NCBI GenBank assembly: GCA_026393115.1
Contig: JAPLAU010000019.1
Location: 1-37,651 of the forward strand
Direction of reading: 5' to 3'
DNA length: 37,651 nucleotides
Origin: Actinomycetota bacterium
GTDB lineage: Bacteria; Actinomycetota; Actinomycetes; S36-B12; CAIYMF01
The translations under genes were made by a program, and so were the position numbers. The notes under the pieces were generated by a model. The model ran no database searches and was not told the origin of the DNA. It saw only the letters and a list, made by a program, of their open reading frames with translations. The stretch's first letter is position 1, and each line of letters begins with the position of its first letter. Positions 1 through 37,651 of the stretch are shown here, piece by piece.

Positions 1-1
1 C

Positions 2-133
2 GACATGCGCCAGCTCACCCAGACAGACTGCGACGACGTTGCCCTCAGCCTCAATACCCGCCCACGCCAAACGCTGGGATGGAAGACTCCACAACAGGCC
101 CTCGACGAGGTCCTACGTGCAACAGCCGCTTGA
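2..133 (+). CDS. IS30-family transposase, C-terminal fragment
   Basis: This is the last 43 codons of a DDE transposase that catalyses cut-and-paste or circle-forming transposition of the IS. The fragment contains the hallmark IS30 C-terminal pattern: an Asn-x-Arg-Pro-Arg stretch (here NTRPRQTLGWKTPQQALDE) that follows the catalytic Glu region in this family. The reading frame enters from the left edge and stops at a TGA (131-133) inside the terminal inverted repeat, which is common for compact IS elements. The N-terminus of a protein of the same family begins at 37568, although from a different physical copy or the far side of a repeat. The fragment is partial because of the window edge, and nothing suggests decay. 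Confidence 0.88.
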   Translation, partial: DMRQLTQTDCDDVALSLNTRPRQTLGWKTPQQALDEVLRATAA

Positions 134-140
134 GACCGCC
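115..140. repeat. IS30-family right terminal inverted repeat (IRR)
   Basis: Read on the minus strand this 26-mer begins GGCGGTCTCAA and ends GTTGCACGT. The left terminal repeat at 37512-37537 has the same first 11 and last 9 bases and differs at only four internal positions. It overlaps the transposase stop codon. Confidence 0.88.
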
Positions 141-161
141 GCGCCTATGCGTGCTCAATGT

Positions 162-180
162 CCCCCCATGCGGATTGGGG
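162..180. other. Small hairpin between IS end and hydrolase 3' end
   Basis: CCCCCA and TGGGGG can pair around a seven-base loop. It lies downstream of the leftward hydrolase gene and just outside the IS. There is no T-run on either side, so calling it a terminator would be a guess. Confidence 0.3.
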
Positions 181-188
181 GTTGGTGT

Positions 189-208
189 TGGTGGTGGTGG
201 TGGTGGTG
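189..208. repeat. TGG trinucleotide microsatellite
   Basis: Six and two-thirds perfect TGG units lie in the short spacer between the IS end and the stop of the hydrolase. They are noncoding in my annotation. Such a tract can change length by slippage, but no gene depends on it here. Confidence 0.8.
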
Positions 209-218
209 AAGGAGGGGG

Positions 219-1097
219 TCAGGTGGAAGTGGTGCTGGGGCCGGTGTGGTCGAGCAGGAGATCGACAAAGCGCGGCGCGTCGAACGCGTGGGGTTCGTGC
301 CCGGCGCCTGGGAACACGACGAGGCGACTTCCCGGAAGCAACTCGTGCGCGCGCTCGCCGTGCATGATCGGAATCATCGGATCGCGGTCACCCCACACGA
401 TGAGCACGCGCTTGTCGTGTAACAAATACAGAATGTCGACGGCGCTTACTCGCTGACCGCTCGGACCGATCACGCTGCGCACGGTCGAAAGAAAAGCCGC
501 GCGGCGGTCTTCCTCAGCGAGCCAGCTGGCAGTCTCGAGAGCGTGCGGAGTGAGGAGGTGCGGCTCCAGACCCACTCGTCCCAGTTGCTCCCCGATCCAG
601 CGAGCGGCTCGCAACGTGCGCTCATTGATGGCAACCCGAATCGCCAAGTCGGCGCCGGGTAGCGACGCCGCGCGTAGTACGGGGAAGACTTCTTCGCCTA
701 GCCCACCGCTCGACACCAAGGTCATCGACTCGACGCGCTCTGGGAACTGGTAGTGGAACTGCATAGAAATGCCGCCACCGAGTGAGTGGCCGACGAAGTG
801 CGCTCGCGTGTGGCCGAGGTGATCGAGAAGATCGCGTAGTGAATTGGCCATGGCGCCGAGGCTGTAATCGCCTGAACCGCGAGACGACTCGCCGTGACCT
901 GGCAGATCGACCACGATGACTGCGGCTCCACGAGCGGCAAGGCGCTCAGGAATGTCGACCCAGGTGCGCTCACTGGATCCCATGCCATGAAGCAACAGGA
1001 TCGGAGCTCCGGTTCCCTCAAATTCACGGTAGGAGACCTGACGACCGTGCAGCGGCGCGATGCGCTGCTGCGGTCGTGGCTGGCTCTCGGTACTCAT
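219..1097 (-). CDS. Alpha/beta-hydrolase fold protein
   Basis: This is a 292-residue cytoplasmic alpha/beta hydrolase, the usual length for the esterase/epoxide-hydrolase/C-C-hydrolase superfamily. The oxyanion-hole motif HGMG is at residues 37-40. The nucleophile elbow GHSLGG is at 103-108 with Ser105 as nucleophile. The acid is Asp239 in WGDRDP and the base is His267 in GAGHEPH. A helical cap lies between about residues 135 and 215. There is no signal peptide. The ATG start is preceded by GGGAG about seven bases upstream. It is transcribed alone, away from the sugar cluster, under a region with two tandem palindromes that look like repressor sites. Substrate cannot be assigned: the superfamily covers esters, lipids and ring-cleavage products. 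Confidence 0.9.
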   Translation of the reverse strand: MSTESQPRPQQRIAPLHGRQVSYREFEGTGAPILLLHGMGSSERTWVDIPERLAARGAAVIVVDLPGHGESSRGSGDYSLGAMANSLRDLLDHLGHTRAHFVGHSLGGGISMQFHYQFPERVESMTLVSSGGLGEEVFPVLRAASLPGADLAIRVAINERTLRAARWIGEQLGRVGLEPHLLTPHALETASWLAEEDRRAAFLSTVRSVIGPSGQRVSAVDILYLLHDKRVLIVWGDRDPMIPIMHGERAHELLPGSRLVVFPGAGHEPHAFDAPRFVDLLLDHTGPSTTST

Positions 1098-1109
1098 CTC
1101 ACTCCCAAG

Positions 1110-1142
1110 GTACGGTTGCGTAACTTACGGTACCGTAACTTA
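1110..1142. promoter_or_regulatory. Tandem palindromic operator-like site upstream of the hydrolase
   Basis: A perfect 14-bp palindrome, TTACGGTACCGTAA, lies at 1125-1138. A degenerate copy at 1110-1123 matches 11 of 14 positions, and the two are offset by 15 bp. The octamer GTAACTTA is repeated directly at 1120-1127 and 1135-1142. The pair sits 13-45 bp upstream of the hydrolase ATG, where a promoter would be expected. This layout is typical of a dimeric repressor such as a TetR-family protein. No regulator gene is in the window, so this is inference. Confidence 0.55.
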
Positions 1143-1307
1143 GCCTAACCCGAGAAGTGGCCCCGATTCCACTCTGGTCGCAATTCACGTCCGAAAGTGT
1201 GGTGGGCACCACGTCGGGCACGACCTTCAGTGCGGGGAAGTGCCCGGAATGACCGCTATCCTTGACCTCTACGGGTGCATACGGCACCGATGGAGGGTGT
1301 CAGGCCT

Positions 1308-1901
1308 GTGGCGACGCGCATCGTTGACAGTGCAGAGGTTGATCCGCGGGCCACAATCGGCGACGGATCCTCAGTGTGGCACCTAGCACAGGTGCGTGAA
1401 GATGCTGTTCTCGGCGAGAACTGCATCGTTGGACGAGGTGCCTATGTGGGCACTGGAGTTCGTATCGGTGACAACGTCAAGATCCAGAACTACGCACTCG
1501 TCTACGAGCCTGCTGTGCTCGAAAGTGGCGTCTTCATCGGCCCCGCGGTGGTGCTCACCAACGACCACTACCCGCGTTCGGTGAACCCCGATGGCACCCT
1601 CAAGACTGGCCACGATTGGGAACCGGTGGGTGTCACAATTCGTGAGGGCGCGTCAATTGGCGCCCGTTCGGTGTGTGTTGCGCCCGTGGTCATTGGCCGC
1701 TGGGCACTCATCGCCGCCGGATCGGTCGTCGTCGCCGATGTTCCTGACTTCGCGCTGATGGCCGGTGTTCCGGCTCGTCGTCTTCGCTGGGTTGGTCGTG
1801 CCGGTGTTCCGCTCGAAGCCGATGGTCCCGACGAGTTTCGCTGCCCCTCCACGGGCGCCCGCTACAAGCAGATCGATGACAACACCCTCGAGGAGCTCTA
1901 G
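1308..1901 (+). CDS. wbpD: UDP-3-amino-sugar N-acetyltransferase, left-handed beta-helix (WbpD-like)
   Basis: This 197-residue hexapeptide-repeat acyltransferase probably transfers acetyl from acetyl-CoA to the 3-amino group of a UDP-2-acetamido-3-amino-glucuronate. Imperfect hexapeptide turns run from residues 11 to 145, for example VDPRATIGDG and GASIGA. The motif TNDHYPR at 84-90, inside the loop typical of WbpD/WlbB proteins, supports this subgroup over a generic maltose acetyltransferase. The C-terminal tail (FRCPSTGARY) resembles the usual Cys-containing tail but keeps only one Cys. I chose GTG 1308 because GGAGGG lies 11 bases upstream. ATG 1290 and GTG 1275 are in frame but lack a Shine-Dalgarno. 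It is the first gene of an operon, and the next gene starts directly after its stop. Confidence 0.85.
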   Translation: MATRIVDSAEVDPRATIGDGSSVWHLAQVREDAVLGENCIVGRGAYVGTGVRIGDNVKIQNYALVYEPAVLESGVFIGPAVVLTNDHYPRSVNPDGTLKTGHDWEPVGVTIREGASIGARSVCVAPVVIGRWALIAAGSVVVADVPDFALMAGVPARRLRWVGRAGVPLEADGPDEFRCPSTGARYKQIDDNTLEEL

Positions 1902-3050
1902 ATGGCCGACATGATTCCGGCAGCGCGACCCATCATCGGTGACGACGAGCGGGCGGCGGTCGATCGTGTTCTTCGTTCCGGCATGATCGCCGGTGGCCCG
2001 GAGGTTGCAGCGTTTGAAGAGGAGTTCAGCGCCATCGTTGCTGGTCGACACAGCATTGCCGTCAATTCCGGAACGTCGGCTCTGCACATGGCATTCGTGG
2101 CCGCGGGTATCGGCGCTGGCGATGAAGTCATCGTTCCGTCGTTCACCTTCGCCGCAACTGCCAACTCGGTGGCGCTGGCGGGCGCCACGCCAGTCTTCGC
2201 CGACATCGAAGCTGACTATTTCTGCCTCGACCCGGCTGCTGTTGAAGCCGCCATCACCCCGCGCACTCGCGCGATCATGCCGGTGCACCTCTACGGCCAC
2301 CCCGCGGCAATGCATCGCTTCGCTGAGATCGCGGCCACACACGACCTGATGATCTTCGAGGATGCGGCGCAGGCGCACGCTGCCGCGCTCGACGGCACAC
2401 CGGTCGGTGCCTTCGGAACAGCCGCGTCGTTCTCGTTCTACCCCACCAAGAACATGACGTCCGGCGAAGGTGGCATGGTCACTACCGGCGACGCCGATAT
2501 TGCGCGTCGCGTGAAGTTGTTGCGCAACCAGGGCATGGAACGTCGCTATGAAAACGAAGTCATCGGGTTTAACACTCGCATGACCGACATCCACGCAGCC
2601 ATCGGTCGTGTACAGCTTGCCAAGCTCGCCGGCTGGACCAAGCAACGACAAGACAACGCTGCCTTCCTCGACGCCAACATCAGTGGCGTCATCACGCCGC
2701 CGGTCGCGCCGGGCGCAACCCACGTCTATCACCAGTACACGATTCGCACGGTGGGTCACGATCGCGACGCGTTCTCAGAGGCACTCGCAGCCGAAGGTGT
2801 AGGCAACGGCGTGTACTACCCAATTCCGAATCACCGCCTGCCATCGCTCATTCATTTCTCGCCGCGTCCAGGTGACGGCCGTCAGTGCGGCACACAGGGA
2901 TGCTGTGCGGCAGGGGCATGCGAGGTTATGCCCGTCACCGAGCAGGTGGCGCGCGAGTGTCTGAGCTTGCCTGTTCACCCCTCGCTGTCGCAGGGTGACC
3001 TCGAGCGCATTGCGGCCGCGGTCACCAAGGTCGCATCGGCGGGTGCGTAA
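1902..3050 (+). CDS. wbpE: DegT/DnrJ/EryC1 (WbpE-like) PLP-dependent sugar aminotransferase
   Basis: This 382-residue aspartate-aminotransferase-fold enzyme probably converts UDP-2-acetamido-3-keto-glucuronate to the 3-amino sugar with glutamate as donor. The PLP-anchoring lysine is Lys183 in FYPTKNMTSGEGG. NSGTSA (55-60) and EDAAQAH (153-159) bind the cofactor. The start ATG directly follows the stop of the acetyltransferase, with GAGGAG seven bases upstream inside that gene. The stop overlaps the next ATG by one base (TAATG), so the three sugar genes are translationally coupled. Unusual: residues about 318-343 form an extra loop with a CX4CCX4C pattern (Cys329, 334, 335, 340), just before the conserved PVTEQ segment. 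I do not recall this in typical WbpE or ArnB proteins. Confidence 0.88.
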   Translation: MADMIPAARPIIGDDERAAVDRVLRSGMIAGGPEVAAFEEEFSAIVAGRHSIAVNSGTSALHMAFVAAGIGAGDEVIVPSFTFAATANSVALAGATPVFADIEADYFCLDPAAVEAAITPRTRAIMPVHLYGHPAAMHRFAEIAATHDLMIFEDAAQAHAAALDGTPVGAFGTAASFSFYPTKNMTSGEGGMVTTGDADIARRVKLLRNQGMERRYENEVIGFNTRMTDIHAAIGRVQLAKLAGWTKQRQDNAAFLDANISGVITPPVAPGATHVYHQYTIRTVGHDRDAFSEALAAEGVGNGVYYPIPNHRLPSLIHFSPRPGDGRQCGTQGCCAAGACEVMPVTEQVARECLSLPVHPSLSQGDLERIAAAVTKVASAGA

Positions 3051-4042
3051 TGGCTGATCTGCGGGCGGGACTCATTGGCCTAGGAATGATGGGGCGCCAC
3101 CACGCGCGCATTCTCGGTTCGTTGCCTGGTGTTGAACTCGTCGCTGTCGCTGACCCGGGCGGCGATCCTCACGGAGTGTCCGGTGGGCGTGCGGTACTGG
3201 CTTCCATCGATGAAGTCATCGCGACGGGCGTCGACTACTGCGTCGTCGCCGTTCCCACGGCATTCCATCTCGAGGTCGGACTCGCACTCGCCAATGCTGG
3301 CGTTCACGCTCTGGTTGAAAAGCCCCTCGCACACACTGCCGAAGCGGCGGCCGAACTCAATGCAGCGTTCACCTCGCGCGGACTCGTCGGTGCGGTAGGA
3401 CATATCGAGCGTTACAACCCGGCGCTGCAGCAAGCGCGCAAGCGCATCGAAGCAGGTGACCTCGGCTTGGTTTTCCAGGTGGCCACGCGACGTCAGGGCC
3501 CCTTCCCGGCGCGCATCGCCGATGTGGGTGTGGTGAAAGATCTCGGAACTCACGACATCGACCTCACGGCGTGGGTCACTCAGCGCCGTTACCTGCGTAT
3601 TAGTGCGGAGACAGCACATCGCAGCGGGCGTGAGCACGAAGACCTCGTCGCCGCCACAGGCTTGCTCGAGGGCGGCATCGTGGCCAATCACCTCGTGAAC
3701 TGGCTGTCACCTATGAAGGAGCGAGTCACGGTCATTACCGGTGAACGAGGAACCTTCGTGGCTGACACTCTCACTGCTGATCTGACCTTCCATGCCAACG
3801 GAACTGTTGCAAGCGAGTGGGACGAGCGTTCACACTTCCGAGGAGTGACCGAGGGCGATATGGTCCGCTTTGCATTCGCCAAGCCTGAGCCGCTTCGGTC
3901 CGAACACGAAAATTTCCGCGACGCTGTACTGGGTCTACCCGCCGATGTCGTCACCTTTGAACAGGGCGCGGCAACGGTCCGGGTGGCGGAGGCGGCATTA
4001 GAGTCGTCGGTGACAGGCACCACGGTCGAACTGGGAGATTAA
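3050..4042 (+). CDS. wbpB: Gfo/Idh/MocA oxidoreductase (WbpB-like UDP-GlcNAcA 3-dehydrogenase)
   Basis: This 330-residue NAD-dependent oxidoreductase is predicted to oxidise the C3 hydroxyl of UDP-N-acetylglucosaminuronate. That supplies the keto sugar used by the adjacent aminotransferase. The Rossmann glycine motif GLIGLGMMGRHHAR begins at residue 7. The family signature EKPL is at 90-93, and the active-site helix DLGTHDID with His168 is at 164-171. The all-beta C-terminal domain follows. It overlaps the aminotransferase stop by one base, and in WbpB/WbpE systems the two enzymes are known to act as a coupled pair that recycles NAD. Other MocA enzymes share the fold, so the assignment rests mostly on the three-gene set. 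Confidence 0.83.
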   Translation: MADLRAGLIGLGMMGRHHARILGSLPGVELVAVADPGGDPHGVSGGRAVLASIDEVIATGVDYCVVAVPTAFHLEVGLALANAGVHALVEKPLAHTAEAAAELNAAFTSRGLVGAVGHIERYNPALQQARKRIEAGDLGLVFQVATRRQGPFPARIADVGVVKDLGTHDIDLTAWVTQRRYLRISAETAHRSGREHEDLVAATGLLEGGIVANHLVNWLSPMKERVTVITGERGTFVADTLTADLTFHANGTVASEWDERSHFRGVTEGDMVRFAFAKPEPLRSEHENFRDAVLGLPADVVTFEQGAATVRVAEAALESSVTGTTVELGD

Positions 4043-4046
4043 CGGC

Positions 4047-5531
4047 GTGTCACGCATCGTCATGATCGTCGACAACGGTGTACGCGGCGATTCCCGTGTC
4101 ATCAAGACGGCGCAGAGTGTGGGACTCGCGGGTCACGAGGCGATCGTGATTGGTCGCGTCCTTGATAACTCGCTGCCCACCGAATTCACCTTGCGCGGCG
4201 GCGCGCGAGTGCAGCTTGTTCCGACCTCGCTGACGTTGCTGCGCAGTCTCAAGCGCACCCCCCGGCGATCGATTCTGCACCCCCTTGCTTACCCGACCTT
4301 TGAAGTACGAACGGTGCGGGCTTCTCGCCTCGACGCCCGCAAGGCGATGCACAGTGAACTGTGGTCGAGACGGGCGATCGATCGAGGGGTATCGACGCCG
4401 AGGTTGGCGCTGAGCAAGGCTCGACTCACTGTGAATCGGGTGTGGTTTCGCGTACGTGACAGCCAGTTCAAGAAGCTCACCCGGATGCGTTCAGGCGATC
4501 ACGGGCGCATCCACGGCTTGGTGGCGCGGGCGAAGATCGCACTCAACCCGGCCTACGGTTGGCGATCCCTCGATCCGCTACTGACTGACTACGAGCTTGA
4601 GTACGGCCCCGTCATTGATGCCCTCGAGCCCGACCTCATTCACGCTCACGATTTTCGAATGTCCGGGGTTGGTGTGCGAGCAGCAGAGCGGGCGCTTGCG
4701 GCCGGCCGGTCATGCGCTGTTGTCTACGACGCTCACGAGTTCATGCCCGGGGTGCGGGCCAAGAGTGACGTGTGGCGCCGTGCGAATAGGGCACACGAAC
4801 ACACGTACATCATTCGCGCCGATCGCGTGGTGACAGTCAGCGCGCAGTTGGCTGACTTGTTGCAGACCACCCACTCACTCGCCCTCGCGCCGAATGTGGT
4901 GCTCAATGCGCCCGAGGCCGAATCGGTGATTGCTGTTGAGGGGCAAGGGATTCGTGCGGTTCTGGAACTCGCCGCCGACGTTCCGTTGGTGGTGTATCAC
5001 GGCAGTCCGGCCAAACAACGAGGCCTCGAAACGGTGGTGAGAGCCCTCGCCGACCTTCCCGGTTACCACGCGGTGTTTGTTCTACCGCAGGCTGCTGAGA
5101 GTGCGTTGTATCTCAATGACGCCATCGATGAAGTGGGTGTGCGCGATCGAGTGCACTTCCTGCCGTATGTGCCACACGACCAAGTGGTCGACTTCCTGCG
5201 ATCAGCTGATGTCGGTGTCATTCCGATTGAACACGACGTCAACCACGAAATCGCGCTCATCACCAAGTTCTTTGACTACGCGCTCGCCGGACTGCCCATC
5301 GTGGTCAGCGATGTGAAGGCGATGTCTGAAGCGGTTGAAGACAATCACATTGGCACAGTCTTTCCGGCAGGTGACGCACCGGCCGCGGCTCGAGCACTGC
5401 GCGATGCCTACGACAACCGGGCACGTTACGCCGAGGGATACACCGCTGAATTGCTGCAGGGCTGGACTTGGGAGCAGCAGGCCGAGACGTTGCTGGCGAC
5501 CTATCGCGAGGCAGCTCCGTGGCTCACCTGA
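4047..5531 (+). CDS. GT4-like glycosyltransferase (GT-B fold)
   Basis: This is a 494-residue cytoplasmic or membrane-associated retaining glycosyltransferase of the GT-B type. The N-terminal domain begins [16 protein letters not shown] and contains LIHAHDF and [10 protein letters not shown] (about residues 195-235). The C-terminal donor domain has [14 protein letters not shown] and the donor-site region [20 protein letters not shown]. The GTG start lies four bases after the upstream gene, with GGGAG about ten bases before it. It is a paralog of the first half of the 946-residue protein at 10513-13353: RIVMIVDN...GDSRV and YDAHEF.PGV are shared. The donor may be the UDP-diacetamido-uronate made by this operon, but sequence alone does not show that. 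Confidence 0.87.
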
Positions 5532-6826
5532 TCTATTTGGCTTACGGCTTTCCGCCGGCTTCAAAGAGTGGAACGTATCGACTTCGTGCGGTCGCCAACG
5601 CGTTCCGGCGTCGGGGCTGGGACGTCACTGTCATCAGTCCCGAACTGCGTTCGTTCGCGTGGGAAAGCGGCCTTGATCCGAGCCTGCTCGACAACACCGA
5701 ACCGGGAATCCGGGTTGTTGAGGCGCCCGTGCGGCGTGAGGACTTCAACCCCGATCTGCGGCAATGGACATTCAAGCGCGCATGGAATCCACGCGGCTGG
5801 CGTGACAAACAGAGCGCCCGCGACCAGGACACCTTTCCTGAGCCGGTGTTCGGCCCGTGGCGCGAGGCCTACGTCGCCGCCGCTCGCGCGGTGCAATTGG
5901 AGTATCCGGCCGATCTGGTCATGGCCTCGCCCAATCCGTACGTGCTGTTGAGTCCTGCGATGGAATTGCATCGCGAATTCGGCGTTCCGTATGTCATTGA
6001 CTATCGCGATGGCTGGTCGCTCAACACCGGAACGGGTGAGGTCGAATTCGATATCGACACACCCGCGGGTCGCATTGAACAGGAGGCCTTCGCGTCGGCC
6101 GATCAGTGTTGGTTCGTCAACGAGGCCATCCTCGATTTCTATGCAGACCGATTCGGTATGGCTGAGAAGTATCGTGTGGTGCGCAACGGATTCGACAGCG
6201 ATGACATGGTCGGAATCGATATCGCCCGCACCTCGTCACCACCCCTGCGCGTGGGGTACATCGGAAGCAACGCACTGGCCCCCGCTAGCTTCACCGCGGT
6301 ACTTGAGGGCTGGAAGAGGGCGCGAGACACCGTGCCGGCGCTTGCGGGTGGCGAGTTACATCTGTGGGGTCATATGGGTTCGGCGCATGCGCGCGGGGCT
6401 GAGGGCCGGTCGCGCATCGTCGAGAACAATGCGCGTAATGGAGTGACCTATCACGGGCCGTTGTCGCGTGCCGATCTTGCCGACACCTACGCATCGCTCG
6501 ACATCTTGCTTTTCATGCATCACGGACGACGCTTCGCGACCTCGGGCAAGGTCTACGAATACATGTCGACAGGTTTGCCCATCGTGTTTGCGGCACCTGA
6601 CGATCACGGTGCCACCGAGATCTTGCGCGACTATCCACTCAGCGCCGGTGGCGCGACCTTCGACCCCGTAGCCTTGGCTGCTCAGTTCGAACGTGCGGCG
6701 TCGTTGGCCGTGGCGCTCACGCCTGAGGTGAGAGCACAGGCAATCGCTACCGCTGAGCAGTTTGATCGACAAACGATTCTCGGGCCAGTCATCGACGAAT
6801 TGGATGCGCGCTATGGCCGACGCTAA
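5519..6826 (+). CDS. GT4-like glycosyltransferase
   Basis: This is a 435-residue GT-B glycosyltransferase. The N-terminus ([18 protein letters not shown]) is the glycine/proline-rich loop common in GT4 enzymes of surface polysaccharide clusters. VIDYRDGW lies near residue 160, and the donor-binding C-terminal segment [20 protein letters not shown] near residue 340. I chose GTG 5519, which overlaps the upstream stop by 13 bases and has GAGG seven bases before it. A longer reading frame extends upstream but only as an overlap with the preceding gene. Co-translation with both neighbours implies a role in assembling the same repeat unit. Confidence 0.86.
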
Positions 6827-7262
6827 CAAGGTGGGGCACCGCGCAGTTCTCGTCACGGGACGTCCGCTCCCTGTCACTGCGCTCAATGACTTTGGCGGTC
6901 AGGCAGTCGACCTCGGATTCTCGCTCGTGCTTTTTGTCACCGGCGACGCAAAACGGCCCGCCACGTTAGATCCGAGAATCAAGGTCGAGCGGTTGCGCGC
7001 CCGCGGCCGCACGCGCGTTGGTGGTAAGGCACGAAGTGTGGCTGCGAAGTTGGCCGTGCGGGGAAATATTCGCCAGCGCACTCTCGGGCTCACTGTGCTC
7101 GACTCGGCGCTCAACCGAGCAGCGAGTGAGGCTGACGTGCTCGTCGCTCTTGATCCTGATTCCGCTCTCGCGGTCTGGGCGCTTGCGCGCCGGCACCGGT
7201 CCGCGCTCGCTGTGTTGGGTCTGCCGGAACTTGCGCGTATTGCCGCTGAGGAACTCCAGTAG
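6813..7262 (+). CDS. Small Rossmann-like protein, possible stand-alone GT-B acceptor half
   Basis: I do not recognise this 149-residue protein as a named family. It reads like half of a GT-B enzyme. A beta strand and turn ([10 protein letters not shown]) are followed by a helix and a second strand (SLVLFVTGD), a basic middle part rich in Arg, and then [20 protein letters not shown]. The last segment resembles the HAHD-type segment closing the first half of GT4 N-domains. No C-terminal donor domain follows. It starts 14 bases before the upstream stop (ATG 6813; ATG 6804 is an alternative, and neither has a strong Shine-Dalgarno). It could pair with a neighbouring glycosyltransferase in the manner of split enzymes such as Alg13/Alg14, but this is speculation. 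Confidence 0.7.
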
Positions 7263-7271
7263 GTTTGCGCC

Positions 7272-8903
7272 ATGGATGAAGTCGCATCAGGGGCTGTGAC
7301 CGTTGACGCGTTAAGCCATTGGCGCACCGAACTCGCCGACCCCGCGACCACCACTGCGAGTCTTCAACGAGCTGCGAATCTGGCCGAGTCTCTGGTTCGT
7401 TCACGCGACCTTGCGGGTGCCGTCGCAGTCGCCGAGGAGGCTCTCGCTCTGGCTACCGGACTCGATGTGATTCTTGATCTGCGTTGCATTCGCGCGGTCG
7501 CGATTCTTGATGAAGGACTGGTTCCCGCCGATTTGCTCGATACAGCCATCGCCCTGATCGCTCGTGCCGATGAGCGTTGGGCGGCAGCCCTCGACGAGGT
7601 TTCGAAAGCCCAAGCTCAGGTCGCGTCTGCGCGCGATGTGATCAACGTCGATGCGGCCCGACCACTAGCGTCGGCCGCTGCCCGCCGGCTGTGGCAATCG
7701 ATGCGGTTGCTCTTTCACCGTAGCCTGCACACCTCTCACCCCCTGTCGCCGCTTGCGCAGTCTCCCGACGAGTGGCTGTCGTCGTTGCATTCCAGTGCTC
7801 TGTACCTCGCGCTCCAACCCTCAGGCCGTCGGCGCAGGAAGTGGTGGACCACGCGCAAGCCGTCGGTCGCGTGTGTGACCACCGGGTCGTCTTTCCTCGA
7901 GCCCGTCGTCGAAGCCGCGATCGGGGCAGGAATGCCAGTGATCTCGCTCCCGCTCGCCGACCTGGTGAGCCCTCGACCCAGCCTTGCCGCATTGTTGGGG
8001 GAGCGGGTGGTGGGGTTGGTTGATCCGGCGGTGTCGGAGGCGGTGGTTCCTGGGGTTCTTGTGGGTGTGGATGTGGTGTTTGTTGATTGGGCGGATGAGG
8101 CGGCGGCGTGGGCGAGTGTGAGGTTGCCGGTGTCGGGTCCGCGGTTGGTGGTGCGTTTGCATTCGGTGGAGGCGTTGTCGGCTGCGGTGCATGTGGTGGA
8201 TTGGTCGCGGGTTGATCGGTTGGTGTTTGTGTCGGAGTTCTTGCGGCGGTTGACGCATGCGGTGGCTCCGGCGACGCGGTCAGTTGATTCGGTGGTGGTG
8301 GGTCATGGGGTGGTGTCGGCGGGGGTGGGTGTGAAGTCTGCGGGTGCGTGGTCGACGTTGGCGATGGTGGGTTGGGGTCAGGTGGTGAAGGATCCGTTGT
8401 TTGCGGTCGAGGTGTTGGCGTTGTTGCGTTCGCGTGATCCGCAGCGCGACTGGCGCCTACGCCTCATCGGACGTGAGCTACGTGAGGGAATCCGCTCGTG
8501 GGAGTCCGGCTATGCAGACGACGTCGAACGGCGAATGGCCGATCCGGTTGTTGCTGGAGCCATTGAGGTAACGGGATTCACTGACGATGTCAACGCTGAA
8601 CTTCAGGAAGTCGGTTTCATCCTGTCGTCCAGTCTGCGCGAATCGATGCACCTCGGACTATTCGAGGGCGTTCTCAGCGGTGCTGTTCCGGTGGTGCGTG
8701 ATTGGCCGGTGGTAGCACCGTGGGGTGGTGCGCGTGAACTCTTTCCTGCTGACTGGATTGTGCAGACACCGGAACAAGCGGCCGATCGCATCCTGTCGGT
8801 GACTGACCCTGAGACGGTGGGCAGACAAGCAGCCGCGTGGGGGCAAGTGCACAGCTCGGTGAAGAAGGCGGCGGCTGGCTACGTGAAGGCGTTGCGCCCG
8901 TGA
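7272..8903 (+). CDS. FHRxxH-type glycosyltransferase, tandem copy 1
   Basis: This 543-residue protein has two parts. Residues 1 to about 230 are mostly alpha-helical and end in a conserved LLFHRSLH...SPLA motif (148-161). Residues about 235-540 look like a GT-B glycosyltransferase, with VFVDWADEAAAW, VRLHSVEA, MVGWGQVVKDPLFA, and the donor-site segment SLRESMHLGLFEG followed by SGAVPVVRDWP. The same three blocks occur in 8900-10486, 15809-17419 and the second half of 10513-13353. Codons for residues 240-400 use TTG, GTG, GCG and TCG almost exclusively, unlike the CTC/GCC-rich flanks, and the DNA is 99% identical to the next gene. Donor and acceptor are unknown. The ATG has only a weak AGG upstream. 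The next gene overlaps its stop. Confidence 0.8.
   Translation: MDEVASGAVTVDALSHWRTELADPATTTASLQRAANLAESLVRSRDLAGAVAVAEEALALATGLDVILDLRCIRAVAILDEGLVPADLLDTAIALIARADERWAAALDEVSKAQAQVASARDVINVDAARPLASAAARRLWQSMRLLFHRSLHTSHPLSPLAQSPDEWLSSLHSSALYLALQPSGRRRRKWWTTRKPSVACVTTGSSFLEPVVEAAIGAGMPVISLPLADLVSPRPSLAALLGERVVGLVDPAVSEAVVPGVLVGVDVVFVDWADEAAAWASVRLPVSGPRLVVRLHSVEALSAAVHVVDWSRVDRLVFVSEFLRRLTHAVAPATRSVDSVVVGHGVVSAGVGVKSAGAWSTLAMVGWGQVVKDPLFAVEVLALLRSRDPQRDWRLRLIGRELREGIRSWESGYADDVERRMADPVVAGAIEVTGFTDDVNAELQEVGFILSSSLRESMHLGLFEGVLSGAVPVVRDWPVVAPWGGARELFPADWIVQTPEQAADRILSVTDPETVGRQAAAWGQVHSSVKKAAAGYVKALRP
7989..8470 (+). repeat. 482-bp near-identical tract, copy 1
   Basis: It aligns without gaps to 9575-10056 (offset 1586), with five mismatches, about 99% identity. 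The surrounding parts of the two genes have diverged strongly. Codon use up to about 8448 is dominated by G- and T-ending codons, and almost every Leu is TTG. Confidence 0.92.
8688..8770 (+). repeat. 83-bp identical tract, copy 1
   Basis: It is identical over 83 bp to 10274-10356, again at offset 1586. It encodes the C-terminal PVVRDWPVVAPWGGARELF region of the glycosyltransferase. The 217 bp between this and the larger tract are diverged. Confidence 0.9.
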
Positions 8904-10486
8904 CAGTGCCGGCAGACTCGAGCAGCCTGGCCGAGGTGTCGCAATGGCGCAGACAGTGCGGGGATCCCGCGACTACGACGATGGCGCTTCGTCGCGCTTT
9001 TGGATTGGCTGAGACACTCGTTCGGCGCGGTGAGACATCTCTCGCCATTGATGTCGCTGACATCGCTCTGGAACGAGTCACCGGACAGGATGCGGTGCTC
9101 AATCTTCGATTCGTGCGCCACCTCGCGTGCATCGAATCAGGTGGCCCGTTTCAGGGCTACGACGATGTCGTGAGGGCTCTGCTCGCGCGCGCTGATGAAC
9201 TCTTCGCAGACGCCCTGGTGACTCGTGATCACACCCCCGCGCGCGCTGCGGCCCGCTGGCTTGCGCTTTCCTTGCGATTGTTCGTGCACCGCCGGTTGCA
9301 CACCTCCCTCGACACGTCGCCGCTGGCAGTTGATCCAGTGCAGGCGATGGCGCCGTTGAGAGCAAGTTCGCTCTATGAGGCACTTCAGCCCCTCACGATT
9401 TCCCGCGACTCCCAGCAACGTCGAGCCCACGACGGTCCACCACGCGTCGTTTCCGCGCTGACATCCGAAGACTCGTTCTTCCTCGCTCCGGTGATCGAGG
9501 CAGCTCAGGCGATTGGTGCCGAAGTGCGCGAACTTCGTCTTCTCGACGTCGACCCCGCCTGGAGCGGGATGTCGGCATTGTTGGGGGAGCGGGTGGTGGG
9601 GTTGGTTGATCCGGCGGTGTCGGAGGCGGTGGTTCCAGGGGTTCTTGTGGGTGTGGATGTGGTGTTTGTTGATTGGGCGGATGAGGCGGCGGCGTGGGCG
9701 AGTGTGAGGTTGCCGGTGTCGGGTCCGCGGTTGGTGGTGCGTTTGCATTCGGTGGAGGCGTTGTCGGCTGCCGTGCATGTGGTGGATTGGTCGCGGGTTG
9801 ATCGGTTGGTGTTTGTGTCGGAGTTCTTGCGGCGGTTGACGCATGCGGTGGTTCCGGCGACGCGGTCGGTTGATTCGGTGGTGGTGGGTCATGGGGTGGT
9901 GTCGGCGGGGGTGGGTGTGAAGTCTGCGGGTGCGTGGTCGACGTTGGGGATGGTGGGTTGGGGTCAGGTGGTGAAGGATCCGTTGTTTGCGGTCGAGGTG
10001 TTGGCGTTGTTGCGTTCGCGTGATCCGCAGCGCGACTGGCGCCTACGCCTCATCGGCGGGTCACTTGAAAGCGGAGCTCGACCATGGGACGCCGGTTATG
10101 TCGGCGATCTTGAGCGCCTCGTGGGTGAGTCGATGGTTGCAGGTGCCATCGAGATGACGGGGTTCACGGATGACGTGAAGGCGGCCCTTGAGGGTGTCGG
10201 TTTCATCCTGTCGACCAGTCTGCGCGAAGCCGATCCGCATGGGGTGGTCGAAGGCGTACTCAGTGGTGCGGTGCCGGTGGTGCGTGATTGGCCGGTGGTA
10301 GCACCGTGGGGTGGTGCGCGTGAACTCTTTCCTGCTGACTGGATTGTGCAGACACCCGAACAGGCGGCCGATCGCATTCTGTCGCTGAACAATCCTGAGA
10401 CAGTGGGCAGAGCAGCGGCCGAATGGATAGTGAATCAGCGGCCTTACCGTGACGAGCAGGTAGCTCTGATGGCTGCCTTGTCGTGA
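8900..10486 (+). CDS. FHRxxH-type glycosyltransferase, tandem copy 2
   Basis: This is a 528-residue paralog of the preceding protein, and the two align along their whole length. The helical N-domain shares DPATTT, LAE.LVR and an HRRLH.S...SPLA version of the signature (FVHRRLHTS). The GT-B part carries the same WADEAAAW and VRLHSVEA blocks, and SLREADPHGVVEG in place of SLRESMHLGLFEG. Here the His of the donor-site motif is shifted and Asp-Pro is inserted in its place, so specificity may differ. I chose GTG 8900, which overlaps the previous TGA (GTGA) with GTGAAGG upstream; GTG 8906 is also possible. It is the last gene of the rightward operon and faces the leftward operon across a 26-base gap with no clear terminator. 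Confidence 0.8.
   Translation: MTVPADSSSLAEVSQWRRQCGDPATTTMALRRAFGLAETLVRRGETSLAIDVADIALERVTGQDAVLNLRFVRHLACIESGGPFQGYDDVVRALLARADELFADALVTRDHTPARAAARWLALSLRLFVHRRLHTSLDTSPLAVDPVQAMAPLRASSLYEALQPLTISRDSQQRRAHDGPPRVVSALTSEDSFFLAPVIEAAQAIGAEVRELRLLDVDPAWSGMSALLGERVVGLVDPAVSEAVVPGVLVGVDVVFVDWADEAAAWASVRLPVSGPRLVVRLHSVEALSAAVHVVDWSRVDRLVFVSEFLRRLTHAVVPATRSVDSVVVGHGVVSAGVGVKSAGAWSTLGMVGWGQVVKDPLFAVEVLALLRSRDPQRDWRLRLIGGSLESGARPWDAGYVGDLERLVGESMVAGAIEMTGFTDDVKAALEGVGFILSTSLREADPHGVVEGVLSGAVPVVRDWPVVAPWGGARELFPADWIVQTPEQAADRILSLNNPETVGRAAAEWIVNQRPYRDEQVALMAALS
9575..10056 (+). repeat. 482-bp near-identical tract, copy 2
   Basis: This is the partner of 7989-8470. The five mismatches between the copies give two amino-acid changes (Ala to Val and Ala to Gly); the rest are silent. 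The tract spans the second half of the GT-B acceptor domain and the start of the donor domain. Confidence 0.92.
10274..10356 (+). repeat. 83-bp identical tract, copy 2
   Basis: This is the partner of 8688-8770, with no mismatch. Confidence 0.9.
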
Positions 10487-10512
10487 CTACGTCGTCTTTT
10501 CATCGTGATCTC

Positions 10513-13353
10513 TTAGGAATCCAGCTCAAGCAATCGAGCAATCGCGTCGGTACCTGACGTAGGTCCGAACCGTTCGTCGACCGCACGTCGGGCTGCAGCG
10601 CCGCTGGCTCGCCAGACGTCGGAGTCGGCGGTTGACGCGAGGATGCGCTTGGCACCCTGATCAATGTCGTTGACCACCCATTCATTCGGAAATAGGCGAC
10701 GTGGCCCATTCCAGCGGCCCATCAACGGCCAGTCGCGCACCACGGGCACGGCACCCGATGCGGCTCCCTCAACGAGTGCGGCATGGAATGACTCCCGCAC
10801 ACTGCTTGAGAGAATCACGCCAACGTCGGCGAGTATGCCGGGAACATCGTTAGTTGAGGGTAGGAATTCAACGGCATCGTCCGTGTGCGTTTCCGCGATG
10901 ACCTGCTTGGTTCGGACGGAGTAGGTAGCAAGCCCGGGTGCTGCATTGTCGGGGACGTCACCACCGATAAGTAGTAGCCGATAACGCGGATCAGTTTCAC
11001 GCACTCGTGCGAGCAGTTCGACCGCCCAGGGGGCGTCCTTTGCTGCGTTGTTCCACTTCAGTAGTGCCAGAGTGAAACGAGCGTCATCGCTCTTGGGTCG
11101 GCTGAAGCGATCAAGGTCGAACCAGAGCGGAATCACGTGGCGACGCACGTGTCCATATCCGGGGCTAGTGGCGAGAGTGGCATCGACCATGTCTCGGAAG
11201 TGGGGCCCAACAAATACCAGATCGCTGACTCGCCCCCATTGCACGTAGTGCAGTGCTGGCTTGAACGCTTCGTAGGCGTGGAGGCGCACGATGATGCGGG
11301 TGGTGCCCGGATCGACTGCGGTTGCGATGACCGCTGCACGCTCCGCCCACTCAACCCACACCACGTCGGATTCATCGTGAATAGTGCGCATGACCTCAGC
11401 GAGTGCCTCGGGTACCTTGCCAAGCGCCATCTGAGCCAGTACGCGATCGGAAACAGGGCCGTGCACCGCGGGGTCGGCAAGATCAATGACACGAACCGTG
11501 GCACCAGCTGCCGTGGCTGCCTCAACGATGGGCGGAGCCCATGCGAGGTTGCTGTACCCCAGAACTGTCACGCGCATTCCAGCGACGGCGGGGGCCGCGG
11601 CGTCGTGTCCTCGCGTGGTCGATTGCAGGCCGGGCATCGGGGGAGTGGCACTCCACCGGGCGAGGTACGACGTTGGGTCGTCGGCGAGCGGAGATCGAGT
11701 GCCGTCGAAGTGCAGGGAGCGGTGAAAGAGCAGGTCCTGTGCGCGAATGAGTCGGTCTGTTTGCGCCCGAAGATCACTACCAGCCATTGACTGTGCCAAT
11801 GATTCGAGGGCGAGTTCGGATCCGAGGCGCTGATCCTGCACGTCGGGAATTTCGCCGCTGGCGAGCGTGCGCAGCGCCCGCTCGAGTGACGCCTGACGCA
11901 CATCGGGTTCACCATTGGTGAGTCGCCGGTAAAGGGTGTCGACTGCACCGTGTTGCTTCTCCCACGACCAACTCTCAAGGAGCGAGTCATCGCCGTAACG
12001 AGCGCTGAAGCGTTCGAGGTCAGTGAGCATGGCCGTGACAGCCGAGGCCAAACCTTCAGAGTCACCTGCGGTGTACACGAGTCCGAGTTGGTTCTCGGTG
12101 ACCCACTGGGCTGCCGCTTCGATGTTGGAAGTCAGAATGGGAATGCGAGCGTGAAGGTATTCAAAGAACTTGGTTGGAATACCAAGATTGTGGTTCTCGG
12201 TGTGCAGGATTGGGCTGATTCCGATGGTCGCATCTGCAACGTATGCCGATACCTCATCTGCCGCGACGTAGTCAACGCGGTGGAACCGCTCTTTCACGCC
12301 GAGGGTGGCCGCCTTGGAGCGCAGCGAGGCAATGTAGGGAGATTCTTTGCTGACGGTGACGAAATGAACCCCGGGCAATTGCGGTAGCGCTTCGATCACG
12401 GTGTCGAGCCCGCGTAGTGCGCTCGCCGCACCGACGTACACAAGTACCGGCGACTCAGCGTCGATGCCGGCGTCGGTGCGTAGCGAGCGGGTCATGAGGC
12501 GGTTCGACGCGTCGAGCATGGGCGTGTTGTAAACCAAGAGCGGTCGCTCGGTGATGCCATGCGTCTGCATCAGTCGGTCGGCGACTTGATCGGAAACGGT
12601 GATGACCGCATCGACACTGGGAACGTATTCGGCTTCGGCTTGAACTGCGCCGCGATGGCGGGTGATGTCTTGCATCACGACGCCAGGAAGGAACTCATGC
12701 GCGTCGTAGATCACTTTGGGTCGCTTGCCTTTGCGAGCGAGTCGGTCAGCGGCACGTATGGCGACAGGAAGCGCGCGATAGTCGTGCGCATGAATGAGGT
12801 CAGGTCGCGCCGAATCGATGGTGTCGGCGTACGCAACCTCGAGGTCGGCGAGGAATGGCTCGTCGTAGCGCCACTGCCGTGAGCCATGTACGCGAACCGG
12901 GGGTCGAGCCTTGCGGCCCTTGTCGCGCGCCTTGGTCGCGCGCGAGCGCAGTCCGTACATCAGACCAACCCACTTGCGCTGTACTTGGGTCAGCAAACGT
13001 TGAGGACGTGATGCCCCCGAACCGAATTCCTGCTGCAATTCAAGTGTGAGCCAGTCAAGACGGCGACGTGATCGTCCTTGGTCTTGGGTGGTGCGAAACG
13101 CCATCGGATGACGCAGGGTGAATCTGTTCCCGGTGGTGAAGGCCGTGGCACGCGGAAGTGCGGCCCACACGACAGTGGCCTCGCCGTACTCGTCGGAAAA
13201 CCCGGGAGCCTGAGACCGGGTAGCCGCAGCGTTCTGGTTGCCGATGAGGGTGACATCCCAGCCGCGCGCTGCCATCTCGCGTGCTGACTTCTGGACACGC
13301 GAGTCGCCGGTGATGGAGTTGTCGACGATCATCACGATTCGAGGGGAGGTCAC
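10513..13353 (-). CDS. Two-domain glycosyltransferase: GT4-like module fused to FHRxxH-type module
   Basis: This is a 946-residue fusion. Residues 1 to about 478 form a GT4-like GT-B enzyme: [25 protein letters not shown] near 186, VIYDAHEFLPG near 215, GIPTKFFEYLHARIPILTSN near 391. It is closely related to the protein at 4047-5531. Residues about 485-946 match the tandem glycosyltransferases: LLFHRSLH at 541-548, VVWVEWAERAAV, VRLHAYEA, SVRESFHAALVEG and SGAVPVVRDWP. Both modules keep their donor-site segments, so two sequential transfers by one polypeptide are plausible. The start is GTG 13353 with only a weak upstream TAGG. It is the last gene of the leftward operon, 45 bases after the lyase gene, with a short imperfect hairpin between (about 13368-13392). 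Confidence 0.85.
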   Translation of the reverse strand: MTSPRIVMIVDNSITGDSRVQKSAREMAARGWDVTLIGNQNAAATRSQAPGFSDEYGEATVVWAALPRATAFTTGNRFTLRHPMAFRTTQDQGRSRRRLDWLTLELQQEFGSGASRPQRLLTQVQRKWVGLMYGLRSRATKARDKGRKARPPVRVHGSRQWRYDEPFLADLEVAYADTIDSARPDLIHAHDYRALPVAIRAADRLARKGKRPKVIYDAHEFLPGVVMQDITRHRGAVQAEAEYVPSVDAVITVSDQVADRLMQTHGITERPLLVYNTPMLDASNRLMTRSLRTDAGIDAESPVLVYVGAASALRGLDTVIEALPQLPGVHFVTVSKESPYIASLRSKAATLGVKERFHRVDYVAADEVSAYVADATIGISPILHTENHNLGIPTKFFEYLHARIPILTSNIEAAAQWVTENQLGLVYTAGDSEGLASAVTAMLTDLERFSARYGDDSLLESWSWEKQHGAVDTLYRRLTNGEPDVRQASLERALRTLASGEIPDVQDQRLGSELALESLAQSMAGSDLRAQTDRLIRAQDLLFHRSLHFDGTRSPLADDPTSYLARWSATPPMPGLQSTTRGHDAAAPAVAGMRVTVLGYSNLAWAPPIVEAATAAGATVRVIDLADPAVHGPVSDRVLAQMALGKVPEALAEVMRTIHDESDVVWVEWAERAAVIATAVDPGTTRIIVRLHAYEAFKPALHYVQWGRVSDLVFVGPHFRDMVDATLATSPGYGHVRRHVIPLWFDLDRFSRPKSDDARFTLALLKWNNAAKDAPWAVELLARVRETDPRYRLLLIGGDVPDNAAPGLATYSVRTKQVIAETHTDDAVEFLPSTNDVPGILADVGVILSSSVRESFHAALVEGAASGAVPVVRDWPLMGRWNGPRRLFPNEWVVNDIDQGAKRILASTADSDVWRASGAAARRAVDERFGPTSGTDAIARLLELDS

Positions 13354-13398
13354 CGGCCTAGGGTATCGACTTCCCGACGCAAAGCCGGGAGTGCTTGC

Positions 13399-15801
13399 TT
13401 ACCAGCGAGCGACGGTGGTGAATCGAACCGATGAGGTGGCAGGTGTCGTGATCTGGATCACCGTGATCGGCAGGCCCGAAGCTGAGGTGGTGCCGGAGTG
13501 CGTGTGAGTGACGACCGACCCGGCGGGAAGACCCGTGACCGTGACCGTGATGTGCTGGGTTCCGCTGGTCAGTGTGAACCTGGGTGCGGTGGCGGTTCCG
13601 CCGACGCTTACTGCGGCTTCGGTCACCCAGTGCCAGTTCCACACGCGGGGAGCGGTGCCGGTGAGCGAGTCAACCATGGTCATGCTCGAGCTGGCCAGGC
13701 TGACCGTGCGGGTCGCTGTGCGCGATCCGGAGATGGTGCGCTGCAGGTCGACCGCCATGCTCGATCCGCTGGCGCTCAGTGCTGCAGAGGCGCCGATTAC
13801 GGGGCGGCCGGGACCGGTCACGGTCGAGTGGGCGTCAGCCGAGACCTTGAAGTCGTTCCAGCGCGGGCTGGTCGATGCGAGGGCGAAGTATCCGGGGGCG
13901 CTGTAGTTGCCCTTGCCAGGGTCAACGGTCCACTCAACGCCGTTGGCGGTGAGGCCAACCGAACCGACGTCGAGGTGGGTGTGCGACAGGTAGCGGGGAC
14001 TTCCCTTGAGCCACGCGGTGGCGGTGCTGCCCTGCACGGTTGCCAGACCGGTCTTGGAGTAGACGGCAGACTTCTTGGCAGGCGTGGGGAGCGACCAGGC
14101 GGTCGCACTGGGCCACCACAGAACTTCAAAGCCCTCGGTGGGTGCCGGGTGAATGCGGTCAACGCCGAGGAGGCGGTCGCGCAGGGACGGCATCGCAGTC
14201 GCGCTGTCAGTAGTGCGGGCAACGAGTGAGGCGAAGTTGGGGCGAAGCACGTCGGCGGTGGTGTCCGAGAAGTTCGGCAGGTCGCCGTTGGCTGCGGTCG
14301 CGTTCCACATGAAGTCCGCGGTGGCGCTCAGGTCGGGGATGGTGGCTGGCGAGGTCGTTCCGTAGATGTTCTGGGCGGTACCGACGGCACCCACGACGGC
14401 GCGACCCATGAGGTTCCAGTACGCCGGACCCTCGTACCAGCCGCCATCAGACAGGGCCATGAAGTTGGGCTGCATGCTGGTCCAGGCGGCCTTGGCAACC
14501 GCGGCACCGATCGTCGGGTCAGACTTGGCTAGGTAGATTCCGAGCTGGAAGGTGCTGCTGCCGTAGACGAAGCTGATGTTGTCGGGCTTGCCAACGTTGA
14601 TCTGGTCTTGGAACATGCACGCGAAACTTCCGAGCCACAAACTGCGCATCACTGTCGCGTTGGTCGCGTTACTCGCTGTCGAGGCGGTGGTGCTGGCGGC
14701 CCCGTTCCAGTCGGTCCAGTCGAGGGCGGTTGCTGCAGCTTCGATGACGCCAGCGTCGGTGAGCGGGGCACCCGACGGGCCGGCGCTGATGATGCGTGTG
14801 GCTTCTGCGGAGAGCTGGCGGCGAGCCGTGGCGTCACCGTTGACCAGCCAGAGGTAGCCCAGGCGCTGAGTGCGCAGGCGAAGGTCGGTGGCAAGAGTGA
14901 TGGTGCTGGTGGTCATCACCTTGGTGCTCAGGCGAGTCAATTCCTTGTGCGTGGCAAGGAAAGCGGCGTCCTTGTTGGCGATGCGGTCCTTGGCTGCAGC
15001 AACGTCGGCGTCGGTGACCCACTGGTGCAGGCCCGGCTCGGTGGCTGTCCCGACCCACGCGGCGTCGGCGACCGGAAGGGCGCACGATCCGGGGATTGCC
15101 ACGAAGTCGCTGGTCTGCGGAACCTGAATTGAACCGTCAAGCGCAGCAACCCAGAGGGCCGCGGTGGAAGGCGAAGGATAGGCGGTTCCGCCAGTTGCGG
15201 CCTTAACCCGTACAAGGTCGGCGGCGGCAAGAGCAGCGACGCGGCCGGATGCCTCGGCGATGGGTGCGTACTGTGCATCGGTGATCGAACCGGCCACGAG
15301 ATTACGGGTGGCGGTCTGACCGGCTGCGATGGCAGCGGCGCGGGCCGAGAGTGCGTCGGCGGCGAGGTGTACGACCTGCCCGTGCACCTTCGACAGTGCC
15401 AGTTCGGCCTTGATGGCCGGAGCAACCGCAGCGTACTCAGCCAGCGTGCGGGCTGCGCCGAGGCGAGTCGAGGCTGCGTTGATGCGGGTATTGGCCTTGG
15501 CAACGACGGCCGCGAAGGTAACGGGGTAGCTGCTGGGCATTCCGGGGTAGTCAAGCTTGGAGTTCTTGTAGTTCGTGCGAGCAGTATTGAGTTGTGAGTA
15601 GTACAGGGCCCGTAGGGTCCAGGCCTTCTTCTGGTCGGCGTAACTCATGGGGGTCGTGGTCGCGGTCATGCTGATCACGCTGGCTGAGGGAGTAGTGAGC
15701 GTGGGGGTCGCAGAGGCGATGCCGGGCACGAGAACGGCAGTTGCGAGGGCCAACGACACCACTGCCGTTGCACCTCGCAGGAACCCGCTCTTTACTCTCA
15801 C
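13399..15801 (-). CDS. Secreted heparinase II/III-like (alginate-lyase superfamily) polysaccharide lyase
   Basis: This 800-residue exported protein is built like a polysaccharide lyase that cleaves uronic-acid polymers by beta-elimination. A signal peptide (MRVKSGFLRG, then a hydrophobic stretch ending GIASA) covers about residues 1-31. Residues about 35-200 are an Ala-rich helical region of unknown role. Residues about 255-540 resemble the alpha/alpha-toroid, including DGGWYEGPAYWNLMGR near 455. Residues about 585-800 resemble the heparinase II/III beta-sandwich domain, with LSHTHLDVGSVGL near 605. I prefer GTG 15801, eight bases after the preceding stop with AGGGAAGG just upstream, because it gives a normal signal peptide. 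GTG 15846 would add 15 residues. No LPXTG anchor is seen. In a uronate-making operon it probably trims or releases the same polymer. Confidence 0.8.
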   Translation of the reverse strand: MRVKSGFLRGATAVVSLALATAVLVPGIASATPTLTTPSASVISMTATTTPMSYADQKKAWTLRALYYSQLNTARTNYKNSKLDYPGMPSSYPVTFAAVVAKANTRINAASTRLGAARTLAEYAAVAPAIKAELALSKVHGQVVHLAADALSARAAAIAAGQTATRNLVAGSITDAQYAPIAEASGRVAALAAADLVRVKAATGGTAYPSPSTAALWVAALDGSIQVPQTSDFVAIPGSCALPVADAAWVGTATEPGLHQWVTDADVAAAKDRIANKDAAFLATHKELTRLSTKVMTTSTITLATDLRLRTQRLGYLWLVNGDATARRQLSAEATRIISAGPSGAPLTDAGVIEAAATALDWTDWNGAASTTASTASNATNATVMRSLWLGSFACMFQDQINVGKPDNISFVYGSSTFQLGIYLAKSDPTIGAAVAKAAWTSMQPNFMALSDGGWYEGPAYWNLMGRAVVGAVGTAQNIYGTTSPATIPDLSATADFMWNATAANGDLPNFSDTTADVLRPNFASLVARTTDSATAMPSLRDRLLGVDRIHPAPTEGFEVLWWPSATAWSLPTPAKKSAVYSKTGLATVQGSTATAWLKGSPRYLSHTHLDVGSVGLTANGVEWTVDPGKGNYSAPGYFALASTSPRWNDFKVSADAHSTVTGPGRPVIGASAALSASGSSMAVDLQRTISGSRTATRTVSLASSSMTMVDSLTGTAPRVWNWHWVTEAAVSVGGTATAPRFTLTSGTQHITVTVTGLPAGSVVTHTHSGTTSASGLPITVIQITTPATSSVRFTTVARW

Positions 15802-15808
15802 ACCTTCC

Positions 15809-17419
15809 CTATCGGGTCGGTGGAAGGCCCTTCTTAGCCCAGACACCCCAGAATCTTTGTCGATCCCCCGTTAGGCCGAGCAAAGTGTCCGATATGGGAA
15901 GATTAAGGTATTTCAATGTGGCGGGGATCACAGTGCGCGCGCGCTCAGCCGCCTCGTGAGATGACTCCACTACCCAGTCCGTAGGCCAGACCGCGCCGGC
16001 ACCTCCGTATGCGGCGAGGGTGGGCCAGTCACGCACGATTGGAACGGCTCCACTGGCCGCGAGCTCAGCCAGACCCAGATGAAACGACTCGCGCAGTGAA
16101 CTGGACAGGCCTACTCCCACCGACTGGAGTTCGGCGGCGACATCGGCGGTCGCCCCGACGATATCGACCGCGCCGGCGACGTCGGGCCGACTCAAACGCT
16201 CGGTGGCCCGATGGGCGTACTCGGGCCAGCGTTGGAAGTCGGGCGGCGCGCCGATCAGTCGCAGTCGCCACGCAGGGTCAGCCGCGCGCAGAAGCGCGAG
16301 CACGTCCAAGGCCCACATGACGTCCTTGTCAGGTGCTGCCCAGCCGACGAGGCCGAGAGTGCGCGGCGCATCTGAGCTTTTGGGGCGTTGGAAAGGCTTG
16401 GGATCGAAGGTGGGAGGAATGGTCGCCTGTGGGAAGTCTGCCCACGTCGGCAGCACGGTGCGGAGCAGTGCGGCGAGCGGCGCGCTGACGGTGCTCACAC
16501 CCGTGAGCGAGCCCGCGTCGATGAGATGGGGAAACACGGTGAACAGTTCGAAACTGTGTGCGCGAACGGCCATGGGAACTGACAGATTGGCCAGGCTCGC
16601 GAGCACGGCACCCCGCTGAGCCCACTCCTGCCACACCGCATCAGCGTCGCCGACGCAGTCGTTGATGAGGGCTGCCCACGCACTCTCGGAGGGTTCGGCC
16701 CACCGCGCAGAAATTTGCTCGCCGATTGTTAACGGCAGTTGTACGCTTCGTTCAGTTGCACGTGCGCGCACGCCGGTGACACGGACATCGATTCCTTCGG
16801 CTCGCCACTGCTCAACCAGTGGTGCAACGAAGCGTGGGTCGTCGTCGTACAGCACAGCAATGCGCGTAGGTGGGTCGGTCAGCGGTACCGCTGATGAAGG
16901 TCGCGGTCGCGTGAGATGCGACCACGCGTGAGACGACCGGTAGGAGTTGAGTTCAAGGTCGACTCCGTCGGGTGTTGCGAAGGGTGACCCGAGACCGGCG
17001 AGGTGTCGCTGACGATGAAATGTCAACACCGCAGCGGCAGTGAGGAGGCGCGGCACTCGGTCATCGCCGCGGTCGAGGAGAAGATCGGCGGCGGTCAGGC
17101 ACTGTTCAACCGCGGTGCGGATGCTGGTGTCGTCGAGCGATGTTCCGCGATCGAGTGCGCGGGCGAGTGAGGCCGAGTGCAGCGCCGCAGCGACGGCAGG
17201 GTCTGTCGATCGCCTCGCAGCTGCGATCAGTACGTCGTCGCCGCGCTCAGGAGTTCCCCGTGTACTCCATGCAGCGGCGAGGTCGCGGCTCAGCGGTTCG
17301 CGTACGGAATCGGGCAGTGTTCCCGATGTGGCGACGCGATCGAGTGCAGCTCCATAGCCGGGAATCGCAAGTGCCGTGGGCGAGGTGAGTCGTGTTAGCC
17401 ACCGTCCGGCGCGACTCAT
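15809..17419 (-). CDS. FHRxxH-type glycosyltransferase, third single-module member
   Basis: This 536-residue relative of the tandem glycosyltransferases lies in the leftward operon. Its N-terminal 220 residues are helical and carry the diverged signature LTFHRQRH...SPFA. The GT-B part has AVWQEWAQRGAV, VRAHSFELF, LGLVGWAAPDKDVMWALDVL, SLRESFHLGLAEL and SGAVPIVRDWP. It lacks the codon-atypical tract found in the tandem pair, so that tract is not needed for the fold. The gene overlaps the upstream gene by four bases and stops eight bases before the lyase start. The last 35 residues are not conserved among the paralogs. Donor and acceptor are unknown. Confidence 0.8.
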   Translation of the reverse strand: MSRAGRWLTRLTSPTALAIPGYGAALDRVATSGTLPDSVREPLSRDLAAAWSTRGTPERGDDVLIAAARRSTDPAVAAALHSASLARALDRGTSLDDTSIRTAVEQCLTAADLLLDRGDDRVPRLLTAAAVLTFHRQRHLAGLGSPFATPDGVDLELNSYRSSHAWSHLTRPRPSSAVPLTDPPTRIAVLYDDDPRFVAPLVEQWRAEGIDVRVTGVRARATERSVQLPLTIGEQISARWAEPSESAWAALINDCVGDADAVWQEWAQRGAVLASLANLSVPMAVRAHSFELFTVFPHLIDAGSLTGVSTVSAPLAALLRTVLPTWADFPQATIPPTFDPKPFQRPKSSDAPRTLGLVGWAAPDKDVMWALDVLALLRAADPAWRLRLIGAPPDFQRWPEYAHRATERLSRPDVAGAVDIVGATADVAAELQSVGVGLSSSLRESFHLGLAELAASGAVPIVRDWPTLAAYGGAGAVWPTDWVVESSHEAAERARTVIPATLKYLNLPISDTLLGLTGDRQRFWGVWAKKGLPPTR

Positions 17420-18834
17420 TGGTTGCCGCGCACGTCGTAAAAGCGGGTGATGATGGCACGGCGTTCGCGCTGGTATTCGGCACTCTCAAGGCCCAGATGT
17501 TCAACAATCGGGTCGGCCGCGGGCGTCACGGCGCTCAGATCGGGCGTCATAAGAAGTGCGCGTTCTCCCTCACCAACCGATGTCTGGGCACTGGTGACGA
17601 TGCGTACGCTTCGCGGGGTGAGATCCATTTGAGGTCGGCCAAGTCGGTGAGTCAGTGTGCGATACCGCTCATCGCCCAGTACTCCGCGCACTCCGGTGAG
17701 GGCGTCGGCTCGCAAAACCAACGGATCAACTGTTGGTCGGCGCGGCGGGTGGCTTCCGATTGCTTCGCTGATGATCCGCGCAGCTGCACTCGCTCCATCG
17801 ATTGCGCGCTGCGGGTTAGCCGCGCGCAATCTTTCGAGAGTCGAGGTGCTCAGAAGGTCACCGGTCGCGGTACCGATCGCGACCGGTTCGTCTTCAGGCG
17901 CACTCAGTGCACGACCAACGTCGGCGAGTTGTCGCGCGCGTGTGACTTGATCGTCTGTCGCGGCGGCAGGATTGGGAATGAGCAGAGTTGGAATTCCGCC
18001 GAGCACGAATTCATGAACGGCGTTGTACCCCGATGCGGCGACCACTGCATCGAAGGCGGCTCGATAGCGCACGAGTGGAAACACTCCGCGCAGCACCGTC
18101 ACCCGATCGGCCAGCTCGTCGCCGGTGCTGTCAGCGATGGGTGCACTGGTGAGCGCGATTTGCCAGTCACCGGGTGCGTCAAGTGCGGCGCGCAGCACTG
18201 CCGTGGTGGGTGCCGAAGTGTCGTTGAGATTGCCGGCGCCCAAGGTGATGAGAAGAGTGCGTCGATCAGGATCGAGTCCGAGTTGCGCGGCCGCATCGCC
18301 GCGTTCAAGTGCGAGAGTGGTTTCGAGCAGCGTCACGGGCCCTACCCTGGTGGCGTCCTGGCGACTGGCGGTGGCACCGCGATCGGCGGCCGAGGCCGCG
18401 TCTCCTGGTTCGATGATGCGATCGAAATAACGGGCGGACCGCAGCGCGCGCGTATTGACACCGTCTCGCCAGAGTCCGCGACGGAACCACACCATCGGAA
18501 GATCGCGTCGCGCACGAGCGAGTGCGGTAATTCCGCGATAGGGGGCGACCCCGTCGAATACAACGCCCGCCGCATTGGTTGCGTCGACCAATGCGCTGAG
18601 CCGCGCGGTGAGGTACGCATCCCAACGACCGCGCGGCACCCACCCGCGGTGGTAGCCAGGTATGTACTCACCGGGCATCCCGGTGGCTGGAAGTACAGTC
18701 GCGATGCCAACGGACATTGACACGAGGAACGGGCGAAAGCCTTGCGCCGACTGGGCAACTGCCGTTTGCCGTGCCAAATGCCCCATACCCGCACCGTTGG
18801 TGGTGACGAGCAAGACGACGGGGGCATCAGTCAT
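17416..18834 (-). CDS. MurG/GT28-like glycosyltransferase with C-terminal extension
   Basis: This is a 472-residue GT-B enzyme. The N-terminal loop TTNGAGMGHLARQ (residues 11-23) and the donor-site segment SGYNAVHEFVLGGIPTLLIPN followed by DDQ are those of the GT28/MurG group. That group transfers sugars from UDP donors to lipid-linked or small acceptors at the membrane. About 80 residues beyond the usual end (after AARIISEAIG) are unassigned. I chose ATG 18834 with GGAGGAG nine bases upstream. The ATG overlaps the last eight bases of the epimerase, so the two are translationally coupled. A longer reading frame runs back antiparallel-free through the epimerase region, but it has no independent support. 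A role in early assembly of the repeat unit on undecaprenyl phosphate is plausible. Confidence 0.8.
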   Translation of the reverse strand: MTDAPVVLLVTTNGAGMGHLARQTAVAQSAQGFRPFLVSMSVGIATVLPATGMPGEYIPGYHRGWVPRGRWDAYLTARLSALVDATNAAGVVFDGVAPYRGITALARARRDLPMVWFRRGLWRDGVNTRALRSARYFDRIIEPGDAASAADRGATASRQDATRVGPVTLLETTLALERGDAAAQLGLDPDRRTLLITLGAGNLNDTSAPTTAVLRAALDAPGDWQIALTSAPIADSTGDELADRVTVLRGVFPLVRYRAAFDAVVAASGYNAVHEFVLGGIPTLLIPNPAAATDDQVTRARQLADVGRALSAPEDEPVAIGTATGDLLSTSTLERLRAANPQRAIDGASAAARIISEAIGSHPPRRPTVDPLVLRADALTGVRGVLGDERYRTLTHRLGRPQMDLTPRSVRIVTSAQTSVGEGERALLMTPDLSAVTPAADPIVEHLGLESAEYQRERRAIITRFYDVRGNQ

Positions 18835-19882
18835 GCAGATGCTCCTCCAGCGTGCGCACCACCGCGTCGGCCGCGTGGCCGTCTCCGTAGGCGTTGCGCG
18901 GGCCGTCAGCAGGTGCGTCGCGCACGGCAACGGTGGCCACGCGGGTGAGGTCGGGATCGAGAATGTTCCAGCCCGAGTCGATCGTCTCGACCCACTCGGT
19001 TTCGGTGCGCAAGGTGGTGCAGGGAACCCCGAGGAGGTACGCCTCCTTCTGCAGCCCACCTGAGTCGGTGACGACGCCGCGTGAGTGCATGACGGCGGCG
19101 ACCATCTGCGGGTAGGCAAAGGGTGCAGTGGCGTGCAGGCTGCCACCTTCCAGAGAGATGCCGGCCTCGGCGGCCTTCGCGGCAAGCCGAGGGTGCGTCA
19201 GGAGTAGCGCGGAAACAGGCAGTGACTTGAGTGCGTCGATGATGCGGCCCAGACGATCAACATCGTCAGTGTTTTCGGCTCGGTGGATGGTCGCCACAAC
19301 GTAATCGCCGTCGATGTCGATGTTCAATGGCTCAGCGCGAACCGCATCAGCCACGCGTAGCAGCACATCGGTCATGACGTCGCCGACGAGCACCGACCTG
19401 TGGGCGAGGCCTTCATTCGCCAGATGCTGCATCGCCACCTGCGTGGGTGCGAGCAGGAGGTCGGCGGCGTGGTCGGTCATGACGCGGTTGTGCTCTTCGG
19501 GCATGCGGCGGTTAAACGAGCGGAGCCCGGCCTCGAGGTGCGCGACCGGAATATGCATCTTCACGGCGGCGAGGGCGCCGGCGATGGTCGAGTTGGTGTC
19601 GCCGTAAACGAGCACCCAGTCAGGGCGGTGCTCATCGAGTACCCCGTCGAGTGAACTGAGCATCGAGCCCGTTTGCATTCCGTGTGACCCGGAACCGACT
19701 CCGAGGTGAATGTCGGGGTCGGGAATCTGAAGGTCGGCGAAGAACACGTCGGACATCAACGCGTCGTAGTGCTGGCCGGTGTGCACGATGACATGTTCGT
19801 GACCTGCCGCAGTGAGCGCGTGGCTCACCGGTGCCAGTTTCACGAACTGGGGTCGCGCCCCTACGACGCTCAGTACCTTCAT
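18827..19882 (-). CDS. wbpI: UDP-N-acetyl-sugar 2-epimerase, non-hydrolysing (WbpI/WecB-like)
   Basis: This 351-residue epimerase inverts C2 of a UDP-2-acetamido sugar. Visible family blocks are VVGARPQFVK (6-15), HTGQHYDALMSDVFF (34-48), VYGDTNSTIAGALAA (92-106), HIPVAHLEAGLRSFNRRMPEE (110-130) and VTDSGGLQKEA. The combination HYDxxMSDVFF plus RSFNRRMPEE is what I remember for WbpI-type enzymes acting on UDP-GlcNAc(3NAc)A. WecB is a close relative, so substrate is inferred from the presence of WbpB, WbpE and WbpD homologs. The ATG has GGAG six bases upstream. It is the first gene of the leftward operon and divergent from the 6-dehydrogenase. Confidence 0.85.
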   Translation of the reverse strand: MKVLSVVGARPQFVKLAPVSHALTAAGHEHVIVHTGQHYDALMSDVFFADLQIPDPDIHLGVGSGSHGMQTGSMLSSLDGVLDEHRPDWVLVYGDTNSTIAGALAAVKMHIPVAHLEAGLRSFNRRMPEEHNRVMTDHAADLLLAPTQVAMQHLANEGLAHRSVLVGDVMTDVLLRVADAVRAEPLNIDIDGDYVVATIHRAENTDDVDRLGRIIDALKSLPVSALLLTHPRLAAKAAEAGISLEGGSLHATAPFAYPQMVAAVMHSRGVVTDSGGLQKEAYLLGVPCTTLRTETEWVETIDSGWNILDPDLTRVATVAVRDAPADGPRNAYGDGHAADAVVRTLEEHLHD

Positions 19883-19957
19883 GGTGCTCCGATCCTGCCA
19901 CGTCCACCGGGTAGTCTCCTGTAAGCATCATTCACTACCGTGGCGAAGAGGATTGTT
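19883..19957. promoter_or_regulatory. Divergent promoter region between epimerase and dehydrogenase
   Basis: These 75 bases separate two divergent starts and must hold both promoters unless one gene is expressed from elsewhere. TAGTCT at 19912-19917 fits the actinobacterial -10 pattern TANNNT for the rightward gene, but I see no matching -35. No palindrome stands out. Confidence 0.35.
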
Positions 19958-21250
19958 GTGAACATCTGCGTTGTTGCTCTGGGGAAGATTGGCCTTCCGT
20001 TGGCGGTTCAATTCGCCTCGAAGGGGCACCGGGTTATCGGGGCCGACGTCAATCCATCGACCGTCGATCTGGTGAATGCAGGAATCGAACCCTTCCCGGG
20101 CGAATTCGACCTTGACCGACTTCTTGCGGCCGCTGTTGCCAACGGAACGCTGACCGCTACTACCGACACCGCTGCCGCCGTGGCTCAGAGCGATGCCGTG
20201 GTCATCGTGGTGCCACTTTTTGTCGACAACGACAGCAAGCCAGATTTTGGCTGGATGGATGCGGCCACGCGCGACATTGCCGCAGGACTCAAGCCGGGCA
20301 CGCTCGTATCGTTCGAGACCACTCTGCCCGTGGGCACCACGCGCACACGCTTCGCGCCGATGCTTGAGGAAGGGTCGGGCCTAGTCGCCGGCCGCGACTT
20401 CCACCTCATCTTCAGTCCCGAGCGAGTGCTGACCGGTCGTGTGTTTGCCGACCTGCGGCGCTACCCCAAGCTCGTGGGCGGCATCGACGAGGCAAGCACA
20501 GTCCGCGGCATCGAGTTCTACGAGCAGGTGCTCGACTTCGACGATCGCCCCGATCTCGACCGCGCCAACGGTGTGTGGGACATGGGGTCAGCCGAGGCCG
20601 CCGAGCTGGCGAAGTTGGCCGAGACCACCTATCGCGATGTGAACATTGGTCTGGCCAACCAGTTCGCAATATTTGCTGAATCCAACGGTATCGATATCCA
20701 CCGTGTGATCGACGCGAGTAACTCGCAGCCCTACAGCCACATTCACCGGCCCGGAATTGCCGTAGGTGGGCACTGCATTCCGGTGTATCCGCGCTTGTAT
20801 CTCTGGAACGATCCGGCCGCCACGGTGGTGCGCGCGGCGCGCGAGGCCAACGCGGCAATGCCCGCGCACGCTATTCGCTTGCTGGAGTCAGCCCATGGAA
20901 GCCTGACGGGCGCGAAGGTCGTCGTACTTGGTGCTGCGTATCGCGGCGGTGTGAAAGAGACTGCGTTCTCCGGTGTGTTTCCGACGGTTGATGCGCTGCG
21001 AGCAGCCGGTGCCGACGTGTCCGTACACGACCCGATGTACACCGACGATGAGTTGGCAGCGTTCGGCTGGGCTGCGTTCCACCGGGGCGACGCAGCTGAC
21101 GCGGTGGTGGTGCAGGCCGATCACGCCGAGTATGCGCAGTGGACCGAAGTCGATGTGCCAGGAGTCCGCTCGGTAGTTGATGGTCGCCGCATTCTCAATG
21201 ACGCTTCGTGGTCGGGCACGACGTTCGTGTCGATCGGTACCGCACGCTGA
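19958..21250 (+). CDS. wbpA: UDP-N-acetyl-hexosamine 6-dehydrogenase (WbpA/WecC-like)
   Basis: This 430-residue NAD-dependent four-electron dehydrogenase oxidises the C6 of a UDP-HexNAc to a uronic acid. The Rossmann start is ICVVALGKIGLPLA. FETTLPVGTT and FSPERVLTGR are family signatures. The thiohemiacetal-forming cysteine is Cys273 in GGHCIPVYP, where most relatives have PVDP. The substrate is ambiguous. With WbpB/E/D the logical reaction is UDP-GlcNAc to UDP-GlcNAcA, but the PERVLxGR wording is closer to what I recall for WecC (UDP-ManNAc). I chose GTG 19958, with AAGAGG six bases upstream and a standard MNICVV start. GTG 19940 is in frame but lacks a ribosome site. It converges on the dienelactone-hydrolase gene, only three bases away. 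Confidence 0.83.
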   Translation: MNICVVALGKIGLPLAVQFASKGHRVIGADVNPSTVDLVNAGIEPFPGEFDLDRLLAAAVANGTLTATTDTAAAVAQSDAVVIVVPLFVDNDSKPDFGWMDAATRDIAAGLKPGTLVSFETTLPVGTTRTRFAPMLEEGSGLVAGRDFHLIFSPERVLTGRVFADLRRYPKLVGGIDEASTVRGIEFYEQVLDFDDRPDLDRANGVWDMGSAEAAELAKLAETTYRDVNIGLANQFAIFAESNGIDIHRVIDASNSQPYSHIHRPGIAVGGHCIPVYPRLYLWNDPAATVVRAAREANAAMPAHAIRLLESAHGSLTGAKVVVLGAAYRGGVKETAFSGVFPTVDALRAAGADVSVHDPMYTDDELAAFGWAAFHRGDAADAVVVQADHAEYAQWTEVDVPGVRSVVDGRRILNDASWSGTTFVSIGTAR

Positions 21251-21253
21251 TGG

Positions 21254-21961
21254 TTAGGTCAGCGCTGAACCGAACATCGCGAGGATGCGCGTCCACGCGT
21301 CATATGCGGCAGTATCGACGTAGCCAAGGTTCATTCCCACTGCGTTGGAGATCGGCTTCATCCATGCCGGCGACTCCGCATGATTCATGAACGAATGCCC
21401 GGCCTCCGGGTACTCCTTCACATCGTGGTCGACACCGGCTGATTCAAGAGCCGAATCGAGTTTCGCTGCGACGCCTTTGAGAGACTTGTCGCGCCCGCCG
21501 TACGACGCCACCAGTGGGCAGCTGCCTTGCATTGCGGCCTCGAGTTTCTTGGGAATGCGTCCGTACTGTGCGGCCGACACGTCGAAGCCTTTGTTCGCCA
21601 TCACGATGGCGAATCCACCGCCCATGCAGAAGCCGGCGATTCCGACCTTGCCCGTGCAATCAGGTCGATCGGCGAGCCACGTGCGAATGCCGAGGATCTG
21701 CTCGGCGGGTGCGCCCTCACCACTGGACATTGACGAGGTGAGTTTCACCAGACAGGCGAGACGATTCCCGGTGGCGAGCAGGTTGGGGGCGAAGGCCAAG
21801 TAACCCTCGGCGGCAAATCGGTCAGCGATCGCGCGAATGTCGTCGTTGAGACCAAAGATCTCGTGAATCACCACAACTGCGGGCCAGGGGCCATCTCCAG
21901 CGGGAATGGCGAGGTGACCGGGCACCGTTCCGGCCGACGTCACCACGGTCACTGTGCTCAT
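21254..21961 (-). CDS. Dienelactone hydrolase family protein
   Basis: This 235-residue alpha/beta hydrolase has the dienelactone-hydrolase triad. The nucleophile is Cys112 in GFCMGGG, with Asp158 in YGGRDKS, His189 in EAGHSF and the conserved Glu34 in IHEIFGL. Family members hydrolyse dienelactones or act on broader esters, and no aromatic-degradation genes lie nearby. The ATG overlaps the stop of the PAP2 gene (ATGA), which makes a two-gene leftward operon. The 3' end faces the 6-dehydrogenase with almost no gap and no visible terminator. Confidence 0.9.
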   Translation of the reverse strand: MSTVTVVTSAGTVPGHLAIPAGDGPWPAVVVIHEIFGLNDDIRAIADRFAAEGYLAFAPNLLATGNRLACLVKLTSSMSSGEGAPAEQILGIRTWLADRPDCTGKVGIAGFCMGGGFAIVMANKGFDVSAAQYGRIPKKLEAAMQGSCPLVASYGGRDKSLKGVAAKLDSALESAGVDHDVKEYPEAGHSFMNHAESPAWMKPISNAVGMNLGYVDTAAYDAWTRILAMFGSALT

Positions 21962-22761
21962 GTGCTCTCCTTCACTTCTCTTGCGTCGACTGTCTCGACT
22001 AGATCAGGCTCAAAGCGTGGAACAAGTCGGGGGCGCTCAATGGCGAACATACACGCCCAGTAACACGCGAATCCCACGAAAATGCCGGCGTAGACGTCCA
22101 TCAGGTAGTGCTGTCGCAGCATCACCGTGGCGGGGTAAATCAACGCCAGCCACGCCATCATGATCCACGCGGTCTTGGGCATCACGTGCCGCAATCGGAA
22201 CAGTGCACAGATGGCGATCGTGGTCCAGGTGCAGTGGCCCGAGGGGTATCCATTGAAGGGCTGGTCCTTGCCCCAGACCGACTCGACGAGGAATCCACCG
22301 ATGCCGTCGCCGGCCGCCGCGTCGCGAATGACGTTGGTCTGGAACAGGTAATAGGCAACGTCGAGCACGAGTTGGCTCACGATGAGTGCGGTGGCAAGGG
22401 TGGCAAAGCGACGGAATGAGCCGACTCCAAGGTTGAGAAGTGGCACCACAATCGGGACGAGGATCAAGAAGGAGATATAGGGCACGGCGAGCGCCGGAAC
22501 AAAGGGAATGGATTCGTCCAGCCAACTCTTGAGCACAAATGTTTGGTAGGCGGCCTGGCTCCCCGCTGCCTGCAGTGGCTGTACCAGCGCCTGAGTCGCT
22601 GGGTTCCACGCAAAGTAGGCGGGCCAGTGTTGTGGCCCCGGGGCCGCGTTGAGGGCGAGGTAGGTCATAAAGGCCAGTGCGATCCCTAGGAACAGCAGGG
22701 CGACGTACACCCACTGTCGTCCGGTGATCGAACTCCACGAACGTGCGACGCGACTGCTCAT
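21958..22761 (-). CDS. PAP2-superfamily membrane phosphatase
   Basis: This 267-residue integral membrane protein has about six hydrophobic segments, the first at residues 18-38. The PAP2 catalytic motifs are YPSGHC (172-177, His176 as proton donor) and RQHYLMD (216-222, His218 nucleophile with Asp222). Such enzymes dephosphorylate phosphatidate, undecaprenyl pyrophosphate or related lipid phosphates on the outer membrane face. Sitting beside a polysaccharide island, a role in recycling the undecaprenyl carrier is possible, but the gene belongs to a separate operon with the dienelactone-hydrolase-like gene. The ATG at 22761 has no strong ribosome site. Confidence 0.88.
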   Translation of the reverse strand: MSSRVARSWSSITGRQWVYVALLFLGIALAFMTYLALNAAPGPQHWPAYFAWNPATQALVQPLQAAGSQAAYQTFVLKSWLDESIPFVPALAVPYISFLILVPIVVPLLNLGVGSFRRFATLATALIVSQLVLDVAYYLFQTNVIRDAAAGDGIGGFLVESVWGKDQPFNGYPSGHCTWTTIAICALFRLRHVMPKTAWIMMAWLALIYPATVMLRQHYLMDVYAGIFVGFACYWACMFAIERPRLVPRFEPDLVETVDAREVKEST

Positions 22762-22764
22762 GGC

Positions 22765-22812
22765 GTCACGCTAGTGCGACTGGTCGCCGCGAGTGGGCGA
22801 ATCGAGCGTGAC
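22765..22812 (-). terminator. Nested hairpin between Nudix and PAP2 genes
   Basis: AGCGTGAC at 22805-22812 and GTCACGCT at 22765-22772 are perfectly complementary. The intervening loop contains a second small stem, GCGACCAGTCGC on the minus strand. It lies directly after the Nudix stop on the leftward transcript. There is no T-run, so it may be a terminator or a processing structure. Confidence 0.4.
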
Positions 22813-22815
22813 TGT

Positions 22816-23229
22816 TTACGACAGGACGTCGATTGTTGCGCGCACGGGGGCGAGGTCACCTTCGAGCCACGCCACGCTGTTCCACTCGCTGAACGGCAGC
22901 CAGCGAAGTTCATCGTGTTGCACTGCCGCTACCGGCTCGGCGTCGCCGGCAAGGCGAGCGACGAATACCTGCATGGCGTAATGCTCGCCTAACGGCCAGG
23001 CGCCGTCGAGGGGTCCGTCGACGCGCTGCCCGATTTCGATGCGTACTGCCAGTTCCTCGTCGATTTCGCGGTGCGCCGCCTGCACGTGGGTCTCGCCCGC
23101 ATCGACTTTGCCGCCTGGAAGCTCCCAACCGCCAGCGAGTTCGGGCGGTTCGGTGCGTCGGGCGGCGAGGAGTTCAAGGCCATGCGTGCCATCGCGCACG
23201 ATGGCAACCCCGACGACTGGAATGCGCAT
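22816..23229 (-). CDS. Nudix hydrolase (MutT-like)
   Basis: This 137-residue Nudix enzyme hydrolyses nucleoside diphosphate-X compounds. The Nudix box GGKVDAGE...AHREIDEEL is complete, with the REUXEE metal-binding core. The start MRIPVVGVAIVRDG and the length fit MutT-type (oxidised) dNTP pyrophosphatases. The ATG lies one base after the stop of the VIT-family gene, so the two are cotranscribed. A longer in-frame reading extends into that gene and was not used. Exact substrate is not determined by the motif. Confidence 0.9.
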   Translation of the reverse strand: MRIPVVGVAIVRDGTHGLELLAARRTEPPELAGGWELPGGKVDAGETHVQAAHREIDEELAVRIEIGQRVDGPLDGAWPLGEHYAMQVFVARLAGDAEPVAAVQHDELRWLPFSEWNSVAWLEGDLAPVRATIDVLS

Positions 23230-23230
23230 G

Positions 23231-23956
23231 TCAGCCGAGCGTGGTGCCAACCACGTGGCCAACGGCGTAGGTAATTGCCATCGCCAACGAACCACCGACG
23301 ATATTGCGCAAGATGGCGCGGGATACCGGCGAACCCGCGAGCGTTGCGCTGAAGTAGCCGGTGATTGCGAGCGCGATGATGACCGCAACGACTGTGACGG
23401 CGACCTGTGCTGATTCGGGGGCCAACACAATGGCGAGTAAGGGAATGAGTGCCCCGATAGTGAATGCCACCATCGACGACACTGCGGCAGTCCACGGATT
23501 GACGTACTCGCCGGGAGCGATGTTGAGCTCAACTTCCGAGTGAGCGGCGAGCGCGTCATGGTCGGTGAGTTCAAGCGCTACCTGGTGAGCGAGTTCAGCC
23601 GACAGGCCGCGCTTCACGTACAGGCCTGCAAGTTCCTTGAGTTCGCCTTCAGGGTCTTCGGCGAGTTCGCGCATCTCTTTTTGCACGGCCGCGTGCTCGG
23701 TGTCGCGCTGTGAACTGACCGAGACGTACTCGCCCGTTGCCATCGACAGCGCTCCCGCGACCAGCCCTGCGAGACCAGCGAAAAGAATCGCCTTATTGTC
23801 GGTTGTTGCTCCAACAACACCGAGCACGAGGCCGGCAACCGAGACGATTCCGTCGTTGGCTCCGAGCACACCGGCTCGAATACGGTTGGCTCGTTCGCCG
23901 AGGTTTCCGCGATGGGCTTCGCCGGGGTGACCGGCTTTAGAAAGTGGTGGGCTCAC
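23231..23956 (-). CDS. VIT1/CCC1-family metal transporter
   Basis: This is a 241-residue membrane protein of the vacuolar-iron-transporter family. The first helix carries [16 protein letters not shown], followed by a second ([25 protein letters not shown]), a cytoplasmic acidic region with the helices [18 protein letters not shown], and three more membrane segments toward the C-terminus. In plants and yeast such proteins export Fe2+ or Mn2+ from the cytosol, and bacterial members are poorly characterised. I used GTG 23956, which gives the usual short N-terminus. The start has a weak ribosome site and lies 43 bases from the divergent typA start, so the two promoters must be very compact. Confidence 0.87.
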
Positions 23957-23999
23957 CCGGCCAACGCTAGTGCACCCCCTCACACGTAAGGTGGGGACA

Positions 24000-25880
24000 G
24001 TGACCACGCGTACTCGAGATGACCTTCGTAATGTGGCGATCATCGCCCATGTCGACCACGGCAAGACCACCCTCGTTGATGCGATGCTGTGGCAGTCGGG
24101 GGCATTCACTGAGCATCAAGCTGAAAATGACTCGGTGCGCGAGCGCGTGATGGACTCGATGGACCTTGAGCGCGAGAAGGGCATCACCATCCTCGCGAAG
24201 AACACCGCGGTGCGCTACGTCGGTGAAGGCGCCCCCGAGGGTGGAGCCACCTTCAACATCATCGACACCCCCGGCCACGCCGACTTTGGTGGCGAAGTTG
24301 AGCGCGGACTCGAGATGGTCGACGCAGTGTTGCTGCTCGTCGATGCCTCCGAAGGCCCGCTCCCTCAGACGCGTTTCGTGCTGCGCAAGGCGCTCACCAA
24401 GCGACTTCCGGTGATTTTGGTCATCAACAAGGTCGACCGACCCGACGCGCGTATTGCTGAGGTCGTCGACGAAACGTATCAATTGTTCTTCGACCTTGAC
24501 GCCGACGAGAGCCAGATTGACTTTCCCATCGTGTACGCGTGCGCCAAGGCCGGTCGGGCCTCACTTACTCGCCCTGAAGACGGCCAGATGCCCGACGCCG
24601 AAAACCTTGTTCCGCTGTTCCGCACGCTGCTCGATCGAGTACCGCCGCCCGTCTACGACGATGAGTTGCCGTTGCAGGCGCACGTCACCAACCTCGACTC
24701 TTCGCCGTATCTCGGCCGACTCGCGTTGTGTCGCGTACACCAAGGCACTATTCGCAAGGGTCAGTCAGTGGCGTGGTGCCGTACTGACGGAACCGTTGAG
24801 CGTGCGCGCGTTTCAGAATTGCTCGTGACCCAGGCCCTCGATCGCGTGCCGGCCGAATCGGCTGGCCCCGGCGACATCATTGCCGTGGCTGGCATTCCAG
24901 AAATCACGATCGGTGAAACCCTTGCCGATCCTGAAGATCCGCGCCCATTGCCGGTCATCACGGTCGACGAACCCAGCATCTCGATGACCATCGGTATCAA
25001 TACGTCTCCAGTGGCAGGACAAAGCGGTACGAAGCTGACTGCCCGACAGGTGAAGACGCGCCTTGAGTCCGAACTCGTCGGCAATGTATCGCTGCGGATG
25101 TTGGACACTGATCGCCCCGACACCTGGGAAGTTCAGGGCCGAGGCGAATTACAGCTGGCTGTTCTCGTGGAGTTGATGCGACGCGAAGGTTTTGAGCTCA
25201 CGGTTGGAAAGCCGCAGGTCGTCATTCGGATGGTCGATGGCAAGGTGCACGAGCCGATGGAGCACCTCACTGTCGACATTCCCGAGGACTACCTCGGTGT
25301 GGTCACGCAGCTCATGGCCCTGCGTAAGGGCCGTATGGAGCAGATGATCAACCACGGAACCGGCTGGGTGCGTATGGAGTACCGCGTTCCGGCCCGTGGA
25401 CTCATTGGTTTCCGCACCGAGTTCCTCACTGAAACGCGCGGAACCGGACTGCTGCACCACGTGTTCGATCGCTACGAGCCGTGGCACGGCGAGTTGCGCA
25501 CTCGGCCCACGGGCTCGTTGGTCGCCGATCGCCGCGGCCCGACTACGGGATTCGCACTGGCCAACCTGCAAGATCGCGGCACGATGTTTGTCGGCCCTGG
25601 CACCGAGGTCTACGAGGGCATGATCGTGGGGGAGAACTCGCGGTCTGACGACATGGATGTCAACCCCACCAAGGAGAAGAAACTCACCAATATGCGCCAG
25701 TCAAGCGGCGACATTTTGGTACCGCTCATCCCCCATAAGCAGATGAGCCTCGAGCAGTCGTTGGAGTTCTGTCGCGAGGACGAGTGCATCGAAGTCACCC
25801 CGGCCACCGTGCGCCTGCGCAAGGTCAATCTCGACGCAACCGAGCGCGGGCGGGCCGCCGCTCGGGCCAAGAAGGGCTGA
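24000..25880 (+). CDS. typA: Translational GTPase TypA/BipA
   Basis: This 626-residue ribosome-associated GTPase is involved in large-subunit assembly and stress growth. The G1 loop is AHVDHGKTT (16-24), G2/switch I lies around EREKGITI, G3 is [14 protein letters not shown] and G4 is NKVD. The EF-G-like domains and the TypA-specific C-terminal domain (from about [19 protein letters not shown]) are complete. I chose GTG 24000 with a purine-rich AAGGTGGGGA upstream. A hairpin overlaps its stop codon. Length is normal and no anomalies are seen. Confidence 0.97.
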
Positions 25881-25895
25881 CGCTACGCAGCGTCA
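25878..25895 (+). terminator. Hairpin at the typA stop codon
   Basis: TGACGCT (25878-25884) pairs perfectly with AGCGTCA (25889-25895) around ACGC. The stem begins with the TGA stop itself. No T-run follows, as is common for actinobacterial terminators. Confidence 0.55.
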
Positions 25896-26057
25896 CGGCG
25901 GCTCGATGTCCGGGTAACACTCTGTGATTATTCCGGTCTCGTCACAATTCAGGACAATACTCAGCGTGTAAGGGACGTAGGGGTTTCGGTCGCATAGAGT
26001 GCGGAGGGTTGACTTACCCCGCCGGCCGCCTGGCCACCCGAGCAGAACGGATCCTCG
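25896..26057. other. Intergenic region upstream of the oligopeptide transporter
   Basis: This is the only likely place for the operon promoter. TAGAGT at 25995-26000 fits a -10 TANNNT pattern, and TTGACT at 26009-26014 looks like a -35 but has no -10 at proper spacing. I cannot choose between them. No riboswitch or long palindrome was recognised. Confidence 0.3.
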
Positions 26058-27050
26058 ATGGCCCTGACCGTGAGTGCACCGTCTCCGGGCGATGTCACGG
26101 CGGATATCCCCGAAGAGGTTGCCGGTCGCTCGCTGTGGCAGATCACGTGGAACCGCATTCGCCACGACCGTACCGCCATGGTGTGTCTGGTCGTTGTGCT
26201 CATGTACTACGCGGTCGCACTCTTAGCCGGACCGATTATGGTTCGGCTCGGCATTGACCCCTATTCCTTTGACGGCTCAGCCGTCAGTGACAACGCCGGC
26301 GCACCGTATGGTGCGTGGGGCGGTATCAGTCGCGAACACCTGCTCGGAGTCGAGTGGGGCACCGGGCGAGACATTTTGGCCCAGCTACTCAATGGTCTGC
26401 GGATCTCACTGTTCATTGCCACCGTCTCGACAATTGCCGTCGTTGTACTTGGCATCGTTTTCGGAATCATTTCGGGCTACTCGCGGGGCGTCGTTGACAC
26501 CATGATCGGATGGCTCATCGACATCATCTTGGCGTTCCCGTTCATTCTTTTGGTGCTCGCTCTCTCCGGAGTCATGACCCAGCGGCTCGAGGCAATGGGT
26601 GTTCCAGAAGGCAACCCGGCGCGGATTACCTGCCTGATCGTGCTGTTCAGCGTTTTCGGATGGACGTATCTGGCCCGCCTGATTCGTGGACAGATCCTGA
26701 GCCTGCGCGAAAAAGAGTTCATCGAGTCGGCCGTCTCGATGGGTTCCGGAACCACGCGGATCTTGTTCAAGGAACTGCTCCCCAACTTGTGGCCGACGAT
26801 CATCGTCTACACCACGATTACGCTGCCGGTGTACATCTCAACCGAAGCCGCCTTCGCGTACCTCGGGGTCGGGACGCTGCCCCCCGACGTGACCTTTGGA
26901 GCCATGCTCGGCAACTCGGTGGGCTACTTCCGGGCCGTGCCGTCGTACCTGTTCATTCCAGGAACGTTGCTCGTTGTGCTGGTCGTGGCATTCAGCTTGC
27001 TGGGTGACGCGGTGCGCGATGCTCTCGATCCCCGCGCCGGACGGGTGTGA
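26058..27050 (+). CDS. oppC: Oligopeptide ABC transporter permease, OppC/DppC type
   Basis: This 330-residue inner-membrane permease belongs to the peptide/nickel importer family. The first helix (MVCLVVVLMYYAVALLAG) is followed by the OppC N-terminal extension. The core helices follow, including ISLFIATVSTIAVVVLGIVFG and IGWLIDIILAFPFILLVLAL. The EAA coupling segment runs from about EFIESAVSMGSGTTRILFKEL, and the conserved end is LLGDAVRDALDPR. Uncommonly, this permease precedes the binding protein; many Opp operons run A-B-C-D-F. Its ATG has a weak GGAT five bases upstream. Substrate is probably peptides, but nothing here fixes it. Confidence 0.92.
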   Translation: MALTVSAPSPGDVTADIPEEVAGRSLWQITWNRIRHDRTAMVCLVVVLMYYAVALLAGPIMVRLGIDPYSFDGSAVSDNAGAPYGAWGGISREHLLGVEWGTGRDILAQLLNGLRISLFIATVSTIAVVVLGIVFGIISGYSRGVVDTMIGWLIDIILAFPFILLVLALSGVMTQRLEAMGVPEGNPARITCLIVLFSVFGWTYLARLIRGQILSLREKEFIESAVSMGSGTTRILFKELLPNLWPTIIVYTTITLPVYISTEAAFAYLGVGTLPPDVTFGAMLGNSVGYFRAVPSYLFIPGTLLVVLVVAFSLLGDAVRDALDPRAGRV

Positions 27051-27162
27051 TCCCATGGATCGCAGCTTCGGCACACAGACTCCCCGCAATTACTGGCTCG
27101 TCGAGCTCGGAATCGCAGGGTAGAACCACCGGGATCCCCCGGGGTGACACACAGGAGGAACA

Positions 27163-28917
27163 ATGGGCATGGCCAAGTCGGGCGCTCGCGCCGCGGTGGT
27201 GGTTGCCGTGGGAGCTCTGGCGCTCGCCGCTTGCGGTGGCTCCAGCAGTGGCGGAAGCAGCACCAGTGGGGGTTCAAGCGCCGCACCCGCCAAGGGTGGA
27301 ACGATCTACTACCTCACCAATGCTGAGCAGTTCGACCAGATCGACCCCCAGCGTATTTACACGGGTGAAGATCTGGCGTTCTTCAACGGCACCATCTACC
27401 GCACGCTGACGGCCTACAAGTTCTCGGCCGACGCCAAGGAAGGCACCAGTCTGGTAGCTGACATGGCGACCGACACCGGAACAGCCACCAACGGAGGAAA
27501 GACCTGGGCATTCACGCTCAAGGATGGTCTGACCTTCCAAGATGGCTCGCCCCTCGCGTGCAAGGACATCGCCTACGGCGTGTCGCGCACGTTCGCCACG
27601 GACATCATCACCGGCGGACCTACCTACGCAATCTCGTACCTCGACATTGCAGACGACCCCGCAGGCGGTTCGGCCTACAAGGGCCCATACGCCAAGACCG
27701 GTCAGGATTTGTTCGACAAGGCGGTGACCTGCTCGGCTGATGGCAAAACCATCACCTTCAACCTCAAGGCCCCGGTGCCGGACTTCAACTACACCGTGAC
27801 CCTCACCGCGTTCTCGCCTGTTCCTCAGGCCGCTGACACGGGCGAGAAGTACGGCGACGCACCTGTCTCCTCCGGCCCTTACGTCATTTCGTCAAACAAG
27901 AACGGCAAGGGCGGCAAGCTCGTTATGGGCCGCAATGACAAGTGGAGCGCCGCGAGCGACACCTACCGCGCCGCCCTTCCTGACACGTGGGAAGTTGACT
28001 ACGGCATTGACACCAAGGTCATTGACCAGCGTGTGATTCAGAGCACCGGCAACGACACGACGGCCATCAACCTTGGTCTTGAGCCTGAGTCGCTGGGCAC
28101 AGTGTTCATCAGCCCCAGTGAGCCGCAGCCTCAGTACGCAAGCCGTGCGATCAGCACGCTCGACCCGTACGTGCGCTACTTCGCCATCAACACCAAGAAG
28201 GTGCCGGACCTCAAGGTGCGCCAGGCACTCGCCGTCGCACTCGACCGTGAGGCCCTGCGCAAGAACGCCGGTGGCGACTACGCCGGCGACTACGCCGATG
28301 GTGTGATTAAGCCCAACGAGGGTCTCGACTACGCCCCCACGGGTATGTGGGACACCCTCCTCGGGCAGAAGATTCCGAACACCGGAGATCCCGAGTACGC
28401 CAAGAAGTTGATCGCTGAATCAGGTAAGCCCGCTCCGACGATCACCTTCGACTACCCGCAATCGCCGACCGCCGACAAGGCGGCGGCAATCGTGGTGGCC
28501 TCACTCGGTAAGGCTGGAATCACCGTCAAGCCCAACCCGATCGAGCCCGGCCAGTACTACGGCGTTGTTTTTGACCCCGCCAAGGCCCATGAGCTCATCA
28601 ACGCGGGTTGGGGTCCTGACTGGCCGAACGCCTCGACGATCATCCCCGAGTTGTTCACGCCGTCAGGTGGATTCAACCTCTCGCAGTACGACAACGCTGC
28701 CTACAACGCGAAGGTGGCCGCTGCGAAGGTCGAACTCGACCGCACCAAGCAGGCAACGATGTGGCAGGAACTCAATACGCAGGCCATGGCCGACGTGGTG
28801 GTCATCCCCACCCGATTCGGTAAGGAACAGCGTATGACTGGCACCAAGGTTGGTCCGGTGTACCTCTGGCCGGCGTACGGCTCATGGCCGTATGCGCAGA
28901 TGGGCGTCACTGGCTGA
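27163..28917 (+). CDS. oppA: Peptide-binding lipoprotein, SBP family 5 (OppA-like)
   Basis: This is a 584-residue extracellular substrate-binding protein anchored as a lipoprotein. The signal sequence ends in the lipobox LAAC, with Cys24 as the lipid site, followed by a Gly/Ser-rich linker (residues 25-45). The mature domain begins KGGTIYYLTN, and the family-5 motif KVRQALAVALDREAL lies in the middle. GGAGG five bases before ATG 27163 is the strongest ribosome site in the operon, consistent with the high dose needed for a binding protein. A strong hairpin follows the stop. The pocket cannot be used to predict peptide length. Confidence 0.94.
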   Translation: MGMAKSGARAAVVVAVGALALAACGGSSSGGSSTSGGSSAAPAKGGTIYYLTNAEQFDQIDPQRIYTGEDLAFFNGTIYRTLTAYKFSADAKEGTSLVADMATDTGTATNGGKTWAFTLKDGLTFQDGSPLACKDIAYGVSRTFATDIITGGPTYAISYLDIADDPAGGSAYKGPYAKTGQDLFDKAVTCSADGKTITFNLKAPVPDFNYTVTLTAFSPVPQAADTGEKYGDAPVSSGPYVISSNKNGKGGKLVMGRNDKWSAASDTYRAALPDTWEVDYGIDTKVIDQRVIQSTGNDTTAINLGLEPESLGTVFISPSEPQPQYASRAISTLDPYVRYFAINTKKVPDLKVRQALAVALDREALRKNAGGDYAGDYADGVIKPNEGLDYAPTGMWDTLLGQKIPNTGDPEYAKKLIAESGKPAPTITFDYPQSPTADKAAAIVVASLGKAGITVKPNPIEPGQYYGVVFDPAKAHELINAGWGPDWPNASTIIPELFTPSGGFNLSQYDNAAYNAKVAAAKVELDRTKQATMWQELNTQAMADVVVIPTRFGKEQRMTGTKVGPVYLWPAYGSWPYAQMGVTG

Positions 28918-28920
28918 CAT

Positions 28921-28969
28921 CACGGTGAGTGGCAGGGGGTGGGTCTCGCGGCCCGCCCCCTGCTCCGTG
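28921..28969 (+). terminator. Strong intercistronic hairpin after the binding-protein gene
   Basis: An 11-bp inner stem (CAGGGGGTGGG at 28933-28943 with CCCGCCCCCTG at 28952-28962, one G-T pair) is capped by an eight-base loop. It is extended by CACGG/CCGTG at 28921-28925 and 28965-28969. Lying four bases after the SBP stop and before oppB, it probably acts as a partial terminator or 3' stabiliser that lowers downstream gene expression. Confidence 0.7.
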
Positions 28970-29027
28970 AAACCTGTGTTCATCGGCAGCAATCATCAAG
29001 TGTGTTGGAAATGGGAGGGAGGCGAAG

Positions 29028-30020
29028 GTGGCCGTCTACTTGTTCAAGAGGCTCATACGCGTCGTCGTGCTCTTACTGCTCATCTCCCTCGTGGTGTTCA
29101 TGCTGTTCAGCGTGCTTCCGACCGACCCGGCTCGCCTCACGTGTGGAAAGGCATGTACTCCGGCGATTATTGAGGCCAACCGTCACCGACTCGGCCTTGA
29201 TATGCCGTACATCCAGCAATACTGGCTTTTCGTTCGCGGGCTCTTCGTGGGCCGTACCTACTTTGCTGAGTCTCCGTCACCGATTGAGTGCGGTGCGCCG
29301 TGTTTGGGATACTCCTTCAAGCGTGGTGAGGAAGTAAGCACGCTCATCAAGGAAAACTTCCCCCCCACGTTCTGGCTCGCCATCGGAGCATTCATCCTCT
29401 GGATGGTCATCGGAGTCTTCACGGGTATTTATGCTGCCCTGCGTCGAAGTAAGTGGCAGGACAAAGCCGTCTCTGGCATCGCACTGGTCGGATATGCACT
29501 TCCCACCTTCTTCGTCGGTCTGGTGTTCCTGTTCTTTATCGTTCTCAAGTGGGGACTTCTTCCTTACCCGTCCTACGTGTCGCCGTTCGTGAATCTCACG
29601 CAGTTCTTGCAGACCATGATCCTTCCGTGGATCACATTGGCTATCGTTTCGGCGGCCTTCTACGTGCGGCTGACACGAACGCAAATGTTGGAGACCCTCG
29701 GATCGGATTTCATTCGCACTGCCCGCGCTAAAGGTGTCAAAGAGCGCGTGGTGCTGATGCGGCATGCGCTCCGCGCGGGGCTTACCCCCATCGTCACCGC
29801 TGCCGGCCTTGACTTGGCGGGACTTCTCGGAGGAGCGATCATCACCGAGGCTGTGTTCACACTTCCAGGTTTGGGCAGTTTGGCAATCTCATCCGTCAAC
29901 GACGCTGACTTGCCCGTGGTAGTTGGCATCACGTTGGTCGCGGCCTTCTTCATCGTGATGGCGAACCTCATCGTCGATCTGCTCTATCCGGTCATTGATC
30001 CGCGGGTGAGGCTGACATGA
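29028..30020 (+). CDS. oppB: Oligopeptide ABC transporter permease, OppB/DppB type
   Basis: This is a 330-residue integral membrane permease. The N-terminal OppB helix (LIRVVVLLLLISLVVFMLFSV) leads to a large extracellular loop. In that loop two CX3C pairs, CGKAC and CGAPC, could form disulfides, a pattern I associate with actinobacterial members. The core follows from FWLAIGAFILWMVIGVFTG. The EAA loop, DFIRTARAKGVKERVVLMRHALR, is the contact to the ATPases. The start is GTG with GGAGG and an adjacent GAAG upstream. The end overlaps the OppD start (ATGA). Confidence 0.93.
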   Translation: MAVYLFKRLIRVVVLLLLISLVVFMLFSVLPTDPARLTCGKACTPAIIEANRHRLGLDMPYIQQYWLFVRGLFVGRTYFAESPSPIECGAPCLGYSFKRGEEVSTLIKENFPPTFWLAIGAFILWMVIGVFTGIYAALRRSKWQDKAVSGIALVGYALPTFFVGLVFLFFIVLKWGLLPYPSYVSPFVNLTQFLQTMILPWITLAIVSAAFYVRLTRTQMLETLGSDFIRTARAKGVKERVVLMRHALRAGLTPIVTAAGLDLAGLLGGAIITEAVFTLPGLGSLAISSVNDADLPVVVGITLVAAFFIVMANLIVDLLYPVIDPRVRLT

Positions 30021-31108
30021 CCTTGATTGACGGAGCACTGCAGGGCACTTCCTCGGACTCGTTCCTCGAGGTGCGTGATCTCCTCGTTCACTTCCCAACC
30101 GAAGATGGTCTGGTGCACGCGGTTGATCGCGTGTCGTTCAGTCTTGAACCGGGCAAAACCATTGCCATTGTGGGTGAGTCAGGCTCTGGTAAGAGCGTGA
30201 CGGCGCAGGCGCTCATGGGTTTGATCACCCGTCGCACCGCCACCGTTGAGGGCCAGGTGTTCTTTGAAGGACACGACATTGTGTCGATGGATGACGAGGA
30301 GTTGCGTCGCCTTCGCGGTAAGAAAATGGCGATGATCTTCCAAGATCCGCTATCAAGTCTGCACCCCTTCTACTCGATTGCGCGTCAACTGGTTGAGGCT
30401 GTTCGTGTTCACCAGAAGGTCAGCAAGTCTGAGGCGCGCGATCAGGCGATCGCCATGTTGCACAAGGTGGGTATCCCTTCACCAGAGCGGCGAATCGATG
30501 ACTACCCGCACCAGTTGTCAGGCGGCATGCGCCAGCGAGTGATGATTGCGATGGCACTCATAAACTCGCCCGATCTGTTGATTGCCGACGAGCCCACCAC
30601 TGCGCTTGATGTGACGGTTCAGGCGCAGATTCTCGAACTACTCACGAGCCTGCAAGAAGAATTCCAGACGGCGATCATCTTGATTACGCACGACTTGGGC
30701 GTGGTCGCGGAAGTCGCTGATGACGTGTTGGTGATGTACGGCGGGCGGGCCGTTGAGTACGGCCCCGTCGACGAGGTATTCCACTCGCCAGAGATGCCGT
30801 ACACGCTCGGGCTCCTTGCCTCCGTGCCCCGAATCGATCGTGAGTTGGGCGAGCGACTTGATCCAATTCCGGGAAACCCGCCATCTCTGATTACGCTCCC
30901 CAAGGGCTGCGTGTTCTTCCCGCGATGCACGTACAGCCACGAGGTCGACGGCCAGACGTGCGCGACTGTTCGACCCGAACTTGAGAGTACGTCCGCAGGG
31001 CACCTCGTCCGGTGTCACCTGCCCGCCGACGTCAGGCGCGCGAACGCCGTGGCCAAACTCGCGCTGATAGCAGCGAGTCACACGAAGTCGGGAGATGCGC
31101 CGTCGTGA
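30017..31108 (+). CDS. oppD: Oligopeptide ABC transporter ATPase OppD
   Basis: This is a 363-residue cytoplasmic ATPase that powers peptide import together with OppF. Walker A is GESGSGKS, the signature is LSGGMRQR, Walker B with its extension is [14 protein letters not shown], and the H-loop is ILITHDL. The C-terminal oligopeptide-transporter domain includes PGNPPSL and the GCVFFPRC Cys-containing segment. ATGA overlap with oppB and GTGA overlap with oppF indicate tightly coupled translation. Confidence 0.95.
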
Positions 31109-32283
31109 CACAACTGAACGAAGCATCGCCAGTGCAGGACGACGCCGTCCTGCGAGTCACCGACTTGCGTACGTGGTTTCCGGTGAAGTCGCGTGGTCTC
31201 TTGCGACGCAAGATCGGAGACGTCAAGGCCGTTGATGGCATTTCGCTTTCGGTGGCCCCTGGTGAAACTCTCGGTCTGGTGGGAGAGAGTGGCTGCGGCA
31301 AGTCAACGGCTGGCAGAACGATGCTCAAGTTGATCGATCCCACGTCGGGCTCCGTCGAACTCAACGGGCGGGATATCACGCATCTGTCGCGCAAGGAAAT
31401 GGTGCCGCTGCGGCGCGAGGCGCAGATGATCTTCCAAGACCCGTATAACTCGCTGAATCCGCGTCACACGGTCGGAACCATCATCGGCACCCCTTTTCGT
31501 GTTCAAGGAGTCGATCCTGCGGGAGGCGTGAAGGCTGCCGTTCAGCAGTTGATGGAACGAGTGGGTCTTAACCCAGAGCACTACAACCGCTATCCCAATG
31601 AGTTTTCGGGTGGTCAACGGCAGCGCATCGGGGTCGCGCGCGCTATCGCGCTTCAACCCAAACTCATCGTGTGCGATGAGCCCGTATCGGCCCTCGACGT
31701 GTCGATTCAGGCCCAGGTAGTGAACTTGCTGGCCGACCTTCAAGACGAGTTCGGAATGTCGTACATTTTGGTGGCTCACGACCTTTCGGTGGTTCGACAC
31801 ATCTCTGACCGAGTGGCCGTCATGTACCTCGGTCACATCATGGAATTGGCGCCACGCAGTGACCTCTATGAGCGTCCTTTGCACCCGTACACCCATGCTC
31901 TCTTGTCATCGGTCCCGGTACCTGAGCCGGGAGCGGCCGCTAAACGCGAGCGAATCCTCTTGCAAGGCGATTTGCCGAGCCCCATCAATCCGCCCTCTGG
32001 CTGTGTTTTCAACACGCGCTGTTGGAAGGTGCAGGAGCAGTGCCGAGTTGACGTTCCGCTCTTGCGCGAGTACCAACCCGGGCATTTCTTGGCGTGCCAT
32101 TTTCCGGAGGAGAAGCTGCACATCGGCGAGACCATCGTGGGACCGCAAGCGCCTCTCGTTGACAACGACTACTCATTGCAGTCACCTGAGGAGCGTGCGG
32201 AGGAAGCCGCTCGTGCTCGCCGGGGCGAGGCGTGGGAACGCGACGAACCAGGAGACTTCGGGCTCGGCTCCAAGATTCAGTGA
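31105..32283 (+). CDS. oppF: Oligopeptide ABC transporter ATPase OppF
   Basis: This is a 392-residue second ATPase. Walker A is GESGCGKST, the signature is FSGGQRQR, Walker B is LIVCDEPVSALDVS, and the H-loop is ILVAHDL. The C-terminal domain has GCVFNTRCW and a further Cys pair. I chose GTG 31105, overlapping the oppD stop. A longer frame extends back into oppD without a ribosome site. The last 40 residues (from about QSPEERAEEAARARRG) are charged and variable. The gene converges on the S9 peptidase, with a 16-base gap. Confidence 0.95.
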   Translation: MTQLNEASPVQDDAVLRVTDLRTWFPVKSRGLLRRKIGDVKAVDGISLSVAPGETLGLVGESGCGKSTAGRTMLKLIDPTSGSVELNGRDITHLSRKEMVPLRREAQMIFQDPYNSLNPRHTVGTIIGTPFRVQGVDPAGGVKAAVQQLMERVGLNPEHYNRYPNEFSGGQRQRIGVARAIALQPKLIVCDEPVSALDVSIQAQVVNLLADLQDEFGMSYILVAHDLSVVRHISDRVAVMYLGHIMELAPRSDLYERPLHPYTHALLSSVPVPEPGAAAKRERILLQGDLPSPINPPSGCVFNTRCWKVQEQCRVDVPLLREYQPGHFLACHFPEEKLHIGETIVGPQAPLVDNDYSLQSPEERAEEAARARRGEAWERDEPGDFGLGSKIQ

Positions 32284-32299
32284 CCGCGGTCCGGTGATG

Positions 32300-34408
32300 T
32301 CAGGGGCTTGTGAGAGCGCTGCGCAGAAACTCGACCTGCAGTAGTAGCAAGTTCTCTGCCACGGTCTCGCTACTCGCCATATGCGTGACACCAGTCAGCG
32401 GCAGCACTGTGTGAGGCCTTCCCGCCGCCAACAGAGCCCCGGACAGCGCCAAAGTGTTCGCGACCACGACGTTGTCGTCGGCGAGTCCGTGAATGATCAT
32501 CAGCGGCCGCTGCAATCCCGCAGCGAGCGCGACCAGCGATTGACGGTCGTAGACATCAGGCTCGTCGTTGGGGTCGCCAAGGTAGCGCTCGGTGTAGGCC
32601 GTGTCGTACAGCCGCCACTCGGTAACGGGTGCACCAGCAACGGCTGCGTGAAACACATCCGGTCGTGCCAACACTGCGAGCCCTGCGAGCCAACCGCCAA
32701 ATGACCAGCCGGTAATGCCCACGCGCGAGGTGTCGATGTCGTCCGGGAAGGCTTCGCTAACGGCAGTCAGAGCGGCGATCTGATCATCCAAAATCGGTCC
32801 GGCGAAATCGCGCATCACTGCGCGCTCCCACGCCGGGCCACGTCCAGGAGTTCCGCGACCATCGGCAACGATTACTGCAAAGCCTTGATCAGCGAGCCAT
32901 TGGTCGCTTGCGAATGCCAGTCCGCTGGCGAGCACTTCGCTGTGATGCGGACCTCCGTAGGGCGTCATGATGACGGGAAGTCGCTTTGATCCGTGTACGT
33001 GCGCGGTTGGAAAGAGCACGGCGGTGACGATGTCGCGTTCACCCGCGCGCAACAGCGTGACGGCAGGGATGATCGTGGGCCTTTCGGCGAACGACGTGAG
33101 GTGACCGACCTCGACGCCCTGTCGCGTGATGGTCCACGTCGTACTGACTTCACCCAGCGACGTAGAGGACACCACAGTGGTTGGCCCGCCTGATGTCACC
33201 GAGCGAAGGCCACCGTCGGGGGTGAGAGGTGTGAGTGTGTCGTTGAGTCCCACTCGGTAGACGCGGCGTTCGGTCGGATCATCAGTGGCGATCAGCACGA
33301 CACCCGACTCGTCACTTGCGAGAACTCCCGTCACCTGGATTCCAGGCGGCGTCACCAGTGCATCACCCACGCACAACCTCCGCGTATCGGTGGCCGCATC
33401 GTCGACCGTACGCACCAACCGACCATCTGATGTCCAGCACGGAAGACCGGGAATCACATCAACCCAGGTCGGGTCGTCTTGCGCGTGCAGTGTCGATGTG
33501 GTGCCGTCAACCGGATCAATGCTGAGGATGAGACCGCGTTGCTGGTTTCTGCTGAGTACCTGAATCAGCGCAGGTCCATGACTCGACCAGGACACGGATG
33601 CCAAATACGGGTATGTCTGGTCCCACACGACATCGGTGCGCTCTCCCGAAAGATGCACCAACTGAAGTGAAACTTCGGCATTGGCCGTTCCCGCTGCGGG
33701 GTACCGATGGGGTGTTGGCTCGATGCTCGGAGCCGCCGGGTTACTGATCCACCACGTCGCCACGGGTGCCTCATCAAATCGCTCGACGAGCAGCGTCGTC
33801 GAGTCGGGTGACCACCACTGCCCTCGAATGCGGTCGAGTTCTTCTGCGGCGATGAAGTCAGCCAGACCATACGTGATCGTGGTTGATTCAGGTTCGCACA
33901 AGGCGCGATCGTCGCCGGTGGCCACGTTGATGACCCGCAGGGCGCGATCGTGCACGTACGAGACGAACGAACCATCGGGGGACAGACGCGGATCAACGGC
34001 AGGTGTTGCGGCGGCAAGTTCACGCACCGGGGAAGTGGCGCCAGCAGTCAGGTCAGCGACGAAGAGTCGGCCCGACAGCGCAAAGGCGGCGTGCGTTGCT
34101 GCCGAGTCACACGAATACGACGTCACTCCCGACGTGCTTTCGCGCATGCGTTCGCGGCGGGCGCGTTCGGCCGCAGGCAATTCCTCACTGTCGGCAAGTA
34201 GCTCGGTCGGATCGGCGACGATCCGTTCAGTGAGTTCGTTGGTGTCGACAACCACGAGGCGGTTGACCGGATCGGTTCCACTCAACGAGCGAACGAACAC
34301 GATGCGCTCGCCATCGCGCGAAACTGACACCTGCCGAGGCGCGCCGAGTCGGAAGTTTCCTGTGCGGGCAGACTGTCGCGGGAAGGTCTGTCCCTCAGTG
34401 GTCGTCAT
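32300..34408 (-). CDS. Dipeptidyl-peptidase-IV-like S9 serine peptidase
   Basis: This is a 702-residue peptidase of the prolyl-oligopeptidase clan, nearest to S9B/DPP-IV. Residues 1 to about 450 are the beta-propeller. They include [12 protein letters not shown] and [16 protein letters not shown], where the Glu-Glu pair matches the amino-terminus-binding EE of DPP-IV. The C-terminal hydrolase has Ser569 in GWSFGG, Asp644 in HGLADDNV and His676 in VTHMAS. There is no signal peptide, so it acts in the cytoplasm, for example on peptides brought in by the neighbouring transporter. I used ATG 34408 ([11 protein letters not shown]). Starts further upstream would overlap the mshB leader. The ribosome site is weak. 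The two genes diverge with a gap of 34 bases. Confidence 0.9.
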
Positions 34409-34429
34409 GCCCCGCATCTTGGCAGGCAG

Positions 34430-34435
34430 TAGAAT
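34430..34435 (+). promoter_or_regulatory. -10 element for mshB, probable leaderless transcript
   Basis: TAGAAT differs from consensus TATAAT at one position and ends seven bases before the mshB ATG at 34443. Transcription would start at or next to the A of the ATG. No Shine-Dalgarno is present at normal spacing, which fits a leaderless mRNA. I see no good -35. Confidence 0.5.
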
Positions 34436-34442
34436 CTCGCCC

Positions 34443-35333
34443 ATGTCTGACCCCACAGCCGACCGTCGATTGCTTCTCGTTCACGCGCACCCTGACGATG
34501 AGTGCATCGCCACTGGCGCCAGCATGGCGATGTATGCGGCGCAGGGCGCCCACGTCACCCTCGTCACGTGCACTCTCGGCGAAGAGGGCGAGATCTTGCT
34601 TCCTGATGTCGCCCACCTTGCCGCTGACCAACAGGACGAACTCGGAGCCCACCGCCAAGAAGAACTCGGAGCGGCGATGGCAGCTCTGGGAGTAACCGAC
34701 TGGCGGCTTCTTGGTGGCCCGGGTGCCTTCCGTGATTCGGGAATGATCGGTACCCCGTCCAACCAGCGGGCCGACTGTTTCTGGCGGGCTGACCTGCTCG
34801 AGGCCGCCGCACCCCTAGTCGGCGTGATTCGTGAGGTGCGCCCTCAGGTGCTCATCACCTACGACGACTTCGGCGGCTACGGCCACCCCGACCACATTCA
34901 GGCGCACCGGGTGGCGATGTATGCCACGGTGCTCGCCGCGGCCGCGTCCTTCCGACCCGAACTCGGGCAGGCGTGGGATGTGGCGAAGGTGTACTGGACG
35001 GCGTTTCCGCGATCGGTGTTACGCGCGGGAATTGAGGCGCTGAGGGCAGCTGGTGACACCAGTGATTTCGCGGCCATGGATCCCGATGACCTGCCGTTCG
35101 TGATTGATGACGAATTGGTCACCACTGAGATCGACGCCTCGGATTACCTCGACGCAAAACTTCAGGCACTGCGTGCCCATGCGACTCAGGTGAGTGTCGA
35201 CGGCGGATTCTTCGCGCTGTCAGACAACCTCGGCTCCAAAGCGCTCGGAATTGAGTACTTCCGTCTCGTGCGTGGGCCCTTTCAGGCGTCGTCAGACGGC
35301 CGTGAAACTGACCTCTTCGCAGGTATTGAGTGA
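34443..35333 (+). CDS. mshB: Mycothiol biosynthesis deacetylase MshB
   Basis: This 296-residue zinc enzyme removes the acetyl group from GlcNAc-inositol to give GlcN-inositol in mycothiol synthesis. The N-terminal HAHPDDE motif provides zinc ligands His16 and Asp19 and the catalytic Asp18. The third ligand is His151 in YGHPDHIQ. Length and the segments [12 protein letters not shown] and [13 protein letters not shown] match MshB rather than the related mycothiol-conjugate amidase Mca. The gene starts without a ribosome site behind a -10 box. Its last codons merge into a 12-bp tandem repeat. A much longer in-frame reading upstream is antisense to the S9 peptidase and was rejected. Confidence 0.93.
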
Positions 35334-35394
35334 AGTAGTGAGTGACGTATTGAGTGCAGTAGTGAGTGAAGTAGTGAGTGAAGTAGTGAGTGAA
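35323..35394 (+). repeat. 12-bp minisatellite at the mshB 3' end
   Basis: Six tandem 12-bp units with the pattern GTAGTGAGTGAA lie here. Units 4-6 are identical. The first unit, GTATTGAGTGAA, contains the last two sense codons and the TGA stop of mshB; units 2 and 3 carry one or two changes. The array is noncoding past the stop. Confidence 0.92.
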
Positions 35395-35446
35395 GCCGCG
35401 GGCGCTCGGTAACGCTTCGCTGGTCTGCCGTCACTATCTGTCCAAA

Positions 35447-35496
35447 CTAGGCCGAATGGGCTAGTCCGAATGGATGACCAACCCGGGACGAATGGT
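35447..35496. repeat. Short direct repeats upstream of the FtsH-like gene
   Basis: CTAGGCCGAATGG (35447-35459) and CTAGTCCGAATGG (35461-35473) are repeated with a 14-bp period. A third ACGAATGG lies about 25 bp further on. They sit 60-110 bp before the FtsH-like start and could be a protein-binding site, but a chance origin is possible. Confidence 0.4.
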
Positions 35497-35554
35497 CCGT
35501 CAACTTTTCTGCTGCGTCAGTATGAGTAGTCGCGTCACCCGAGGAGGATCCCGA

Positions 35555-37510
35555 ATGCCTGAGCAGAATGAAGCACATGAGGTACTCGCGCAGGCGGGCA
35601 CCGGCAGGCTCGAACGTGGTGGCGCCGACGTGGGTCAGTCGCGCGAACGCTCGCGTATGCGTCGCCTCACCATTTTGCTGCTGATCTTGCTCATCCCCGC
35701 ACTCTGGCTCGGAATTCGCCTTCTGATGGGCGACCCGGTGTTGCTCACCAGTCTGGGTCTTCCGGACATTGACCCGCTTGTGGTCACGCCCATCCTCTTC
35801 TTTCTGGTTTTGACCTTCGCTCTGGTCGGAACATCGTTCATCTCAGGGCGCTCTCCGCACGTGACCTACCGACCCGAACAGATCTCCACCACCCTCGATG
35901 ACGTGGTCGGAATCGAGTCGGTGAAGGAAGAAGTCGAGCGATCGCTGAACCTGTTCCTTGCCCACCGCACCTTCTCCGAGGAGATGGGCGGAACACCTCG
36001 TCGAGGCCTGTTGTTTGAGGGCGCTCCGGGAACCGGTAAGACGCACCTGGCCAAGGCGATGGCACGCGAGGCCGGAGTTCCTTTCCTTTTCGTGTCGGCG
36101 ACGTCATTCCAGTCGATGTACTACGGCGCGACCGCCCGCAAGATTCGCGCCTACTTCAAGGCCCTACGGAAGGCCGCGCGCCGCGAAGGTGGGGCTATTG
36201 GATTCATCGAAGAGATCGACGCCATCGCCACCGTGCGCGGCGGTATGTCCATGACTGGCTCGCCCATGACGGCGCATCAGACGATCACTGGTTGCGGTGG
36301 CATGGAGGGCCTGCCGACTGTCTACTCGCAGGCAGCGTCCATGGTCATTAACCGCTCGATGGTCTCTGAAGGCGTCGGCGGTGTGGTCAATGAACTGCTC
36401 GTTCAGATGCAGTCGTTCGATGACCCTTCCGGTATGCAGCGCATGCGAAGTTGGTTCACCGACAAGATCAATCTCTTCCTACCTGCCCATCGCCAGATTC
36501 AGCGGCCGGTACCGCCCTCAACGAACATCTTGTTGATCGCTGCCACCAACCGCGCAGATTCCCTTGACCCTGCCCTGCTGCGCCCCGGTCGTTTCGATCG
36601 TCGCCTTACCTTCGAGTTGCCCGGTCGCACCGGACGACGCGCACTATTCGATCACTTCCTCGCAGGCAAGGCACACGACGCGGAACTCGATGGTGATGTC
36701 GTGCGCGATGGTCTGGCAGCTGTCACCCAGGGCTACAGCCCGGTGATGATCGAGCACCTCCTTGACGAAGCTCTCGTGAACGCAGTGCGTCGTGGCTCGA
36801 CCACCATGAACCGGCGCGATGTCGAGGGCGCCCGTTTGGTGGAGGAAGTGGGTTTGGGGCAGCCGGTGCAGTACACCGACCACGAGCAGCGGCTGATCGC
36901 CACGCATGAGGCGGGCCATGCGACCGTCGCATGGCTGCTGGCTCCGCAGCGTCGACTTGAGGTGCTCTCGATCATTAAGCGGCGCGATGCACTAGGCATG
37001 CTCGCTCATGGCGACCGCGACGAGGTGTACACGCGGTCGAAGTCGGAAATGATCGCGTTGATCCGCATTGCCATGGGTGGACAGGTGGCGGAGGAGATCT
37101 TCTTCAACGACATCTCCACCGGCCCCGGCGGCGACCTTCTGTACGCGACGAACGTCGCAGCCCAAATGGTGGGCGCCTGCGGAATGGACGACACCCTGAT
37201 CTCCTACGCAGCCGTGCAGTCGTCGGCGTTCTCTGATCAAAACATCGTTGGCCGCGTTCTCTCCGATTCCACCGGCCGTGAGCAGGTCGAGCGCATGTTG
37301 CAGGCCCAGCGTGACTATGTGCGACTGCTGCTGGGTGCCAACCAGCACTTGGTGGCGGCTCTGCGCGATGCCCTTGTTGAGCGTCATGAACTGATCGGGA
37401 TGGAAATCACCGATGTTCTCGAGGCGGCCGGTCCGGTTCAGCCGATGGAGCCCGCGGCAGACGCAGTGATTGATTTGCGCTCTGAGTCCTCGACACTGGC
37501 CGGAATCTGA
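35555..37510 (+). CDS. Divergent FtsH-like membrane AAA+ metalloprotease
   Basis: This 651-residue protein has FtsH domain order. Two membrane helices (about 37-58 and 77-97) are separated by only about 18 residues. The AAA+ module has Walker A GAPGTGKT (156-163), a pore-loop region QSMYYGAT, Walker B GFIEEIDA and the second region of homology NRADSLDPALLRPGRFDR (332-349). An M41 zinc protease follows, with HEAGH (451-455) and Asp527. Oddities: the Walker B Asp is Glu, the ectodomain is much shorter than in FtsH, and about 35 and 30 extra residues interrupt the AAA core at about 224-278 and 289-322. I chose ATG 35555, with GAGGAGG seven bases upstream. It is probably a second, specialised FtsH homolog. 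The right IS30 copy begins one base after its stop. Confidence 0.88.
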   Translation: MPEQNEAHEVLAQAGTGRLERGGADVGQSRERSRMRRLTILLLILLIPALWLGIRLLMGDPVLLTSLGLPDIDPLVVTPILFFLVLTFALVGTSFISGRSPHVTYRPEQISTTLDDVVGIESVKEEVERSLNLFLAHRTFSEEMGGTPRRGLLFEGAPGTGKTHLAKAMAREAGVPFLFVSATSFQSMYYGATARKIRAYFKALRKAARREGGAIGFIEEIDAIATVRGGMSMTGSPMTAHQTITGCGGMEGLPTVYSQAASMVINRSMVSEGVGGVVNELLVQMQSFDDPSGMQRMRSWFTDKINLFLPAHRQIQRPVPPSTNILLIAATNRADSLDPALLRPGRFDRRLTFELPGRTGRRALFDHFLAGKAHDAELDGDVVRDGLAAVTQGYSPVMIEHLLDEALVNAVRRGSTTMNRRDVEGARLVEEVGLGQPVQYTDHEQRLIATHEAGHATVAWLLAPQRRLEVLSIIKRRDALGMLAHGDRDEVYTRSKSEMIALIRIAMGGQVAEEIFFNDISTGPGGDLLYATNVAAQMVGACGMDDTLISYAAVQSSAFSDQNIVGRVLSDSTGREQVERMLQAQRDYVRLLLGANQHLVAALRDALVERHELIGMEITDVLEAAGPVQPMEPAADAVIDLRSESSTLAGI

Positions 37511-37511
37511 G

Positions 37512-37537
37512 GGCGGTCTCAACTGGTAGTTGCACGT
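37512..37537. repeat. IS30-family left terminal inverted repeat (IRL)
   Basis: GGCGGTCTCAA is followed by a six-base core and GTTGCACGT. It matches the inverted sequence of 115-140 at 22 of 26 positions. Confidence 0.88.
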
Positions 37538-37567
37538 CACTATGTGGGGTGACCAGTGGAGGTTGGG

Positions 37568-37651
37568 ATGTCGGGTGCGAGGTTGACGGTTCATGACCGT
37601 GAGGTGATTGAGCGGGGTGTGTTGGCGGGGCGATCGGTTACGGCGATTGCG
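37568..37651 (+). CDS. IS30-family transposase, N-terminal fragment
   Basis: These are the first 28 codons (MSGARLTVHDREVIERGV and on) of an IS30 transposase. The stretch LT.HDREVIERGVLAGRSVTAIA is the N-terminal helix-turn-helix that recognises the inverted repeats in this family. TGGAGGTTGGG precedes the ATG and supplies the ribosome site. Its codons (TTG, GTG, GCG) are of the same G/T-ending style as the tract at 7989-8448. It is cut by the window edge. Confidence 0.88.
   Translation, partial: MSGARLTVHDREVIERGVLAGRSVTAIA

Follow-up and report, generated by a model that had tools for sequence, protein, structure and literature searches.

Concerted evolution of the cores of two tandem putative glycosyltransferase genes whose coding strand approaches maximum G+T

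Introduction

An abrupt change in codon usage is commonly taken as a sign of horizontal transfer. Recombination also shapes composition: GC-biased gene conversion acts on G+C and is strand-symmetric. Among described systems of exchanging paralogues, the tuf genes of Salmonella are a close parallel, with non-reciprocal exchange keeping part of the two copies alike within a species, according to the sections of that study used here (PMC5485169). For paralogous regions of M. tuberculosis, which belongs to a lineage carrying the mismatch-repair enzyme NucS, the authors of a preprint propose, in the portion consulted, that asymmetries of repair during recombination could reshape composition there (PMC13061034). 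GT-rich RecA/Rad51 pairing sequences and Chi form a further class of recombination-related DNA, and RecA itself prefers TGG repeats (PMC3763553).

Here we analyse a window (the whole stretch of DNA studied, 37,651 nt of contig JAPLAU010000019.1, assembly GCA_026393115.1) from an Actinomycetota bacterium (S36-B12, CAIYMF01). The cores of two tandem genes evolve in concert in two species, through recurrent gene conversion whose edges are almost constant, and the N-terminal parts diverge in the manner of ordinary paralogues. By synonymous choice, the coding strand of the converted core has been driven almost to maximum G+T (keto) with G+C unchanged.

Results

The two genes are encoded in tandem frames on the same strand (Table 1). 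The start of gene 2, at about 8900, was placed from the orthologue in a same-genus genome, G001; the mechanical open reading frame starts at 8837. Neither product reaches the curated cut-off of 27 bits for the Pfam family Glyco_trans_1_4, against which the homologue at 10513-13353 scores 85.5 bits. The gene 1 product has an E-x7-E pattern at E457 and E465, which we take to be a mark of GT4-like glycosyltransferases, and both residues are invariant in alignments of three, six and five proteins. A low-confidence AlphaFold2 model built from five sequences (pLDDT 59) has a long helical N-terminal part. Judged from sequence, the tract forms the core of both members of a tandem pair of GT-B-like putative glycosyltransferase genes.

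Table 1 Features of the tandem gene pair in the window
Feature	Position	Strand	Remarks
Glycosyltransferase gene 1 (putative)	7272..8903	+	543 aa, GT-B-like; Pfam Glyco_trans_1_4 25.1 bits, below cut-off
Glycosyltransferase gene 2 (putative)	8900..10486	+	528 aa, tandem paralogue; Glyco_trans_1_4 20.8 bits, below cut-off
Converted tract, copy 1	7989..8470	+	482 bp, from alignment
Converted tract, copy 2	9575..10056	+	99.0% identity to copy 1
G+T-maximised core, copy 1	7992..8447	+	152 codons; 97% of attainable G+T range
G+T-maximised core, copy 2	9578..10033	+	152 codons
Second, weaker homogenised patch, copy 1	8662..8840	+	G+T only 0.59; spans E465 onward
Second homogenised patch, copy 2	10248..10426	+	89% identity to copy 1

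As originally predicted, the two tract copies differ at exactly five of 482 aligned bases (8051, 8186, 8266, 8282 and 8362), and most of the flanking coding DNA is only 30-63% identical. Identity between the genes is 50.8% in the 5' flank, 63.4% directly 3' of the tract and 29.8% at the 3' end; the second patch indicates a weaker homogenisation downstream. Several contigs have exactly 141 terminal bases in common with the window end, which suggests that the assembly was made with k = 141. Since the longest exact run shared by the tract copies is 134 bases, a graph of that kind can keep them apart. A search of the same genome for other copies gave 30 further matches, none covering more than 52 query bases and all with E values of 0.27 or worse. 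A weak match of 28 bases in G053 falls in unrelated frames and was rejected.

G001 was the one same-genus genome found, and the comparison involves one genome per species. It contains the same gene pair with the same tract edges and codon pattern. Within a species the copies are 99.0% identical over 482 bases (here) or 96.4% identical over 308 bases (G001), and between species the tract is less similar, at 89.0-90.5% (90.5% for gene 1 against gene 1). The second copy in G001 lacks 174 of the 482 aligned columns. Tract 7989-8470 has 25 sites of the species-grouping type and none of the orthology type; the corresponding numbers in the 5' flank are 9 and 157, so that the duplication would be older than the species split. 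Because the copies are alike within each species and the 5' flanks follow orthology, we conclude that the tract undergoes concerted evolution by gene conversion. Conversion between the paralogues, part of the original prediction, is thus well supported. The companion proposal of a swapped cassette that alters acceptor choice is not: in each species both copies carry the same version, and therefore the exchange homogenises.

The predicted abrupt codon switch was also found. Uninterrupted runs of G/T-ending codons extend over 82 codons in gene 1 and over 55 and 44 codons in gene 2, with a return to ordinary codons at about 8448, as claimed; the longest such run elsewhere, in 800 kb of the same genome read in all six frames, is 35. 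The longest other runs were inspected in a single gene of each genome, this one and G001, and both are amino-acid repeats. The codons are atypical, but instead of being generically foreign they maximise G+T with G+C unchanged. Synonymous choice in the core takes G+T to 96.9% of its attainable range, compared with 45.3% expected (z of 13.3 for gene 1, 13.1 for gene 2 and 12.5 for G001), an extreme unmatched in the 800 kb. In the gene 1 tract of G001, G+T reaches 0.79 per 300 bases (background of 2659 windows, retained after removal of 138 with N). G+C is 0.643 in both the tract and the 5' flank, and in the core it stands at 68% of its attainable range, with 73% expected. Eighteen outside homologues lack the G+T extreme, having G+T of 0.48-0.56 across the tract region (19 loci were scored, and L040, which matched the tract itself best, was left out).

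These data bear on import of a foreign segment, which had been proposed as the source of the tract. A recent import is not supported by the sequence comparisons: G001 repeats the codon pattern at this position, an outcome that the original prediction itself had named as refuting; relative codon adaptation, at 0.603 in the tract, is close to the 0.625 and 0.635 of the flanks; G+C is equal; and the tract had no match in phage and plasmid records (a set that may omit entries close to the window's own genome), and IMG/VR yielded no relative. In 15 of the 18 outside homologues, similarity is lower for the tract protein than for the 3' part. An older import, pre-dating the species split, would have supplied a donor core with G/T-ending codons to both copies, with conversion merely keeping them alike, and it would account for the coincidence of the abrupt switch with the exchanged segment. 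We regard this as unlikely, given that none of the 18 homologues has such codons, that codon adaptation and G+C are native, that phage, plasmid and viral searches yielded no match, and that core third positions differ between species by only 0.12 per codon against 0.26-0.42 nearby, which is slower than the decay of a neutral import.

The differences that do exist in the core are unevenly distributed among bases. At third positions, A or C is involved in nine of the ten differences within species, and 10 of the 15 between species are G<->T (p 0.012 for the contrast, over 25 sites in all), as would fit a G+T state that is being maintained. When all four sequences are required, G<->T accounts for five of eight (p 0.043, or p 0.10 without the right edge). 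Among silent differences, G<->T makes up 9 of 18 in the core and 14 of 114 nearby (p 0.0006), an excess to be expected in part, given that almost every core site already carries G or T.

Selection on the DNA itself could in principle have produced the composition, if a G+T-rich strand were a better RecA substrate and formed a built-in hotspot that keeps the cores alike. TGG occurs 33 times per tract against a mean of 8.5, and TGG, GTG and GGT reach 3 to 5 times their genomic frequency on the coding strand and hardly occur on the other; TGG repeats give the most stable RecA filaments (PMC3763553). These words are, however, no commoner than the codon choice itself gives (112, against 111.3 with the same codons shuffled), E. 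coli Chi was not found in the tract, and silent selection at about 150 sites is demanding. The G+T-rich islands of E. coli are ascribed to codon usage, as relayed in the part of PMC3763553 drawn on here. Selection for such a hotspot is accordingly quite improbable. We think still less of selection on the messenger, by which the tract would be kept poorly structured for translation or stability: its predicted folding energy is indeed weak (-161.7 kcal/mol; 60 recodings gave -209.1, sd 9.1), but weak structure follows from a two-letter composition, and the coincidence with the conversion tract and the absence from 18 homologues would be left unexplained. An overlapping antisense gene is scarcely credible, for although long antisense frames stay open because A is scarce (such as 9137-9892 on the minus strand), none of these frames is free of stops in both species, and the changed codons alter the amino acid in 21 of 39, 35 of 39 and 31 of 37 cases, compared with 15 of 37 in the sense frame.

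We infer instead that the composition of the tract may be a product of the conversion process itself. The genome encodes RecA and NucS; MutS_V was not found in it, and at 95% completeness this is not proof that MutS is absent. NucS prefers G-T, G-G and T-T mismatches and acts hardly at all on A-C (PMC8228993, in part). In M. smegmatis, incoming G-T and G-G are corrected and C-C, A-A, A-C, C-A, G-A and A-G persist, according to the available portion of PMC11551744. The mismatches that NucS corrects and spares thus lie on the same keto/amino axis as the skew of the tract. In a heteroduplex at a site with G or T in one copy and A or C in the other, exchange of one strand would give a keto:keto mismatch (G-T, G-G or T-T), and exchange of the other strand an amino:amino mismatch (A-C, C-C or A-A); NucS would act on the former and spare the latter. 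If polarity is constant, as this scheme assumes, and one particular strand usually enters, the outcome would be biased at each site, and one strand would drift towards keto and its partner towards amino bases. G versus T would stay free, an expectation half tested by the published mismatch results consulted, T-C mismatches aside. A liking of RecA for TGG-like DNA may add to the drift.

We give an even chance to the explanation as a whole, concerted conversion together with a keto polarisation of the core made by conversion. The specific link between NucS and the composition is more tentative, and we would sooner expect it to fail than to hold. The M. tuberculosis preprint, in the part considered, infers reduced NucS repair during recombination and reports T>C enrichment rather than keto polarity (PMC13061034), and the second patch of the present genes is homogenised yet reaches a G+T of only 0.59. 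A variant that has NucS cuts repaired with the other copy as template is ruled out by the argument, made for M. smegmatis in the sections cited, that NucS repair is short-patch and proceeds without homologous recombination (PMC11551744).

Other repeats were compared for the same polarity, with mixed results. A keto skew marks fifteen families of repeats at the contig ends of this genome (mean |z| of 2.41, compared with 0.79; p 3.6e-7, post hoc), with the keto-rich strand running inward in 13 of them; one contig end in no family has a skew equal to that of the families (0.31), and unskewed repeats are present in the 800 kb sample (0.53 and 0.47). Among IS30 genes, those from the actinobacterial class (28 genes) are polarised as a group and 16 from other phyla are not (p 0.016, post hoc, with kinship and GC3 uncontrolled). 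Two of the 30 class loci (L220 and L222) had no frame by motif and were left out; the class genes are positive in 23 of 28 cases at up to 360 aa and in 19 of 28 at 300 aa. The genes from other phyla were 15 of 60 listed plasmid matches, picked by eye for taxon spread, plus IS30A of E. coli K-12, and they include some near relatives. NucS was not found in the control genomes of E. coli, Caulobacter and Lactococcus. Of six E. coli insertion sequences, IS1A, IS30A and IS5A have inward G+T of at least 0.52 at one or both ends (IS30A mildly so at both, 0.53 and 0.57), and IS186A, IS2A and IS3B do not.

Discussion

The codon shift described here lies on a conversion tract, is common to two species and follows the axis of NucS mismatch preference. 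If conversion is its cause, foreign DNA cannot safely be called from codon usage where repeats of NucS-bearing lineages are concerned, strand composition records which strand is exchanged, and the action of NucS on recombination intermediates becomes readable from genomes. The tract may in this way reveal strand-biased repeat evolution in bacteria with an unusual mismatch-repair enzyme. A broader and rather doubtful possibility is that wherever NucS stands in place of MutS/MutL, repeats recombining with constant polarity are driven keto/amino, with the tract as an extreme endpoint and insertion sequences polarised likewise in mirror-image halves; multi-copy genes would then carry in their codon usage a record of recombination polarity instead of origin or expression.

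Compared with GT4-like GT-B glycosyltransferases of the Glyco_trans_1_4 family, the twin genes share the C-terminal match and the E-x7-E pattern, but they fall below the curated cut-off and have a helical N-terminal part in the low-confidence model. As in GT-rich RecA/Rad51 pairing sequences and Chi, the coding strand of the tract is rich in TGG-like words; it differs in lacking E. coli Chi and in coming close, for 152 codons, to the coding maximum, which is more than codon usage accounts for. Unlike the product of GC-biased gene conversion, the tract has no raised G+C, and its bias is strand-asymmetric. The M. tuberculosis paralogous regions show, in the portion of the preprint used, T>C/A>G enrichment with reduced NucS activity inferred, and no strand-polarised keto tract (PMC13061034). 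In the tuf genes of Salmonella, conversion is modelled, in the sections used, as uniform along the gene (PMC5485169), whereas the tract described here is a sharp-edged core with an extreme strand composition.

Two tandem genes share a near-identical tract

The tract is shared by two tandem genes whose proteins are 69% identical across residues 10–509 of the gene 2 protein and score slightly under the cut-off of 27 bits for Pfam Glyco_trans_1_4 (25.1 bits for gene 1, 20.8 bits for gene 2). More glycosyltransferases, a DegT aminotransferase and a GFO/IDH/MocA oxidoreductase are encoded in the vicinity. Downstream, two further homologues flank a heparinase II/III-like protein, and one glycosyltransferase of this cluster has two glycosyltransferase domains. 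In a predicted structure of low confidence (pLDDT 59), residues 8–181 are helical and strands and helices alternate thereafter; on this model the tract (residues 240–400) would take up the greater part of the first GT-B half and run on through the linker into the initial strands of the second. The protein sequence of the core, the G+T-maximised part of the tract, is typical for the family, and its oddity is limited to the synonymous state.

Coordinates of the gene pair, its neighbours and the contig ends
Feature	Position	Description
Gene 1	7272–8903	543 aa; tandem, same strand as gene 2
Gene 2	about 8900–10486	528 aa; tandem, same strand as gene 1
Tract	7989–8470; 9575–10056	copy 1 in gene 1; copy 2 in gene 2
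Core	7992–8447; 9578–10033	152 codons
Second patch	8662–8840; 10248–10426	copies 89% identical; E-x7-E region and what follows; mildly G+T-rich
Homologue	10513–13353 (−)	38%
Heparinase II/III-like	13399–15846 (−)	
Homologue	15809–17419 (−)	35%
IS30-like gene, last 44 codons	2–133	
G/T run next to IS30 end	175–240	non-coding-looking; G or T in 38/40 bases
IS30-like gene, first 28 codons	37568–37651	

The copies exchange sequence within each species

The two copies differ at 5 of 482 positions, as the original prediction had noted. We compared them with the same gene pair in G001, the sole same-genus genome among 60 relatives searched. Because copy 2 of G001 is broken across two contigs within the tract, 308 of the 482 columns are comparable for all four genes. 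Tract identity within species is 99.0% (of 482) in this genome and 96.4% (of 308) in G001, and between species it is 89.0–90.5%. Site patterns in 7989–8470 are species-type at 25 positions and orthology-type at none, those in the 5′ flank are 9 and 157, and those in the second patch (8652–8831) are 10 and 4. The left edge of the tract agrees between the two species to within about 3 bases, and the right edge is 8470 in both, although a few differences occur just inside it in G001. The likeness of the tracts within species and the orthology of the flanks place the duplication before the species split, and the core was homogenised independently in each lineage. The gene conversion between paralogues that had been proposed is upheld and, judged from these sequence patterns, is almost certainly the process that keeps the copies alike.

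The core approaches the maximum G+T content its protein permits

The G+T content of the core is 0.779 over its 152 codons, within a protein-permitted range of 0.434–0.789, whereas recoding with the usage of the window's other genes gives an expected 0.597 (s.d. 0.014; z 13.3); the same test yields z 13.1 for gene 2 and 12.5 for G001. Core G+C lies at 68% of its range against 73% expected. The largest departure of G+T from 0.5 in any 300-base background window (15,800 windows from 40 stretches totalling 800 kb of this genome) is 0.163, compared with 0.29 for the tract, and the equivalent region in 18 homologues from the class has G+T of 0.48–0.56. The core takes common codons (GTG, TCG, CCG) as well as uncommon ones (TTG for 15 of 16 Leu, GAT in 9 of 9 cases, CAT in 4 of 4), their common trait being G or T. 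The suggested import of a foreign segment is not supported, as G001 shares this codon pattern and has diverged in an ordinary way, and codon adaptation is unremarkable (0.603, against 0.625 and 0.635 in the gene 1 flanks).

Of the 10 third-position differences within species, which are younger, 9 involve A or C, whereas 10 of the 15 between species are G↔T (p = 0.012). A strict count requiring all four sequences gives 5 of 8 G↔T between species (p = 0.043); with the right edge omitted, p is 0.024, and 0.10 in the all-four-sequences form. The flanks lack this contrast (p = 0.36 and 0.69). At silent third positions, the core has 0.12 differences per codon between species, against 0.26–0.42 nearby. 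The numbers are small, and from them mutation seems to erode the G+T state while something removes A/C variants. Selection could possibly hold the state, but would be demanding, having to act on some 150 silent sites; mutation pressure is unlikely to have made it, because the younger changes run the opposite way.

A possible wider polarity at contig ends and in IS30 elements

The window begins and ends inside one IS30-like element, with the end of the transposase gene at the contig start and the start of the gene at the contig end. Its first 28 codons end in G or T in 26 cases and its last 44 in 14, mostly ending in C or A. Among 28 IS30 genes of the class (drawn from L193–L222), the first half is more keto (G or T) at third positions in 19 (mean half-difference 0.068, s.d. 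0.112, p = 0.006), against 7 of 16 from Proteobacteria and Lactobacillales (L226–L240 plus IS30A in L223; mean −0.002, s.d. 0.044); the two sets differ (p = 0.016).

The 68 ends of this genome's 34 contigs (L125–L192) comprise 15 shared-sequence families together with 21 ends that stand alone. Scored on the G+T axis over the outermost 141 bases, with each family represented by its first member, the families have a mean |z| of 2.41 against 0.79 in 5360 background windows (p = 3.6e-7), and the single ends 1.13 (p = 0.053), one with 0.31 G+T. In 13 of the 15 families, and in 6 of the 7 that have at least three members, it is the keto-rich strand that leads into the element. Two-member families may simply reflect overlapping contigs, and not all families are independent, since two of the larger ones represent opposite ends of a single IS30-like element. 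These post hoc skews are suggestive of a wider polarity. Elsewhere in this genome, three near-identical repeats (L085, 3314–5163; 91–93%) have G+T of 0.59–0.65.

A possible role of NucS

Conversion with a base- and strand-specific outcome would yield such a composition with no gain to the cell needed. Whether the conversion process made the composition is, in our judgement, evenly balanced, and its attribution to the mismatch enzyme NucS is tentative and rather doubtful. RecA and NucS are present in this genome (95% complete), in which MutS_V had no match. NucS, the lack of MutS and the relatives together indicate that the organism is probably an actinobacterium. In a heteroduplex of the copies, a site that is keto in one and amino (A or C) in the other would give a keto:keto mismatch if one strand is exchanged and an amino:amino mismatch if the other is. 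NucS is described as favouring G-T, G-G and T-T mismatches and hardly acting on A-C (PMC8228993), and thus discriminates, nearly site by site, on the axis where the tract is extreme. NucS is also reported to lower recombination between diverged sequences (PMC5290159). Neither a conversion tract maximised for G+T nor a strand polarity driven by NucS is described in the titles and opening abstract lines of the matches listed from the open-licence literature.

Against the NucS reading, the second patch is homogenised yet has G+T of just 0.59, and the 800 kb sample also contains repeats without skew. A preprint on M. tuberculosis conversion infers less NucS repair during recombination and gives a T>C/A>G spectrum (PMC13061034).

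RecA is reported to prefer TGG repeats (PMC3763553), and TGG occurs 33 times per tract, whereas 1640 windows average 8.5 and none exceeds 28; this preference would favour the coding strand as invader. In M. smegmatis, G-T and G-G mismatches introduced on oligonucleotides are reported to undergo correction, with patches spanning about 5–6 bases, while C-C, A-A, G-A, A-G, C-A and A-C persist (PMC11551744). On that pattern, A/C would accumulate on the incoming strand and G/T on its partner, which would make the non-coding strand the incoming one here; the RecA preference would favour the other strand, and the two ideas may therefore pull opposite ways.
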